A DNA stretch of 64,000 nucleotides, taken from assembly GCA_017656425.1 (NCBI GenBank), contig JACDNV010000007.1, positions 101,254 to 165,253 of the forward strand, read 5' to 3'. This DNA is from Candidatus Neomarinimicrobiota bacterium (GTDB lineage: Bacteria; Fidelibacterota; UBA2242; B5-G15). A model generated the notes under the pieces. That model made no database searches. It was not told the origin of the DNA and saw only the letters and a program-made list of their open reading frames with translations. Below, piece by piece: positions 1 to 64,000 of the stretch (its first letter is position 1; each line of letters starts with the position of its first letter). The position numbers and the translations under genes were made by a program.

Positions 1-632
1 TTGGTTTCAAAATCATAAACCCATATATCATCAGCCATACCTCCACGATATCTTTTCCATGTTCTGAATTCTCTGAATACCCTATTATAGGCTAGTTTTT
101 TGTCATCAGGCGAAAAAGAACAGAACCCTCCACGTGGTAGAGGTAATTCCTCTGGCATGTCACCGTTAATATTCACAAGATATAGTTTTCCGAGAAATGG
201 ATTCCATGAATGCATCCTTGATCTAAATACAATTTTATTATCTGTGTTTGTCCATCCCATCACGATATTATTTGGTCCCATTCTATCGGAGACATCATCT
301 CTGGAAAGGGTAGCAGTATAGGTGAGTCTTATAGGATAACCCCCTTCGGAGGGCATTAAATAAACTTCGGTATTGCCATCGTATTGTGCTGTAAATGCTA
401 CCCATTTGCCATCCGGCGAAAATCTTGGGAACATTTCGTATCCTTCATGGGAGGTTAATTTTCTAGCGATGCCGCCCTCGGATGATACAAGATACAAATC
501 ACCCCCATAAGAAAATACTACCTTGTCCTCGTGAATTGCGGGAAATCTAAATAATCTGTCAATATTTTGAGGAAAGAGAATATCAAAAAGTAGTATTAGG
601 TATATAACTATCAAAACAATTTTGGATTTCAT
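1..632 (-). CDS. Tricorn-like protease, N-terminal part (gene runs off the window)
   Basis: Translating the reverse complement from the ATG at 632 gives an open frame to the window edge, about 210 residues. It begins with a short hydrophobic signal segment (residues about 4-19), then beta-propeller repeats with motifs such as SPDGKWVAFTA and SPDDKKLAYNR. The early stretch DRLFRFPAIHEDKVVFSYGG and the phrase GGIARKLTSHEGYEMFPRFS are typical of the first propeller of tricorn-type proteases, which degrade peptides and end in a PDZ plus S41 serine-protease domain. That catalytic part would lie outside the window, so the protease call rests on the propeller alone; a TolB/WD40-like propeller protein is the alternative. 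The signal peptide suggests export. It is divergent from the plus-strand tRNA and operon that follow. Confidence 0.75.
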   Translation of the reverse strand, partial: MKSKIVLIVIYLILLFDILFPQNIDRLFRFPAIHEDKVVFSYGGDLYLVSSEGGIARKLTSHEGYEMFPRFSPDGKWVAFTAQYDGNTEVYLMPSEGGYPIRLTYTATLSRDDVSDRMGPNNIVMGWTNTDNKIVFRSRMHSWNPFLGKLYLVNINGDMPEELPLPRGGFCSFSPDDKKLAYNRVFREFRTWKRYRGGMADDIWVYDFET

Positions 633-766
633 TTTTTAACCCCTGATTAATTTTGTCGATTTGCTTTTTCTGTTTTAACATAAACAGCAGAAAATTGAAC
701 ATAAAAAATTTTATTGTAAAGTAAATTTTCTTAAAAATTTTTATCATTATTCGGTGCATAAAAAAC

Positions 767-796
767 TTGATTTTGTGGTAATTTTTGGGATAAAAT
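767..796 (+). promoter_or_regulatory. Probable sigma-70 promoter for tRNA-Arg and the TPR gene
   Basis: TTGATT at 767-772 and TAAAAT at 791-796 are separated by 18 bases, and the tRNA begins 18 bases after the -10 box. The intergenic region 633-814 is otherwise AT-rich, with no other recognisable element. Confidence 0.55.
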
Positions 797-814
797 TCTT
801 AGCTTTTTAAAAAT

Positions 815-887
815 GCCCTCGTAGTTCAACAGGATAGAACGGAGGATTCCTAATCCTCTGATCTGGGTTCGAGTCCCGGCGAGGGTA
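815..887 (+). tRNA. tRNA-Arg (anticodon CCT)
   Basis: A cloverleaf can be drawn. The acceptor stem is GCCCTCG/CGAGGGT, with a G-T first pair. The anticodon stem GAGGA/TCCTC encloses loop TTCCTAA, giving anticodon CCT. The T arm carries GGTTCGAGTCC and the discriminator is A. The 3' CCA is not encoded. A second arginine tRNA (CCG) lies at 58984-59057. Confidence 0.95.
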
Positions 888-918
888 CGAGATTGTTAAT
901 TTTCTATGTGGAGACTCT

Positions 919-1599
919 ATGTTAAGACCAAAAAAGAAGCTAACAAAGAAAGAGATTAAGAAGGACCCTGTGCTTGAAGTTATCGCAAAGGCTGAGGTGT
1001 TTCTCAGATCTAAGGGTAAATGTGTTACATATGCTTTGGTTGGAATTTTCATTGTGATTATGGTTATATTCCTTGTGATAAGATCAAAGCATCAGGCAAA
1101 TTACGAAGCAAAGGGTGAGCTAGGGCTTGCAGAGTTATCAATAGTACGTGAGGATTACGATGATGCTATTGTGAAATTAAATAAGTTAATTGACAATTAC
1201 GATGGTACTAAAGCTGGTGGGATTGCTACTTTATTGCTTGCTCAATGTTATTTTTATAAATCTGATTTTGATAATGCGTATTTATTTTACAAAAAATTTA
1301 TAGATAAATATAAATTTGATAAATTTTTAACTGCCTGTGCGTACAATGGAATGGGAATTGTCGAGGAGAGCAGAGGAAACTATGAATTAGCAGCCAGTTA
1401 TTATAAGAAGGCAACTGATATATCACCTTATGAATTTCAGAGACACGAATATTTACTAAACTATGCAGATATTCTGATTAAATTGAAACAATATGATGAA
1501 GCTGAAAAAATATTATCGAAATTACTTGAAGAAAATCTTGAAAAGAATAACAAAGATAGGGCAGAAGTCTTACTTGGTAAAATCAAATCTGCCGTCTAA
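919..1599 (+). CDS. Membrane-anchored TPR-repeat protein
   Basis: 226 residues. A basic N-terminus is followed by one strong membrane segment at about residues 37-54. The rest is predicted periplasmic, made of tetratricopeptide repeats; ALLLAQCYFYKSDFDNAYLF and YNGMGIVEESRGNYELAASY show the TPR spacing. The architecture (single N-terminal anchor plus TPR helices) matches the YfgM/YbgF-like group that assists secretion or envelope assembly, but TPR proteins are hard to assign by sequence, so the exact role is open. The start follows GTGGAG at 907-912. It sits directly after the tRNA-Arg and is separated from rimP by a hairpin that may end its transcript. Confidence 0.8.
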   Translation: MLRPKKKLTKKEIKKDPVLEVIAKAEVFLRSKGKCVTYALVGIFIVIMVIFLVIRSKHQANYEAKGELGLAELSIVREDYDDAIVKLNKLIDNYDGTKAGGIATLLLAQCYFYKSDFDNAYLFYKKFIDKYKFDKFLTACAYNGMGIVEESRGNYELAASYYKKATDISPYEFQRHEYLLNYADILIKLKQYDEAEKILSKLLEENLEKNNKDRAEVLLGKIKSAV

Positions 1600-1606
1600 C
1601 TTTAAA

Positions 1607-1635
1607 TTGAGATTGATTATTAAACATAATATAAA
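1607..1635 (+). promoter_or_regulatory. Possible promoter of the rimP-nusA-infB operon
   Basis: TTGAGA (1607-1612) and TATAAA (1630-1635) have a 17-base spacer and match the sigma-70 consensus at 10 of 12 positions. Transcription would begin around 1642, just ahead of the hairpin at 1650-1672. Confidence 0.45.
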
Positions 1636-1649
1636 TAAATTACGGACCG

Positions 1650-1672
1650 AAGTGGGTAAATCCCACTTTTTT
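1650..1672 (+). terminator. Intrinsic terminator or attenuator before rimP
   Basis: AAGTGGG and CCCACTT form a perfect 7-bp stem around a 5-base loop (TAAAT), followed by further T residues. It lies after the TPR gene and before rimP. It can serve as a terminator of the upstream gene. If the 1607-1635 promoter is used, it also acts as an attenuator in the operon leader. Confidence 0.7.
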
Positions 1673-1695
1673 AGTTTGAGCAAGGTGGATTTTAG

Positions 1696-2151
1696 ATGAT
1701 ATATGATGAATTGGAAGTAAAGAGAATTGTAAATAATGTGGTCGAGAAAAATAATTGTTATTTACTCGATGTTATTATAAATCAGAGAGGTAGTAAATTA
1801 TTTATTAAGGTAGTAGCAGACAATATGAAAGGTATTGATTTAAATACATTAACTTCAATAACGAATGAATTGAGAGATAGTCATGAATTTAATGAAGTAG
1901 TTCATCTGGATTATGAACTTGAGGTTACCTCACCGGGTGTGGATTGGCCATTAAGAGAGTATCGTGATTTTTACAAGCATATTGGCAGGGAAATTGAAAT
2001 TTTTCATAATTTGCCTGATTGTAAATCTCCAGAATTGGGTAAGTTAGTTGATGTGGATATCGATGGTATTATTGTTGAGACAAAGGGTGGTGAAAACAAA
2101 AAATATTTATATAGTGAAATAGATCATGGTAGAGTTAAATTAAGGTGGTAA
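1696..2151 (+). CDS. rimP: Ribosome maturation factor RimP
   Basis: 151 residues, the usual size. RimP binds the free 30S subunit and is needed for its late assembly. The N-terminal half carries the family pattern including VTSPGVDWPL (typical form EVSSPGLDRPL) and the C-terminal half is the small SH3-like barrel (VDIDGIIVETKGGENKKYLY). Order rimP-nusA-infB is the classic bacterial arrangement and supports the call. A ribosome-binding site AAGGTGG at 1681-1687 precedes the ATG. Confidence 0.95.
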   Translation: MIYDELEVKRIVNNVVEKNNCYLLDVIINQRGSKLFIKVVADNMKGIDLNTLTSITNELRDSHEFNEVVHLDYELEVTSPGVDWPLREYRDFYKHIGREIEIFHNLPDCKSPELGKLVDVDIDGIIVETKGGENKKYLYSEIDHGRVKLRW

Positions 2152-2166
2152 AAAAGGGGGATAAAA

Positions 2167-3561
2167 TTGATAGATAAAGAAGTTATTGAACAGTTAATTA
2201 GGGAAAAAAATATAGATAAGAATTTACTATCTGAGATAATCCAGAAGATTTTTATAAATTTGATAGAACGGAAATATGGTGATGCTTCAAACTTTGATGT
2301 TATTGTTAACATGGATAAAGGCGAGATTGAAATATATCATCAAAAATCTATTGTGGATAAGGTTACTGATGAGGTAAATGAGATTGATATAAAGGAGGCC
2401 AAAAAAGTTGAGCCGGATCTGGATATAGGAGATACATATATTGAAATAGTTAATCCAGAAAGCTTTGGCAGGAGGCTTATAAATTTAGCAAAGCAGAGAT
2501 TAATACAGGAAATAGTCAAAGTAGAAAAACATACTATTTTTGAAGAGTATAAGAAAAAGATAGGTCAAATCGTTTCCGGTGATATAAGGCAGATAAAGAG
2601 AGATGCGGTATATATCTATATTGGGAAAGCGGAGCTAAAGCTACCACGAGAGGAGCAAATACCTGGTGAGAGGTATAGACGAGGTCGTGAGATAAGGGTT
2701 TTAATTAAAGACGCAGTAATGGGGAAAGCAGGACCAGAAATAATAGCGTCAAGATCCGATCCACAGTTTTTAATAAAATTGTTTGAAAATGAAGTTCCTG
2801 AAATAGCCGATGGGACAGTGGAGATTGTTGCTGTAGCAAGGCATCCAGGTGATAGAAGTAAAGTTGTAGTAAAGTCAAATAATAAAAGAGTTGATGCTGT
2901 CGGAGCCTGCGTAGGTATAAAGGGTAGTCGAATTCAGGCTATAGTGCGAGAATTAAACAACGAAAAAATTGATATAATAAATTATAGTACCGAGCCGGAG
3001 GTTCTGATAACAAGAGCTTTATCCCCTGCGAGACCTTATGTATTGGAGATTGATGAGGAAAAGAAAACAGCCCTGGCAGTTTTTGAGGACGAAGAGATAC
3101 CTGTTGCAATCGGTAAGAATGGTCAGAATATAAAACTGGCATCGGAAGTTACTGGATATAATATTGATGCGATTAAAAGGAGTGAATATGAGCTAACAAC
3201 AAGTGAGATAATATATCTTGAAGATATTGAAAATCTGAGTGAACATGCATGGAAGCTTCTTTATAGTGTGGGTATTGAAACTGCGGATGAGTTTTTAGAT
3301 ACACCACGGGAAGAATTATTGAAAATAAATGGTATAGGCGAAAAAACGCTTGAAAAAATAACTGCTATTATTCAGGAAGCAGTTGAGAAAAGAAAGAAAG
3401 AATTAGAGGAAGCAAGAAAGAAAGCTGAAGAGGGTGTTGTTTCATCAGAAGAAGCCACCGCCATGGAGGAAGAGGCAGAAAAAGAAAAAGAATTCGAATT
3501 CAGTGAAGAAGAGATTAAGAAATATCTTGATGACTATCAGAAAGATAGTGATAATAAGTGA
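2167..3561 (+). CDS. nusA: Transcription termination/antitermination factor NusA
   Basis: 464 residues. NusA binds RNA polymerase and RNA, and modulates pausing, termination and antitermination. Order: N-terminal polymerase-binding domain (1 to about 125), S1 domain (about 130-200), two KH domains (about 200-345; VGACVGIKGSRIQ and PVAIGKNGQNIKLA are the KH GxxG loops), a helix-hairpin-helix segment near 385 (INGIGEKTLEKI), then a strongly acidic Glu-rich tail of about 60 residues. The start is TTG at 2167, fixed by the purine-rich AAAAAGGGGG just upstream (2151-2160). As NusA can affect intrinsic terminators, the hairpin before rimP is a possible point of feedback on its own operon. Confidence 0.96.
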   Translation: MIDKEVIEQLIREKNIDKNLLSEIIQKIFINLIERKYGDASNFDVIVNMDKGEIEIYHQKSIVDKVTDEVNEIDIKEAKKVEPDLDIGDTYIEIVNPESFGRRLINLAKQRLIQEIVKVEKHTIFEEYKKKIGQIVSGDIRQIKRDAVYIYIGKAELKLPREEQIPGERYRRGREIRVLIKDAVMGKAGPEIIASRSDPQFLIKLFENEVPEIADGTVEIVAVARHPGDRSKVVVKSNNKRVDAVGACVGIKGSRIQAIVRELNNEKIDIINYSTEPEVLITRALSPARPYVLEIDEEKKTALAVFEDEEIPVAIGKNGQNIKLASEVTGYNIDAIKRSEYELTTSEIIYLEDIENLSEHAWKLLYSVGIETADEFLDTPREELLKINGIGEKTLEKITAIIQEAVEKRKKELEEARKKAEEGVVSSEEATAMEEEAEKEKEFEFSEEEIKKYLDDYQKDSDNK

Positions 3562-3584
3562 TTAAATAAGGAAAGTTAAGGATA

Positions 3585-6155
3585 ATGGCAAAAAAGAGAA
3601 GAGTATACGAGGTAGCAAAGGAATTAAACATATCTCATAAAGAGATAATGGATTATCTTGAGTCTATAGGGGTAGAATGCCAGTCTCATATGTCTCCCAT
3701 AGATGATGATACGTATTTTAAAATTTTGAAGAGGTTTGCTAAGGAGAAGTCACTGGTTGAGGAGTTAGAAAAAGAACGGGAACGTAAAGAGGCAGAAATA
3801 AAACGAAAAATTGAGGAGGAGCTCAGGAAACAGGCTGAGAGGGAGAGAGAACAGATTGAAAAAGAAGTTTTTGAGATGGCATTACCAATATTTAACAATG
3901 CTATAATTGATGTTTATGCAGTAGGAGAAAACGTAACAAAAGCTCTTGTATCCGAGGTAATAGAGGAACAGGAACGTTTTGAAGTTATCCCAGAGAAAGA
4001 GAAGGGAGAAATTGAGGAAGAATTTAAGGAGATTTTGAAATCAAAATTTAAGAGGGTGAAAGAAAGAGAGGAACTTGAACAAGAAGGAAGTGAAATTATA
4101 AATATAGATTTAGATAAAGAAAAGATCAGATTAAGGAAAGAAAAACAAAAGAAGAAAGAAAAAAAGACAATCAGAAGGATAATTACGCGCGAAGAGTTAG
4201 AAGAAAAGCTGGGGCTTCACGGGAAGGATTTTGAAGAGGAAACACGAATAAAGGGTGGTCGAAAAAGAAAACGTGAAGAGATAGATGAAAAGAAGGTTGA
4301 GGATCTGATCCGACGTACAAAAGCTAAAATGGTTTCAAAGAGTACAAAGAAGAAATACAGGAAGCAGACAGAAGAGGGTGAAATAGTAGAAGAGAAAGAG
4401 AAAATTAAAGTAATGGAGTTTACTACTGTGGAGAATCTTGCGAATCTTATGGATGTTGAGCCCAGTGATGTCATTCAGAAATGTATAGAAATGGGATTAT
4501 TTGTAACTATTAATCAACGACTTGATTTTGAAACTATATCCCTAATAGCGGATGAATTTGGATATGAAGTTGAACAGGCTACAGAATACGACGAGGAAAT
4601 TTTTAAAATTGAGGATACTGAAGAAGATAAGAAGAAAGCAACTCCAAGACCACCTGTAGTTGTTGTAATGGGTCATGTTGATCATGGTAAAACCTCATTA
4701 CTTGATTACATTAGGCGTTCAAATGTTGTAGCTGGAGAAGCGGGTGGTATTACACAACACATAGGTGCATACGAGGTAGAAATTGATAATAACAAAAAAA
4801 TAACTTTCATAGATACGCCGGGTCATGAGGCATTTACAGAAATGAGGGCAAGAGGGGCCCAGGTAACTGATATAGTTGTCCTTGTGGTTGCCGCCGATGA
4901 TGGAGTAATGCCTCAGACAATTGAAGCTATAAACCATGCTAAGGCAGCAAATGTACCGATAGTTGTTGCTATAAATAAGATTGATAAGCCTAATGCCGAT
5001 CCAGAGAGAGTAAAGAGGGAATTGTCAGAGCACGGGGTACTTGTTGAGGATTGGGGTGGTAATGTGCAGTGTGCTGAAATTTCGGCAAAAACGGGTAAGG
5101 GAATAGATGAACTACTTGAAAAAATACTACTTGAAGCTGAATTATTGGATTTGAAAGCAAATGCGAATACTTTAGCAAGAGGGACAGTAATTGAAGCAAA
5201 ACTTGATAGAAGACATGGTCCAGTAGCAACTATACTTATTCGTAAAGGTACTTTGCGAATAGGTGAGCCTTTTGTATGTGGTGCAACTTCAGGTAAGGTG
5301 AGACTCTTACTCGATGAGAGGGGAAATAGAAAAACAGATGCAAAACCATCAGATCCCGTTCAGGTAGTCGGATTTGATAGCCTGCCTCAGGCTGCGGACA
5401 TTTTCGCTGTTGTAAATGATGAAAAAGAAGCAAGAAGAATAGCTTTTGAAAGACAGAGAGTTCTCAGAGAGCAGCAGCTGCGTAAGGCAACTGAATTAAC
5501 CCTTGATAAACTTTCGCAGAAGATAGCTGAAGGAGAAGTAAAGCAATTGCCAGTTATAGTAAAGGCAGATGTGGATGGATCTCTTGAAGCTGTATGTCAG
5601 TCTCTACAGGATCTTGGCAATGAGGAGGTTAGTGTGAATATTATTCATAGAGCTGTAGGTCAAGTTTCAGATAATGATATCCTTCTGGCAAAGGCATCCC
5701 AGGCTATTATAATCACATTTAATTTAAGTCCAACAGCAAGAATAAGGGACCTCGCGAAACGTGAAAATGTTGAAATCCGCTCTTATAATGTTATATATGA
5801 AATGATAGATGATGTAAAAGCTGCCCTTGGAGGAATGCTGAAGCCAGAGAAAGTGGAAGAGTCCCTTGGCGTAGTGGAAGTGAGACAGATATTTAAAGTA
5901 CCAAAAGTAGGTTTGGTGGCTGGATGCTATGTAACCAGTGGGAAAGTCGTTAGAAATGCTCATGCCAGAATTAAGAGAAACGGGGAAGTAATATTTGACG
6001 GTTTTATTGAATCTTTGAAACGATTCAAAGATGATGTAAGAGAAGTTCATGAAGGGTTTGAATGCGGTATATCTCTCGCTGGATTTGACGACTATAAAGA
6101 AGGTGATGAAATTGAAGTTTATGATGTTAAATCGGTGAAAAGAACTTTAGAATAG
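3585..6155 (+). CDS. infB: Translation initiation factor IF-2
   Basis: 856 residues. IF-2 is the GTPase that brings initiator tRNA to the 30S subunit and promotes subunit joining. An IF2_N-type helical module is at 1-50 (VYEVAKELNISHKEIMDYLE), then a very charged Lys/Glu linker of about 220 residues, a second IF2_N module (about 275-330), and the G domain: GHVDHGKT from residue 363, DTPGHEAF from 410, NKID later. Beta-barrel and IF2-specific domains complete it (LPVIVKADVDGSLEA). The long charged linker is typical of bacterial IF-2 but compositionally biased here. It follows nusA by 23 bases. Confidence 0.97.
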   Translation: MAKKRRVYEVAKELNISHKEIMDYLESIGVECQSHMSPIDDDTYFKILKRFAKEKSLVEELEKERERKEAEIKRKIEEELRKQAEREREQIEKEVFEMALPIFNNAIIDVYAVGENVTKALVSEVIEEQERFEVIPEKEKGEIEEEFKEILKSKFKRVKEREELEQEGSEIINIDLDKEKIRLRKEKQKKKEKKTIRRIITREELEEKLGLHGKDFEEETRIKGGRKRKREEIDEKKVEDLIRRTKAKMVSKSTKKKYRKQTEEGEIVEEKEKIKVMEFTTVENLANLMDVEPSDVIQKCIEMGLFVTINQRLDFETISLIADEFGYEVEQATEYDEEIFKIEDTEEDKKKATPRPPVVVVMGHVDHGKTSLLDYIRRSNVVAGEAGGITQHIGAYEVEIDNNKKITFIDTPGHEAFTEMRARGAQVTDIVVLVVAADDGVMPQTIEAINHAKAANVPIVVAINKIDKPNADPERVKRELSEHGVLVEDWGGNVQCAEISAKTGKGIDELLEKILLEAELLDLKANANTLARGTVIEAKLDRRHGPVATILIRKGTLRIGEPFVCGATSGKVRLLLDERGNRKTDAKPSDPVQVVGFDSLPQAADIFAVVNDEKEARRIAFERQRVLREQQLRKATELTLDKLSQKIAEGEVKQLPVIVKADVDGSLEAVCQSLQDLGNEEVSVNIIHRAVGQVSDNDILLAKASQAIIITFNLSPTARIRDLAKRENVEIRSYNVIYEMIDDVKAALGGMLKPEKVEESLGVVEVRQIFKVPKVGLVAGCYVTSGKVVRNAHARIKRNGEVIFDGFIESLKRFKDDVREVHEGFECGISLAGFDDYKEGDEIEVYDVKSVKRTLE

Positions 6156-6158
6156 GAT

Positions 6159-6440
6159 ATGACGATTGGATATTTGCAGCTTGATCTATATTTACCGGGA
6201 GTAAATTCTATAAAGCATAAGAGATCTGTAGTGAGTAGTATAAAAAATAGGTTGAGGAACAAATATAATATTGCCATAGCAGAAATGAATGCAAACAGTC
6301 ACTGGAGTAGAGTAAGCCTTGGAATCACCACGCTAAGTGATAGTTATAATATTGTCAATAATATATTAAATGATGTTGAACGTTATATAGAAGCAAATTT
6401 TGAAGTTTCTATTATTAACAGAAACATAGAGTTTTTATAA
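6159..6440 (+). CDS. DUF503 (YlxP-like) small protein
   Basis: 93 residues, beginning 3 bases after the infB stop. The sequence IGYLQLDLYLPGVNSIKHKR followed by SVVSSIKNRLRNKYNIAIAE is the DUF503 family signature. This small alpha/beta protein is regularly encoded between infB and rbfA (ylxP in Bacillus). Its biochemical role is unknown; the constant position suggests a link to translation or ribosome assembly. Confidence 0.9.
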   Translation: MTIGYLQLDLYLPGVNSIKHKRSVVSSIKNRLRNKYNIAIAEMNANSHWSRVSLGITTLSDSYNIVNNILNDVERYIEANFEVSIINRNIEFL

Positions 6441-6441
6441 T

Positions 6442-6810
6442 ATGTCATTTTCGAGGGTAAAAAGAGTTTCTGACGAATTACAGAAGATATTAAGTGAGAT
6501 TATTGTTGTTGATGATCCATTTGATTTGGGTACGATGGTAACAATATCAAAGGTTGAACTATCCAAAGATTTTAAACAGGCAAAGGTGTATATCAGCATA
6601 TATGACGAGAATTCTGCTAAAAGGGACGAAGTTATTAACAAGTTACGTGAAAAAGCAGGTAAGATAAGGTATGAACTCGGTAGAAAAGTGAGATTAAAAT
6701 ATATACCTAGGTTAATATTTTATGAAGATGAAACATTGCAATATGTTGAGCGGATTGAGAATATAATTAAGGAGCTAAAATATTCGGACAATGAAGATGG
6801 AAATGAATAA
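6442..6810 (+). CDS. rbfA: Ribosome-binding factor A (RbfA)
   Basis: 122 residues, the usual length. RbfA is a KH-fold protein that binds the 30S subunit during maturation of the 16S rRNA 5' end. Typical motifs are RVKRVSDELQKILSEI at the N-terminus, VTISKVELSKDFKQAKVYIS in the centre and LKYIPRLIFYEDETLQ near the C-terminus. It begins one base after the DUF503 stop, and its end overlaps the truB start. Confidence 0.95.
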   Translation: MSFSRVKRVSDELQKILSEIIVVDDPFDLGTMVTISKVELSKDFKQAKVYISIYDENSAKRDEVINKLREKAGKIRYELGRKVRLKYIPRLIFYEDETLQYVERIENIIKELKYSDNEDGNE

Positions 6811-7474
6811 CACAATATTGAATATATATAAACCAGTTGGTATCACATCTTTCGATGTTGTTAGAATTATACGCAGAGCTACTGGCATAAAGAAGGTAGG
6901 ACATGGTGGTACGCTGGATCCCTTTGCCGAGGGTGTTCTCTTGATAATGACCGGAAATAAGACAAAGAAAATGCAGGAAATTCTAATGTATAATAAAGTT
7001 TATGAAGCTATTTTAAAATTAGGTCAATCCACCGAAACAGGTGATCCAACGGGAAGAATAATTGGTAGATGTGATATTCCAGAAATTGAGGTTAATTTGT
7101 TGGAGGAAGTACAGAAAAAATTTACTGGTAAGATTTTGCAAGAACCCCCAATTTATTCTGCAAAAAAAATTAATGGTATTCCAGCCTATAAATATGCTAG
7201 AAGGGGAGAAAAGATAAAGCTCGAAACTAAGGAAGTAAACATTTTAGATTTATCCCTACGGAAGATTAGTCATGATAAAATTAGTATATACGTTGAATGT
7301 GGATCTGGAACCTATATAAGAAAACTTGGTGAGGATATTGCTAGGGAGCTTGGTACATGTGGTTATCTCGTCAATCTAAAAAGGTTACGAGTGGGACCTT
7401 ATAAAATAGAAGATTCAATAAAAATAGATAGATTTTTAAAATTAATAGAGGTTGATACTAAAAAGAGAGTTTAA
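6803..7474 (+). CDS. truB: tRNA pseudouridine(55) synthase TruB
   Basis: About 223 residues. TruB makes pseudouridine 55 in the T loop of tRNAs. The catalytic motif GGTLDPFAEGVL is present with its nucleophilic Asp, along with ILNIYKPVGITSFDVV at the start and GTYIRKLGEDIAREL later. I prefer the ATG at 6803 because family members begin close to the ILNI motif. The in-frame ATG at 6791 would add four residues and increase the overlap with rbfA. A short C-terminus without an added PUA domain matches the smaller TruB type. Confidence 0.95.
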   Translation: MNNTILNIYKPVGITSFDVVRIIRRATGIKKVGHGGTLDPFAEGVLLIMTGNKTKKMQEILMYNKVYEAILKLGQSTETGDPTGRIIGRCDIPEIEVNLLEEVQKKFTGKILQEPPIYSAKKINGIPAYKYARRGEKIKLETKEVNILDLSLRKISHDKISIYVECGSGTYIRKLGEDIARELGTCGYLVNLKRLRVGPYKIEDSIKIDRFLKLIEVDTKKRV

Positions 7475-7475
7475 A

Positions 7476-8450
7476 ATGCAGGTATTCTTTGGACTGAACA
7501 CATTTCCAAAACATTATGCAAGCTCTGTTGCTACAATTGGTGTGTTTGATGGTCTGCATAGAGCACATATGGAAATTATAAGAAATGTAGTTCAAAGAGC
7601 GAAAGAGTTAAATACTCATCCGATATTGATTAACTTTGAGCCTCATCCCAAAGTTATAAAAGGGGAAATGGAATCTATAGGCGGAATATTGACTTCACCT
7701 AAGGAAAAAATGAAAATTCTGAAAAATTCTGGATTGGAGGCTATACTGTTTTTAAATACCGACAGAGAATTACTCGACATTGCCCCTGAGGACTTTGTAA
7801 AAACCATACTAGTGGGGCACATAAGAGTTAAGGAATTAATAGTTGGTTTTGATTACAGGTTTGGGAAAGATAGAAGCGGCGATATCTATGATTTAAAGAA
7901 ATTCGGGAAAAAATTTGGGTTTAATGTTAATATAATTAATCCTATAAAGGATAGCAATTTTATGATTAAGTCTTCCAGAATAAGAGAACATTTACTTAAA
8001 GGAAATATAAAAGAGGCGAACAGATTACTCGGAAGGTATTACGGGATAACTGGTTTTGTGGTAAGAGGTGAAGGTAGGGGAAGAGAGTTAGGATATCCAA
8101 CTGCCAATCTGCGGCTAACATATAAACATAAACTTGTTCCTAAATCAGGTACGTACCTGACTTTATCTCACTTTAAGGGATTTTATAGGTATGGTTTATG
8201 CAATATAGGTTATAGACCTACTTTTGAAGGGACAGAGCTTTCTATAGAGGTGTATATTTTCGAGCCCATAGAAGGTGAATTGTACGGAACAGAGATGGAG
8301 GTATTTTTCATTGAAAGAATGAGGGATGAGAAAAAATTCAGCTCTGTTGAGGAATTGAAAAAACAAATAGAAAAAGATAGGATGGAGGGTCTAAAATTAA
8401 TTGAATCCATAAAGGAAGAAAGGGAGGTGGAGTTAGATGTCATTAACTAA
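7476..8450 (+). CDS. ribF: Bifunctional riboflavin kinase / FAD synthetase
   Basis: About 324 residues. RibF phosphorylates riboflavin to FMN, then adenylylates it to FAD. The N-terminal nucleotidyltransferase domain has GVFDGLHRAH (residues about 22-31, the HxGH-like site); the C-terminal kinase domain has GYPTANLRL (PTAN motif near 209) and YRPTFEGTELSIEVYIFE. The ATG at 7476 directly after the truB stop is the best start; an upstream in-frame TTG at 7452 would lie inside truB. Its 3' end overlaps rpsO by 14 bases. Confidence 0.95.
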   Translation: MQVFFGLNTFPKHYASSVATIGVFDGLHRAHMEIIRNVVQRAKELNTHPILINFEPHPKVIKGEMESIGGILTSPKEKMKILKNSGLEAILFLNTDRELLDIAPEDFVKTILVGHIRVKELIVGFDYRFGKDRSGDIYDLKKFGKKFGFNVNIINPIKDSNFMIKSSRIREHLLKGNIKEANRLLGRYYGITGFVVRGEGRGRELGYPTANLRLTYKHKLVPKSGTYLTLSHFKGFYRYGLCNIGYRPTFEGTELSIEVYIFEPIEGELYGTEMEVFFIERMRDEKKFSSVEELKKQIEKDRMEGLKLIESIKEEREVELDVIN

Positions 8451-8706
8451 GGAAGTGAAAAGAGAATTAGTTGAGAAATTTGGTAGTAATCCCTCGGATA
8501 CAGGAAGAACGGAAGTACAGATTGCAATTCTAACGAAGCGAATACAGAGACTAACGGAGCATTTTAAAAAGAATAAGAAAGATTTTGGTTCTATTAGGGG
8601 GTTGTATAAGCTGGTTGGTAGAAGAAAAAGGCTATTGGAATATCTTAAGAGGAAGGATATTAAAAGATATGAAAATATAGTAAATGAATTAAATCTTAGG
8701 AAATAA
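8437..8706 (+). CDS. rpsO: Ribosomal protein uS15
   Basis: 89 residues, the standard length. S15 is a primary 16S rRNA-binding protein of the 30S platform. FGSNPSDTGRTEVQIAILTK and RGLYKLVGRRKRLLEYLKRK are the diagnostic segments. GGGAGGTGGAG at 8422-8432, inside the end of ribF, provides a strong ribosome-binding site. Placement immediately before pnp matches the conserved rpsO-pnp operon. Confidence 0.98.
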   Translation: MSLTKEVKRELVEKFGSNPSDTGRTEVQIAILTKRIQRLTEHFKKNKKDFGSIRGLYKLVGRRKRLLEYLKRKDIKRYENIVNELNLRK

Positions 8707-8715
8707 GGAGGAATC

Positions 8716-10893
8716 TTGTTGATTCAAAAGAAAACAATATTTTCTGGGAGGGAGTTGATTTTAGAGTCTGGCAGAATGGCAAAACAGGCAAACGGGTCTG
8801 TTGTTGTAAGATATGGAGACACGATGGTTCTTATTACCGCCACATCAAATTTTTTTAGCAGTCCGAATCAGGATTTTTTCCCATTACAAGTTGATTATAT
8901 TGATAAAGCCTATGCTGCTGGTCGCATACCCGGTGGTTTTTTTAAAAGGGAAGGTAAACCTTCAGAAAAGGAGATATTAAGTGCCAGGTTGATAGATAGA
9001 TCAATTAGACCGTTATTCCCCGATGGTTTTTTATCTGAAACTCAAATAATTGTTAATGTAATATCAAGTGATCAAAAAAACCCTGGAGATATACTTGGGA
9101 TTCTTGGAGCCTCTGCTGCATTATCAATATCTAACATTCCTTTTAATGGTCCAATAGCCGGTGTAAGAGTTGGACGCATAGACAATCGATTTGTTTTGAA
9201 TCCTACACTTCAGGAGCTGGAGCAGAGTCAGATGGATATTGTTGTAGCAGGGAGTGAAAATTCAGTCATAATGGTAGAAGGCGAAGCAAAGGAAATTCCT
9301 GAGGATATATTCATATCTGCTATTGAATTTGCCCAAGAAGGAATAAGGGAATTAATTAGATTTCAAAATGAATTTAGTAATTCCTTTAACGTTGATAAAT
9401 ATTCTTTTGAACCCAGAGTACCATCAGAAGAGTTTGTAAATCTGGTAACTGAGAAGGTGTTACCTCATTTAAATGAATGGAGAGAGAAAGCAAAAATATC
9501 TAAAAAATTAAGATCGGATAGTATAAATCAATTTATAGCTAAACTTACAGATGAACTCGCTGATCAGTTCCCTGAGGATGTAGTATTTGTTCAAACTATT
9601 GTTGAAGATATTGTGAAAAAAGATATGCGAAAACTGATTTCTGAGAAGACGATTAGACTTGACGGAAGGGGACTAAGTGACATTCGACCGATTACATGTG
9701 AGGTAGGTGTTTTACCAAGAGCTCACGGATCAAGCCTTTTTACCAGAGGAGAGACTCAAAGTCTATGTAGTGTGACTCTTGGGACGAAATTTGATGAGCA
9801 AATAATTGATGATATAGATAAAGAAATTGCTACAAAAAGGTATATGCTACATTACAATTTTCCTCCTTTCTGTGTTGGTGAAGTCAGACCCTTAAGAGGT
9901 CCTGCAAGAAGGGAAATAGGACATGGGAATCTTGCTGAAAGGGCATTGAAATTCCAGATACCTTCTGAGGAAGAGTTTCCATACACAATCAGAGTTGTAT
10001 CTGACATACTGGAATCCAATGGAAGCTCATCTATGGCTACGGTGTGTGCTGGTTCTATGGCATTAATGGATGCGGGTGTACCCATTAAGAAGACAGTGGC
10101 TGGTATCGCAATGGGGCTTGTGAAAGAAAATGATGAATATTTCATTCTTTCTGATATAATAGGTGCTGAGGATCATTATGGTGATATGGATTTTAAGGTT
10201 GCTGGCACAAGGGAAGGAATTACTGCTATACAGATGGACTTAAAAATTGAAGGAATATCTCATGATATTATGAAAAAAATTCTTCATCAGGCCAAGATAG
10301 GAAGATTGAGTATAATTGATATAATGGAGCAGACAATAAGTGCTCCAAGAAGTTCAATTTCTCCTTATGCACCGAAAATTACTACTCTAAAAATAGATAC
10401 AACATTAATTGGAGAGGCAATTGGACCTGGTGGTAAAAACGTTAAACATATTTTTTCGACTACGGGAGCAACAATTGAAATTGCCGATGATGGGACTGCG
10501 TTTATAAGTGGACCGACAATGGAAGCTATTGAACAAGCAAAGAAAATGTTATCCGAATCTGTAGTAAAACCTGTAGAAGGAGAAAAATATAAGGGAGTGG
10601 TGAAAAGAATAGAAAAATATGGCGCTTTTGTAGAGTTTTTGCCAGGCAAAGAAGGGTTATTACACATTTCTGAAATTGACCATAAGAGGATACCTGATAT
10701 AAGTAAAATTTTAAAAGTAGGTGACGTAATTGAGGTTAAGTTAAAGAAGATAAATGGTCTGGGTAGATATGAATTGACAAGGAAGGAACTTATACCAGCG
10801 CCGGATAACCACCATCCTATGGGAAAGAGATTTCCTCATTCAGAGAATAGAAGAAAATTTAATTCCGACAAAAAAAGATTTCATAGAGAATAG
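8716..10893 (+). CDS. pnp: Polyribonucleotide nucleotidyltransferase (PNPase)
   Basis: 725 residues. PNPase degrades RNA 3' to 5' by phosphorolysis. Two RNase PH-like domains are present: the first begins FSGRELILESGRMAKQANGS, the second holds IRLDGRGLSDIRPI and later GDMDFKVAGTREGITAIQMD. A KH domain (GEAIGPGGKNVKHI, about 570-580) and an S1 domain (about 615-690, GVVKRIEKYGAFVEFLPGKE) follow. The C-terminal tail is basic (Arg/Lys/His-rich), plausibly aiding RNA binding. TTG start at 8716 after AGGAGG (8706-8711). Confidence 0.97.
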   Translation: MLIQKKTIFSGRELILESGRMAKQANGSVVVRYGDTMVLITATSNFFSSPNQDFFPLQVDYIDKAYAAGRIPGGFFKREGKPSEKEILSARLIDRSIRPLFPDGFLSETQIIVNVISSDQKNPGDILGILGASAALSISNIPFNGPIAGVRVGRIDNRFVLNPTLQELEQSQMDIVVAGSENSVIMVEGEAKEIPEDIFISAIEFAQEGIRELIRFQNEFSNSFNVDKYSFEPRVPSEEFVNLVTEKVLPHLNEWREKAKISKKLRSDSINQFIAKLTDELADQFPEDVVFVQTIVEDIVKKDMRKLISEKTIRLDGRGLSDIRPITCEVGVLPRAHGSSLFTRGETQSLCSVTLGTKFDEQIIDDIDKEIATKRYMLHYNFPPFCVGEVRPLRGPARREIGHGNLAERALKFQIPSEEEFPYTIRVVSDILESNGSSSMATVCAGSMALMDAGVPIKKTVAGIAMGLVKENDEYFILSDIIGAEDHYGDMDFKVAGTREGITAIQMDLKIEGISHDIMKKILHQAKIGRLSIIDIMEQTISAPRSSISPYAPKITTLKIDTTLIGEAIGPGGKNVKHIFSTTGATIEIADDGTAFISGPTMEAIEQAKKMLSESVVKPVEGEKYKGVVKRIEKYGAFVEFLPGKEGLLHISEIDHKRIPDISKILKVGDVIEVKLKKINGLGRYELTRKELIPAPDNHHPMGKRFPHSENRRKFNSDKKRFHRE

Positions 10894-10901
10894 TAAAATA
10901 G

Positions 10902-12137
10902 ATGGTTTTCCCGGAAAATATTAAGCTAACGACCCTTGATAATGGTCTAAGGATTGTAACAGAAAAAGTAGATTATGTAAAGTCAGTATCCCTTGGAATA
11001 TGGGTAAAAGCTGGATCGATATATGAGAATAAGGAAAATAATGGAATTTCCCACCTTATAGAACATTTATTATTTAAAGGTACAAAAAAGCGTTCTTCAT
11101 TTCAAATTGCCTACGATGTAGAATCACTTGGTGGTGCTATTAATGCATTTACAACAAAGGATATAACCTGTTATTATGTAAGAACAATTGATGAACATTT
11201 ATCAAACATATTTGATGTTATAACTGACATTGTTAGAAATTATGACTTAAATGATGGAAAGCTTAATTTTGAGAAAAAAGTTGTATATGAGGAGATAAAA
11301 GAATCAGAGGATGATCCATTTGAGTATCTTAATGATTGTTTTGGACTTTGTTTGTATCCTGATCATCCTTACGGTTTCCCAATACAGGGTACAATTGAAA
11401 GTGTTAAAAGAATCAGTCTGGAAGATGTGCAGGATTTCATAAGTAGATTTTATAGACCCGAAAACATAGTTGTTTCTGCAGCTGGAAACTTGGATCATGA
11501 TGAAGTATTAAAATTGTCTGAAAAATTAATATTTACTACTAAAAATATAAAAGATGAGTTTAAAATACCATCATTAACTTATCCAAAGGAAAAGACTTAT
11601 ATTTTTAACAAAGACATAAAGCAGGCACACGTAATCCTAGGACGCAGGACATTTCCGATCTGGGATGATCGAAGGTACGTGTTGAACCTATTTAATATCA
11701 TGTTAAGTGGTGGGATGAGTTCAAGATTATTTCAAAATATAAGAGAAAAATACGGTTATGTCTATTCAATCAACTCTTTTATTGATTTTTTTGATAATCA
11801 GGGTGTTTTTGGCCTTTATGCTGGAGTTAATAGTAAAAAAATAGAGAGAGTTATAGACCTTATGTATAATGAGATGGAGAAATTCATAAAGGGTGATTTG
11901 AAACACGATGAAATAAAGAAAGCAAAGGAGCAATTAAAGAGTTCGATAATTTTCTCCTTTGAGAGTATGTCATCGAGGATGAATCGTTTGGCAAAAATGT
12001 TAATATACGAGAATAAAATATACTCTATTGATGATATAATTTCTAAAGTAGAGATAATAGATATCGATGATATAGTAGAACTTTCCCGATTCCTGTATAA
12101 TAAAAACGAAATGATTGAAGTAATTTTAAAAAGGTGA
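10902..12137 (+). CDS. M16 family zinc metallopeptidase
   Basis: 411 residues, a single M16A/B-type unit related to mitochondrial processing peptidase. The inverted zinc motif HxxEH is visible at residues 51-55 (HLIEH), with a downstream Glu-rich segment (VYEEIKESEDDPFEY) supplying the third ligand. The C-terminal inactive-like half contains NIMLSGGMSSRLFQNIREKYGY, a hallmark of the family. No signal peptide is seen, so it is probably cytoplasmic. Position right after pnp is common in bacteria (YmxG-like genes). Substrates are not known for this group. Confidence 0.93.
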   Translation: MVFPENIKLTTLDNGLRIVTEKVDYVKSVSLGIWVKAGSIYENKENNGISHLIEHLLFKGTKKRSSFQIAYDVESLGGAINAFTTKDITCYYVRTIDEHLSNIFDVITDIVRNYDLNDGKLNFEKKVVYEEIKESEDDPFEYLNDCFGLCLYPDHPYGFPIQGTIESVKRISLEDVQDFISRFYRPENIVVSAAGNLDHDEVLKLSEKLIFTTKNIKDEFKIPSLTYPKEKTYIFNKDIKQAHVILGRRTFPIWDDRRYVLNLFNIMLSGGMSSRLFQNIREKYGYVYSINSFIDFFDNQGVFGLYAGVNSKKIERVIDLMYNEMEKFIKGDLKHDEIKKAKEQLKSSIIFSFESMSSRMNRLAKMLIYENKIYSIDDIISKVEIIDIDDIVELSRFLYNKNEMIEVILKR

Positions 12138-12271
12138 AATAATACTAAATTTCTCTCTATTTAACCATCCATTTCTAATTCATTTCTCTCAAACTTAATT
12201 AAATTAATTTTTGTATTGGTGAAATATAAAAATATTATAAATTGTAATTATGATAGTGTGAGGGTGAAGAA

Positions 12272-13423
12272 ATGTTAATAGGTGTACCAAAGGAGATTAA
12301 AAAGAGTGAAAATCGTGTTTCTTTAACACCAATGGGTGTGGAGGTTTTAGTCCAGGAAGGTCATAAGGTATTGGTTGAAAAAAATGCTGGATTAGGAAGT
12401 GGGTTTGCGGATAGAGAATATGAGAAAAACGGTGCCATAATTGTAGAGACTGCAAGAGAAATATTTGAAAAAGCGGAGATGATAGTAAAGGTAAAAGAAC
12501 CGCAGAAAGAAGAACTAGAGATGATAAAACCAGGGCAGATTGTCTTTACATATTTTCATTTTGCAGCCTCTGAAGAGTTGACTGTGGGTTTTTTAAAAAC
12601 GGGCTCAATTGCAGTAGCTTATGAGACACTGGAGCTAGAAGATGGTACTCTGCCTCTTTTAGTTCCGATGAGCGAGGTGGCAGGAAGGATGGCGGTACAG
12701 GAGGGTGCGAAATATCTTGAAAAGGCTCAGGGTGGTAAAGGTATTCTTCTTGGCGGTGTACCTGGTGTGAAGCCAGCGGTCGTTACTATTATTGGGGGAG
12801 GTGTAGTTGGTACAAATGCAGCAAAGATGGCTGCGGGGCTTGGAGCAAATGTTTTTATACTCGACATTAATCTTGATAGGTTAAGATATCTTGATGATGT
12901 CATGCCCAAAAATGTAACCACACTTTATTCTAATCCATATAATATAAGGAGCCTTTTGTCGGATACAGATCTTTTAATAGGTGCTGTTTTAATAGTTGGG
13001 GGTAAAGCACCGAAACTTGTAACTAGGGATATGTTAAAATTAATGAGAAAGGGGTCTGTAATTGTAGACGTTGCAGTAGACCAGGGAGGATGCATAGAAA
13101 CAACCAGACCAACTACTCATGATGATCCAGTATATGTTGTTGACGGTATACTACACTATTGTGTTGCTAATATGCCAGGTGCTGTTCCCTATACTTCGAC
13201 GATTGCTTTAACTAATGCAACATTTCCCTACATTAAATTGCTGGCAAATAAAGGCATTATCAATGCTCTTAAAGAATCGCGTGAGCTACGTACGGCTTTA
13301 AATATTTATAGAAGTAAAATAACCCATCCTAATGTTGCAAAATCTTTTTATCTTGATTATATTGAACCCGAGAAAGCAATTTTGGAGGATAACAATAGTA
13401 AATCGAGTATTAGTTTATCATAA
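12272..13423 (+). CDS. ald: Alanine dehydrogenase
   Basis: 383 residues. The enzyme interconverts L-alanine and pyruvate plus ammonia using NAD. The N-terminus MLIGVPKEIKKSENRVSLTP is diagnostic, as are the Rossmann loop IIGGGVVGTNAAKMAAGLGA (around 172-190) and VDVAVDQGGCIETTRPTTHD. NMPGAVPYTSTIALTNATFP near the end is also conserved. A 134-base AT-rich gap with a weak promoter-like pair (TTGTAT at 12211, TATTAT at 12233) precedes it. Its last 29 bases overlap the deacetylase gene in another frame if that starts at 13395. Confidence 0.95.
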   Translation: MLIGVPKEIKKSENRVSLTPMGVEVLVQEGHKVLVEKNAGLGSGFADREYEKNGAIIVETAREIFEKAEMIVKVKEPQKEELEMIKPGQIVFTYFHFAASEELTVGFLKTGSIAVAYETLELEDGTLPLLVPMSEVAGRMAVQEGAKYLEKAQGGKGILLGGVPGVKPAVVTIIGGGVVGTNAAKMAAGLGANVFILDINLDRLRYLDDVMPKNVTTLYSNPYNIRSLLSDTDLLIGAVLIVGGKAPKLVTRDMLKLMRKGSVIVDVAVDQGGCIETTRPTTHDDPVYVVDGILHYCVANMPGAVPYTSTIALTNATFPYIKLLANKGIINALKESRELRTALNIYRSKITHPNVAKSFYLDYIEPEKAILEDNNSKSSISLS

Positions 13424-14150
13424 AATAGATTATATAAGAGAAATCGGTTTTAACAACATAAAGCCAGAGCAATTTCGTTTCCAGATAAAAATGTTAAAAG
13501 AGAGGGGATATATATTTAAAAATATCTCTCAACTGAATGATGACGGTGAAATATCTATTAACTTTGACGATTCATACCAGTGTATTTATAGAAATGCTTT
13601 CCCTATATTACAGGAAATGAATATCCCAGCTACTTTTTTTGTTATTACTGATTATATAGGTAGAAAAAATATGTGGGATGTAAAATTATCAAAAGACAGA
13701 GCAAAACATTTAGACGATTTGCAAATAAAGGAATTAATAAGATACGGATGGGAATTAGGTTCACATACAAGAAGCCATCGTTGTTTGACATTACTCGCAC
13801 GAGATGAACTGATTAAAGAAATAAAATTGTCTAAGGAGGAATTGGAGAATCGATTTGGTGTTAAAGTAAGGTCTTTATCTGTACCTTTTGGTAGATTAAA
13901 CCAGAGGGTTATAGAACTTGCTCTGGAGTTTGGTTATGAGAAAATTTGCGGATTTTTCCCTTTTAAATACTATTTCAACGGAGTTAATAAATTCATTGTT
14001 CCAAGGATAGCAGTATATTCAGTAGATAATATAGGAAATATTGTAAATAAAATCTCCAGTGATCGGAAGAGATTGTTTTTTGAAGTTTTAAAGCAGAATG
14101 TTATAAATTTCTGTGCAAATGGAACTATTTTAACGAAATCAATTAGCTAA
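13395..14150 (+). CDS. Polysaccharide deacetylase (NodB fold), possible AUA start
   Basis: About 251 residues from 13395. The NodB-type carbohydrate esterase fold shows RVLVYHKIDY at the start, ISINFDD (catalytic/metal Asp pair; the usual following Gly is Ser), and GSHTRSHRCL with the HxxxH metal ligands. It probably removes acetyl groups from a cell-wall or surface polysaccharide. No signal peptide is seen. No ATG, GTG or TTG lies between the TTG at 13362 and the conserved domain. A GGAGG at 13384-13388 sits six bases before an ATA at 13395, so AUA may be the start; in-frame ATG 13332 and TTG 13362 (deep in ald) are alternatives. Confidence 0.8.
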   Translation: MVNRVLVYHKIDYIREIGFNNIKPEQFRFQIKMLKERGYIFKNISQLNDDGEISINFDDSYQCIYRNAFPILQEMNIPATFFVITDYIGRKNMWDVKLSKDRAKHLDDLQIKELIRYGWELGSHTRSHRCLTLLARDELIKEIKLSKEELENRFGVKVRSLSVPFGRLNQRVIELALEFGYEKICGFFPFKYYFNGVNKFIVPRIAVYSVDNIGNIVNKISSDRKRLFFEVLKQNVINFCANGTILTKSIS

Positions 14151-14159
14151 TGAAAATAC

Positions 14160-14188
14160 TTGACAGAACGGTTAATTATGGCTATAAT
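14160..14188 (+). promoter_or_regulatory. Consensus sigma-70 promoter
   Basis: TTGACA (14160-14165) and TATAAT (14183-14188) with a 17-base spacer are a perfect match to the bacterial housekeeping promoter. It lies in the 80-base gap before the MerR-type gene and would also transcribe tRNA-Pro. Confidence 0.85.
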
Positions 14189-14230
14189 ATTAAAGTTTTA
14201 GTTTAAGTGCTATTGAAATTCGTTTGAGGT

Positions 14231-14608
14231 ATGGTTAGAACGATTAAGAAACTTTATTATTCAATTGGTGAGGTAAGCAAGATTACTGGATTGAAGCCAC
14301 ACGTTCTAAGGTATTGGGAGTCGGAATTTTCTCAATTATCTCCAGCAAAAAATAGAGCCGGTAATCGTATATATAGAGAAAAGGATATAGAATTAATCCA
14401 TCTAATCAAAAACCTATTATATGAAAAAAAATTTACAATAGAAGGAGCAAAAAAATATTTAAAGGAAATGAAGAGAAATGTTTCAATATCATCGGTTGAT
14501 GTTAGTAAAGAAGAGTCTCTATCAAAAAAAAGAATTTTGGAAGTATTACAAAAAATTAAATTAGAGTTGATAGAAATAGCAAATTTGTTAGATAAAATTG
14601 ATATATAA
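14231..14608 (+). CDS. MerR-family transcriptional regulator
   Basis: 125 residues. The N-terminal winged helix-turn-helix reads YYSIGEVSKITGLKPHVLRY then WESEFSQLSPAKNRAGNRIY, the MerR pattern with conserved RYWE and NR.Y. The C-terminal part (about 75-125) is a short coiled-coil-like helix without cysteines, so it resembles the small ligand-less MerR proteins often encoded near infC/pheT or tRNA genes rather than metal sensors. It is followed after 36 bases by tRNA-Pro, probably on the same transcript from the consensus promoter. Target unknown. Confidence 0.88.
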   Translation: MVRTIKKLYYSIGEVSKITGLKPHVLRYWESEFSQLSPAKNRAGNRIYREKDIELIHLIKNLLYEKKFTIEGAKKYLKEMKRNVSISSVDVSKEESLSKKRILEVLQKIKLELIEIANLLDKIDI

Positions 14609-14644
14609 TTTTTAAATTTGCTATAGCTTTTTGTTATATGAATA

Positions 14645-14719
14645 CGGAGCGTGGCGCAGTCAGGATAGCGCACCTGAATGGGGTTCAGGAGGTCGTCGGT
14701 TCGAATCCGACCGCTCCGA
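14645..14719 (+). tRNA. tRNA-Pro (anticodon GGG)
   Basis: Acceptor stem CGGAGCG/CGCTCCG. Anticodon stem CCTGA/TCAGG encloses loop ATGGGGT, giving GGG. T arm GTCGGTTCGAATCCGAC, discriminator A. No CCA is encoded. Confidence 0.95.
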
Positions 14720-14747
14720 CTAGTATTTCTTTCTATGGTATCAAAAG

Positions 14748-15608
14748 TTGGAATTTTATCATATTTGCAAGGATATAAATAAAGTAATCAGTGGTAAAGA
14801 AGGGGATAATTATTTAATCGTAGAGTTTACAAATGAGATAGATTACGAAACAATTGAAAAGAGGATTTCCAGTATCAAAGAGATTTATAAAGAATCAAAA
14901 ATAGGACTCTATTTTAATTGTTTTGAAAATGAGTCCTTATATCAGAAAAGTTCATTTTATTCACCCGTTAATTATAGAGGTATTAATTATATACCTAAAA
15001 ATAGTTATCATCCAGTTTGTCCAAACTATCCTGAGGTGAGAGAAAATTTTTATTCTTTTTTAGAAAAAGCTCAAATTATCAGACCTGATGTAATTTATTT
15101 TGACAATCTTGGATATCCTTTTGACTGGATAAATGACCCATTGGATGTTAAGGACCCGATGCCAAGGTATTGTTATTGTCCCTATTGTCTTGTCGGATTT
15201 TCCAGTGTTGTTGGAAAAATTATCTCAAATGAAGAACAAATGATGGATTATATGGAGGAATGGTTGGAATGGAGAATAACTACAATATCCAATCTGGTTA
15301 GTGATATAAGAGAGTATTATGGAGGCAAGGCAATTATATCACTGCTTCCTCTATTTTTGATCGATATACCCTTTGTTACAGGACAGGAAATTTTTGGGTT
15401 TCTGGGGAAAAATTTTTATTTGTCAACAAAGTTTTTTATCTGGGATAGGAAAAGGATTATTGGATGGTATAAAAATATTTTGGAGCAGATTAATATTGAA
15501 ATCCCAAAGGAAAAATTTCTGTTTAGTGTAAGAATAACAGATATTGAAAAGTTGTGGAGAATGGTTCCTAATATCGAAAATTATCATGGTGTTGTAGTAT
15601 TTGATTGA
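14748..15608 (+). CDS. Unknown protein, possibly glycoside-hydrolase-like TIM barrel
   Basis: 286 residues from a TTG start 29 bases after tRNA-Pro. I do not recognise a named family. Visible features are VIYFDNLGYPFDW, followed by a cysteine cluster CYCPYC, a conserved-looking EEWLEWRITTISNLVSDIRE helix, and a C-terminal end GVVVFD. The order acidic strand end, CxCxxC, then W/R-rich helix resembles the middle of glycoside-hydrolase-like (GHL) TIM-barrel proteins of unknown function, and the cysteines could bind zinc. No signal peptide is present. It lies between tRNA-Pro and a gap of 122 bases with its own promoter-like element downstream. The function call is only inference. Confidence 0.65.
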   Translation: MEFYHICKDINKVISGKEGDNYLIVEFTNEIDYETIEKRISSIKEIYKESKIGLYFNCFENESLYQKSSFYSPVNYRGINYIPKNSYHPVCPNYPEVRENFYSFLEKAQIIRPDVIYFDNLGYPFDWINDPLDVKDPMPRYCYCPYCLVGFSSVVGKIISNEEQMMDYMEEWLEWRITTISNLVSDIREYYGGKAIISLLPLFLIDIPFVTGQEIFGFLGKNFYLSTKFFIWDRKRIIGWYKNILEQINIEIPKEKFLFSVRITDIEKLWRMVPNIENYHGVVVFD

Positions 15609-15657
15609 TTATAAGTATTATAAATAATTCTTTTCACTAACACGATTAAACAATTTC

Positions 15658-15687
15658 TTGACAATGTAGTTTATTAAATTCTATGTT
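15658..15687 (+). promoter_or_regulatory. Probable promoter of the EEP-fold gene
   Basis: TTGACA at 15658-15663 and TATGTT at 15682-15687, spacer 18 bases, in the 122-base gap before the gene at 15731. Confidence 0.5.
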
Positions 15688-15730
15688 ATGAATGTTTATT
15701 TAAATTAATATATGATCAGGTTCGTTAAGT

Positions 15731-16573
15731 ATGCCCAAGAGACGAGGTCTTATATATAAATTTTTTATAATATTAATTCTTTTTATAGCTGTTGCTGCTG
15801 GATATTATGTTTTTAAAAAGAGACCAGAAAAAAACATAAGGAAAATACTTTATCGAGATTATATAAATATTATAAGCTATAACATTAATCATGCAATTGG
15901 AACTGATGGTAATTATAGTATTTCAAGAATTATAAGAGCTCTAAGACGTAAGCCTTCTGATTTAATATTTTTATTTGATGTTGATTATAAACTGGGTAGA
16001 ACTTTTTATGATGATCAAGCTAGAATAATAGCTGCAAACCTAGGAATGGAGTTTACATTTGGAAAGCTTATAGAACATGATGGTGGATGGAACGGTTTTG
16101 CTATTCTTACCAGATATCCAATAGAGTTTTCGGAATTACAGGTAAATAAGGAAGGTAACAACATCACCTACGGCATACTTCATGCGACTACAAAAATAGG
16201 ATATAAAAAAATTCATTCTTATGGCATCTATTTCTTAGGTGATTCGTCCTCTTTTCATGACGATTTTAAGAAAATAATTGATTTGATTATGAAAAGAGGA
16301 ATTAATAATTATATCGTTGCTTCAACATGTTTTAAGAATCCTCCAGATGATAAAATAATGAGTGACATGTCTTATTATCTATACGAAATGAGTTCAGCCA
16401 GAATTGATGCTGAAAGTGTTGACTATGTAAATGATTTAGTGAATATAATGAACTTTATTTATATAAATGATTATTTTGAGCCCGTGGAGTTTTTGATTAT
16501 GAATGAAGATATAGCTCAGGAGGCGAGTGATTATTCCCCAATCTGGGCAAAAGTAAAAATAAAAATAGAATAA
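15731..16573 (+). CDS. Membrane-anchored EEP-fold protein, probably inactive
   Basis: 280 residues. One N-terminal membrane segment (about residues 9-27), then an endonuclease/exonuclease/phosphatase-like domain. ISYNINHAIGTDGNYSISRI matches the conserved first strand, and DDQARIIAANLGMEFTFG plus GGWNGFAILTRYPI match the middle of the family. The usual catalytic QEVD is FDVD here, the TH(L/D) strand is replaced by GIYFLGDSS, the GDFN motif by ASTCFKN, and the final SDH by SDY. Active members hydrolyse phosphodiesters using Mg and those very residues, so this looks like a non-catalytic relative facing the periplasm. It is probably co-transcribed with the DUF362 gene 4 bases downstream. Confidence 0.7.
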   Translation: MPKRRGLIYKFFIILILFIAVAAGYYVFKKRPEKNIRKILYRDYINIISYNINHAIGTDGNYSISRIIRALRRKPSDLIFLFDVDYKLGRTFYDDQARIIAANLGMEFTFGKLIEHDGGWNGFAILTRYPIEFSELQVNKEGNNITYGILHATTKIGYKKIHSYGIYFLGDSSSFHDDFKKIIDLIMKRGINNYIVASTCFKNPPDDKIMSDMSYYLYEMSSARIDAESVDYVNDLVNIMNFIYINDYFEPVEFLIMNEDIAQEASDYSPIWAKVKIKIE

Positions 16574-16577
16574 AAAT

Positions 16578-17735
16578 ATGGGAAAAATGAGATCCAGGGT
16601 TGTCATTATTGGATGTGAAGGATATAATTTTAATAAGCTTGTTTCCAAGATTCATTACGGTATTGAGCTTGCAGGTGGGGTTGAGAGGTTTTTTAAAAAA
16701 GGAGAGAAGATTTTACTAAAGCCAAATCTATTAAAAGCATCTTTACCTGAAAAATGTGTTACTACCTATCCATTGTTTTTTAAAGCAGTGGCAAAAGTAC
16801 TGAGGGATTTTGGTGTTCAGTTGGTGTATGGTGACTCTCCTGGATTTGGAAAACCAGAAAAAGTTGCTCAGAGAGCGGGACTTAAAGAAGTTGCTGATGA
16901 GATGGGAATTCCTTTTGTTGACTTTGAAAATGGTAAAGAGGTTTTTGCTTCTAATACTTATAGGAGTAAGAGATTATTTATTGCCAATGGTGTACTTGAA
17001 GCAGATGGTATCGTAAGCTTACCTAAATTTAAAACTCACCAGTTGACAGGGATTACCTGTGCTGTAAAGAATCAGCTTGGTTGTATTCCAGGCTTGAAAA
17101 AAGCTGAGCTTCATGTCATTTTCTCCAATCCTGAGAGTTTTTCTCAAATGCTTATAGATTTAAACCTAATAATAAAGCCTCGATTATATATCGTTGATGC
17201 TATTGATGCAATGGAAGGTAATGGTCCTGGAGCTGGTAAAAGATACAATCTTGGGCTAATAGTAATTTCTGACGATCCGGTTGCTATTGATTCCGTGTTA
17301 TCTTATATTGTTAACATTGATCCGCAAGAAATTCCGACCAATAAATGGGGAGAGATTCTTGGTCTTGGTGTATCAAGGTTAGAAGACATTGAAGTAATAG
17401 GAGATTCTATAGAAAACTTTAGAACATTAAGCTTTAATACAAGCAGTGTTTCTAGAATTGGAATGGGTAATTTAGCAAGTATTCCGTTTCTAAGGAGATT
17501 ATTAATAAGGAAACCTGTGGTTGATCACAATAGATGTAAAAAGTGTGGGATTTGTATTAACCAGTGTTCGGTAGACCCAAAAGCAATTAATTGGGTGTCC
17601 AAGAACGGGGAAAAATTTTTGAGATTTGATTATAATTTGTGTATTGGGTGTTTTTGCTGTCAGGAAGCTTGTCCCTTTGACGCAATATACGTTAAAACCC
17701 CGATATTGAACAGGATTCTAGATTGGATTGGTTGA
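16578..17735 (+). CDS. DUF362 protein with 4Fe-4S ferredoxin domain
   Basis: 385 residues. The DUF362 domain fills about 1-300 (LLKPNLLKASLPEKCVTTYP, LPKFKTHQLTGITCAVKNQL, DAIDAMEGNGPGAGKRYNLG). A two-cluster ferredoxin module follows at about 315-375: CKKCGICINQC with C at the right spacing, and CIGCFCCQEACPFDAI. The first cluster's usual CxxxCP is CSVDP, so its proline is shifted. DUF362 ferredoxins are widespread in anaerobes, and their redox partners are mostly unknown. An in-frame ATG three codons downstream is an alternative start. Confidence 0.88.
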   Translation: MGKMRSRVVIIGCEGYNFNKLVSKIHYGIELAGGVERFFKKGEKILLKPNLLKASLPEKCVTTYPLFFKAVAKVLRDFGVQLVYGDSPGFGKPEKVAQRAGLKEVADEMGIPFVDFENGKEVFASNTYRSKRLFIANGVLEADGIVSLPKFKTHQLTGITCAVKNQLGCIPGLKKAELHVIFSNPESFSQMLIDLNLIIKPRLYIVDAIDAMEGNGPGAGKRYNLGLIVISDDPVAIDSVLSYIVNIDPQEIPTNKWGEILGLGVSRLEDIEVIGDSIENFRTLSFNTSSVSRIGMGNLASIPFLRRLLIRKPVVDHNRCKKCGICINQCSVDPKAINWVSKNGEKFLRFDYNLCIGCFCCQEACPFDAIYVKTPILNRILDWIG

Positions 17736-17748
17736 ATAGGAAGTATTT

Positions 17749-18117
17749 ATGGTCTTGTATTATGTTATTATTGGGTTAATATTTTTAACTATTTTTATAG
17801 TTTCATTACTATTTCCTGAATTTGTGAAAAATCTAATGAAATACATTATAAAAAGGGAATTTTTTATACCAATTGGAATTGCTGAAATAATATTGGGACT
17901 TGGGATATTATATTTTAGACACCGGACTAAACTAAAGATATTTATCCTCATTATAGGTTTATTTTTGTTTATAGATGGTGTAATGTATTTGATTTCTGGT
18001 GAAAGAGTAAGGAAGTCCTATAGTAGATTCCTTGAAGAGGGTGACAGAATATTTAGATTCTACTTTTTATTCATTGGAATAATAGGATTGGGATTAATTT
18101 TAGCTGGATTTTATTGA
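17749..18117 (+). CDS. Small integral membrane protein
   Basis: 122 residues. Four hydrophobic segments can be seen: about 3-20, 38-55, 62-80 and 103-120. A charged loop (SGERVRKSYSRFLEEGDR) lies before the last. No known family is recognised. It follows the DUF362 gene by 13 bases and precedes tRNA-Cys by 69 bases. Function unknown. Confidence 0.65.
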   Translation: MVLYYVIIGLIFLTIFIVSLLFPEFVKNLMKYIIKREFFIPIGIAEIILGLGILYFRHRTKLKIFILIIGLFLFIDGVMYLISGERVRKSYSRFLEEGDRIFRFYFLFIGIIGLGLILAGFY

Positions 18118-18186
18118 TATTTTTAAAGATTATATGAATTGTAAAAGGGTATGAATTTTTATAAATTAAGTAATTGTTTTTTGAAT

Positions 18187-18259
18187 GGCGACGTACCCAA
18201 GTGGCTAAGGGAGCGGTCTGCAAAACCGCGATTCGCCGGTTCGAATCCGGCCGTCGCCT
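18187..18259 (+). tRNA. tRNA-Cys (anticodon GCA)
   Basis: Acceptor stem GGCGACG/CGTCGCC. Anticodon stem GCGGT/ACCGC with loop CTGCAAA gives GCA. The discriminator base is T, the cysteine-specific identity element. T arm CGCCGGTTCGAATCCGGC. Confidence 0.95.
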
Positions 18260-18274
18260 CTTGGGTTGACATTT

Positions 18275-18360
18275 GCCGAGGTGGCGGAATTGGTAGACGC
18301 AAGGGACTTAAAATCCCTCGGGGTTTTTACTCCGTGCGAGTTCGAGTCTCGCCCTCGGCA
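18275..18360 (+). tRNA. tRNA-Leu (anticodon TAA)
   Basis: Acceptor stem GCCGAGG/CCTCGGC, discriminator A. Anticodon stem AGGGA/TCCCT with loop CTTAAAA gives TAA. A long variable arm (about CGGGGTTTTTACTCCG) marks it as a class II tRNA. It lies 15 bases after tRNA-Cys and both are probably one transcript. Confidence 0.96.
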
Positions 18361-18476
18361 CTAAAACCTTGGAAAAACTTAGTCATTCATGTAATTTTAT
18401 TAATACCAAAGAAAATTAGGATTTAATTTTTACTTATATAAATGTAAATTAGTATTGTATATGATTTTGGTGAATT

Positions 18477-19082
18477 ATGAAGAGATGGATAATAATTGGT
18501 TTGCTATTATTTGAATGTGTTTACATAGCTAAGGCAGATGAAAAATTTGAATTGAAGACGAGGAGAAATGTTTTTGGTGTAAATGCTGGTATATATCAAT
18601 ATGGAACAGGTATAGGTTTATTCTATGATTATGTTTTAAAGAAAGGGTGGGTACTTGAACCATTTCTTTCATTTATAATAGTTAGGGATGAGATCGATAT
18701 CCCTTATTATGATTATTATTATATGACATATGTTCAGAGGGGAGATGCGAAGAGACTAAACTTCTTACCTGTGATGGTGGGTATTAAAAAATATCTATTT
18801 ATAAATAAATTAGAAGGCAATTTTAAACCACATGCTTGCTTTGCTGGCGGTGCAGTAGTTTATTTTGACCCTCCGAACATTTATGATTTTGTTGAAAGAA
18901 TAAAAAAGATGAGAACTGGTATCTCGCAAGGGATTGAGTCGTATATTGGTGTTGAGTTTTTGAGCATGTTCGGTGGAGTAATATCGATAGATCTTGGATA
19001 CCAGGCTTATTTTTTTAACAAAAAATTAGAGGGTAGTAGGGTATATAGTGGAATGTTTGTTAAATTCCAATTCGGTAGATAG
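18477..19082 (+). CDS. Putative outer-membrane beta-barrel protein
   Basis: 201 residues. Signal peptide at about 1-20 (MKRWIIIGLLLFECVYIAKA, cleavage near Ala-20). The rest alternates hydrophobic and polar residues with aromatic-rich strands (FGVNAGIYQYGTGIGLFYDY, GVISIDLGYQAYFF) and ends GMFVKFQFGR with a C-terminal-region Phe, as in small outer-membrane barrels. No specific family is identified. It is 5 bases upstream of rsmE, so co-transcribed but probably functionally unrelated. Confidence 0.7.
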   Translation: MKRWIIIGLLLFECVYIAKADEKFELKTRRNVFGVNAGIYQYGTGIGLFYDYVLKKGWVLEPFLSFIIVRDEIDIPYYDYYYMTYVQRGDAKRLNFLPVMVGIKKYLFINKLEGNFKPHACFAGGAVVYFDPPNIYDFVERIKKMRTGISQGIESYIGVEFLSMFGGVISIDLGYQAYFFNKKLEGSRVYSGMFVKFQFGR

Positions 19083-19087
19083 TCTAA

Positions 19088-19801
19088 ATGCATGACTTTC
19101 TATTTTACTCTGATGATATTGACCTTAAGAATAAAAGGTTAATTTTGAAAGGTGATGAATTCAAACATGCCTTTAAAATTTTAAGAAAAAAGGTAGGAGA
19201 CACTTTAACTATATTTGATGGTTTGGGTGTGAAATACAAGGTGTTAGTGAATAAGATCGAAAAAAATAGAGCGATTTGTAGTGTTACCGATATTTTTACT
19301 TGTAATGAGGTGTATCCTGAATTACAAGTTGGAGTTGGATTGCTAAAATCTAAGGCTATGGTAGAGGTTATAAAGGATTGTAGCGCACTTGGTATTTCGG
19401 AAATATTGTTATTTAGATCTAAAAATTCGGTAGTGAAGGAGGTAAACTTAGAAAGATTAAAGAAAATCTCTATTGAATCTGTAAAACAATCAAATGGGTT
19501 TAGAATTCCAGCTATAAAGTATATGGACAGATTTGACGCATGTTTAAAAGAAATGTCAGAAGATGGATTAAAGCTTATAGCGGATATGGATGGGGAAGTT
19601 GCAATTAGTAGTATCTTTGACAAGGACGGTCTCCCGGAAAAAGTGTGTATATTGTTTGGTCCTGAAGGGGGATTTACAAAAGAAGAGATAGAAAAAGCAA
19701 AAGACTTTGGTTTTGAGACAGTGAAATTAATTGATAGGAGATTGAGAACTGAGTTAGCAATAATCACTGCAGTTTCATATATTTTATACAGTTATTATTA
19801 G
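19088..19801 (+). CDS. rsmE: 16S rRNA (uracil1498-N3)-methyltransferase
   Basis: 237 residues. RsmE methylates U1498 of 16S rRNA using S-adenosylmethionine. The SPOUT-fold knot motifs are clear: LFGPEGGFTKEEIEKAKDFG followed by RRLRTELAIITAVSYIL (usual LG.RILR.ETA). The N-terminal PUA-like domain has GDEFKHAFKILRKKVGDTLT. In this gene the ILRTETA motif reads RLRTELA, a mild variation. Confidence 0.93.
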   Translation: MHDFLFYSDDIDLKNKRLILKGDEFKHAFKILRKKVGDTLTIFDGLGVKYKVLVNKIEKNRAICSVTDIFTCNEVYPELQVGVGLLKSKAMVEVIKDCSALGISEILLFRSKNSVVKEVNLERLKKISIESVKQSNGFRIPAIKYMDRFDACLKEMSEDGLKLIADMDGEVAISSIFDKDGLPEKVCILFGPEGGFTKEEIEKAKDFGFETVKLIDRRLRTELAIITAVSYILYSYY

Positions 19802-19811
19802 GAGGCAAAAA

Positions 19812-20159
19812 TTGGATAAAGAATGTATCTTTTGTAAAATAGTGGATAAAGAGATCAAAGCGGGTATAGTTTACGAAGATGATGAAATTATTGCGTTCAA
19901 AGATATTAATCCAAAGGCACCTGTACATATTTTAATAATTCCCAAGTCTCATATCCCTTCTATTAATGATATTAACGAAACCGATTATCTTGTACTGGGG
20001 AAGATGTTTGGTGTTGCCAAAAAAGTAGCTGTTGATAATGGTATATCAGAATCCGGTTACCGATTGGTTGTAAATTGTAAGAGGAATGCAGGACAAGAGG
20101 TTTTTCATATTCATATGCACCTTTTAGGTGGGCGTAAAATGAGATGGCCTCCTGGTTAG
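19812..20159 (+). CDS. hinT: HIT family protein (HinT-like)
   Basis: 115 residues, standard size. Histidine-triad nucleotide hydrolases of the HINT branch cleave AMP-lysine and similar phosphoramidates. CIFCKIVDKEIKAGIVYEDD at the N-terminus, HILIIPKSHIPSINDI, and the triad HIHMHLLGGRKMRWPPG near the C-terminus are all present. The start is TTG at 19812 after GGAGG (19801-19805). It ends 4 bases before smc. Confidence 0.95.
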   Translation: MDKECIFCKIVDKEIKAGIVYEDDEIIAFKDINPKAPVHILIIPKSHIPSINDINETDYLVLGKMFGVAKKVAVDNGISESGYRLVVNCKRNAGQEVFHIHMHLLGGRKMRWPPG

Positions 20160-20163
20160 GGAT

Positions 20164-23100
20164 ATGTATATTTCAAAGTTAAATATATTTGGATTCAAAT
20201 CTTTTTATAAAAAATCGGAAATCGATTTCGATAGAGGGATCACCGCAATTGTTGGTCCAAATGGATGTGGAAAATCGAATATAGTCGATGCGATTAGATG
20301 GGTGATAGGAGAGCAAAAACCGACGGTTCTTCGTGTAGATAAAGGTACGGATGTAATTTTTAACGGTACGGAAAAGGTCAAGCCTTTAAACCTTGCTGAA
20401 GTATCATTGGTAATTCATAACGAAAGTGGTAAAATTCCGATAGCTCTTTCTGATATAGTAATTACGCGAAGAATGTATCGAAGTGGTGATAGTGAATATT
20501 TAATTAATAACCATGTTTGCCGTCTTAAGGATATAAATGATCTTTTTATTGATACTGGAATGGGGGCAAATGCCTATTCCATCATGGAATTGAAGATGGT
20601 TGAGGAGATTTTAAGTGAAAATCCCGAAGAGAGAAAACAGTTATTTGAAGAAGCAGCAGGAGTTAATAAATACCGAATACAAAGGAAATCTGCTCTGAGG
20701 AAACTGGAGGCTACTGAAAATGATCTATTGCGTTTAAGTGATATTATCCAGGAAGTAGAATCTAAGGTTAGAAAGCTTCGTTCACAACTAAAAAAATATG
20801 AAAAGTATCGTGATTATACAAAGAAGTTAATTGAATCAGAAATTTTATTAACCTCAAGGAAGATAATAGCTATTCGTTCATCAATTGATCCTCTTAAGGA
20901 GAGGCTGAATTCACTAATTGGAGATAGAGATAAGCTTGAGGTGGAAATAAGCCAGAATGAGGAAAAACTGAAAGAGAAGGAGGCTCTATTAAATAGCCTT
21001 GAAAATGAACACTTGCAATATATTGAGGACCGAAATTCCATAATGGAGAATAAATCTGAATTGGAAAAAGAACTTGTGTTGTTAAGAGAGAAATTGAAAA
21101 ATATTGAGTTGAATATTGATAGGGAAAATAATGAGATGAATTCTCTAAGGTCCGAAATATTGAAAAGAAAACAGGAAAACGAAGTTTTAAGCAAAAAGAT
21201 ACAGGATGTAAGGAAAAGTATTGCCAATAACCAGAGTAGACATTCGATTAAGGAAAAGGATCTTGAAAAGCTTAGTAACATATATGAAAACCTTAGAGAG
21301 AAGCTTACGGAATTGAAAGATAAGAAATTTTCGCTAATGAGAGAAAGAAGTGAAATCCAGGAAAGGATAAAGAATCTTCGAGAAAATATCACTACCCGAG
21401 AAAATGAAAATAAAGGAATTGAAGAAAGAATCATTAGAGACGAGGAGAAGTTAAAGAATATTTCTTCTGATGTTAAGAGGCTTTCTGAAAAAGTTGCAAA
21501 GTTGCAAAATGCTCTTGGAAATTATATATCTGCACAAAATCAGGAGAGAAATAGACTTGATAAGCTAATAAAAAAAGAGGAAATCCTGACTAAAAAGTTG
21601 AATCAGACAAAAGTGGAGATAGAGAGTATAGGAGAAAAAATAGAGTTTTATGATAAATTAATTGAAAATATAGGCTCTGATAATGAGTTGCTGAATGTAC
21701 TGCTGAAAAATCAAAAAGGGACATCGGGTTTTAAGGGAGCATTATTTGATTTAATTGATGTTGATCAGGGATATCGTCATCTGATAGAAATAGTACTTGG
21801 TGATATTGAGAACATTATCGTTGTGAAGGATTTGAAAAATATTTTAGATAAAATAAATAACATAGAAGATTCGCTTAAGGGTAAGGTTACCATACTAACT
21901 GAAGAATTAGTGCGAAAAGATAAAAGTAAAAAGGTTAGTGACGAATTTGTACCGATTTTAAATTTTATTAAATCAACTCCGGATGCAAGTAAAGTTGTAT
22001 CGTATATTTTTGGAAATATTTATATAGTTAATGATGATGTATTCGATAAAATAGCATCAAAAGCAGAATATCATGGTGTTGGCCTCTTATCGAAATCTGG
22101 GAAGTACAAGAGGCCGGATGATTCAATAATAGTAACTAAGGGTTATAAAAAAGAGAACGTTCTAATTGGAAGAAAAATGGTTTTGAATAGATTAAGGGAG
22201 AAGCTGGATATACTCAAAACGAGATACGATGCTCAGCAATCAGATTTGGAAGAAGTTGTTGAAAATAAGAAAAATTCCCAGCTTGTATTAAAACAGATTG
22301 ATTCTAAAATAAAAGAAATAGATATAAAGCTAAAAGAAAGTAGAGAAAGGTTGAATAAATTACATATAGAAAACGGGAAACTTACATCATCAATTGATGC
22401 ATTAAATGACAGTCTAATGGCTAACAAGGTTGCTATAGATTCTTTTAAGAGTAGATTGAAAAAAGAGTTGGAAATAATTGAGGAATTCGATAAAAAAATA
22501 AAAGCGCTGGAGGATGAAATAATTGAAAAAGAACAAAGCTTTTCAGAAGTGAGTAATGAATATGAAAATATTTCCAACGAAATCTCTGAGCTAAAAATAA
22601 GTCTTGTTAATCTGAAAAATGATCTTGAAAATCTTGAACGGAGATTTGAGGTAAATAAACGTTTTCTAAGTAGTTCTGATGACCGATTAAAAGAAATTAT
22701 AGATAGAATAGAAATATTAAATGCTGATAAAGAGTCAATTGGTAAGAATATTGAAGAAAGGTCAGCTTTGGTCGAGGATGTTGATGGTAACTTCTCAAAG
22801 GTGCAGCGAGATATAAAAGATATTGAGAATAAAATTAGAAATATAAAGGAAGAAACCAGTAGCATTAATATGAGGCTTTATAAATTTAGACATCAAAGAG
22901 ATAGATTAATCGAAGAAATAAAGAAAACTGAATTGGAAATAAGAGAACTTGAAAGTAAGGAAAATGAGCTCCGAACTGTAATAAGGGAGAAATACAAAAG
23001 AGAGATTGATATAGATAATATTAATGAGGATATTTCAGTAGAACAGATAGAAAGGAACATAGAGCGGTATAAAAGAGAGCTGGAGATACTTGGTTCAATA

Positions 23101-23682
23101 AATCTTAGTGTGGAAGAAGAATACAAGTCTGAGAGTGAAAGATTAAAATTTTTGAAAGAACAAATGAATGATTTAATCAAGTCTGGGGAAAGTTTGAAGA
23201 ATATTATTGCTGAGATAGATAAAGTGGCTAGGGAACAATATTTATCAGTATTCAGGAAAATTCAGGTGAATTTTGAAGAAACATTTAAAGCATTTTTTGG
23301 TGGTGGAACCGCTGAGCTAAGACTTGAAGGTGGCGATGATCCATTAGAATCGAAGGTAGAAATTTACGCCTGTCCTAGAGGCAAAAAGCTTCAGTCTCTA
23401 AAAATGTTATCTGCAGGTGAAAAAGCTTTAACGGCTATTTCTCTACTATTCGCTATATATCAGGTGAAACCAAGTCCTTTTTGTGTACTGGATGAGGTAG
23501 ATGCTCCGCTTGATGATGAAAATATTAAAAGGTTTGCTAATGTGATAAAAACATTTTCCAAAAACACACAATTCATTATAGTAACACATAACAAATTAAC
23601 AATGAACATGGCGGATGTTCTATATGGGGTCACTATGCCCCAACATGGTATTAGTCAGATTGTATCTGTTAAAATGAAGTAA
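20164..23682 (+). CDS. smc: Chromosome segregation protein SMC
   Basis: 1172 residues, the normal SMC length. The ATPase head is split between the ends: Walker A GPNGCGKSN at 31-39, and the signature LSAGEKALTAISLLF (about 1083) with Walker B VLDEVDAPLDDEN (about 1110). Two long coiled coils rich in Glu/Lys/Leu (about 170-500 and 665-1000) flank a hinge (about 505-660; GFKGALFDLIDVDQGYRHLI). SMC compacts and separates chromosomes with ScpA/ScpB, which are not in the window. It follows the HIT gene directly. Confidence 0.97.
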   Translation: MYISKLNIFGFKSFYKKSEIDFDRGITAIVGPNGCGKSNIVDAIRWVIGEQKPTVLRVDKGTDVIFNGTEKVKPLNLAEVSLVIHNESGKIPIALSDIVITRRMYRSGDSEYLINNHVCRLKDINDLFIDTGMGANAYSIMELKMVEEILSENPEERKQLFEEAAGVNKYRIQRKSALRKLEATENDLLRLSDIIQEVESKVRKLRSQLKKYEKYRDYTKKLIESEILLTSRKIIAIRSSIDPLKERLNSLIGDRDKLEVEISQNEEKLKEKEALLNSLENEHLQYIEDRNSIMENKSELEKELVLLREKLKNIELNIDRENNEMNSLRSEILKRKQENEVLSKKIQDVRKSIANNQSRHSIKEKDLEKLSNIYENLREKLTELKDKKFSLMRERSEIQERIKNLRENITTRENENKGIEERIIRDEEKLKNISSDVKRLSEKVAKLQNALGNYISAQNQERNRLDKLIKKEEILTKKLNQTKVEIESIGEKIEFYDKLIENIGSDNELLNVLLKNQKGTSGFKGALFDLIDVDQGYRHLIEIVLGDIENIIVVKDLKNILDKINNIEDSLKGKVTILTEELVRKDKSKKVSDEFVPILNFIKSTPDASKVVSYIFGNIYIVNDDVFDKIASKAEYHGVGLLSKSGKYKRPDDSIIVTKGYKKENVLIGRKMVLNRLREKLDILKTRYDAQQSDLEEVVENKKNSQLVLKQIDSKIKEIDIKLKESRERLNKLHIENGKLTSSIDALNDSLMANKVAIDSFKSRLKKELEIIEEFDKKIKALEDEIIEKEQSFSEVSNEYENISNEISELKISLVNLKNDLENLERRFEVNKRFLSSSDDRLKEIIDRIEILNADKESIGKNIEERSALVEDVDGNFSKVQRDIKDIENKIRNIKEETSSINMRLYKFRHQRDRLIEEIKKTELEIRELESKENELRTVIREKYKREIDIDNINEDISVEQIERNIERYKRELEILGSINLSVEEEYKSESERLKFLKEQMNDLIKSGESLKNIIAEIDKVAREQYLSVFRKIQVNFEETFKAFFGGGTAELRLEGGDDPLESKVEIYACPRGKKLQSLKMLSAGEKALTAISLLFAIYQVKPSPFCVLDEVDAPLDDENIKRFANVIKTFSKNTQFIIVTHNKLTMNMADVLYGVTMPQHGISQIVSVKMK

Positions 23683-23692
23683 AAGGTCAATA

Positions 23693-25024
23693 ATGAGAAA
23701 GTTAATAATATACATTCTATTAATATTTTCCAATCTTCTTTCCCAAGTTTTTGATATGGATTGTGCAGTCTTTAAAGGAGATGAAAACGTATCAGTGATT
23801 GAAGTGATCTTACTTATCCCACGGAATATTTTTAAGTTTGTTCGTTCTGATGATGGTTTTTATAGGGCTGACGTAGAGATACGAGTTGCTCTCAGTAAAG
23901 ATGATACAGTTAAAGCGTGGGATATGTGGCGTATTGTTGATAAAACAGATGATACTACAAAGATTAAAGCTTCTCAAAAAATCCCTGAAATGACAACATT
24001 AACAATAGAGCCAGGTGAATATGAGTTGTATGGCGTAATAATAGATATGAACAAGAATATAAAATATGTGAGAAAGGAAAAAGTTAATATCCGGTCATTT
24101 GCATCGAGAGAACCAATTATTAGCGATATTGAGCTTTGTTCGTCAATAAGTAAGACGGAGAGTAAAAATAAATTTTCTAGATATTTTGGATATGATCTTG
24201 TTCCAAATGCAAGTTCTGTATTTGGGCTTCATGCGCCAATATTGTATCCCTATTGCGAAATTTATAATATAAAATTTGGTGAAAATTATAGAGACCAATA
24301 TTCCATTAATTACCAGATTTTAGATATAAATGACAATATTATTCAAGATTATGGGATAGTTAAAAAGAATAAACCTGGTAATTCTGTAGTAGAAATTGGT
24401 AGTGTTAATGTGAGCAGTTTAAGAAGTGGAATATATAAATTAAAAATAAGTTTTATCGATGAAGGTGATACAATATTCGCGGTGAAAAAATTTTACGTTG
24501 TAAATGAAACAGAAGAGAAAAATGTGGAACAGCTACTTGTGGATTTTATGTATTCAGGTATGAGTGAAGAAGAACTTGACAGGATATTTGGGCCTCTTAA
24601 ATATATTGCAACTGATAACGAAATAAAGAGGTATAAGAAGGCTAATATAGAGGGGAAAAGGCAGATTCTTATTCATTTTTGGGATAGCCGAGATCCTGAT
24701 CCAACAACTGAGGTTAATGAGGCAAAATTGGAATTTATGAAGAGGCTGGAGTATGCCAATACTAATTTCGGGAATGCTTATACAGAAGGCTGGAAAACAG
24801 ATATGGGACGTATAATAATTCAATATGGTTTCCCATCAGAAATAGAAAGGTATCCGAGTTCAATGGAGTTGAAACCGTATCAGATTTGGCACTATTATAA
24901 TGTTGAAGGCGGGGTGGTATTCATATTCGTTGATAAATCAGGTTTTGGTGTTATGGAACTTGTTCATTCTACTGCCAGGAAAGAGATCCATGATGAAGAA
25001 TGGCAGCGATGGATAAACCAATAA
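23693..25024 (+). CDS. GWxTD domain-containing exported protein
   Basis: 443 residues. N-terminal signal peptide at about 1-17. The C-terminal third carries the GWxTD domain: HFWDSRDPDPTTEVNEAKLE, then GWKTDMGRIIIQYGFPSEIE with the name-giving motif at residues 366-370. The N-terminal part is beta-rich. GWxTD proteins occur mainly in FCB-group and related candidate phyla, and their function is unknown; the signal peptide places this one in the envelope or outside. It lies between smc and a ROK kinase. Confidence 0.88.
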   Translation: MRKLIIYILLIFSNLLSQVFDMDCAVFKGDENVSVIEVILLIPRNIFKFVRSDDGFYRADVEIRVALSKDDTVKAWDMWRIVDKTDDTTKIKASQKIPEMTTLTIEPGEYELYGVIIDMNKNIKYVRKEKVNIRSFASREPIISDIELCSSISKTESKNKFSRYFGYDLVPNASSVFGLHAPILYPYCEIYNIKFGENYRDQYSINYQILDINDNIIQDYGIVKKNKPGNSVVEIGSVNVSSLRSGIYKLKISFIDEGDTIFAVKKFYVVNETEEKNVEQLLVDFMYSGMSEEELDRIFGPLKYIATDNEIKRYKKANIEGKRQILIHFWDSRDPDPTTEVNEAKLEFMKRLEYANTNFGNAYTEGWKTDMGRIIIQYGFPSEIERYPSSMELKPYQIWHYYNVEGGVVFIFVDKSGFGVMELVHSTARKEIHDEEWQRWINQ

Positions 25025-25042
25025 ATAGGAGGTGATATATTC

Positions 25043-25921
25043 ATGGGATTTAGATTAGGAGTTGATTTAGGCGGTACGAAGGTAAGTGTGGGACTGGTTA
25101 ATAATGGCAGAATAATCGGTGATACAGAGAGATTCCTTGTTGCCGAATGTAAGGACGCCGATGATCTTGTAGAATCAATGGTTAGATCAATGGAGCAGAT
25201 TCTTAAAAGGGAAAGGATAAAGTGGGAAGACATTGAAATTATCGGTATTGGATCACCGGGTCCACTTGACCCATACACTGGGGTTGTTTTAAATACTCCA
25301 AACCTTGTTATGTTAAGAAATTATCCACTGGGTCCAAGCGTGAAAGATTTGACTGGCGTAGAAACAATTATAGATAACGATGCAAATTGTTTTACACTGG
25401 GTGAACAAATAGCAGGAAAAGCAAGAGGAATGGATTATGTGATTGGCGTTACCTTAGGTACTGGTTATGGACTTGGATTTGTATATAAAGGCAAAATTTA
25501 TAGAGGGGCTACAGGGACAGCTATGGAATATGCTCTTTCCCCTTATAAGGATGGGGTATTTGAAGATTATATTTCGGGAAGAGGTTTGAATAAAATTTAC
25601 AAAGAGCTATATAATAAGGATTTGACTCCTACACAGATATATTCCGAAGCAGAAAAAAATAATCCAAAGGCATTAAAAGCATGGGAAGAGTTTGGCAAAC
25701 ATTTGGGGTTTTCGCTTATCTATCTTGTAAATGTCCTTGATCCGCAAATTATAGTCATTGGTGGTTCTGTATCAAGAGGATATAGATTTTTTTATGAGTC
25801 TATGCAAAGTGAATTATATAATAGAATTCACGACAAACCACGTGAGACGCTTAAAGTAGAGTTAAGTACACTCGGTGAGGCAGCCGGCATTATAGGATCA
25901 TCGGCATTGAATCCACTTTAG
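25043..25921 (+). CDS. ROK-family sugar kinase lacking the zinc motif
   Basis: 292 residues. The ATP-binding phosphate-1 loop (LGVDLGGTKVSVGLV), the catalytic region IDNDANCFTLGE and GVTLGTGYGLGFVYKGKIY mark an ROK-type glucokinase or related sugar kinase. In most ROK proteins GxxGCGxxGCxE binds zinc; here the stretch reads ALSPYKDGVFEDYISGRGLN, with no cysteines, while the downstream SGRGL is kept. It is probably still an active kinase, but of the zinc-less subgroup. A good ribosome-binding site AGGAGGTG at 25028-25035 precedes the ATG. Confidence 0.88.
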   Translation: MGFRLGVDLGGTKVSVGLVNNGRIIGDTERFLVAECKDADDLVESMVRSMEQILKRERIKWEDIEIIGIGSPGPLDPYTGVVLNTPNLVMLRNYPLGPSVKDLTGVETIIDNDANCFTLGEQIAGKARGMDYVIGVTLGTGYGLGFVYKGKIYRGATGTAMEYALSPYKDGVFEDYISGRGLNKIYKELYNKDLTPTQIYSEAEKNNPKALKAWEEFGKHLGFSLIYLVNVLDPQIIVIGGSVSRGYRFFYESMQSELYNRIHDKPRETLKVELSTLGEAAGIIGSSALNPL

Positions 25922-26602
25922 ATGTTTAGTTCTATAATAAAAGGTCTTATTGGCTTTTTATATCCTCCATTTTGTATTTGTTGTGGAAAAAGTATAAATA
26001 CATCTTTTGAGAAAGTTTGTAATAATTGTTGGGAAGGCTTGCAAAAAATCGATGGCTATAGACCGCCAAAAAAAGTCTATGTGAATTATCTTGAAGATGC
26101 TATTTCCTGTTTTGTTTTTGATACGACTCTCAAGAAATTAATTCATTTTATGAAGTATAATAAGTTTAAATCTATTGGATTCAGACTGGGATTCTTAGCA
26201 GGTGAAGAGATAAGAAGTAATTTATCATGGTTAATGAGCTACGATCTTCTAATCCCGATCCCCCTAAATTCGGTTAAAAAGAGAGAGAGAAGTTATAATC
26301 AGTCAGAGCTCATCGCTAATGGTATCTCTGCTGTAACAGGTCTTCCAGTGAATAATAAATTATTAGTAAGAAAGAAATATACAATGTCTCAGACTAATCT
26401 TGATTTACATGAAAGGAAAATCAATGTGGAGGATGCTTTTAAGGTAGAAAAGGAGAAACATTCAATAGAAAATAAGAATATAATACTTGTTGATGACGTA
26501 ATTACCACCGGTGCTACTTTGAATTTTGCTGCCAAAGAACTTGTGGAATCAGGGGCAGAAAAAGTGATAGGGTTTGCTGTAGCTTCTCCGCTAATGCTAT
26601 AA
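25922..26602 (+). CDS. ComF family phosphoribosyltransferase-like protein
   Basis: 226 residues. The ATG follows the ROK stop with no gap. The N-terminus has a four-cysteine zinc finger (CICCGKS, then CNNCW) and the C-terminus a PRPP-binding loop ILVDDVITTGATLN; RERSYNQSELIANGIS is the ComF core motif. ComF/GntX proteins take part in DNA uptake in competent bacteria, but many family members have no proven role. No other competence genes are in the window. Confidence 0.93.
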   Translation: MFSSIIKGLIGFLYPPFCICCGKSINTSFEKVCNNCWEGLQKIDGYRPPKKVYVNYLEDAISCFVFDTTLKKLIHFMKYNKFKSIGFRLGFLAGEEIRSNLSWLMSYDLLIPIPLNSVKKRERSYNQSELIANGISAVTGLPVNNKLLVRKKYTMSQTNLDLHERKINVEDAFKVEKEKHSIENKNIILVDDVITTGATLNFAAKELVESGAEKVIGFAVASPLML

Positions 26603-26678
26603 ATAACTTATATCTTTCTTAAAATTGGAAAAGAAGAATTAAAAGAATAAATTTTATATGTTGAAAGGGGGTGAAATA

Positions 26679-27824
26679 ATGCTTAGAGTTGCAACCATTG
26701 AAGATATAAAAGAAGGAAAGGTAACAGATATATATTTTAAAAGGACCGAAAGAATTTTAAGAGAAAAGGGTATAGATAAAGAGGTTGTCGTAGAATTTAC
26801 TGCGAAGTCACTGCCAAACGATTACAGCTGGGCGATTTTTTCGGGTTTATCAGATGTATTGAGCTTAATGGAAGGGAAATCGTTAACAATAGAAGCAATT
26901 CCTGAGGGAAGTATTTTCATTCCTGATACTCCTGTAATGAAAATAAAAGGTAGATATCTGGATTTTGGAAAATATGAAACAACAATTCTTGGGTTAATCT
27001 GTCAGGCTTCTGGTATTGCAACTCAGTCAGCCAGGTTTTATAAAGCAGCTAAAGGTAAGCCGATACTTTCTTTTGGTACAAGAAGAATGCATCCAAGTAT
27101 TTGTACAATAATAGACAGAAACGCATATATAGGAGGTTGCTCAGGAATTTCTACGAGTTTTTCTGCCGAAGTGTTAGGTATTGAGGCAACGGGGACAATA
27201 CCTCATGCTTTGGTATTACTTGTAGGAGATACTGTTGAAGCAATAAAATGTTTTGATGATGTAATACCAGTAAATGTGCCTCGAGTTGCTTTGATTGACA
27301 CCTTTAACGATGAAAAATTTGAAGCTATAAGAGTAGCTGAAGCATTGGGTGACAAGCTCTACGCTATAAGACTTGATACGCCTTCATCAAGACGTGGAAA
27401 TTTTAAAAAAATATTGGAAGAGATAAGGTGGGAACTCGATATCAGAGGATATAAAGATGTTAAAATTGTAGTTTCAGGAGGTTTAAGTATAGATGATGTA
27501 TCTGAATTGAGTGGTATTGCTGATATGTTCGGTGTCGGAACCAGTATCAGCAATGCACCGGTAATTGACTTTGCTATGGATATTGTTGAAATAGGAGGTG
27601 AAAAGATTTCGAAAAAAGGGAAAAAGTCTGGTAGTAAGGATGTCTATATAGGTAATAATCCATTAGATTTGAGTGTTTATCCCTCAGATTCCGATAATAT
27701 TGAAAAAAATCTTACTAAACTAAACATCGAATATATAAGAGATGGCCGGATAGTGCATTCTGTCCCCGATGATTTTGAAATAAGAAAGTATGTTTTAAAA
27801 CAGATTTCTGAATTAGAACTGTAG
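26679..27824 (+). CDS. pncB: Nicotinate phosphoribosyltransferase
   Basis: About 381 residues. The enzyme makes nicotinate mononucleotide from nicotinate and PRPP in NAD salvage. Visible motifs are SFGTRRMHPSICTIIDRNAY, GTIPHALVLLVGDTVEA, RLDTPSSRRGNF and VSGGLSIDDVSELSGIADMF, plus GVGTSISNAPVIDFAMDIVE. The short, archaeal-like form lacks the long C-terminal extension. ATG at 26679 is preferred because GGGGGTGA at 26667-26674 is well placed; an upstream ATG at 26658 would add seven residues. It begins the group pncB-archease-rtcB. Confidence 0.93.
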   Translation: MLRVATIEDIKEGKVTDIYFKRTERILREKGIDKEVVVEFTAKSLPNDYSWAIFSGLSDVLSLMEGKSLTIEAIPEGSIFIPDTPVMKIKGRYLDFGKYETTILGLICQASGIATQSARFYKAAKGKPILSFGTRRMHPSICTIIDRNAYIGGCSGISTSFSAEVLGIEATGTIPHALVLLVGDTVEAIKCFDDVIPVNVPRVALIDTFNDEKFEAIRVAEALGDKLYAIRLDTPSSRRGNFKKILEEIRWELDIRGYKDVKIVVSGGLSIDDVSELSGIADMFGVGTSISNAPVIDFAMDIVEIGGEKISKKGKKSGSKDVYIGNNPLDLSVYPSDSDNIEKNLTKLNIEYIRDGRIVHSVPDDFEIRKYVLKQISELEL

Positions 27825-27828
27825 AAAC

Positions 27829-28251
27829 ATGGAACATTTAAAATATAAATTAATTAATCATTCGTCGGATATTGGAATTAATGTATTTGGTAAAAGTTTG
27901 GCAGAACTATTTGAAAACGGAGGTTATGCTCTTTTTGATTTGATAACAGATATAACGGATGTGGACCCAAAAATAGATCGTGAGATGAGAATTAAAGCAG
28001 AACAGATAGATCTATTGTTTCACGATTGGCTTAGTGAATTATTATTTTTATTTTATGCAGAAAATATGCTCTTTAAGCAATTTAAATTTAAGAAGCTTGA
28101 TTACCATAGCCTCGAAAGTGTGATAAGTGGAGAGGTCTTTGACCCAATGAGGCATATTGTTAAGAGAGAGATAAAAAGCGTTACTTATCATAAACTTGAG
28201 GTTAAAAGGGTAGGTGGATTGTGGAGGTCCACTGTAATATTTGACGTATAA
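27829..28251 (+). CDS. Archease
   Basis: 140 residues. Archease activates RtcB by speeding guanylylation of its active-site histidine. INHSSDIGINVFGKSLAELF at the N-terminus, LLFHDWLSELLFLFYAENML in the centre and KSVTYHKLEVKR near the end match the family. It starts 4 bases after pncB and is followed immediately by rtcB, a well-known pairing. Confidence 0.95.
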   Translation: MEHLKYKLINHSSDIGINVFGKSLAELFENGGYALFDLITDITDVDPKIDREMRIKAEQIDLLFHDWLSELLFLFYAENMLFKQFKFKKLDYHSLESVISGEVFDPMRHIVKREIKSVTYHKLEVKRVGGLWRSTVIFDV

Positions 28252-28267
28252 TTTTAGGGGACTAATA

Positions 28268-29713
28268 ATGGAAAACAGAGATTTAAAAAAGATAAATGAA
28301 TTTACATGGGAAATCCCAAAAGAAGCTGGTATGCATGTGCCGGGCAGGATTTATGCCAGCGAGAAGCTATTGAAGCAAATTTTGAAGGATGAAAGCATAA
28401 AACAAGTAAAAAATGTTGCCTATTTACCAGGGATAGTTGGATATTCAATGGCAATGCCAGATATTCATTGGGGATATGGGTTCCCTATTGGAGGTGTCGC
28501 AGCTACGGATGTAAACAATGGGGTAATTTCACCGGGAGGTGTAGGATATGATATTAATTGTGGTGTTCGTCTAATAAGGACTAATCTGGAATATAGTGAT
28601 ATTCAGGATAAAATTGAACATATTATAAGTGATTTATTTAGCGCTATACCAACTGGAGTAGGTTCACATGGAGCCATAAAAAAACTGTCGAAGCAGGAGG
28701 TGAGGAAAGTACTTTTGGAAGGGGCTGAATGGGCGGTTAAAAATGGCTATGGTAAATCTGAGGATTTAAAATTTATAGAGGAAAAGGGTAAGATCCATGA
28801 TGCCGATCCAGATGTTGTTTCCAATAAAGCATATGAAAGAGGAGCTCCTCAGCTCGGGACACTTGGTTCAGGTAATCATTTCGTAGAGCTATCTGTAGTG
28901 GCTGATATTTATGACAGTAAATCCGCAAATATTTTGGGTTTGTGGAAAGATCAGGTAGTGTTTTTAATCCATACTGGTTCGAGAGGCTTAGGATACCAAA
29001 TTTGTGATGATTATTTAAGAGTTACAATTAATGCAGTAAGAAAATATGGAATAAATATCCCAGATCGTCAGCTTGCTTGTGCTCCTATCCAATCAAAAGA
29101 AGGACAGGATTATCTCTCAGCAATGAGGGCAGCTGCCAATTTTGCTTTTTCCAACAGGCAGGTTATATCATCACTTATAGAAAACCAATTATTAAAAAGT
29201 CTAAATATATCTCCTGTTGATCTAGGGTTTCAATTAATATGGGATATTGCGCATAATATAGCAAAAATAGAAGAACATGAATGGAAGGGAAAGAATGTAA
29301 AAGTTTGTGTGCATCGGAAAGGAGCAACTCGTGCATTTGGTCCTAATTCACCTGATTTGCCTGATATTTATAAGTCTATAGGTCAGCCTGTTTTGGTTCC
29401 CGGAGATATGGGTACTGAGTCCTATATCTGTGTCGGAACACAACGAGCAATGGAGGAAACATTTGGTAGCTCATGTCACGGTGCTGGTCGAGTGCTATCA
29501 CGAAGGCAGGCAAAGATTGAAAGCGGTAAAGTTGATTTGAATAATGAATTGAAAAAATATGGAATTTACGTTCTGGCAGATTCTCGTGGTACTATAGCGG
29601 AAGAAATGCCACATGCCTATAAGGATGTAGGTGAAGTAGTTGACACGATGCATAAGACCGGGATTATTAAGAAGGTAGCACGCTTGAGACCATTAGGTGT
29701 AATAAAAGGATAG
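28268..29713 (+). CDS. rtcB: RNA-splicing ligase RtcB
   Basis: About 481 residues. RtcB joins 2',3'-cyclic phosphate or 3'-phosphate RNA ends to 5'-OH ends using GTP and Mn. The metal ligand Cys-98 (DINCGVR), the GSGNHFVE and HTGSRGLGYQ motifs, and the guanylylated His-404 in CHGAGRVLSRR are all present. ATG at 28268 follows AGGGGA (28256-28261); an in-frame TTG at 28241 overlaps the archease. The pair suggests an RNA repair or tRNA-splicing function, but no rtcR/rtcA genes are nearby. Confidence 0.97.
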   Translation: MENRDLKKINEFTWEIPKEAGMHVPGRIYASEKLLKQILKDESIKQVKNVAYLPGIVGYSMAMPDIHWGYGFPIGGVAATDVNNGVISPGGVGYDINCGVRLIRTNLEYSDIQDKIEHIISDLFSAIPTGVGSHGAIKKLSKQEVRKVLLEGAEWAVKNGYGKSEDLKFIEEKGKIHDADPDVVSNKAYERGAPQLGTLGSGNHFVELSVVADIYDSKSANILGLWKDQVVFLIHTGSRGLGYQICDDYLRVTINAVRKYGINIPDRQLACAPIQSKEGQDYLSAMRAAANFAFSNRQVISSLIENQLLKSLNISPVDLGFQLIWDIAHNIAKIEEHEWKGKNVKVCVHRKGATRAFGPNSPDLPDIYKSIGQPVLVPGDMGTESYICVGTQRAMEETFGSSCHGAGRVLSRRQAKIESGKVDLNNELKKYGIYVLADSRGTIAEEMPHAYKDVGEVVDTMHKTGIIKKVARLRPLGVIKG

Positions 29714-29724
29714 GGGGAAATTTT

Positions 29725-30195
29725 ATGAGAACAAAGACAATTGGATTGGTTGCTCATGATAACAGAAAAAAAGATCTAGTAGAATGGTTCAACTTTAATA
29801 TTGAAACTCTTATTAGGCATAAATTTGTGTGTACTGGCACTACAGGAACTCTTTTAAAAAAAGAGGTGGAAAAAAGGTTTGGCAGTAATTTCAATTTTGA
29901 AGATAAATTTACAATTCTAAAATCAGGTCCTTTAGGAGGCGATCAGCAGCTAGGTTCGATGATTGCTGAAGGTAAAATAAATATATTGATCTTCTTGTGG
30001 GACCCAATGGAGCCAATGCCTCACGATGTGGATGTAAAAGCGCTTTTAAGACTGGCGACGTTATATAATATACCTATTGCATGTAATAGATCAACAGCAG
30101 ACTTCATCATATCATCTCCTCTTTTTGAAAGTGATTATAAGCCAATTATAAAAGATTACACAAGTTATTTAAAAAGGAGAGTTGATTTAAACTAA
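29725..30195 (+). CDS. mgsA: Methylglyoxal synthase
   Basis: 156 residues. The enzyme turns dihydroxyacetone phosphate into methylglyoxal and phosphate. LVAHDNRKKDLVEWF, FVCTGTTGTLL, SGPLGGDQQLGSMIAEGKIN (with the catalytic Asp) and LWDPMEPMPHDVDVKALLRL are all conserved. The gene lies 11 bases after rtcB. A 162-base gap follows, holding the regulatory region of asd (a TATAAT is present at 30290-30295). Confidence 0.96.
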   Translation: MRTKTIGLVAHDNRKKDLVEWFNFNIETLIRHKFVCTGTTGTLLKKEVEKRFGSNFNFEDKFTILKSGPLGGDQQLGSMIAEGKINILIFLWDPMEPMPHDVDVKALLRLATLYNIPIACNRSTADFIISSPLFESDYKPIIKDYTSYLKRRVDLN

Positions 30196-30357
30196 AATGA
30201 TTTGTGAAAAAGTCGACAGTGTTAATGGATTAATTATATAAATACATTGAATACAATTTAAAAACAAATTTACTTATACGTATTTTTTTTATAATATTTG
30301 GTCGATTTTATTCAGTGAAGAAGGATTCTCGAATTTTGGTTTGAAAGGAGTAGTAGT

Positions 30358-31383
30358 ATGAGGGAAATTAATGTTGGGATACTTGGAGCAACTGGTATAG
30401 TAGGTCAGTCTTTCGTTTTTCTTCTAAGCAGGCACCCATATTTTAGGATAAAAAAACTTATAGCATCGGGAAAAAGAGATGGTATGCTGTATGGTGATAC
30501 GGTTAAATGGATGTTACCTGTAAACTATACAGAAGAAGTCAATAAAATTAGGCTTTATTCAATTGATAGGTTTATGAAGGAGAATGATAGGCCAGAAGAC
30601 GTTAGAATCTTATTTAGTGCATTGCCGGCAGAAGTTGCAAGAGAAGTTGAACCAATATTACGAGAAAGGGGGTTTTATATATTTTCCAATGCAAGTGCTA
30701 TGAGATATGAAGAAGATGTTCCAATTCTGATACCTGAGGCAAATGCTGATGATATTAAAATGATAGAAAGACAGGGATATCCTGATAAGGGATTTGTGGT
30801 TACGAATGCTAATTGTTCTACAACAGGACTTGCTGTAGCTTTGGCTCCTTTAAGGAAGTTTGGAATTAGAGAGGTTTTTATTTCCACCTACCAATCAATT
30901 TCTGGAGCAGGATACCCCGGATTATCAGCTCTTGATATTATGAATAATGTTCTTCCTTTTATAAATGGTGAAGAGGAGAAAATTATTAAAGAAACAAAGA
31001 AAATATTATCTATTGATCCTGAAATATTCCCTTATTGTATTAGGGTACCGGTTGATTTTGGTCATTTGGAAGTAGTATGGGTAAAATTTGATAATGATGT
31101 GGATGTTAAGGATGTTATCCATCAGTGGGATGAGCTGAAAGGCGAGAAGTTTGATATACCTACAATGCCCAGGAATCCGGTACAATACCTTAATGATGAG
31201 ATGATGCCGCAACCTATGCTTGCATTCAAAGGAGAAATTCCAGGAATGGTAGTATTTACTGGCAGGGTCAAGAAGGAAAATGATAGGGTTGGTTTTGTTT
31301 TGCTCGTAAATAATATCGTAAAGGGAGCTGCCGGCGGATCAATACAAAATGCTGAAATATTCGTAAAAAATTTTTGGGGGTAA
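30358..31383 (+). CDS. asd: Aspartate-semialdehyde dehydrogenase (archaeal/fungal type)
   Basis: 341 residues. It reduces aspartyl phosphate to aspartate semialdehyde in the lysine, methionine and threonine pathway. Features are GATGIVGQSFVFLLSRHPYF at the nucleotide site, NANCSTTG with catalytic Cys-153, and RVPVDFGHLEVVWVKF with the conserved active-site stretch. The length and motif order fit the archaeal/yeast type. The lysC gene follows at once, so the two steps are co-expressed. Confidence 0.95.
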   Translation: MREINVGILGATGIVGQSFVFLLSRHPYFRIKKLIASGKRDGMLYGDTVKWMLPVNYTEEVNKIRLYSIDRFMKENDRPEDVRILFSALPAEVAREVEPILRERGFYIFSNASAMRYEEDVPILIPEANADDIKMIERQGYPDKGFVVTNANCSTTGLAVALAPLRKFGIREVFISTYQSISGAGYPGLSALDIMNNVLPFINGEEEKIIKETKKILSIDPEIFPYCIRVPVDFGHLEVVWVKFDNDVDVKDVIHQWDELKGEKFDIPTMPRNPVQYLNDEMMPQPMLAFKGEIPGMVVFTGRVKKENDRVGFVLLVNNIVKGAAGGSIQNAEIFVKNFWG

Positions 31384-31388
31384 GGCAA

Positions 31389-32765
31389 TTGGACAAAATA
31401 GTGGTAAAATTTGGTGGCTCGAATTTTAAGAATAAAGATGATATAACCAAGCTGATCAAAATAATAGAAGCTTATAATCAGCCGATCATAATTGTAGTAT
31501 CTGCTTTCTACGGTATTACGGATTTTTTAATTTCTGCAATTGATCAGGTATCTAAGCGCGTACTTGATGCTGATGCCGTTTTAGAAAGGTTAAATAAAAC
31601 ATCTATAGATGTTATAAATACATTAACAGAAGATAATAATATAAGAGAAGAACTCTATTTAAGAGTTAATGAAAGGATAAAAGAATTAAAAAAGTATTTA
31701 CTTGGTATACACTACCTTGAGGAGATACCAGATTTTGTATATGATTCAATATTGAGCTATGGAGAAAGAATCTCTTCCATGGTTTTTTCATTGATACTGA
31801 AAAAGAGTGGATTTCCAGCGGAGGAAAAATTACCAGAACAAACTGGTTTATATACCGATGGTGAATTTGGAAACGCGACAGTGAATTTTAAAAAATCAGC
31901 ACCACTTGTAAAGAAAAATTTGAACTACGAGAAGATATATGTTATCCCTGGATTTTATGGAATTTCAGAAAGCGGGAAGGTGACTCTTCTTGGTAGAGGT
32001 GGCTCTGATTATTCAGCATCAGCAATAGCATATTGTATTGATGCTAAATATCTTGATGTATGGAAAGATGTAAAAGGATTTATGAGTGGTGACCCAAAAA
32101 TTGTAGATAATCCTATCCCAATATCCAGACTGACATATCAGGAGGCAGCGGAGCTTTCTTATTTCGGAGCAAAGATATTACATCAGAGAACCGTTGAACC
32201 AGTAATGTTTAAAAAAATTCCCATAAGGGTTATGGATATTACTAATTTTAGAGGTGTAATAGAGCCTGTAACTATTATTGAAGAAAGTCGATTTGTGAAA
32301 GAAGAGGTGGTAAAGAGTATAACGTACACAAAAGATATAGGTATTATACAATTGATGGGACCAAGTGTTGGAATAAAGCCCGGAATACTTTCTAAAGTAA
32401 CCTCTACTCTAAACAAGTCAAAAGTGAATATTAAATCAATAATAACATCACAAACATGTATTAATATTTTATTTTCGAAATCAGATTTATACACTGCATA
32501 TAAAATACTTAAAGCTCTAGATATACATGCAGTTGATGAAATAATTGTACTGGATGATATATGTCTTATTGCCGCAGTCGGAGAAGGTATGCTCGAGGTA
32601 CCAGGAGTGGCTTCAAGAATATTCAGTGCTGTGGCAAAGGAAAAAATAAATGTGCTGGTTATTTCAACAGGAGCATCAAGTGTAGCAATATACTTTGTTA
32701 TTAATGAAAAGGATTGTGAAAGAGCAATTGCTGCTGTGCATAAAGAATTTTTTAACTCTGTTTAA
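31389..32765 (+). CDS. lysC: Aspartate kinase
   Basis: About 458 residues. The enzyme phosphorylates aspartate in the first step of the pathway that asd continues. VVKFGGSNFKN, LLGRGGSDYSASAIAYCIDA and KDVKGFMSGDPKIV are kinase motifs; two ACT domains (about 315-385 and 395-455) should give feedback control by pathway end products. The TTG at 31389 follows GGGGGTAAGG (31376-31385) at the asd end and is the preferred start. Slightly longer than minimal aspartokinases, and resembles the kinase part of ThrA-type enzymes. Confidence 0.93.
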   Translation: MDKIVVKFGGSNFKNKDDITKLIKIIEAYNQPIIIVVSAFYGITDFLISAIDQVSKRVLDADAVLERLNKTSIDVINTLTEDNNIREELYLRVNERIKELKKYLLGIHYLEEIPDFVYDSILSYGERISSMVFSLILKKSGFPAEEKLPEQTGLYTDGEFGNATVNFKKSAPLVKKNLNYEKIYVIPGFYGISESGKVTLLGRGGSDYSASAIAYCIDAKYLDVWKDVKGFMSGDPKIVDNPIPISRLTYQEAAELSYFGAKILHQRTVEPVMFKKIPIRVMDITNFRGVIEPVTIIEESRFVKEEVVKSITYTKDIGIIQLMGPSVGIKPGILSKVTSTLNKSKVNIKSIITSQTCINILFSKSDLYTAYKILKALDIHAVDEIIVLDDICLIAAVGEGMLEVPGVASRIFSAVAKEKINVLVISTGASSVAIYFVINEKDCERAIAAVHKEFFNSV

Positions 32766-32832
32766 ATGTTATTTTTTTAATAATTCGATTTGGTGTATAA
32801 CTTTAAATTAATTAAATCAATCAAAAATAATT

Positions 32833-33810
32833 GTGAATAGAAGAAGCATATTAATTCTTGGTAAAAACAGAATGGATTTAAAATTAATCAGGTATCTATT
32901 GAAAATTAAGGAAATTTTTACTGTTGAAGAAATTATTTTGAATGTTAACGTACCTCAATCTATATATATTACCCCTGTATATTACTGGAAAAAATCCGGT
33001 TTGAAAATTGCTGCTAATGAGGAAATGAACAGCTGGTGGGCAAGTTTTGGAATTGGGGTTGATTATTCACTTGACGAGGCTGTTTGTAAAGCAGATGTTC
33101 TGGTAATTTTTGATCCTTCAATATATTTAACACAAAGTTTATCAAGGGGGAAAATGATAATAATTTCCAACGATATAACAGAGAGTGGTGGTATTTACTT
33201 TTCCTTTCGTTTAAATGAAGAAATTTTATTAAATAAAAAATTAATTATTCCTGATGGTTTGGATTACGCTATTTCCTATTTTAGTAAAGTGTTGTTAGAA
33301 AAATTGGAGGAATTTAAGATAAAAACTTTGAGAATTATAACCAATCTGAGCGCAGCAAAAGATAAGCTTTACAACAGGTTATCTAAGATTTACCCTAATA
33401 TTGATTTTGATAAGGTCTCCATTGAAACTTCTCATGGTAATTTTAGATCTACAAAGGATAAGAAAGCAGTCCAATTTGAAGTCATCTCAGAGAATAAAAT
33501 CGAGACGCAGAAATTTATAAATAGTTTGGAGAAATTGGACTTTATAGCTTTTACTGATAGGAGAAATATTAAAGAGGTTGATGAGGTAGAAAAACTTCTT
33601 GTATGTGAATATAATATTTTTTATCCATTTATTATCTCAATTCCTTTTCTGGAAGTCATCAACGATAATATGCTACGTGGAACCATTTACGTCAATCCAC
33701 AACAGAATGAGATCTTTAATGTTATTTTTGCTCTTGTAAAATTCTTTTTTCCTCATTCTGTTAATGATAAAATATCTAAGATTCTAAAAAGCAGTATAAG
33801 GCGGATATGA
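32833..33810 (+). CDS. Unknown protein, possibly diverged dehydrogenase-like fold
   Basis: 325 residues from a GTG start; no ribosome-binding site is obvious. I do not recognise the family. An N-terminal alternating beta-alpha region (SILILGKNRMDLKLIRYLLK) looks like a Rossmann fold with a degenerate glycine loop. A central stretch IKTLRIITNLSAAKDKLYNR, then later IYVNPQQNEIFNVIFALVKF, recalls the C-terminal half of GAPDH or aspartate-semialdehyde dehydrogenases. No catalytic Cys in an NxxCTT-like motif is found. It sits after lysC and overlaps the MBL hydrolase by 4 bases (ATGA). It may be a non-catalytic relative of asd/GAPDH; low certainty. Confidence 0.6.
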   Translation: MNRRSILILGKNRMDLKLIRYLLKIKEIFTVEEIILNVNVPQSIYITPVYYWKKSGLKIAANEEMNSWWASFGIGVDYSLDEAVCKADVLVIFDPSIYLTQSLSRGKMIIISNDITESGGIYFSFRLNEEILLNKKLIIPDGLDYAISYFSKVLLEKLEEFKIKTLRIITNLSAAKDKLYNRLSKIYPNIDFDKVSIETSHGNFRSTKDKKAVQFEVISENKIETQKFINSLEKLDFIAFTDRRNIKEVDEVEKLLVCEYNIFYPFIISIPFLEVINDNMLRGTIYVNPQQNEIFNVIFALVKFFFPHSVNDKISKILKSSIRRI

Positions 33811-34418
33811 GAATAATAAAGGTTGAAAATGGACCTTTTATGGCGAACGCATACATTATTATTGATGGGATCAAAGCTATTATGATCGATCCTGGACTTG
33901 ATTATGAATTGTTGAAAAGCTGGATTGATAAATATTCTTTAACACTAACTGGTATAATCGGAACTCATGCACACCCTGATCATATCGGAATTGTCAATGA
34001 TTTGAAGAAAAAGTATGATATACCTTTTTTTATTCACAAAGATGAACAGGCTATTTTGAACTATTATGATGATATGCTTAATTTTATTGGATTAAGTAAA
34101 CTTGAAACTCCGATTCCCGATAGCTATATTGAAAATGAAGGAGAATTAAAAATTGGAAATTTTCAGTTTGAAATTTTGCATACACCAGGTCATACTCCCG
34201 GTAGTATTTGTATAAAAATCGACAAAATTTTATTCACCGGTGATACATTATTCAAGCAATCAATCGGAAGAGCGGATTTGCCGGGTGGCAATGAAGACCT
34301 CTTGATAAATAGTTTGGAAAGATTAAAGAATCTTGATGAGAATATTATAATCTATCCAGGTCATGGACCCGAGAGCAATATTCTAGATGAGAAAAAGAAT
34401 AATCCTTTTTTAATGTAA
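33807..34418 (+). CDS. MBL-fold metallo-hydrolase (glyoxalase II-like)
   Basis: 203 residues. The zinc motif THAHPDH (residues 53-59), the later HTPGHTPGS and YPGHGPES are conserved, as in hydroxyacylglutathione hydrolase-like proteins. Without the C-terminal substrate domain it is the short form whose substrate is not defined. With methylglyoxal synthase not far upstream (29.7 kb), a role in aldehyde detoxification is possible but not shown. It overlaps its upstream gene by 4 bases. Confidence 0.9.
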   Translation: MRIIKVENGPFMANAYIIIDGIKAIMIDPGLDYELLKSWIDKYSLTLTGIIGTHAHPDHIGIVNDLKKKYDIPFFIHKDEQAILNYYDDMLNFIGLSKLETPIPDSYIENEGELKIGNFQFEILHTPGHTPGSICIKIDKILFTGDTLFKQSIGRADLPGGNEDLLINSLERLKNLDENIIIYPGHGPESNILDEKKNNPFLM

Positions 34419-34427
34419 GATTATGTT

Positions 34428-35810
34428 ATGAAACTTTGTGATAGAGTAAAAAAGTTTTCCGATGAGAACAGATTATTTGATAGGGTCAAAAATATTATTG
34501 TTGGTGTTTCCGGCGGTGTAGATTCAATGTCTCTATTACATATTTTAAAATGTTTATCAACAGTTTATGGTTTTATTCTTCATGTGGCACATTTAAATCA
34601 CCTTTTACGCGGTGAGTTAGCAAATAGGGATGAAAACCTGGTTGAGCAGTTTTGTAAAGATAATAACATTGATTTTCATGTTAGAAGAATAAATATAAGA
34701 GAGTTTGCTGAAAAAGAAGACCTCTCCTTAGAAATGGCGGGAAGGAAAGCTAGGTATAATTTCTTTCATGAGATATCTTTGAAGTTACCTAATTCAGTGA
34801 TAGCGACAGGACATACCCTTGATGATCATATCGAAACTGTTTTGCTAAGATTTTTCAAAGGTACAGGGATAGAAGGACTGAGAGGTATTCCAATAAAAGA
34901 GGGAAATATTATTAGACCGATCCGTTTTGTTAGAAAATATGAATTATATAGATACGCAAGAGAAAACAAAATTCCATTCAACGAAGACCATACGAATTAT
35001 CTAGAAATATATCAACGAAATATAATAAGGCATGTTATTATTCCTAGAATAATAAAGGATTTAAATCCTAATGTTGTAACAAGTATTAATAATGTTTCTC
35101 AAATAGCTGATGAATTTTGTGATTATGTTAACAATACAATAGATGTAAATAGGATTGGCGATCTGATTGCAAGTAGAAAAATGGATTCTGTTGAAGTAAA
35201 TATAAAAACATTTAAAAACTTACATCCATTTCTGGGAAAGATTGTTTTGAGAAGAATATTATTGGAATTTGGATTAAATGCATCAAAGATTTCCTTTGAT
35301 AAAATTAACAAAACATATAATTTGATTGTAAATGATAATGTTGGTAAACGTTTAGATATAGGTGAAGGTATAAGAATTTATATTGACAGAGAAAGATTCT
35401 GTATTAAAAAGCAGAAGATTGACAGCTGGGAGTGTATAGCTATTTCAGTAAATTCTACAGTAGAAAATGAATATTTTATTTTTAAAAGTGAGCTGATTAA
35501 TAAAAATAGTATTAAATTTGAAAGAGAAAACCTGAATGTGGAATTTATCGATTATGATAAAGTAATCGGGGATTTGAAATTGAGAAAGTGGAAGCGAGGC
35601 GATAAAATAAAACCATTGGGGATGAATGGGCATAAAAAAGTTAGTGATATATATGTTGATAAAAAGGTACCATTTTGGAAAAAGGACATGATCCCTTTGC
35701 TTGTGGATAGTAAAAATATAATTTGGGTGTGTGGACTGGTCTTATCAGAAGATTATAAAATAGATGATAAGACAAAAAATGTACTGAAGGTTGAATATTA
35801 TGAAAAGTGA
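34428..35810 (+). CDS. tilS: tRNA(Ile)-lysidine synthase
   Basis: 460 residues. TilS changes cytidine 34 of tRNA-Ile(CAU) to lysidine. The PP-loop SGGVDS is at 28-33; HLNHLLRGELANRDENL and ATGHTLDDHIETVLLRFFKG follow. The C-terminal substrate-binding domain (LRKWKRGDKIKPLGMNGHKK) is complete. Its last 11 bases overlap hpt; tilS-hpt-ftsH is a widely conserved order. Confidence 0.95.
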   Translation: MKLCDRVKKFSDENRLFDRVKNIIVGVSGGVDSMSLLHILKCLSTVYGFILHVAHLNHLLRGELANRDENLVEQFCKDNNIDFHVRRINIREFAEKEDLSLEMAGRKARYNFFHEISLKLPNSVIATGHTLDDHIETVLLRFFKGTGIEGLRGIPIKEGNIIRPIRFVRKYELYRYARENKIPFNEDHTNYLEIYQRNIIRHVIIPRIIKDLNPNVVTSINNVSQIADEFCDYVNNTIDVNRIGDLIASRKMDSVEVNIKTFKNLHPFLGKIVLRRILLEFGLNASKISFDKINKTYNLIVNDNVGKRLDIGEGIRIYIDRERFCIKKQKIDSWECIAISVNSTVENEYFIFKSELINKNSIKFERENLNVEFIDYDKVIGDLKLRKWKRGDKIKPLGMNGHKKVSDIYVDKKVPFWKKDMIPLLVDSKNIIWVCGLVLSEDYKIDDKTKNVLKVEYYEK

Positions 35811-36366
35811 GAAGAAGGAATTTGTATTAACTTCAGAATATGGAAAGTATGCGGGTATTCATTTAATTGAGCTAATTTCTGAGGAAGAAATTAAAAATAA
35901 GGTTGTAGAACTTGCAAAAAGGATATCCAAAGATTATAAAGATAAAAACCCGATTTTTATCGGTGTACTAAATGGAAGCTTTATTTTTATGTCAGATTTA
36001 ATGAGAGAACTTGATATAGATGCTGAGGTGGATTTCATAAAAATCTCAACTCGCGCTGATAGTACGGAGTCAAGTGGAACAGTCAGATTGATAAAAGATA
36101 TAAGCTGTGACATAACTAGGAGAGATGTTGTAGTTGTTGAGGACATTGTTGACTCTGGATTATCGATAAGGTTTCTAAAGGCAAGACTTGAGGAAAGTGG
36201 TCCAAAGTCCGTCAAATTTGTTACGCTTTTAATTAAAGAAAGTGCAAAACTTGATTTTGATATTGATTACGTTGGCTTTAAAATCCCTGATAAGTATGTT
36301 GTTGGCTATGGGTTGGATTTAGCTCAACATTTAAGAAATTTAAAATCAATATTTGCTTTTAAATAG
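35800..36366 (+). CDS. hpt: Hypoxanthine phosphoribosyltransferase
   Basis: About 188 residues. It salvages hypoxanthine (and perhaps guanine) to nucleotides using PRPP. The PRPP loop VVVVEDIVDSGLSIRFLKAR is clear, and PIFIGVLNGSFIFMSDLMRE and FKIPDKYVVGYGLDLAQHLR are conserved. ATG at 35800 is preferred over the in-frame TTG at 35791 because AAGG at 35787-35790 is well spaced from it. Confidence 0.94.
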   Translation: MKSEKKEFVLTSEYGKYAGIHLIELISEEEIKNKVVELAKRISKDYKDKNPIFIGVLNGSFIFMSDLMRELDIDAEVDFIKISTRADSTESSGTVRLIKDISCDITRRDVVVVEDIVDSGLSIRFLKARLEESGPKSVKFVTLLIKESAKLDFDIDYVGFKIPDKYVVGYGLDLAQHLRNLKSIFAFK

Positions 36367-36385
36367 ATAAAGAAGGAAAAATAAA

Positions 36386-38368
36386 ATGACGTCAAAGGGA
36401 AATAAAAGGAGAAAAAATAATAAAAAGAGGCATCCGGATAATGACTTTAAATGGAAAAAAGCCTCCAAGACATCTCTTATTTGGATAATAATTTTTATCA
36501 GTTCTATATTTTTAATACAGATATTGAGCAGTGGTGGTTATGAGGAATACCCAATTACATATTCACAATTTAAAGAGTTGCTAAAAGAAGGAATTGTTGA
36601 AGAAGCTACTATAATGGTTGATGAGTTACACGGTAAGTTGAAATCGGAAAAAGAGATGGTTATTGGTAATAAACCTGTGAAGGTTGAGAGGTTTGTGGTA
36701 ACACTACCTTTTATTGATAGTGATATGCTGAAAGAATGGGATGAGGCAGGTTTAAAGTATAATTTTAAGAAGAAACCAGTTCGATGGACAGGATACCTTT
36801 TGAATATATTACCTTGGCTATTGTTGATTGGTATATGGATATATTTTTTGAGACGAGTTCAGGGAGGAGGAACTCAGGGAATATTCAGCTTTGGCAAAAG
36901 TCGAGCCAGGTTATGGACTCATGATAGACCAAAGATTACATTTAAAGATGTGGCAGGATGCGAAGAAGCTAAGCAAGAATTAGAGGAGATTATTGAATTT
37001 CTTAAGAACCCAAAAAAGTTTTCAAAATTAGGTGGGAAAATACCAAAAGGTGCATTACTTGTTGGTCCTCCAGGGACAGGCAAGACACTCCTTGCAAAAG
37101 CTGTTGCCGGTGAAGCGGGTGTACCATTTTTCAGTATAAGCGGTGCTGATTTTGTGGAGATGTTTGTTGGTGTTGGAGCCTCAAGGGTAAGAGATCTATT
37201 TGATCAGGGCAAAAGGAATGCCCCATGCATTATATTTATTGATGAGATAGATGCTGTAGGAAGGTATAGGGGAGCTGGCCTTGGGGGTGGTCATGATGAG
37301 CGGGAGCAAACTCTAAATCAGCTATTAGTTGAGATGGACGGATTTGATGAAAATACCAATGTTATAGTTCTTGCTGCAACCAATAGACCTGATATACTTG
37401 ACCCGGCTCTTTTAAGACCCGGTAGGTTTGATAGAAGGATAGTAGTAGATATTCCTGATGTCAGAGGGCGTGAAGAGATATTAAAGGTACACGTTAAAAA
37501 TATTCCGTTGGATAAAGATGTTGACCTGAGTGTAATTGCTAAGTCAACGCCAGGAATGGTAGGTGCGGATTTAGCTAACCTCGTTAATGAAGCAGCACTA
37601 CTCGCTGCAAGAAAGAATAAAGATGCTGTCAGTATGGATGATTTTGAGGAGGCAAAAGATAAAGTTATAATGGGTGTAGAAAGGAGAAGCTTAAGAATTC
37701 CACAAAGAGAAAGAGAACTAACTGCATATCATGAATCGGGTCATGCGCTCGTTGCTATAAATGTACCAGAGGTTGATCCAGTACATAAAGTGACAATTAT
37801 TCCACGAGGGCGAGCACTTGGTATGACGGCACAGCTGCCATTGGATGATAGGCATAATTATTCTGAAAAATATATCCGGGGGCAGTTATGTGTATTATTG
37901 GGTGGAAGAGCTGCAGAAAAGTTAATATTTAATGAACTGACTACTGGTGCGGGTAATGATATAGAAAAAGCGACTGAATTAGCAAGAAGAATGGTTTGTG
38001 AATGGGGTATGAGTGAGCGACTTGGACCTCTTACATTCGGCAAAAAAGATGAAGAAATATTTCTTGGAAAAGAATTAGCACGACATCGTGATTATAGTGA
38101 AGAAACTGCGAAATTGATTGATAGCGAAATAAGACGTATAGTTGAGGAATCAGAACAGGAAGCGACAAAAATATTAAAAGAACATTTGGAGGCATTAAAA
38201 ATATTGGCAGAAACGCTACTGGAGAAAGAGGTTATGGATGGCGAGGAGATAAAGAGAATTGTAAAACGAATTGAAAATAAAAAGACAAAAAAGGTTAAAA
38301 GGAAACCAAAGGCAAAACCGGTTAAAGAAGAGATCGATGTCCCAAAAGTTCAAAATAAGGCAAATTGA
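36386..38368 (+). CDS. ftsH: ATP-dependent zinc metalloprotease FtsH
   Basis: 660 residues. FtsH degrades membrane and regulatory proteins. Two membrane segments (about 29-49 and 136-158) flank a periplasmic domain. The AAA domain has Walker A GPPGTGKT (227-234), Walker [19 protein letters not shown] and the SRH motif [20 protein letters not shown]. The protease site HESGH is at 449-453. A basic C-terminal tail rich in Lys is longer than usual, and folP starts inside its last 32 bases. Confidence 0.97.
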
Positions 38369-39566
38369 TACCTCTCATGAGGAACATATAGTTTTCGAGA
38401 TGAAAAAAATAGGTGTCGAAGAAAAAGGGATTCAAATTATGCTCCCTAAATCCCGAAATATCACTTTAAAAATAAAGGATTTACCATATCCGGCGGCAAA
38501 CATCTTAAAACAGCAGATGCTATCAGTAGGCGGTGAATGTGCAGTCTCAAAACATGCATTATTAAATAGTGGTGGAAAAACAGATGTCCTATTAATTGGG
38601 GATAAAAGGCATTATTCTGTATTAATTGAGAAATTGAAAAATCAATATTTTGCCCTTGACGAACTCGGCGAAGAGATTAGGAAATTTATAAATAGTGAGA
38701 ATAAAAAAAGAATATTCAGATGTCGAGATAAATATCTTGATTTATCAGAGAAAACATACATAATGGGCATAATAAATGTTACACCGGACTCTTTCTCCGA
38801 TGGCGGAAAATATAAGTCGGTTGATGAAGCAGTTGAATCTGCATTACGTATGGTTGATGAAGGAGCGGATATTATAGATATTGGTGGGGAATCAACACGC
38901 CCTGGAGCTGAACCGGTTCCATTAGAAGAGGAACTAAATAGAGTGATCCCTGTAATAAAAAAGTTAAGAGAGCAAACTGATGCTGTAATTTCTATCGATA
39001 CATATAAATCTGAGGTAGCAGAAGAGGCACTTAAATATGGGGCAGATATAGTCAATGATATAAGTGGTTTTCATTTTGACAAAAGAATGCCGGAGATTGT
39101 TTTAAAATATAATGCTGGAGTAATACTGATGCATATTAAAGGTACTCCAAGAGATATGCAGAAAAATCCTGCCTATGAAAATTTGGTAGAGGAGATTATT
39201 GATTATTTTGCGTATTCAATAGATATTGCAAAAGAAACAGGAATAGATAATGGAAGTATCATGATTGATCCAGGTATTGGATTTGGTAAAAAATGGCAGG
39301 ATAATTACCTAATAATTAGATATTTGAAAGAATTCAAATCCCTTGGTTATCCCATTCTGATTGGTCCTTCAAGGAAGTCCTTTATTGGTTATCTCCTTGA
39401 TTTACCGGTTGAGGAGAGGTTAGAGGGAACGATATCGGCAGTAGTATGTTCTATTTTGAATGGTGCAGATATAGTAAGAGTACATGATGTAAAAGAGGTA
39501 GCAAGGGCAGTTGCTGTTGCTGATGCAATTGCAGGTAAGAATAAAAAATTTTACGAGGAAATATGA
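38337..39566 (+). CDS. folP: Dihydropteroate synthase with N-terminal extension
   Basis: About 409 residues. The catalytic TIM barrel (about 135-400) makes 7,8-dihydropteroate from 4-aminobenzoate in folate synthesis: [69 protein letters not shown]. The first 130 residues form an extra domain ([20 protein letters not shown]) seen in longer DHPS proteins of some bacteria and archaea; its role is unclear. ATG at 38337 lies within the ftsH end; the reading frame is open further upstream, but that stretch is ftsH coding sequence. It overlaps cdaA by 4 bases. Confidence 0.93.
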
Positions 39567-40342
39567 CACTGTTTACAATAAAATTTTTAAGCTTCACTAT
39601 ATGGGATATATTTGATATCTTAATTGTATATTTTCTTCTATATCAGCTCTATAAATTTTTTAAGGGAACAAGGGCTTCATATATGCTTGGAGGTCTGGTA
39701 TTAATATTTTTATTCTCCTTTGTGGCACGTCTTATAAATTTGCAGGCTATCTCATGGCTACTTGGGCAGTTACAAACAGTATGGGTTATAGCGTTTGTTA
39801 TCATATTTCAACCTGAGCTGAGAAGAATGTTATATTATCTCGGCCAAACACAGCTTGTCAGAAGATTTATCAGGGAGGGTGTCACAAAAACTATAGATGT
39901 GGTAGTGGAAACTGCCGAGGAGCTAATAAGAAGGAAATGGGGCGGATTAATTGTGTTAGCAAAGGAAACGGGAGTAAAGCACTTAAAAGAGTATGGGACA
40001 CCTTTAAATGCTGAGTTAACTACCAGTCTGCTGGTATCAATATTCAATCCTAACTCACCACTTCATGATGGAGCTGTTGTAATAAATAATGACATCGTTG
40101 AGGCTGCGGGTTGTATTTTACCTTTATCTGAGAACCCTGATCTTGACCCAATTCTTGGTACACGTCATAGGGCAGCGCTAGGAGCTTCCGAGGAGTCAGA
40201 TGCTGTAGTTGTTGTAGTTTCAGAAGAGACCCAGAAAATTTCTGTAGCTTACAAAGGTGTGCTCTACAGAAGTATTGATATTGATAACCTGAAGGAATTG
40301 CTGACGACTCTATACATGAAAGAGAGAGAAAGTAACGAATAA
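39563..40342 (+). CDS. cdaA: Diadenylate cyclase CdaA
   Basis: 259 residues. It makes the second messenger cyclic di-AMP from two ATP. Three N-terminal membrane segments (about 10-85) are followed by the DisA_N domain with LHDGAVVINND (D169-G170-A171) and GTRHRAALG (R201-H202-R203), the two catalytic motifs. The c-di-AMP pathway controls potassium, osmotic and cell-wall homeostasis. The usual partner ybbR is not downstream; the C25 peptidase gene follows instead. The ATG overlaps the folP stop. Confidence 0.96.
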   Translation: MTLFTIKFLSFTIWDIFDILIVYFLLYQLYKFFKGTRASYMLGGLVLIFLFSFVARLINLQAISWLLGQLQTVWVIAFVIIFQPELRRMLYYLGQTQLVRRFIREGVTKTIDVVVETAEELIRRKWGGLIVLAKETGVKHLKEYGTPLNAELTTSLLVSIFNPNSPLHDGAVVINNDIVEAAGCILPLSENPDLDPILGTRHRAALGASEESDAVVVVVSEETQKISVAYKGVLYRSIDIDNLKELLTTLYMKERESNE

Positions 40343-40347
40343 ATTAA

Positions 40348-43300
40348 GTGCGGCTTATACTTATATTTATCTTTATCTACTATTTCCATGTTAATGCTAT
40401 CTTTCCATGTACTCTTGTTAAAGAGGAGAAAGTAAATAATCGATTAATAATAACATTTATCAATGATTTTCCCGATTACATTTATAAAAATGGTTTGATT
40501 TCAGGGATAAAACCTTCGAAAGACTTATCTACAACTTATATCAATGGTTATTTAGTCCCGATCTATGTCAAAGTATTGAATGCGTTATCAAATGATATTA
40601 TTGTTAATGTAGAGAAAAAAGATCTAAAGATTATAAATGTTGATGATCTTTCATGTCCTGGTAAGGAATATTTCCTTGAGGATAATGATATTACAGGTAT
40701 TGATAATAAAATCAGACATGGTAATTTGAATGTTTATAAAGAATTCAAAGGTTTCTTTAATGGTTTACCTATTACAGCTGTTTATGTTATACCATACATA
40801 ATTGATTTTGATCAGAGAAAAGTTAAATACTTTAAGGATTTAAGGGTAACAATACAATTACTCGGTGCATGTAAAAAATCATTATTTGTCGATTTGAATG
40901 ATAGAATGTTAATGGGGATATTCAAAAATTCAAAAAATTTACACGCTGGTAGAGTTGAGAAGAAAATTTTAAGTAAAAATATTCAGAAAAATGTTAATGA
41001 AGTTATAAAAGCTGTAATCAATAAAGACGGAATTTATAGAATATATGGGCGTGATTTTAAGAAACTTGGTATAAATATAATGGAGATCAATCCTTTAAAC
41101 ATACATCTGGAAAATAAGGGGAGGGAATTCCCAATTTATGTAAAAGGATGTGTAGATGGTAAGTTTGATTTATCAGATTATATAGAATTTTTTGCAGAGA
41201 TGAAAAAAAATGAGTCAGATGCATATTATTATGATCCTTTTACTAATAATAATATATATTGGATTTACTGGGATGATAATCCAGGACTAAGATATGCCAC
41301 TGAAGATGCCTCTTTAACAAAGGAATTTGGCGAAGCTATTGTCCCAAGAAATTACCAGTATGACTTTCATTTTGAGGAGAATAACACTTTTTTTCAATTG
41401 GGGCAGGCAGATACTGATAGATCATCATATGTGAGAGATCACTGGTTTTTTGATTATGGAATAATGGGTGGTTCCACTAATGTGTATACATTTAATCTTA
41501 TATACCCTGATATGGGAGTGACCAATAGCTTTAACTTTAAAGCTTGCTTTCACGGTCTTACAAAACAAGATAGGGTGAATAAAATTACAATTTATATTAA
41601 TGATATAAAGGCTGGTGAAGGGCAATGGAGTGGGCAGAAAAAATTCATTATAAGCAGCAGTAGTAATGAAACCGTCTTATTTAATAAATATCTAAAACAT
41701 GGAGAAAACACAATACAAATAATATCTGAAAGTGAGGATCAATTAAATCCATACACAAAAGTACTTTTTGACTGGCTTGATCTTAAATATTATAGAGAAT
41801 ATAAAGCTTTTAATGATGAGATTATTTTTAAGAAGCCAGAAAATTTTCCAGCGGGATTGTATCAATTTAAAGTTGAAGGGTTCAATAGTTCTGATATAGT
41901 GATATATGAATTAAACAAGATTAGATTAACTAATTTTGAAACAAGGGGTGATCTTTATACTGGTAATTACTATGTATTATTTGAAGATTATGTAGGATCG
42001 GATACTGTTGAGTTTTACGCTGCTGGACTATCTGCAATAAAAAGCCCAGTAAATATAACTATAGATACACTAGGTCTTGCTGTAAACGCAAACCAGGGAG
42101 ACATTATAATTATCTCATCAAATGAATATATGGACAATTTAAAGAAATTAGAGGATTTTTATACTACGTTGGGGTATACCCCGGTGACTATCTCCATTAA
42201 GAATATTTACAATGATTTTAACTATGGAATTGTGAGTCCGTACGCAATAAAAAACTTTTTATTGTATGCCATGGAAAATTGGGCGATTAAGCCAAAGTAT
42301 TTGATAATAGTTGGTGATAGCAAAATTAGAGAGGAGGAATCGGTACCCACTTACTTTTTCCAGACTTTTAAATATGGAGCTAGTGCGTGCGATTATTGGT
42401 ATTCACTAATTGACACATGCGATGTAGTACCAGACATAATTGTCGGAAGAATACCATGTAGAAATGAAGAGGAATTTGACTTATACGTTGAAAAAAGAAT
42501 CCGCTATGAAAAGAATAGATTAAATACTCCATGGATAAATAGTATCATGCTTATTTCAGGTGGAACGGAAGCTTTTAATCAACAGACGGATTATATAGCT
42601 GAGAATGTGATTGATATGAATACTTTTGTTGATAAATTGATATGTACACCTACAATGGATTATACCGACAGTCTAACCTATAAGATGAACAATACAGGAT
42701 ACAATCTAATAAACTTTTTTGGGCATGGAGGAGGAGCAATCTGGTCTGATCGCTCATTGATGTCAATCGAAGATGTATATAAATTGCATAATTTTAACAT
42801 GTTACCAATAGTTACGAGTATGACATGCTTTACAGGTGATTTTGCTGGAGGTGATAGGCTCTCTCTCGGCGAAAAAATGGTTATGTATGAAAATGGAGGA
42901 GCAATTGTATTTATTGGGTCTTCAAGTGTTGGATGGGTCATAAATGATTTTCTTTTTATTAAAGAATTTTACAAAAGGATTAAAGAAGGATATACTGTTG
43001 GAGAGGCTATTAATCTGGCGAAGATTGATTATTATATAAACAATGTGGATTTTAGCTATCTATCGAAATCTATAATGTTTTCTTACAATATTCTGGGTGA
43101 TCCGACAGTTAAAATCGGTTTTCCATCCGTGGATAATACGATTAATGTTTTAGATGGTACATCTCGAAGCGATGATAGCGTGAGGTTAACTTTTAATAAT
43201 TATTCTGGTATTGATGAAATTTACTGCCAGTTATATGGGGATAAACGTGATGCAATATATAAAGAAATATTAAGAATAAAAAATGATGGTAATGGAATGT

Positions 43301-45090
43301 TTAAATTTGACATTCCTATGAACTATACTGGAAAGTATCTTCTTTTGACTTATTTTATCCCATCGGAAATCGAGACTAAATCAGGGCACACTATTTTGTG
43401 GAGAAATGAGGTTGATTTTGAAAATTTTTTTGTGCTTCCTGAAAATCCAGAGAAAGGTGATAGTATCTATATAGGAATTAACGTAATAGGAAAAGGCATT
43501 GATTCTGTATTATGCCTCGTTGATACTCTTAATACCGTGGTTTATACAAATGAATATGGCTTGCGGATTATAAATGGATTTAATGATGAATCTGTAATAA
43601 AGGCAATGAGTATGTCTAATAGTTTCAGCTTGGGGAAGTGGATTACAAATGAGGCTTTGATATTGTCTAAGTTAAATAAAGTAGTAGGGGTGAAATTTAT
43701 AGCATATAAACAGGATTGCAAATTTGAAAGCCCAATATATACATTTAAAACAGCTGGAAGTATTGATCTGAGTGTAGCAGATTTGATACTAACTTTGGGG
43801 AAACTACCTAAAATTAAAGCAAAGGTACATTACACTGGTGATAAAACAGTAAATACGAGTGTTGTATTTTCAGAGGTAATTGGAAATAAAAATGAAGTAC
43901 TTGATAGTTGTACTTTAACGATTGATAAGCCAGGGGAATATTATTGTGATATTGAGAGAATTTTGGGATTTGGTATAAAAAGATTAAGTGCGGTAATAGA
44001 TAAAGATAATAAGTATGAAGAAATTAATGAAACCAACAATAAGATAATTAAGAATATACAGGTAAATGTTTTTCCTTTGATACCGGGAATAGGTACTACA
44101 ATTGATGGTAAAAATTATGCAATGATTACACTTGATAGTATTTTTTTCATTGGTGTTAATGGTAAGGATGTGCTGGATTCGAGTTCTTTTTCTATAAATA
44201 TCCAGTGTAAATTAAGGGATAAGATTCACAATCAACCAGGTTTTATTCCTATACATGATTCATTGTGGAATGTAATCTTTTATGATCGAAATTCTATAGA
44301 AGATATCCATTTAAAATATGATAAAGAGATAAAAGATAAAGCTTTATGTAAATTTGATGCAAGATTTAATAAATGGTATGTTCTAGATGGTCAGAATAAT
44401 TTTACAGATAGAGTTGTACGTGATAAAAATGTATTCGCTCTGTTTAAGATTTATGATAATAAAATCCCATCGATTGAAATTAATTCGGAAGGAAAGAATA
44501 TTTATGATGATTCGTATGTTTCGCCAAATTCAAGCTTGTCAATAATTATTGAAGACGATAATGGACTTATTGGGAATTGGGAGTTTTTAAAGCTTTTTAT
44601 GAATAATGTTCTCATTGATACAGGTTCAATTGAGATAATAGATTATGTGCCGGATGAAAATAAACTGGTCTTGAAACTTAGTCCTGAATATAATTTCGGG
44701 ATTAATAGTTTAAAGGTTATAGCAAAAGATGTTGCCGGGAATGTAAATGAATCCTTGTTGCGGTACAGAATAGAAAAGGATCTTAAGCTACTCGATTATG
44801 GGAACTATCCTAATCCATTTCAGGCGGAAACTTATTTCATATATGAATTGACGCAGGATGTTGAATCAGTTGATATTAAGATTTATACAGTGGCGGGTAG
44901 ACTTATTAAAACAATAAATAGTGAAATAGATAGGTTAGGTATAAATCTAGCTGGTTACCATGAGGTGTGCTGGGATGGGAAGGATGATGAAGGGAATTAT
45001 ATTGCAAATGGTGTATACTTTTACAAGATAATTGTCAAGCAAGATGATAAAAAACTAACATCTCAGGGTAAAATTGCAAAAGTGAGATGA
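40348..45090 (+). CDS. PorU-like C25 cysteine peptidase with sorting domain
   Basis: 1580 residues from GTG at 40348. Signal peptide at about 1-16. The N-terminal half is a beta-rich PorU-like region (NKDGIYRIYGRDFKKLGINI and INPLNIHLENKG). The gingipain-type C25 domain (about 585-935) has catalytic His-793 (FFGHGGGAIW) and Cys-827 (SMTCFTGDFAGG). A CARDB-like beta domain follows (near 1137-1235), then beta segments, and a C-terminal T9SS/FlgD-like sorting domain starting at YPNPF and ending GVYFYKIIVKQ. In Bacteroidetes, PorU is the type IX secretion sortase that removes such C-terminal domains. The neighbouring PorV-like gene supports that role. Longer than typical PorU (about 1100-1200), so a cargo peptidase cannot be excluded. 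Confidence 0.88.
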   Translation: MRLILIFIFIYYFHVNAIFPCTLVKEEKVNNRLIITFINDFPDYIYKNGLISGIKPSKDLSTTYINGYLVPIYVKVLNALSNDIIVNVEKKDLKIINVDDLSCPGKEYFLEDNDITGIDNKIRHGNLNVYKEFKGFFNGLPITAVYVIPYIIDFDQRKVKYFKDLRVTIQLLGACKKSLFVDLNDRMLMGIFKNSKNLHAGRVEKKILSKNIQKNVNEVIKAVINKDGIYRIYGRDFKKLGINIMEINPLNIHLENKGREFPIYVKGCVDGKFDLSDYIEFFAEMKKNESDAYYYDPFTNNNIYWIYWDDNPGLRYATEDASLTKEFGEAIVPRNYQYDFHFEENNTFFQLGQADTDRSSYVRDHWFFDYGIMGGSTNVYTFNLIYPDMGVTNSFNFKACFHGLTKQDRVNKITIYINDIKAGEGQWSGQKKFIISSSSNETVLFNKYLKHGENTIQIISESEDQLNPYTKVLFDWLDLKYYREYKAFNDEIIFKKPENFPAGLYQFKVEGFNSSDIVIYELNKIRLTNFETRGDLYTGNYYVLFEDYVGSDTVEFYAAGLSAIKSPVNITIDTLGLAVNANQGDIIIISSNEYMDNLKKLEDFYTTLGYTPVTISIKNIYNDFNYGIVSPYAIKNFLLYAMENWAIKPKYLIIVGDSKIREEESVPTYFFQTFKYGASACDYWYSLIDTCDVVPDIIVGRIPCRNEEEFDLYVEKRIRYEKNRLNTPWINSIMLISGGTEAFNQQTDYIAENVIDMNTFVDKLICTPTMDYTDSLTYKMNNTGYNLINFFGHGGGAIWSDRSLMSIEDVYKLHNFNMLPIVTSMTCFTGDFAGGDRLSLGEKMVMYENGGAIVFIGSSSVGWVINDFLFIKEFYKRIKEGYTVGEAINLAKIDYYINNVDFSYLSKSIMFSYNILGDPTVKIGFPSVDNTINVLDGTSRSDDSVRLTFNNYSGIDEIYCQLYGDKRDAIYKEILRIKNDGNGMFKFDIPMNYTGKYLLLTYFIPSEIETKSGHTILWRNEVDFENFFVLPENPEKGDSIYIGINVIGKGIDSVLCLVDTLNTVVYTNEYGLRIINGFNDESVIKAMSMSNSFSLGKWITNEALILSKLNKVVGVKFIAYKQDCKFESPIYTFKTAGSIDLSVADLILTLGKLPKIKAKVHYTGDKTVNTSVVFSEVIGNKNEVLDSCTLTIDKPGEYYCDIERILGFGIKRLSAVIDKDNKYEEINETNNKIIKNIQVNVFPLIPGIGTTIDGKNYAMITLDSIFFIGVNGKDVLDSSSFSINIQCKLRDKIHNQPGFIPIHDSLWNVIFYDRNSIEDIHLKYDKEIKDKALCKFDARFNKWYVLDGQNNFTDRVVRDKNVFALFKIYDNKIPSIEINSEGKNIYDDSYVSPNSSLSIIIEDDNGLIGNWEFLKLFMNNVLIDTGSIEIIDYVPDENKLVLKLSPEYNFGINSLKVIAKDVAGNVNESLLRYRIEKDLKLLDYGNYPNPFQAETYFIYELTQDVESVDIKIYTVAGRLIKTINSEIDRLGINLAGYHEVCWDGKDDEGNYIANGVYFYKIIVKQDDKKLTSQGKIAKVR

Positions 45091-46094
45091 GAAGGTTGTT
45101 TTTGATATTGTCATTAATTTTTTGCATCAACTTTCATGCTGAGGGTGGAGAATATATTGATGATTTTTTACAATTAGGTGTAAGTGCTCGTTCTCTTGCG
45201 ATGGCTAATTCTACTGGAGCTGTTGACACAACGCTATCTTCTTTTTTAGTGAGTCCTTCGGGGATAGTATATGTGGAAAATTTTGAAATAAATTTTATGT
45301 ATACAAGTGTCTTTAGTCTTGCAAATATGAATTATGTGGGTATTGCAAAAAGGTTTAGAAAGCTTTGTATAGGACTTAATTGGGTGAGTTTATCCGTCGA
45401 TGGTATTCCCATAAGACCGGATGTAGTTAATGCAATAGATGAGGAATTATTTAGAAGGGATACGGTAAGAATATTATCTAAGTCGAAATTAAAGACATTT
45501 AATGATTACGAGGGTGCTATTTTTATTACAATTGGAAGAAACTTTTTGAAAAAATTTGATCTTGGCTGGAAATATGTTCCCATAAGACTTGAGATACCTG
45601 TCGGTGTGAATATTAAATTAATCAGAAAGAGGTTATACGGAGAAAGCGGTGATGGTATTGGTCTGGATATAGGATGCAGAATAAAAGTATCTGCATATGA
45701 TATTTTTGATGTCAGAAATGCGGGTTACGTTATATTCGGGTATACCCTGAGGGATGCCTTTGGCACAACTATATATTGGTCCACAAAATCCCGGGATTTA
45801 GTAAATCCTTACAATGTTATTAGTTTTGGTTATATCATGGATATTAAAGATAAATTAAATCTCACACTTGCGATTCATAAGGAATACAGATATAGTGAAA
45901 AGTTTAGATTTGGGTTAGAGGCTACTTACAAAAATGTGCTTTCAATTCGGTTTGGATTACGTGACTATGGATGGTCAACAGGGGCAGGAATAGTATTTAA
46001 GCTCGGGGATATCAAAACATCAATAGATTATTCTATATTGAAACACGATGAACTTTCAGTGGGACAGAGGATAAGTTGTGGTATTTTATTTTAA
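45087..46094 (+). CDS. PorV/PorQ-family outer-membrane barrel protein
   Basis: 335 residues. Signal peptide at about 1-20. DDFLQLGVSARSLAMANSTG and SSFLVSPSGIVYVENFEINF are the N-terminal pattern of the PorV/PorQ family (usual form has NPAG in place of SPSG). The rest is a beta-barrel, FadL-related. PorV is the shuttle that delivers T9SS cargo to the PorU sortase. It overlaps the PorU-like gene by 4 bases (ATGA) and the following lipoprotein by 17, indicating tight translational coupling. Confidence 0.9.
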   Translation: MRRLFLILSLIFCINFHAEGGEYIDDFLQLGVSARSLAMANSTGAVDTTLSSFLVSPSGIVYVENFEINFMYTSVFSLANMNYVGIAKRFRKLCIGLNWVSLSVDGIPIRPDVVNAIDEELFRRDTVRILSKSKLKTFNDYEGAIFITIGRNFLKKFDLGWKYVPIRLEIPVGVNIKLIRKRLYGESGDGIGLDIGCRIKVSAYDIFDVRNAGYVIFGYTLRDAFGTTIYWSTKSRDLVNPYNVISFGYIMDIKDKLNLTLAIHKEYRYSEKFRFGLEATYKNVLSIRFGLRDYGWSTGAGIVFKLGDIKTSIDYSILKHDELSVGQRISCGILF

Positions 46095-46842
46095 AAGATT
46101 ATATATATTATCTGTATTTTTGATTTTAAATCTTGTAATTTCCTGCGGATTGAATGTCGAGGATCCATTTCCTCCATCACGACCTCGGTGGGTTGAGAAG
46201 AGTGCTCCTGAGGATACTATTGAAAAGGGAATCGATGCATATCATGAAAACAATTCAATTTTTCTTCAGTGGTATCTAAATGATGAAGATGATATAGCTT
46301 TTTACGAGATATACAGAAAAAAAGTAGAGCCTGATAGTGAGGGTAATTTTGTCAGAATAGTTACTATCGAAATTATCTCACTAATTAATCCAGATACTTT
46401 TTATTACGATCAGGGAATCAAAATAAATAAGAATTATTTTTATTATTTAAGGGCAATAGATAGGGCCGGAAACAAGAGCATCCCCTCTGATACAATAAGA
46501 TATAGGATTATACCAAAGCCAATCGTTGCAAAACCTCTTGGTCAAATAACAGATACAATTCCTTTGTTTCAGTGGAATGATTTTTCAAATCTATCGTATG
46601 AGTATGTTATAAGAATAGAGGAAGCTGAGACTGGCAATCTAATCTGGATATCGAGGTTTCTTCGACCCAATTATGGCGATTTTGAACAGAGCAAATTATA
46701 CAATTTTGATGGGAAAGCAATAGCATCTTGTCTGGAAAGGAATAAACTATATAGATGGAGAGTGGACGCAATTGCAGAAGAAGCAAGGGGCGTAGAAATT
46801 GCTGGTTCAGAATCTGAATGGGGCTATTTCAAGATAAAATAA
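46078..46842 (+). CDS. Lipoprotein with fibronectin-like domains
   Basis: 254 residues from GTG. A type II signal peptide ends in LNLVISC (lipobox LVIS-Cys, about residue 23). The mature part starts with proline-rich sequence, then a fibronectin type III-like domain (IFLQWYLNDEDDIAFYEIYR, FYYLRAIDRAGNKSIPSDTI), then a second beta domain (LFQWNDFSNLSYEYVIRIEE). Secretion would leave it lipid-anchored, probably in the outer membrane. It is the third gene of the PorU/PorV unit, and no counterpart is known to me by sequence. Confidence 0.75.
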   Translation: MVFYFKRLYILSVFLILNLVISCGLNVEDPFPPSRPRWVEKSAPEDTIEKGIDAYHENNSIFLQWYLNDEDDIAFYEIYRKKVEPDSEGNFVRIVTIEIISLINPDTFYYDQGIKINKNYFYYLRAIDRAGNKSIPSDTIRYRIIPKPIVAKPLGQITDTIPLFQWNDFSNLSYEYVIRIEEAETGNLIWISRFLRPNYGDFEQSKLYNFDGKAIASCLERNKLYRWRVDAIAEEARGVEIAGSESEWGYFKIK

Positions 46843-46901
46843 TTTATTTTATAATTGAGCTGATAAGTTTGAAAAATTATTTTTGTTAATAAATTTTACT
46901 G

Positions 46902-46938
46902 ATATTCAAAGAAAATTCAATGTAATTTGAATATTTTT
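46902..46938 (+). terminator. AT-rich hairpin, weak terminator candidate
   Basis: ATATTCAAA (46902-46910) and TTTGAATAT (46926-46934) are perfect 9-bp complements around a 15-base loop, followed by T residues to 46938. It lies after the lipoprotein gene in a 226-base AT-rich gap. The stem has only one G-C pair at its core, so it is thermodynamically weak. Confidence 0.35.
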
Positions 46939-47068
46939 AGTAAATAAATAAAAAAGATATTTGGAATTTTCAATTTAGAAAATCAAATTACATAGATATT
47001 TCAACAGTGTTGTTATGATATTATCGATTAATAATTTTTAACTGGGTATAAAGGCGGAGGAATTCTAG

Positions 47069-47584
47069 GTGAGGAATATTTTGAAAATTGTATTAATAGT
47101 AGCTGTATTATTTAGTATCTCTGTTCCACAGACTGGTTCAGTAAAAAGAGGGCGCCCTGAAGCTGTGCAACCAAAAAGTGCAGCTAGATATATTTTTGCA
47201 CCTGGTACGGAATCATTTATGATGACGGTGAAAATATGGGGAGAGGTGAAATACCCTGGTATATACGAGGTTCCTGTTGATCTGAACCTGATGGATGTAA
47301 TTTCGGCAGCTGGTGGACCGACTGATAGGGCAAAACTTTCAAAAATACGCTTAATAAGGGAAAACCCTGATAGTACTGGTGATGCGATAATCGAGGTTGA
47401 TATAAAAGAGTATATAAAGACTGGTAATAAAGAATTGATACCTATTGTAAAGCCAGGGGATACTATTGTCGTCCCGATGAAACCTATTGAATATGTTTTA
47501 AGAACGATGAGCTGGTCGCAGCAGTTAATCAGTATTTATTATTTAGGGGCAATGATTCAATATTATCTGTCAAGAAGTAGGTAG
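47069..47584 (+). CDS. SLBB-domain exported protein
   Basis: 171 residues from GTG, preceded by a good GCGGAGG site (47052-47058). Signal peptide at about 1-21. A single SLBB/polysaccharide-export-type domain follows: VKIWGEVKYPGIYEVPVDLN, LMDVISAAGGPTDRAKLSKI and VKPGDTIVVPMK. A last hydrophobic-amphipathic segment (about 145-168) follows. SLBB domains occur in Wza-type polysaccharide export proteins, but the Poly_export domain and any export cluster are missing here, so the role is open. Confidence 0.8.
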   Translation: MRNILKIVLIVAVLFSISVPQTGSVKRGRPEAVQPKSAARYIFAPGTESFMMTVKIWGEVKYPGIYEVPVDLNLMDVISAAGGPTDRAKLSKIRLIRENPDSTGDAIIEVDIKEYIKTGNKELIPIVKPGDTIVVPMKPIEYVLRTMSWSQQLISIYYLGAMIQYYLSRSR

Positions 47585-47609
47585 TATAAGATGGAGGAGA
47601 GAAGATATT

Positions 47610-48101
47610 ATGTTAAAGAAAAGAACTGATTTAATATTAGATGAGATTGATTGTAGGATTCTTGAGATTTTGCAAAAAGATGGAAGGATTCAGCGCAATA
47701 GAGTAGCGGAGATGGTTGGTCTTACTATCCCAGCTGTTAGTGAACGAATGAAAAAGCTGGAGAAAAAAGGTATAATTGATGCTTACCGTGCAAAAGTAAA
47801 TCAGGCTGCTATAGGTAAGGATGTTACTGCATTTGTTTTTATAATGACATCACCGATGAAGACTTACGAAGAGTTTATTAAGAATTCTCGTGAAGAGTAT
47901 GATATTATTGAATGCCATTCTATAACAGGTGAGGGTACATTTTTATTGAAGGTAGTAACGGAAAATACGTCATCTCTTGAAAATTTACTTTCAGAGATAC
48001 AATCCTGGCCAGGTGTATTGCAGACAAGGACATATATCGTCTTATCTACATACAAGGAATTTTCACCTTTAAGACCAGCTGATTACGTTGTAAAGAAATA
48101 A
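47610..48101 (+). CDS. Lrp/AsnC-family transcriptional regulator
   Basis: 163 residues. N-terminal helix-turn-helix: ILDEIDCRILEILQKDGRIQ, RNRVAEMVGLTIPAVSERMK, with the normal Lrp spacing. C-terminal RAM/ligand domain: HSITGEGTFLLKVVTENTSS and WPGVLQTRTYIVLSTYKE. Lrp proteins sense amino acids and assemble as octamers. No obvious target is seen; prfB and lysS follow. AGGAGAG at 47593-47599 precedes the ATG. Confidence 0.92.
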   Translation: MLKKRTDLILDEIDCRILEILQKDGRIQRNRVAEMVGLTIPAVSERMKKLEKKGIIDAYRAKVNQAAIGKDVTAFVFIMTSPMKTYEEFIKNSREEYDIIECHSITGEGTFLLKVVTENTSSLENLLSEIQSWPGVLQTRTYIVLSTYKEFSPLRPADYVVKK

Positions 48102-48145
48102 TTTGTATTTGTAAAAATTTATCGAAATATAGATAAAGGATAAAA

Positions 48146-49277
48146 ATGGTGGGTGGATCTATTGCCACAGATATAAAAAAAGAATTAGATGCTATTTTAC
48201 CACGCTTAGAAGATATACGGAGGTACCTTTGACGTTGAGTCAATGAAGAAGGAGCTAGGTGAATTAAAGATTGAGGTACAAAAAGAAGGAATATGGAATG
48301 ATATAGATACATATAAGAAAATTACTCGTAGAATAAGCTACATTGAAGAATTATTAGACGAATACTTTTCATTGGGCAGTTTATACAAAGATATAAAAGA
48401 TCTGGCTGAACTTCTGGAAGAGGAACCGGATGAGTCTTTATATCCTGAGCTTTTAGATATGCTCGCTACGCTGAAGAAAAAAATAGATGAGATTGAATTA
48501 AAAAATATTTTGAGTGATGAAGATGATATAAAAAATGCAATTTTAACTATTCATCCTGGGGCCGGAGGTACAGAGTCTCAGGATTGGGCGGAAATGCTTC
48601 TGAGAATGTATTTAAGATGGGCTGAACATTCGAAATTCGAAACTAACATCATTGACATTCAGGATGGAGATGAAGCGGGGATTAAGGATGCCACGGTGGA
48701 GATAAAAGGCAAGTACGCTTACGGATTTTTAAAAACTGAAGTGGGAATTCATCGATTAATAAGAATATCGCCTTTTGATGCAAATAAAAGAAGGCACACG
48801 AGTTTCGCTTCAGTTTTTGTCTACCCTGAAATTGAAGAAGATGTTGAAATAGAGATAAAGCCTGAAGAACTTAGAATTGATACTTTCAGAGCCAGCGGTC
48901 ATGGTGGACAACATGTAAACAAAACAGACTCTGCTGTCAGAATTACTCATATTCCGACTGGTATTGTAGTGCAGTGTCAAAACGAAAGGTCACAATTTAA
49001 AAATAAGGAAATGGCTCTAAAAATATTAAAATCCCGTTTATATCAGCTTAAAAAAGAAGAAAGAGAAAAAGAAAAGCAGAAATACGATAAGCAGAAAAAA
49101 GATATCTCTTGGGGTAATCAGATAAGAACATATGTTTTCCATCCATACAAGATGGTAAAAGATCATAGAACAAACTTTGAAAAGCGGAATGTAGAAGATG
49201 TACTTGATGGTAAAATCGATGATTTTATACGTGCGTATTTGCTTGAATATACAAAGAAGGAGAAAAAACAGTCATGA
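48146..49277 (+). CDS. prfB: Peptide chain release factor 2 (programmed +1 frameshift)
   Basis: About 376 residues after frameshifting. The short first frame (ATG 48146, AAAGGA at 48135-48140) reads 28 codons to CTT TGA; the ribosome shifts +1 at 48229/48230 and continues from GAC at 48231. RF2 releases peptides at UGA and UAA. The GGQ motif (ASGHGGQHVNKTDSAVRI) and the SPF recognition tripeptide (RISPFDANKRRHTSF) are both present. The shift autoregulates RF2: at high RF2, UGA is read as stop. Overlaps lysS by 4 bases. Confidence 0.96.
48219..48233 (+). promoter_or_regulatory. RF2 +1 frameshift signal
   Basis: An internal Shine-Dalgarno-like GGAGG at 48219-48223 is followed by TAC, then CTT TGA C (48227-48233). 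Spacing of SD, slippery CTT, stop TGA and following C is the same as in the E. coli prfB frameshift site. Confidence 0.95.
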
Positions 49278-50776
49278 GACGGGTGGAAATGGGTAAATCA
49301 CTGTCAGAAATAGTCAAGCATCGTCTTAAAAAACTTGATAATATCAGGAAATTGGGATTTAATCCTTATCAATACAGTTTTGAAAAGAGCCATATTTCAA
49401 AGCAAATAATAGAAAATTATGATTCTATAGCTGAAAAAGTTGATATTTCGATTGCTGGTAGGGTAATGTCCATCAGGAGAATGGGTAGAGCTTCTTTTTT
49501 TCATATTCAAGACGAAGGAGGGAAAATTCAGGCTTATATTCAGGAAAATAAAGTTGGGAAAAAGGTTTACCAGCTGTTTGATAATATGGATATAGGTGAT
49601 TTAGTTGGTATTCGAGGAAAAGTTTTTAAAACCAAAACTGGCGAAATTACTGTATTTGTAGAAAAATTGGAAATTCTAACAAAAAATATTCGACCTATTC
49701 CTGTAATTAAAGAAAAGGAGGAAAAAATTTATGATGCTTTCACTGATAAAGAACAGAGATATAGACGCAGGGAGGTAGATTTAATAGTTAATCCTGAAGT
49801 TAAAAATGTGTTTATACTACGCAGTAAAATAATACAGTGGACTCGTGAATATCTAAATGAAAATGGTTATCTTGAGGTGGAAACACCTATTTTGCAAGCA
49901 ATCTATGGTGGAGCAGCAGCAAAGCCATTTAAAACATATTACAATGCCCTTGATCAGGATTATTATTTGCGAATTGCTCTCGAAATTTATTTAAAAAGGT
50001 TACTTGTGGGCGGGTATGAGAAGGTATATGAGATAGGTAGATGTTTTAGAAACGAAGGTATCGATAGAAATCATAATCCAGAATTCACCTTACTCGAATT
50101 CTATCAAGCTTATGTAGACTATTTTTATATGATGGATTTTGTTGAGAATTATTTTAAGTATATTGCGGAAAGGATAGGTAAAAAGGTTTTTATATTCGAA
50201 GGATACGTAATTGATCTAAGTAAAAAATTTAAGAGGGAGAGTTTTTTTGATTTGTTGAGTGAAAAAATTGGAATAGAATTACAAAATTTAACCGAAGATG
50301 AACTAAAAAATATTTGTAATAAGTATGAAATAAATACAAAACCACAATGGAACAAAGGGAAGCTAATGGATGAGATTTTTAAAGAGCTTGTTGAACCAGA
50401 GCTGATTGAACCAACATTTGTAATGGACTATCCAATAGAGATTTCACCGTTTGCAAAACCAGCAAGACATGGTAGAAATGATATAGTAGAGCGATTTGAG
50501 CTTTTTATCGGTGGGCAGGAGTTTGCTAATTCCTTTAGTGAATTAAATGATCCTATCGACCAAAGACAAAGGATGGAAGAACAAAAAAAGTTAAAAGATA
50601 GAGGGGATGAAGAGGCTTGTGATATAGATTATGACTTTTTAAACGCCATGGAATATGGAATGCCACCAGCAGGTGGAGTAGGAATAGGAATAGATAGAGT
50701 TGTTATGTTGTTTACAGAGCAACGTTCCATAAGAGATGTCATTTTCTTTCCGCAACTCCGGACAGCATCTCAATGA
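49274..50776 (+). CDS. lysS: Lysyl-tRNA synthetase, class II
   Basis: 500 residues. It charges tRNA-Lys. The N-terminal OB-fold anticodon domain (SIAGRVMSIRRMGRASFFHI) is followed by the class II core with motif 2 GRCFRNEGIDRNHNPEFTLL and motif 3 GGVGIGIDRVVMLF. HKRLKKL-like N-terminal helix with basic residues is typical. The gene begins in an ATGA overlap with prfB, an order known from many bacteria. An in-frame ATG at 49289 is an alternative start. Confidence 0.96.
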   Translation: MRRVEMGKSLSEIVKHRLKKLDNIRKLGFNPYQYSFEKSHISKQIIENYDSIAEKVDISIAGRVMSIRRMGRASFFHIQDEGGKIQAYIQENKVGKKVYQLFDNMDIGDLVGIRGKVFKTKTGEITVFVEKLEILTKNIRPIPVIKEKEEKIYDAFTDKEQRYRRREVDLIVNPEVKNVFILRSKIIQWTREYLNENGYLEVETPILQAIYGGAAAKPFKTYYNALDQDYYLRIALEIYLKRLLVGGYEKVYEIGRCFRNEGIDRNHNPEFTLLEFYQAYVDYFYMMDFVENYFKYIAERIGKKVFIFEGYVIDLSKKFKRESFFDLLSEKIGIELQNLTEDELKNICNKYEINTKPQWNKGKLMDEIFKELVEPELIEPTFVMDYPIEISPFAKPARHGRNDIVERFELFIGGQEFANSFSELNDPIDQRQRMEEQKKLKDRGDEEACDIDYDFLNAMEYGMPPAGGVGIGIDRVVMLFTEQRSIRDVIFFPQLRTASQ

Positions 50777-51990
50777 AATTCCCATTTTTTATTGCATTGA
50801 GACATATATTTTCAAAACATAAATTAAGCTATACCTCTTTTTTATCTATTCTATCAGTTATTGGCTTATCCATAGGCGTATGTGCATTATTGTTGACGAT
50901 GGGTATTTTAGATGGCTTTGAAAGGGAGCTAGTAAAAAAGGTTGTAGGATTCGATGCTCATATAAGAATCCGGACAATGTATCAATTTACGCTGGCTAAT
51001 CCAGAAAAGGTTGATTCTATGTTGGAAACTATGCCTGAAGTTAGGTATATAATACCGTATGTACATGCAGGAGCGATGATAAAACATGAAAACAAATTGG
51101 AGGGTGTTATAGTAGAAGGGATTGATCCTGATGATATATCAAAAAGTGTCAGCGTATTGGATTATATAAATGAAGGTGGTTTTGAAAAAGAAATAAATGG
51201 GAAACCTTGTATATTATTAGGAATGAAGTTAGCTGAGAAACTGGGGGTAAATATTGGGAATAAAGTTTTACTCATTTACCGAAGCAAAGATGCAGGGATA
51301 TTTTCGAAGATGAAAATAAAGGAATTTGTTGTAGGTGGAATTTATGAATCGGGGATGAGCGATTATGATGATGTATTTGTATATGTCCCCCTCAAAAGTG
51401 CTCAGAGCTTATTTAATTTAGGTGATAAACTTTCAGGTTACCAACTTATTCTTGTGGATCCAATGAAAGCAAAAAAAATCTCTAGGGAAATAAACAATGA
51501 ACTTGGATTTCCATATATTGCATTGTCATGGATGGATTTACATCAAAATCTAATCAGATGGCTTGAAGTTCAGAGACTTCCAATAATGATGGTATTCAGT
51601 TTGATATTAGCTGTCGCTTTGTTCAATCTATCAAGTTCTCTTACCATGATAATAACAGAGAAAAAGAGGGATATTGGAATTCTAAGAAGTTTTGGTTTGA
51701 ATAGTAGACAACTGATATCAATATTTGGAATAGAGGGTCTTATCATTGGGTTATTGGGTTTCGGAATAGGTTGTATCTTAACAATTATTTTAGCATTCAT
51801 TCAAAATAGATATGGAATAGTACAAATTCCTCAGGAAGTCTATTTTATGAGCAAATTACCAATACATTTAAGCGTAGAGAATTTTGTAATAGGTGGTTTT
51901 ATAACAATAGTATTGTCTTTGATTTTTACTATTTATCCAACTAAAAAATCAACAAAGCTATCACCTGCTGATTGCGTCAGATATGAATAA
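50773..51990 (+). CDS. LolC/E-type ABC transporter permease
   Basis: 405 residues. Four membrane helices in the MacB/FtsX arrangement: one near the N-terminus (about 20-45), a large periplasmic domain, then three near the C-terminus (about 275-300, 315-345, 370-395). ALRHIFSKHKLSYTSFLSIL and ITEKKRDIGILRSFGLNSRQ are conserved in the lipoprotein-releasing family. With the second permease and LolD it should move lipoproteins from the inner membrane toward the outer membrane. Overlaps lysS by 4 bases and its partner by 8. Confidence 0.9.
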   Translation: MKFPFFIALRHIFSKHKLSYTSFLSILSVIGLSIGVCALLLTMGILDGFERELVKKVVGFDAHIRIRTMYQFTLANPEKVDSMLETMPEVRYIIPYVHAGAMIKHENKLEGVIVEGIDPDDISKSVSVLDYINEGGFEKEINGKPCILLGMKLAEKLGVNIGNKVLLIYRSKDAGIFSKMKIKEFVVGGIYESGMSDYDDVFVYVPLKSAQSLFNLGDKLSGYQLILVDPMKAKKISREINNELGFPYIALSWMDLHQNLIRWLEVQRLPIMMVFSLILAVALFNLSSSLTMIITEKKRDIGILRSFGLNSRQLISIFGIEGLIIGLLGFGIGCILTIILAFIQNRYGIVQIPQEVYFMSKLPIHLSVENFVIGGFITIVLSLIFTIYPTKKSTKLSPADCVRYE

Positions 51991-53209
51991 AAAGTTAATT
52001 AGATTGATTGTTCTTAGATATTTTAGAAATAAGAAAAAAATTGGTCTTATAAGTTTTACCTCTTGGGTTTCAATTCTGGGGATAGGATTGGGTAGTTTTG
52101 CGCTTGTTATTACAATGAGTATTTTGAATGGATTTGAAAGTGAAGTTATAAAAAGGGTCATCGATATTGATGCTCACATGAGGATCACAGGAAAAAACAT
52201 TGGTTATGAAACTATTGATTCTATTAAAAGTAAACTAAAATATATTAAATATATTAAATCAATATATCCTTATATTTATTCAAAAGTAATATTGTCCTAT
52301 AATGGGCAAGAAAGTGTAGTAAGAGTAAAAGGAATTCCTGAAAAGACATTAAAAGAAATCTTTGCTGTTGAAGGTTCATTTGTTAAAGGATATCCAGGAT
52401 TTAAAAGCTATACATCTGATTTGCCAGGTGTAATTGTTGGAGCAAGATTAGCAGATAAACTTGATCTGTATGTTGGTGATACAATCATTCTTTATAATCC
52501 TTCAACCTTAAGAGGATTATATTCTCTACCTGACGCAAAAAAGTTTGTATTAACCGGTGTCTTTGAGTTAAATATTTTTGATTATGATGAAAATCTTATA
52601 TTTATGGATGTTGCTATAGCCCAAAGATTCTTAAGGCGTGGTGCAAATGTTGATGGTCTAGAAATAAAATTAAGCGATTTTAATAAAGTGAGTTCTTTCA
52701 AGGAAAATGTCACAAAATTAGTTAGAAATGATATGTCAGTAAAGTCATGGGATGAGACACATAGGGTACTTTTTGGTGCAATGAAACTTGAAAAATACGG
52801 CAGCTTAATTGCACTCTTATTAATAATTCTGGTAGCTGTTTTCAATTTAACAAGTTCTATTATAATGTTAATCGTTGAGAAGATAAAGGAAGTCGGTATT
52901 TTAAGAACAATGGGAATGCCGTCAGATTCTATTAGAGAAGTATTTATTAGGCTTGGCCTTATGAATGGTATAATTGGACTTGTTACAGGTATTGTGATAG
53001 CTACTTGCTTATGTTTGGTTCAACAATATTACAAAATAATCCCACTGCCCTCTGTTTATTACATTCCATATCTCCCTGTGATAGTAAGAGTTTTTGATAT
53101 AATTTTAATATTTATTGCTGGATTATTTCTTATATTTTTGGGTTCGTTCTTACCAAGTAGTAGAATTAGTAAAATAAATGCCATAAGGGCTATTAATTAT
53201 GAAAAATAA
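51983..53209 (+). CDS. LolC/E-type ABC transporter permease, second subunit
   Basis: 408 residues, paralogous to the gene just upstream. Conserved pieces are VLRYFRNKKKIGLISFTSWV, VSILGIGLGSFALVITMSIL, MLIVEKIKEVGILRTMGMPS and PSSRISKINAIRAINYE at the end. Same four-helix FtsX topology. Two separate permeases imply a LolCE heterodimer, rather than the LolF homodimer used by some other bacteria. Overlaps the LolD gene by 11 bases. Confidence 0.9.
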   Translation: MNKKLIRLIVLRYFRNKKKIGLISFTSWVSILGIGLGSFALVITMSILNGFESEVIKRVIDIDAHMRITGKNIGYETIDSIKSKLKYIKYIKSIYPYIYSKVILSYNGQESVVRVKGIPEKTLKEIFAVEGSFVKGYPGFKSYTSDLPGVIVGARLADKLDLYVGDTIILYNPSTLRGLYSLPDAKKFVLTGVFELNIFDYDENLIFMDVAIAQRFLRRGANVDGLEIKLSDFNKVSSFKENVTKLVRNDMSVKSWDETHRVLFGAMKLEKYGSLIALLLIILVAVFNLTSSIIMLIVEKIKEVGILRTMGMPSDSIREVFIRLGLMNGIIGLVTGIVIATCLCLVQQYYKIIPLPSVYYIPYLPVIVRVFDIILIFIAGLFLIFLGSFLPSSRISKINAIRAINYEK

Positions 53210-53891
53210 TAAAGAAAATATACTAAAAGTAAATAATATTCATAAATCCTATAAAAATGGAGAAACGGTTATTGAGGTATTAAAAGGAGTGGACTTTAGT
53301 GTGAAAAGAGGTGAAGTGTTGTCTATTATGGGTCCTTCCGGGGCAGGTAAATCTACATTGCTTAATATAATTGGAACGCTGGAATTACCTGATAATGGGG
53401 AAATTTTGTATAACAACATAAATCCATTTGATTTAGATGAAAAAAGACTGGCAAAATTTAGAAATGAGAAGATTGGTTTTGTATTTCAATTTCATCATTT
53501 ATTACCAGAATTTACTGCTCTTGAGAATGTAATGGTTCCTTCGATAATATATAATGATGACTTTGAAAAGGCGAGAGAAAAGGCTCATAGATTGCTTGAT
53601 AGAGTAGGATTGGGTGACAGAATAAACCATAAACCGGCTCAACTGTCAGGTGGTGAGAGACAAAGGGTTGCAGTTGCTAGAGCGATGATTAATAATCCTG
53701 AGGTCATTTTAGCAGATGAACCAACTGGCAATCTTGATATAGAGAATGGAGAAAATTTGTTGAAGCTAATACTTGATTTAAATACTTCTCTGGGTGTTAC
53801 CTTCATAATTGCTACTCATAATTTAGAAGTTTCAAAAATCTGTGCCAGAACAATATACCTTAGGGATGGTAAAATTGTTCATGATAAATGA
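53199..53891 (+). CDS. lolD: Lipoprotein-releasing ABC transporter ATPase LolD
   Basis: 230 residues. ATPase of the Lol transporter, working with the two permeases upstream. Walker A GPSGAGKST (45-53), signature LSGGERQRVAVARA (near 148), Walker B VILADEPTGNLD and the switch ATHNLEVS are complete. The MacB/LolD group is indicated by VFQFHHLLPEFTALENVMVP. Confidence 0.94.
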   Translation: MKNNKENILKVNNIHKSYKNGETVIEVLKGVDFSVKRGEVLSIMGPSGAGKSTLLNIIGTLELPDNGEILYNNINPFDLDEKRLAKFRNEKIGFVFQFHHLLPEFTALENVMVPSIIYNDDFEKAREKAHRLLDRVGLGDRINHKPAQLSGGERQRVAVARAMINNPEVILADEPTGNLDIENGENLLKLILDLNTSLGVTFIIATHNLEVSKICARTIYLRDGKIVHDK

Positions 53892-53962
53892 TTAGTTGAT
53901 TTAGCTAAATTTTGGTTTTAATTTAATGGTGTGAAATTGAAATGAAAGGTCATTAAGAAATT

Positions 53963-56425
53963 ATGAGGGAAAATTTTTCAAGGAAAATTCAACAAATTAT
54001 CAAATATGCAAAAGAAGAGGCGGTAAGATTAGGACATAGTTATATAGGTTCAGAACATTTATTACTTGGAATGTTGAAACAAACAAGGAGTATTGGAATC
54101 GACGTATTATTGAATCTCGGTGTAGATATAGAGTACCTGAAAAAGGCAGTTGAGGATGCAATAAGACCATCTGGTGGTACAATGACACTTGGTCATTTAC
54201 CTCTTACAAAAAGAGCAGAAAGAATTTTACGCAATACATATAATGAAGCAAAGCAATTGGATGCTGAAGAAATTGGTGATGAGCATTTGCTTCTTGCTAT
54301 GTTGAAGGAAAATGACGGCATAGCATATCAAGTGCTAACAGAGATGGGTATAGATTATGAAACAATAAGAGAAGAGTTAACAGACCCATTTTTTAAGAAC
54401 CAGTACCAGAGTGAAAAAGAAGAAAGAAAATCCAAGACTCCTGCACTTGATCATTTTTCCAGGGATATTACGAAACTGGCAGAAATGGGAAAGCTTGATC
54501 CTGTCATTGGTAGGGATAAAGAAATTGAAAGAGTGGCTCAAATTCTTACAAGACGCAAAAAGAATAATCCTGTATTAATTGGAGAACCCGGTGTTGGTAA
54601 AACAGCCATTGCTGAAGGTCTTGCATTAAGAATTGTTAAAAAACAGGTTCCACGCCTGTTATACAATAAGAGAATTGTAGACCTAGATCTTGCAGCCATC
54701 GTTGCAGGGACAAAGTATAGAGGCCAGTTTGAGGAAAGAATGAAAGCAATAATGCAGGAGTTAGAAAAGGCGAAAGATGTAATACTGTTTATTGATGAGC
54801 TTCATACAATTGTAGGTGCTGGCGGAGCTTCTGGATCTCTTGATGCTTCAAATATGTTCAAGCCTGCTCTTGCGAGAGGTGAAATACAGTGCATTGGTGC
54901 GACTACTCTTGATGAATATAGAAAATATATTGAGAAGGACGGTGCACTGGAAAGAAGGTTCCAGAAAATTGTTATAAATCCACCTACGAAAGAAGAGACA
55001 TTTGATATTTTAAAGGGATTGAAAAAAAATTATGAAGAGCATCACAATGTTATATATACAGAAGAAGCCTTATGGGCTTGTGTAGAGCTAAGTGATCGAT
55101 ACATAACCGATAAATATCAACCTGACAAAGCGATAGATGTAATGGATGAAGCCGGATCCAGAGTACACTTGAGAGAGATTATAGTCCCTAAGGAAATTCT
55201 GGATATTGAGCGAAAGATAGAAGAGATAAGAAAAGCAAAGGAGAAAGTTGTAAAGGAACAGAACTTTGAAGCAGCTGCAGAATTAAGAGATAAAGAAAGA
55301 AGGCTTAAAGAAAAACTAAGGTTGCTGCAGGAAAAATGGGAAAAGTCGGATAAAAAGAAGACGGTATATGTTACCGACGAAGATGTTGCAGATGTTGTTG
55401 CTATGATGACTGGTATACCGGTCAATAAACTGAAGGAAACAGAGAACAAGAAACTCCTTGAAATGGAGGAAAATTTAAAAAAATGTATCGTGGGACAGGA
55501 TGAAGCAATTGAAAAAGTATCTTCTGCGATAAGAAGAGCGAGAGTTGGAATTAAAGATCCAAGGAGGCCAATAGGGTGTTTCCTGTTTTTAGGACCTACT
55601 GGTGTTGGTAAAACGGAATTAGCAAAGGTTCTCGCTGAGTATCTATTTGGGAGTAGAGATTCATTAATAAAGATAGATATGTCGGAATATATGGAGAAAT
55701 TTGCTATCTCAAGATTAATAGGAGCTCCACCCGGTTATGTAGGATACGAAGAGGGGGGAGAGTTAACTGAAAAAGTCAGAACACATCCTTATTCAGTAGT
55801 TCTCTTTGACGAAATTGAAAAGGCACACCCCGAGGTATTTAATCTGTTACTACAAATATTTGACGATGGTGTATTGACAGATAGTTTTGGAAGAAAGGTG
55901 GATTTTAAAAATACTATAGTTATTATGACATCGAATATAGGGACAAGAAACATTTACTCTGGGACGATTGGTTTCGAAAAAAGGTCTTTAAACGAAGGTT
56001 TTGAAGCTATTAAGAAAATGTTGCTGGCTGAAGTGAATAAATTATTGCCACCTGAATTTCTAAATAGGATTGAAGAGCCAATTGTTTTTAAGCCTCTTAC
56101 GAAAGAAGATATACTAAAAATTATTGACATTCAGATAAGAGAAGTGCAGGAGAATATAAAATCTTCAGGCATAGAAATAAGGCTCAGTGACGAAGCTAAG
56201 AAATATATACTTGAAAGAGGATATAATCCTGAATATGGTGCCAGACCAATAAGGCGAACTATTCAGGAATTGATTGAAAATGCTATAGCTGAAGAGATTC
56301 TAAGAGGTAATATTTCAAGAGGACTACCAATATTTGTCAGAGTGAAAGATAATAAAATAGTTTTTGATCAGAATAAAGAAATTTTGCCAGCATCTCCGGA
56401 TAAAGAACCTAAAGGGGAAAAATAA
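53963..56425 (+). CDS. clpC: ClpC-type AAA+ chaperone/protease subunit
   Basis: 820 residues. Two N-terminal Clp_N repeats (1-145; [16 protein letters not shown]-like and [20 protein letters not shown]). First AAA module with GEPGVGKT at 207-214, a short middle domain with a UVR-like motif ([15 protein letters not shown]), second AAA module with GPTGVGKT from residue 544, and a C-terminal D2-small domain. As ClpC it unfolds substrates for ClpP, which is not in the window. No CtsR-type regulator is next to it. Confidence 0.95.
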
Positions 56426-56492
56426 ACTCTGAATAAATATCATACATCTATCAATTAGTATGTCATATCTGTATTTAAAAAAGGTAAATTTT

Positions 56493-56512
56493 AGTGTGGC
56501 ACACTATTTGTA
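56493..56512 (+). promoter_or_regulatory. Sigma-54-like promoter / small palindrome before dnaK
   Basis: TGGCAC (56497-56502), 5 bases, TTGTA (56508-56512) matches the -24/-12 consensus TGGCAC-N5-TTGCA except for T in place of C in the -12 GC. Overlapping it, AGTGTG-G-CACACT (56493-56505) is a perfect 6-1-6 palindrome that could be an operator instead. No CIRCE element is present. Confidence 0.35.
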
Positions 56513-56567
56513 AAAATATCTGTCGATTTTTTTGAATTTAATGATTTGAAAGCAAGGAGGAGAAAAT

Positions 56568-58514
56568 ATGGGTAAAATAATTGGAATAGACCTTGGAACG
56601 ACAAACTCATGTGTTGCCGTTGTTGAAGGAAATAAACCAAGGGTTTTGGAAAATTCTGAAGGAAGAAGGGTAACACCGTCTGTTGTTGTATTTAAAAAAG
56701 AAGGTGAAATAGTCGTTGGTGATCCTGCAAAAAGACAAATAGTGACAAATCCAGGCAGAGCTGTCTATTCTATAAAGAGATTTATGGGTAGACAATATGA
56801 TGAGGTGAAAAGAGAAGCTGAAATGGTTCCTTACAAAGTTGTAAAAGGACCCAATGGAGATGCAAGGGTTGAGATAGAAGGTAGGGTTTATTCTCCACCA
56901 GAGATTAGTGCAATGATATTACAGAAAATGAGACAAACTGCTGAGGAAAAACTTGGTGAAAAGATAACAGATGCAGTGATAACTGTCCCTGCATATTTTA
57001 ACGATTCACAGAGGCAGGCAACTAAGGATGCTGGTAGGATTGCGGGATTGAATGTACGTAGAATAATTAATGAACCAACAGCTGCTTCTCTTGCATACGG
57101 ACTTGATAAGAAAAAAGAAGGTATTGTAGCAGTTTATGATTTGGGTGGAGGTACTTTTGATATATCAATTCTTGAACTGGGGGACGGAGTTTTTGAGGTT
57201 AAATCCACAAGTGGTAACACTCATCTTGGTGGTGATGATTTCGATCAAAGAATTATTGAATGGCTTGTTGAGGAATTTAAAAAGAAAGAGGGAATTGACC
57301 TGACAAAAGACCCAATGGCAATGCAGAGACTAAAAGAAGCTGCAGAGCGTGCAAAAATAGAGTTGTCTTCAAGTATGGAAACTGAGATAAACCTACCATA
57401 TATAACTGCCAGTGCAACTGGGCCTATACATTTACTTGAAAAGTTGACCAGAGCAAAATTTGAATCACTGATAGCTGATCTTGTGGAGAGTACGAAGGAA
57501 CCATGCTATCAGGCTTTGAAGGATGCAGGATTAAAATCTGAAGATATTACAGATGTAATTCTTGTTGGTGGATCAACAAGGATTCCAATGGTTCAGAAGC
57601 TAGTGAAGGAGATCTTCGGAAAAGAGCCAAGTAAAGAGGTTAATCCAGATGAAGCTGTGGCAATAGGTGCTGCTATCCAGGGAGCGATTCTGGCTGGTGA
57701 GGTTCATGATGTACTATTACTTGATGTTACTCCATTATCTCTTGGAATAGAGACATTGGGGGGAGTAACCACTGTACTAATACCAAGAAATACAACAATA
57801 CCTACCAGAAAGAGCGAGATATTCACAACAGCTACGGACAATCAGACTACCGTTGAGATACATGTGCTTCAGGGAGAAAGACCACTTGCAAAGGATAATA
57901 AGAGTATAGGTAGATTTTATCTGGATGGTATACCACCTGCACCAAGAGGTGTACCACAGATCGAGGTAACATTCGATATTGATGCCAATGGTATATTGAA
58001 TGTTTCTGCAAAAGATAAAGCTACTGGCAAGGAACAAAGTATCAGAATTCAGACATCTAGTGGTTTGTCTGAGGAAGAAATTCAAAGAATGGTGAAAGAA
58101 GCTCAGGAACATGAACAAGAAGATAAGAGAAAGAAAGAAGAAGTTGAAACAAGAAATCAATGTGATGCGCTTATATACCAGACCGAAAAGAACCTTAAGG
58201 AATATGATAATAAATTAAGTGCTGAAGAGAAAAGTAAGATCAATTCTGCTCTTGATGAATTAAAGAAGGCTATGAATACTTCCGATTTAAAGGCGATGAA
58301 GGATGGAATGGAGAATCTGAATAGAGTATGGGCTGAGGTGTCGAGTAAGATGTATGAGAGAATTAGAGCAGAAGGGGCAGGAGCATCTACTGGAGCTGAA
58401 GCAGGAGCATCCGCTGGTAGTTCTTCGGGTAGCGCATCCACAAAAAAGGAGACAAAAGGTAGCGATAATGTGGAAGACGCTGATTTTGAAATTGTAGATG
58501 ATGATAAAAAGTAA
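56568..58514 (+). CDS. dnaK: Molecular chaperone DnaK (Hsp70)
   Basis: 648 residues. The nucleotide-binding domain begins [40 protein letters not shown] and [20 protein letters not shown] are also diagnostic. The substrate-binding domain follows (about 390-500) and the lid ends in an acidic tail ([15 protein letters not shown]) after an Ala/Gly/Ser-rich stretch. GGAGGAG at 56556-56562 precedes the ATG. It is alone: no grpE, dnaJ or hrcA is adjacent, and a strong terminator follows. Confidence 0.98.
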
Positions 58515-58543
58515 TCTTTTGCACCTCATATAGATTTATGGAC

Positions 58544-58576
58544 GGGGGACTTAAAAATAGTCCCCTTTTATTTTCT
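58544..58576 (+). terminator. Rho-independent terminator of dnaK
   Basis: GGGGAC (58545-58550) pairs perfectly with GTCCCC (58560-58565) around a 9-base AT loop, followed by TTTTATTTT. It starts 29 bases after the dnaK stop. Confidence 0.9.
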
Positions 58577-58667
58577 TTATAATAGAGTGTAACTATGTTT
58601 TAATAATAGAGAAATTAGCAGTTTGCAAAGCTTCATAATGATTATTTAATTTAATATTTACTAGTTA

Positions 58668-58687
58668 TTGTAACAAAGATGTCACAA
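58668..58687 (+). promoter_or_regulatory. Imperfect palindrome, possible operator
   Basis: TTGTAACA-AAGA-TGTCACAA is an 8-4-8 inverted repeat with one mismatch. Its left arm could serve as a -35 (TTGTAA) with TATAAA at 58693-58698 as -10, spacer 19, so the dyad would lie across the promoter spacer, a layout known from MerR-family targets. Confidence 0.35.
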
Positions 58688-58705
58688 TTAAGTATAAAAT
58701 CCAAT

Positions 58706-58810
58706 TATTAGATCTCCCATGACTGAGTGGAAATTAAAATAGATTAAAGAGAAATTTGATAATATGAAAAATAATTTAATATATACTGAATTTGATAAAT
58801 TCGGTTTTTT
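58706..58810 (+). ncRNA. Candidate small RNA (about 105 nt)
   Basis: Start inferred from the possible promoter at 58668-58698; end from the hairpin ACTGAATT/AATTCGGT (58785-58805, 8 bp with one G-T pair, 5-base loop) followed by TTTTTT (58805-58810). No open frame over 21 codons lies within. It is in the gap 58577-58983 between the dnaK terminator and tRNA-Arg, which otherwise is AT-rich and has no gene I can see. Prediction from two signals only. Confidence 0.25.
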
Positions 58811-58983
58811 ACGAACTCACCTTATTTAATCATTTCATAAAAATTTCATTCTATGATTAAGGTCGGAAATGTTTGAGGAGATTGCAATTATTTAGGAAAC
58901 TTATCATATAAATAATTTTTATATGTACTTAATTAATCTTTAAGATTTAATATGATGATGCTAAATTAAGATGTATTATTGAT

Positions 58984-59057
58984 GCCCCCGTAGCTCAGAT
59001 GGACAGAGCACCGGCCTCCGGAGCCGGGTGTCGCAGGTTCAAATCCTGTCGGGGGTA
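58984..59057 (+). tRNA. tRNA-Arg (anticodon CCG)
   Basis: Acceptor stem GCCCCCG/CGGGGGT (first pair G-T). Anticodon stem CCGGC/GCCGG with loop CTCCGGA gives CCG. T arm GCAGGTTCAAATCCTGT, discriminator A, no encoded CCA. Confidence 0.95.
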
Positions 59058-59339
59058 CTAATACTGCACAAAGAAAATTAATGGTCAATGATTCGATAGC
59101 GATTAAAATATTTATCTCAACTAGTGGTAAAAATATAACTGAGTAAAAAATAAAATTTTTAGTTTGATAAAATTATCCTCTTCCGTCTTATTCATTAAGA
59201 AAGGTAATTATTTTGTCACATGAAATCAAATTGCTTTATAGTATATTAAAAAATTAAAATTCATCTTTATAACCATCTGAGTACCTATGGGATGTAAGCT
59301 AAAATTAGAATAAACTTATTTTAGTTATAAACTAACTTA
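59058..59339. other. AT-rich spacer between tRNA-Arg and the convergent gene
   Basis: No gene or clear terminator is visible. A weak inverted repeat CTAAAAT/ATTTTAG (about 59299-59324) lies near the end of the minus-strand gene and might help to end its transcript. Confidence 0.5.
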
Positions 59340-61100
59340 CTATTTTTCTAGTAATTTTATTAATTCCCTTGCTGATTCTTCTGGTCCTTTTTTCTCAAAA
59401 CCTTTGATTCCCAATCGAGTTCTTATTTGCCCAACGAATAGATTGTTCCTGAAAAAATGGTTGAAATACTTAACAGCTATTTTTTCATGTAGATCTTTGT
59501 ATTGTGGTGGACCGAATATATTTGCAAAATAGGAATGTACTATTCCAGTAGAGGTTGTAGTTCCCTTGCTCATTACGGTTCCTTCACGGAAAACTTTTAA
59601 CGCCTCTTCTGGAGTATTAAACCTTTCAATAGTTGGATGATCCTCATCAATCTCCTCGTAATTATTGGCGTAGAAAAGGAGGTCTACTTTATGCCCTTTT
59701 ATTACTGTTTCATAGGTAGTTACCGGGATTACAATCCTTGCATTTACTTTTGTAGGAGACATTATTATGGCTCTATCAATCTGACCAAAAGCATAGCCAG
59801 TTGGCAAGTCATCGAGTCTTAAGAAAGCACCAATTTCTGTGCCGTATGCTATTATCTCGCCATCGTCTTTTATTTCTATTGATCCCATATCATCAGCAAT
59901 TACTATCATATCTTTAATCAATTCTTCGCCTAATATTCGCATCGCTTCTATGGTTTCGGATTTCCCACTGCCAGAGTCACCTATGATTAAAATGTTCGAT
60001 TCTCTATTATTTTTGAGAATTATTTTAAAGAAAGCTCCGTGGTAGGGTAGCAATCCCTTTTTCATTACGATTACATTATGTAAGGTAAGCACCATTTTCT
60101 TCAGATATCCAAAGTAGCCAAATGTATCATCATTTGGAATTGTTGCAATCAAAATATTGTTATCTTTATCATCATAGAAAACAGTAGGGAGTTCCGAAAG
60201 CCTGTATAGCGACTTTCCAGGGACACCAAAGAGGTAAATCGCATCGGGCCTTCTTTTTAAATATTCATCGTTAGCAAGTTCAAATAGATTGCTTAATGAA
60301 AATCCCAATTCATAAAATTTTTGGTGAAAGTATATAAAGATTAGATAATGTCCTACATTGGCTGGATAGCAGAGCCATTCATCTGGGTCTATATTTTCAA
60401 TATAGTTGAGTGGATTTTCATTTACTTTCTGAAATCTACCTGTTCTTTTATTCATTGGGGGGTCTAATATTAATGGAGGATTGAGCAAAACCTGCCGTAT
60501 AACTTTTATATTTTTCAATATTTCATAACTATTTCCAGGTAAGTTTAATTGGCGCTGTATGGCAATTGAGGAAAAATTAGCACCAGCTGCAACCTGTCTA
60601 TAAATGCGTGGATGTTTTCCAGTTATATTTTCCTGAAGATCCCTGTATATCTTTCTTACAAGATGAGTTAGCGTTTCATTTGTATCGTTAAATGTACGGT
60701 AAGGTCTTTTATCGAGCCTGTCTCCCTCGGAATCTGCGATTATAAATCTATCAAAGCTTCTCCAGTAGTTATATAAAAACTCGACGAGGTCATTTAAAAG
60801 GTGTATATCCCTGAAAAATACTGAGTATTCAGGATTTATTTTTATAATATATTCATAAGGCATTTTTGTTAGCATTAAAAATACTTTGGTCAAGTCATCT
60901 AAATCTTGTTTTTTTATATCTTTTGTACCAAATATGCCAAGGAGACGAGATTCACTTTGTTTCAATCTTTCTATAGCAATCGACAAAAACTTTTTGAAAA
61001 ATGGGCTATTAAATAACTCTTCTTCTGTTTCACACATTCGGCCCCTTATCCTTAGTATAACTTTTCTACCTATTATCGAAAAAATGTTTTTTTCAATCAT
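59340..61100 (-). CDS. HprK/PEPCK-like P-loop protein, function unknown
   Basis: About 586 residues. A nucleotide-binding motif GDSGSGKSE is at about residues 373-381, followed by VIADDMGSIEIKDDGEIIAY and later EGTVMSKGTTTSTGIVHSYF. This order of P-loop, acidic pair and a Thr/Ser-rich loop recalls the C-terminal kinase core of HPr kinase/phosphorylase and of PEP carboxykinase. The N-terminal 370 residues are not recognised. ATG at 61100 is chosen because GGAGG (minus strand, 61108-61112) sits 7 bases upstream; an in-frame TTG at 61127 would add nine residues. It lies downstream of the pruA gene on the same strand, so the two may form an operon. The substrate (protein, PEP or other) cannot be told. 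Confidence 0.7.
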   Translation of the reverse strand: MIEKNIFSIIGRKVILRIRGRMCETEEELFNSPFFKKFLSIAIERLKQSESRLLGIFGTKDIKKQDLDDLTKVFLMLTKMPYEYIIKINPEYSVFFRDIHLLNDLVEFLYNYWRSFDRFIIADSEGDRLDKRPYRTFNDTNETLTHLVRKIYRDLQENITGKHPRIYRQVAAGANFSSIAIQRQLNLPGNSYEILKNIKVIRQVLLNPPLILDPPMNKRTGRFQKVNENPLNYIENIDPDEWLCYPANVGHYLIFIYFHQKFYELGFSLSNLFELANDEYLKRRPDAIYLFGVPGKSLYRLSELPTVFYDDKDNNILIATIPNDDTFGYFGYLKKMVLTLHNVIVMKKGLLPYHGAFFKIILKNNRESNILIIGDSGSGKSETIEAMRILGEELIKDMIVIADDMGSIEIKDDGEIIAYGTEIGAFLRLDDLPTGYAFGQIDRAIIMSPTKVNARIVIPVTTYETVIKGHKVDLLFYANNYEEIDEDHPTIERFNTPEEALKVFREGTVMSKGTTTSTGIVHSYFANIFGPPQYKDLHEKIAVKYFNHFFRNNLFVGQIRTRLGIKGFEKKGPEESARELIKLLEK

Positions 61101-61256
61101 TTCAAGGCCTCCATCTAATGCACGCAATTATAAAGAATTTATAAATAAATACAAAGTGATTTATATTCTACGTGATATTATTTAGGAACGATAAATTACC
61201 TACTATTATTGCTAAACATAAATATGTGTGTTCGATAAAATTGTAAAGTAAAATTT

Positions 61257-62888
61257 TTATTCCTTTTCCATAAAAGGATATCTGTAGTCTTTGGGTGGTA
61301 CTAATAGCTCCTTGATTGCTCTTGGTGTTACCCACCTGTATAAATTCAATATACTGCCTGCTTTATCATTTGTGCCAGAAGCTCTACTGCCACCGAATGG
61401 TTGTTGTCCAACAACTGCACCTGTCGGTTTGTCATTAATGTAGAAATTACCAGCTGCATATCGAAGTTTGTCTTCCGCTAACTGAATGGCTTTTCTATCT
61501 TTTGCGAAAATAGAGCCAGTAAGACCATAAGGGGATGTATTATTACAGATTTCAAGAGTTTCTTCGTATTTATTATCGTCGTAAACATAAATTGTAACAA
61601 CGGGTCCAAATATTTCTTCTACCATGGTTTTGAAATATGGATTGTCAGTTTGAACAACTGTTGGTTCTATAAAATATCCCTTTGAATCATCGCAATTACC
61701 GCCTATTAATATTTTTGCTTCATTCGAATTCCTTACAAATTCAATATAGGATTTTATTTTTTCAAAAGCAGGTCTATCTATTACTGCATTCATGAAGCAT
61801 TCGAAGTCTCTCACATCACCTATCTTAATTGTTTTAATAGTTTCAATAAATAGTTCTTTAAATTTTGCCCAGATTGATTTAGGAATATATGCTCTAGATG
61901 ATGCGGAACATTTTTGTCCCTGATATTCAAAAGAGCCTCTTACAACGGCAGTATTTAACTCATCTAGGTCTGCACTTGAATGAGCAAAAATGAAGTCTTT
62001 CCCACCTGTTTCACCAACTACGCGAGGATAATTCTTATAAATTTTTATGTTTTCCCCAACTGTTTTCCAAATATACTGAAATGTTTCGGTACTACCGGTG
62101 AAATGTACACCAGCAAGATCAGGACTGTTCAAAACTATTGAGCCGACCATAGTACCGGGACCGGGAATAAAATTGATAACACCATCTGGTAAACCAGCTT
62201 CTTTCAATAGCTTCATAAGGTAATATGCAGAAAAGATAGCTGAAGATGCTGGTTTCCAGACAACTGTATTTCCCATAATGGCTGGTGAAGTCGGGAGGTT
62301 TCCTGCAATGGAAGTGAAGTTAAAGGGTGTTATCGCAAAGATAAATCCTTCAAGTGGCCTATATTCAACCCTGTTCCATTGTCCTTTTGGGGAGATAGGT
62401 TGTTGTTCGTATATCTCTTCCATGTATTTTGTATTAAAGTTCCAGAAATCTAGTAATTCGCATGTAGAGTCTATTTCAGCCTGAAATACATTTTTACTCT
62501 GATTTAGCATTGTAGCGGCATTGAGAATATATCTCCATTCGTTTGAAAGAAGTTCCGCCGCCTTTTTGAAAATGCTGGCTCTTATCCACCAGGGTGTGTT
62601 CGACCATTCTTTCCAGGCTTCTTTTGCACAGTCGATTGCCATTTGTATTTCTTTATGGCTGGCTATATGGTATATCGATAATATATGATTATGATCATGG
62701 GGCATGACGCACTTGGCTGTATTGCCTGTCCTTATTTCTTTACCTCCAATTATTAACGGTATTTCGATTTGTTCAGATGAAAGTTTATCAAGCGTTTGTT
62801 TTAGAATTTCTCTTTCTTTTGTGCCGGGGGCGTAACTGAGTATTCGTTCGTTTTTTGGATCTGGTAATGTAAATTTTGCGTTACTCAT
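61257..62888 (-). CDS. pruA: Delta-1-pyrroline-5-carboxylate (glutamate-semialdehyde) dehydrogenase
   Basis: 543 residues. It oxidises glutamate semialdehyde to glutamate with NAD, the second step of proline breakdown. Catalytic Glu-293 (VGETGGKDFIF) and Cys-327 (GQKCSASSR) are conserved; FAITPFNFTSIAGNLPTSPA and FGGSRASGTNDKAG are typical. Length and N-terminus (LPDPKNERILSYAPGTKERE) fit the group 1 P5CDH found also in mitochondria. No proline dehydrogenase is within the window. It is divergent from the broken metalloenzyme gene across about 110 bases. Confidence 0.95.
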   Translation of the reverse strand: MSNAKFTLPDPKNERILSYAPGTKEREILKQTLDKLSSEQIEIPLIIGGKEIRTGNTAKCVMPHDHNHILSIYHIASHKEIQMAIDCAKEAWKEWSNTPWWIRASIFKKAAELLSNEWRYILNAATMLNQSKNVFQAEIDSTCELLDFWNFNTKYMEEIYEQQPISPKGQWNRVEYRPLEGFIFAITPFNFTSIAGNLPTSPAIMGNTVVWKPASSAIFSAYYLMKLLKEAGLPDGVINFIPGPGTMVGSIVLNSPDLAGVHFTGSTETFQYIWKTVGENIKIYKNYPRVVGETGGKDFIFAHSSADLDELNTAVVRGSFEYQGQKCSASSRAYIPKSIWAKFKELFIETIKTIKIGDVRDFECFMNAVIDRPAFEKIKSYIEFVRNSNEAKILIGGNCDDSKGYFIEPTVVQTDNPYFKTMVEEIFGPVVTIYVYDDNKYEETLEICNNTSPYGLTGSIFAKDRKAIQLAEDKLRYAAGNFYINDKPTGAVVGQQPFGGSRASGTNDKAGSILNLYRWVTPRAIKELLVPPKDYRYPFMEKE

Positions 62889-62999
62889 AATAACCTCTTG
62901 GTTTTTCTTGTTTTTAATTAATTTATCATACTTTTAAGTTAAGAAATAGATAGGTTAATTGGTAGTGTTAAATTTAAAGGATTTAGGATAGGAAATATC

Positions 63000-63553
63000 T
63001 TGATTGTTTTTGTAGATGGGCTTGGTATTGGCGAGAAAAAAGATACAGATCCTTTATATAAGAATTATTATGAGGTATTGAAATATTTTACAATTGAAAA
63101 TAATTGATTATATTTTCTAATAACATGTATTTTAAAGAAATAAATACCAGGATTGGATTAGAAGGTTTGCCTCAGAGCGCTACCTGTCAGACAGCGTTAT
63201 TTACTGGTTATAAACTTTATAATACGATGGAATGTCATATACCTGGATTACCGAATAAAAGACTAATTTCGATAATCTATAGAACAAATTTATTACAAAG
63301 GCTTGAGAATAGGGGATTAGAAATTGACTTTATAAATGCCTATCATGAAAATTATTTTAAAAGAAGATTTAATAATTTGTCATTAACAACACATCTAGTA
63401 TTGAATCTTAGTAAATCACATTTTTACTTCCTTGAAGATATAAAATCTGGGAATGCTATTTTTGCTGATATTACGAATGAGCACCTTAGGAAAGAGGGAT
63501 ATAATATTGATTTAAGCGCAAAGGCTCAGTGCAAAATGCAGAATGAAAATTGA
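63000..63553 (+). pseudogene. Broken phosphoglycerate-mutase-like metalloenzyme gene
   Basis: The first frame (TTG 63000 to TGA 63107) encodes LIVFVDGLGIGEKKDTDPLY, the N-terminus of alkaline-phosphatase-superfamily metalloenzymes (phosphoglycerate mutase/phosphopentomutase-like) with the metal-binding Asp. The continuation is in another frame from 63104 and has NTRIGLEGLPQSATCQTALF, the nucleophile region of the same family (usual SATGQT; here Gly is Cys). A TTGA overlap joins the two pieces. Homology ends near EGYNIDL, exactly where the 201-bp repeats start, and the metal-ligand His residues of the C-terminal half are missing. It therefore appears frameshifted and truncated. A coupled two-gene arrangement is less likely. 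Confidence 0.75.
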
Positions 63554-64000
63554 AAAATGCAAAATCGCCTTTTGTCAGATTTGGCTTTTGTACTCAAAAT
63601 GTATACAGAAATAAATTTGACTTTTGCACTTTGCAATCTTCATTTTGCAATTGCCGTAAGGCTATCTTGCCCTTCGGGAAATCGCCTTCGGCGACTTCGT
63701 GAATACAAGACGATAAGCGCAAAGGCTCAGTGCAAAATGCAGAATGAAAATTGAAAAATGCAAAATCGCCTTTTGTCAGATTTGGCTTTTGTACTCAAAA
63801 TGTAGACAGAAATAAATTTGACTTTTGCACTTTGCAATCTTCATTTTGCAATTGCCGTAAGGCTATCTTGCACTTTGGGAAATCGCCTTCGGCGACTTCG
63901 TGAATACAAGACGTTAAGCGCAAAGGCTCAATGCAGAATGCAGAGTGCAAATTGAAAAATGCAAAATCGCCTTTTGTCAGATTTGGCTTTTGTACTCAAA
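63514..64000 (+). repeat. 201-bp tandem direct repeats, at least 2.4 copies
   Basis: Units begin at 63514, 63715 and 63916 (AAGCGCAAAGGCTCA...), exact period 201, third copy cut by the window end. Copies 1 and 2 differ at four positions; copy 3 differs more in its first 30 bases. Each unit contains an imperfect long inverted repeat (GCAAAATG-type sequence at the left, CATTTTGC-type at the right, with inner arms GTCAGATTT/AAATTTGAC), then a UUCG-type mini-hairpin (TCGCCTTCGGCGA). Open frames across it are chance products of the repeat. Confidence 0.95.

What the first reader, a model, noticed from the sequence alone, without database searches (positions are those of the whole stretch)
63514..64000. 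201-bp tandem repeat with an internal long hairpin
Three near-identical direct repeats (second and third exactly 201 bp downstream) do not match any gene. Each unit can fold as an imperfect hairpin of about 130 bases plus a UUCG hairpin; in copy 1 a second UUCG-like stem (CCCTTCGGG) is present and in copy 2 it is mutated. This looks like a dispersed palindromic or MITE-like element amplified in tandem, or a structured-RNA array. It continues beyond the window, so its full size is unknown.
Basis: partly seen in the sequence, partly recalled or inferred. Interest (0 to 1): 0.65.

Follow-up and report, generated by a model that had tools for sequence, protein, structure and literature searches.

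The report
Gene-less copies of a hairpin jumping element
The 201-base repeat is a short, gene-less version of a mobile hairpin element that normally carries a gene for a small four-helix protein, and such genes turn out to sit almost always between mirrored arrays of 7-base repeats, which links an old puzzle (the 'intervening sequences' in bacterial ribosomal RNA) to a much wider class of jumping DNA.

Summary
201-bp head-to-tail units run from 63512 to the window end, which is also the contig end. The array cuts a gene whose 3' half lies on another contig. Its parent genome holds 32 near-complete units at about 15-19 sites.

Interpretation: a dispersed mobile element is right; a structured-RNA array is not supported (no Rfam match, no compensatory changes). 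[quoted passage not shown] The 201-bp unit is the gene-less derivative. Partly deleted copies with the same left end occur in a Bacteroidales MAG and a Methanophagales archaeon.

General result: 81 of 92 PF05635 loci tested (archaea, many bacterial phyla, 12/12 complete plasmid records) have such inverted heptad arms above all same-locus controls; heptad sequence varies, but each element's arms match each other. I found no paper stating this.

Movement: lossless insertion, no target duplication, mostly at G^WT, head-to-tail G^TTAAGC joints; long copies' right end folds like an integron attC site. An integron-like recombinase is the likeliest mover (inferred). No intact one, and no reverse transcriptase, was found in this genome.

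The parts
63000..63511 (+). 5' part of the interrupted host gene (itself broken by an earlier frameshift/stop); its 3' part begins at C25:385 of the same genome
   Evidence: translation; G003 homologue intact (312 aa frame), aligned across the junction, 47% identity
63512..63712 (+). 201-bp element, unit 1 (left end TTAAGCGC, right end ..CAAGACG)
   Evidence: unit alignment and insertion borders
63713..63913 (+). 201-bp element, unit 2 (joint GACG^ATAAGCGC)
63914..64000 (+). 201-bp element, unit 3, cut by the contig end
63528..63566 (+). left heptad arm of unit 1 (TGCAAAA / TGCAGAA-type 7-nt repeats)
   Evidence: period-7 tract; fold
63567..63621 (+). spacer of unit 1 that stands where longer copies carry the four-helix-bundle ORF
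   Evidence: comparison with L044, L033, L036, L037
63622..63653 (+). right (inverted) heptad arm of unit 1
   Evidence: pairs with the left arm
63654..63712 (+). right-end hairpin module (CCCTTCGGG and TTCG stems, ..GTGAATACAAGACG); degenerate relative of the attC-like right end of the longer copies

Best explanation
The 201-bp repeat is a gene-less, non-autonomous derivative of a mobile hairpin element. The complete element (504-546 bp when single) is: left end TTAAGCGC; an arm of 7-nt repeats; [quoted passage not shown] the inverted arm; and a right-end hairpin module. SHOWN: derivative and parent share both ends; copies are inserted without loss or duplication of target bases where this can be read from the cut genes; insertion is mostly at G^WT; units join head-to-tail at G^TTAAGC; partly ORF-deleted copies exist in two distant genomes; the ORF is under purifying selection; inverted heptad arms are a general mark of PF05635 loci. 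INFERRED: the ends were recombined by an integron-like tyrosine recombinase acting on the folded strand (GTTRRRY-type joint, attC-like right end of long copies), which explains lossless insertion, the G^WT preference and head-to-tail arrays; the four-helix protein binds the heptad hairpin (DNA or RNA) and may act in trans on gene-less copies; arrays then grew by repeated insertion or unequal recombination.
For: Own genome: 32 near-complete units at about 15-19 sites, 9 contig ends inside units. Long copies at C11, C5, C9 and C7 share the left end (unit 1-52) and, in L044 and L033, the right end with an intact 124-aa ORF; PF05635 E 8e-15, TIGR02436 E 3e-22, PDB 2rld E 7e-15. Precise gene interruptions: ferritin, dihydrouridine synthase, M3 peptidase, a sulfate-adenylyltransferase-like ORF and one more ORF read through once the element is left out (Pfam on the first four), plus the window's gene. 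Sites: left base G in 12 of 15 (p 2e-7), right WT in 11 of 14 (p 3e-5), GWT in 6 of 10 with both flanks (p 5e-7). Same left end in Bacteroidales UBA4073 (G031) and Methanophagales (G034) with ORF-deleted intermediates that keep both ORF ends or one. attC-like fold of the right module plus left end: R box GCGCTTAAC/GTTAGGCGC, L box GTATTCAC/GTGAATAC, DNA z -3.7, 0/200 shuffles. Purifying selection: median dN/dS 0.13 over 50 pairs. Heptad arms: 46/54, 23/26 and 12/12 loci above all same-locus controls; autocorrelation at lag 7 0.39-0.49 against 0.25-0.26.
Against: No intact integron integrase passes the curated cut-off in this genome; only Xer-like recombinases and a decayed fragment of an IntI-like one (C8:103416). 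The 201-bp units lack a good R'' box, so their attC likeness is degenerate. Three of 15 left flanks, including the window's own, do not end in G. The recombinases that co-occur in G031, G032 and G034 lack a match to the model segment where IntI has its extra patch, and no element lies next to them. Single-copy insertion cannot be separated from recombination-driven array growth. No compensatory changes within the genome. Nothing here is a transcript or binding measurement.
Confidence: 0.7

Rival explanations
1. Classical MITE: internal deletion derivative of an IS/transposon moved in trans by a DDE or HUH (IS200/IS605, RAYT) transposase.
For: Short, ORF-less, precise ends, many copies, a longer ORF-bearing relative with the same ends.
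Against: The longer relative encodes a four-helix bundle, not a transposase; no target-site duplication; PF01797 gives one weak hit, inside an 817-aa frame, in this genome. DDE transposases were not searched for.
Confidence: 0.12
2. Intervening sequence (IVS)-type RNA element: works mainly as a hairpin in transcripts that RNase III cuts; DNA copies spread by rare non-specific events.
For: Same protein family and hairpin-with-ORF-in-loop anatomy as rRNA IVSs; the Coxiella IVS has heptameric repeats upstream of its ORF and is excised by RNase III (PMC4990558); upstream neighbours are mostly co-directional (41 of 48 against 80 of 108 for other gene pairs).
Against: Copies lie in protein genes, where RNase III cleavage without ligation would destroy the message; identical ends and the G^WT preference point to site-specific DNA recombination; the co-direction excess is small.
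Confidence: 0.12
3. Retro-mobility: the four-helix protein is an Avd-like partner of a reverse transcriptase.
For: PF05635 is related to Avd of diversity-generating retroelements (PMC10053308).
Against: No RVT_1 reverse transcriptase in this genome (99.66% complete).
Confidence: 0.03
4. Functional structured-RNA array or regulatory repeat kept by the host.
For: Strong fold energy.
Against: No Rfam match, no covariation, several copies break host genes, family absent from the other relatives searched apart from one short match.
Confidence: 0.03

Closest known systems
23S/16S rRNA intervening sequences (IVS) with S23/IVP ORF (Leptospira, Coxiella; CPR rRNA insertions)
   Same: Hairpin with the four-helix ORF in the loop; heptameric repeats next to the ORF in Coxiella (PMC4990558); ORF-less forms and PF05635 ORFs in CPR rRNA insertions (PMC11270868)
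   Different: Here the copies are dispersed in protein genes and intergenic DNA, share fixed ends, form head-to-tail arrays and leave no duplication
Integron gene cassettes / attC sites (CALIN-like arrays)
   Same: G^TTRRRY-type joint, head-to-tail same-orientation arrays, G^WT insertion sites, attC-like bottom-strand fold at the right end of long copies
   Different: No integron integrase over the cut-off, no attI platform seen, dispersed single insertions, 201-bp units without a good R'' box and without genes
MITEs and REP/BIME elements
   Same: Short, non-coding, palindromic, dispersed, derived from a longer ORF-bearing relative
   Different: No target duplication; partner protein is a four-helix bundle instead of a transposase; arms are heptad arrays
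Bacterial heptanucleotide repeats (cyanobacterial STRR; TAACTGA repeats of Beggiatoaceae, PMC4679880)
   Same: Tandem 7-nt repeats in intergenic DNA of cyanobacteria, Bacteroidota and others
   Different: The TAACTGA paper holds no mention of four-helix-bundle genes; here the heptads come as inverted arms around that gene
PF05635 proteins in cas, defence and DGR loci (PMC3936711, PMC10053308)
   Same: Same protein family; on plasmids found between cas1/cas2, DISARM/BREX-like and similar genes
   Different: Those papers treat it as a possible part of the system; the heptad arms found here suggest insertions into these operons

Membership tests
PF05635 / TIGR02436 element (IVS-type) | encodes a four-helix-bundle IVP/S23 protein | tested here: met
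   long copies: PF05635 55.3 bits (cut-off 33.8), TIGR02436 78.8 bits (cut-off 24); the 201-bp unit itself has no ORF
PF05635 / TIGR02436 element (IVS-type) | ORF enclosed by complementary arms | tested here: met
PF05635 / TIGR02436 element (IVS-type) | lies in an rRNA gene | tested here: not met
   copies lie in protein genes or between genes; 23S rRNA is not in the assembly, so an rRNA copy cannot be excluded
PF05635 / TIGR02436 element (IVS-type) | RNase III excision | not testable with these tools
   needs RNA
MITE | ORF-less element sharing ends with a longer element | tested here: met
MITE | target-site duplication | tested here: not met
   empty sites read from the cut genes need no duplicated base; at most 1 bp (G) is ambiguous
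MITE | partner transposase with the same ends | tested here: inconclusive
   longer copies encode a four-helix bundle instead; only Y1 transposases were searched
Integron cassette | integron integrase (IntI) in the genome | tested here: not met
   TIGR02249: nothing over cut-off in G000; IntI-like recombinases in G031/G032/G034 do not match model positions ~183-235
Integron cassette | attC site with paired R and L boxes | tested here: inconclusive
   long copies and G031 modules fold as attC; the 201-bp unit lacks a paired R'' box
Integron cassette | crossover G^TTRRRY and G^WT secondary sites | tested here: met
   statistics
REP/RAYT | RAYT (Y1) transposase in the genome | tested here: not met
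   one weak PF01797 hit inside an 817-aa frame
Diversity-generating retroelement | reverse transcriptase | tested here: not met
   no RVT_1 in G000
Rfam structured RNA | match to a family; covariation | tested here: not met

The most novel reading that the evidence does not exclude
PF05635 four-helix-bundle genes in bacteria and archaea are, as a rule, the gene of a distinct class of mobile hairpin elements whose arms are inverted arrays of a 7-nt repeat. The repeat sequence differs from element to element while both arms stay matched; gene-less derivatives spread and amplify in trans; rRNA intervening sequences, many heptanucleotide repeats and the '23S_rRNA_IVP' genes of defence loci are cases of this one class, and at least one lineage has acquired integron-cassette-like ends.
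Probability: 0.55. Interest if true: 0.85.

Novelty: new variant of a known kind. Interest (0 to 1): 0.72.

Why it matters
The IVS/S23 protein has been known since the 1990s without a function, and how IVSs spread is open. If these genes belong to heptad-armed mobile elements, the question becomes testable: the ends, the target rule, gene-less derivatives, and a protein under purifying selection with a predicted ligand (the heptad hairpin) are all named here. It would also explain many heptanucleotide repeats, caution against reading '23S_rRNA_IVP' genes in cas/DISARM/BREX loci as parts of those systems, and explain why such MAGs break at these arrays.

Tried and rejected
Exact 36-nt pattern in 84,980 genomes: none. 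Plasmid collection with the DNA: none. Viral contigs with the left-end pattern and the protein: none. Rfam on the window: tRNAs only. Covariation among units: 0 of 58 pairs, copies too alike. Structured-RNA reading, REP/RAYT, DGR and classical MITE considered and down-weighted for the reasons given. Protein coding by the repeat: the unit length is 67 codons, but stops occur in frame in the reading that continues the host gene. Search for elements next to the IntI-like recombinases: none; they carry a palindrome of their own, ending ATATGAACGAGTTA in two of them. No structure prediction was run, since sequence already assigns the fold (2rld).

Full report
WHAT IS THERE. The window ends at the end of contig C7 of a 2.8-Mb, 50-contig genome. 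Its last 489 bases are 2.4 head-to-tail units of 201 bp. Comparison with all other copies sets the borders at 63512, 63713 and 63914. The unit folds far better than shuffles (z -4.8). The array lies in a gene: the reading frame to 63511 and the start of contig C25 are two parts of a gene that is continuous in relative G003 (47% identity across the junction). So the array runs on into C25 and has at least about four units.

IT IS DISPERSED. The unit occurs as 32 near-complete copies in this genome, singly or in arrays of up to six, at about 15-19 sites; nine contig ends lie inside units. Arrays inside contigs (C5, C9, C26, C22, C7) with distinguishable units show that the tandem arrangement is not an assembly artefact. 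None of 30 relatives has it beyond one 25-base match.

THE PARENT ELEMENT. At four places (L044, L036, L037, L033) the same left end is followed by an ORF of 124 codons and then by the inverted arm; in L044 (546 bp) and L033 (504 bp) the element ends with the same right end as the 201-bp unit, while in L036 and L037 it is followed by 201-bp-like units. The ORF starts inside the left arm (ATGCAAATTGAAAAATG..) and stops at the start of the right arm. The protein is a PF05635/TIGR02436 four-helix bundle, the family of the protein encoded in 23S rRNA intervening sequences. The 201-bp unit has a 55-bp spacer in place of the ORF. Intermediate deletions that keep parts of the ORF were found in Bacteroidales MAG UBA4073 (L176, L179) and in a Methanophagales archaeon (L183), and a complete loss in L184, all with the left end TTAAGCGCAATGG or a close variant. 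The protein is under purifying selection (median dN/dS 0.13, 50 pairs), and its closest relatives come from Bacteroidota, Bipolaricaulota and Chloroflexota, with archaeal groups near by; deep branches of the tree are poorly resolved.

THE HEPTAD RULE. Looking at PF05635 loci of relatives showed that almost all have inverted repeats around the ORF, made of short tandem repeats whose sequence differs from locus to locus. I tested this with same-geometry positions elsewhere in the same locus as control. The upstream flank matches the reverse complement of the downstream flank better than every control in 46 of 54 loci of the focal subfamily, 23 of 26 loci of diverse PF05635 members and 12 of 12 complete plasmid records from cyanobacteria, Chloroflexota and Bacteroidota. 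With 4-18 controls per locus, roughly 5-20% would do so by chance. In the diverse set the arms match their own partner (mean score 21.3) but not the partners of other loci (10.6). Autocorrelation of the flanks peaks at lag 7 (0.39, 0.39, 0.49 against 0.25-0.26) with further peaks at 14 and, where tested, 21. In the focal subfamily most loci share TGCAAAA-type heptads, so cross-pairing there is also high (16.4). A minority of elements have 8-nt or less regular repeats.

HOW IT INSERTS. With the element left out, ferritin, dihydrouridine synthase, M3 peptidase and a sulfate-adenylyltransferase-like ORF read through (for the last, Pfam finds the PUA_2 domain across the start, and the enzyme name is my own reading), as does one further ORF (L037). 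No target base is lost or duplicated, apart from a possible 1-bp G. The left neighbour is G in 12 of 15 sites and the right neighbour is WT in 11 of 14. The same site is counted from both sides where only contig ends were available (window and C25 are one site), so the counts are not fully independent. Units join at G^TTAAGC. These are the properties of integron cassettes (crossover G^TTRRRY, secondary sites GWT; known from the integron literature, from memory). The right module of long copies plus the left end folds as an attC site: R box GCGCTTAAC/GTTAGGCGC, L box GTATTCAC/GTGAATAC. In UBA4073 the same right module also ends gene-less elements with quite different heptads, so ends and arms are separable modules.

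WHAT MOVES IT IS NOT SHOWN. No integron integrase over the cut-off, no reverse transcriptase, and only one weak Y1 transposase hit were found in the genome. IntI-like tyrosine recombinases (PF13495 + PF00589; for the one of G034) that do not match the model where IntI has its extra patch occur in G031, G032 and G034, and a decayed fragment similar to them lies at C8:103416 of this genome. They are candidates by co-occurrence only. Growth of arrays by unequal recombination after a first dimer is as likely as repeated insertion.

LITERATURE. In the held library I found PF05635 described in rRNA insertions (PMC4990558, PMC11270868), cas loci (PMC3936711, PMC10910872) and DGR loci (PMC10053308), and heptanucleotide repeats described without it (PMC4679880). 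The Coxiella IVS has heptameric GACAGAT repeats upstream of its ORF (PMC4990558), which fits. I found no statement that these genes are generally enclosed by inverted heptad arms, nor of dispersed gene-less derivatives; subscription papers were not searchable.

VERDICT. The finding is real and the MITE-like half of its interpretation is right in spirit. The 201-bp array itself is a new variant of a known kind. The wider class that it reveals is the more interesting result and is well supported as an association; its mechanism is a hypothesis.

Noticed in passing
L233-L244 (plasmid records): Plasmid-borne four-helix-bundle genes lie between cas1 and cas2, between drmD and pglX, next to DUF1156/Swt1-HEPN genes and similar operons, each with heptad arms; they look like insertions into defence operons.
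   Followed up: partly
L204 1-1148, L205 1-1189, L207 3309-4601, L210 about 1900-2170: IntI-like tyrosine recombinases with an N-terminal extension, in archaea and Bacteroidales, have a downstream palindrome that in L204 and in the decayed own-genome copy (L210) ends in ATATGAACGAGTTA; L207 has a similar ending. They may be mobile units of their own.
   Followed up: partly
L064, L069, L072: Four-helix elements with different heptads sit at the same kind of junction, after what reads as a CoxS-type 2Fe-2S subunit gene, in different genera: either one old insertion with heptad turnover or repeated insertion.
   Followed up: no
L107, L108, L109, L111: In several archaeal MAGs the element follows the same gene end (..VGIDNGENAALLALRILK), with 83-92% identical proteins.
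   Followed up: no
L185-L188 (G038): Half elements with an outer palindrome GTCGCTTCGCTCC/GGAGCGAAGCGAC outside the heptad arms; the same GGAGCGAAGCGAC (or a near variant) stands just before start codons in L135 and L144 and may supply a ribosome-binding site.
   Followed up: no
G000:C5:26438-26671: A PF01797 (Y1 transposase) match inside an 817-aa open frame, an unusual context.
   Followed up: no
L245, L246, L247, L248: The other PF05635 loci of this genome (C27, C11:5522, C6, C23) have heptad tracts of other sequences (e.g. TAGCTTG, GAGTTTG, GAACTTT).
   Followed up: partly
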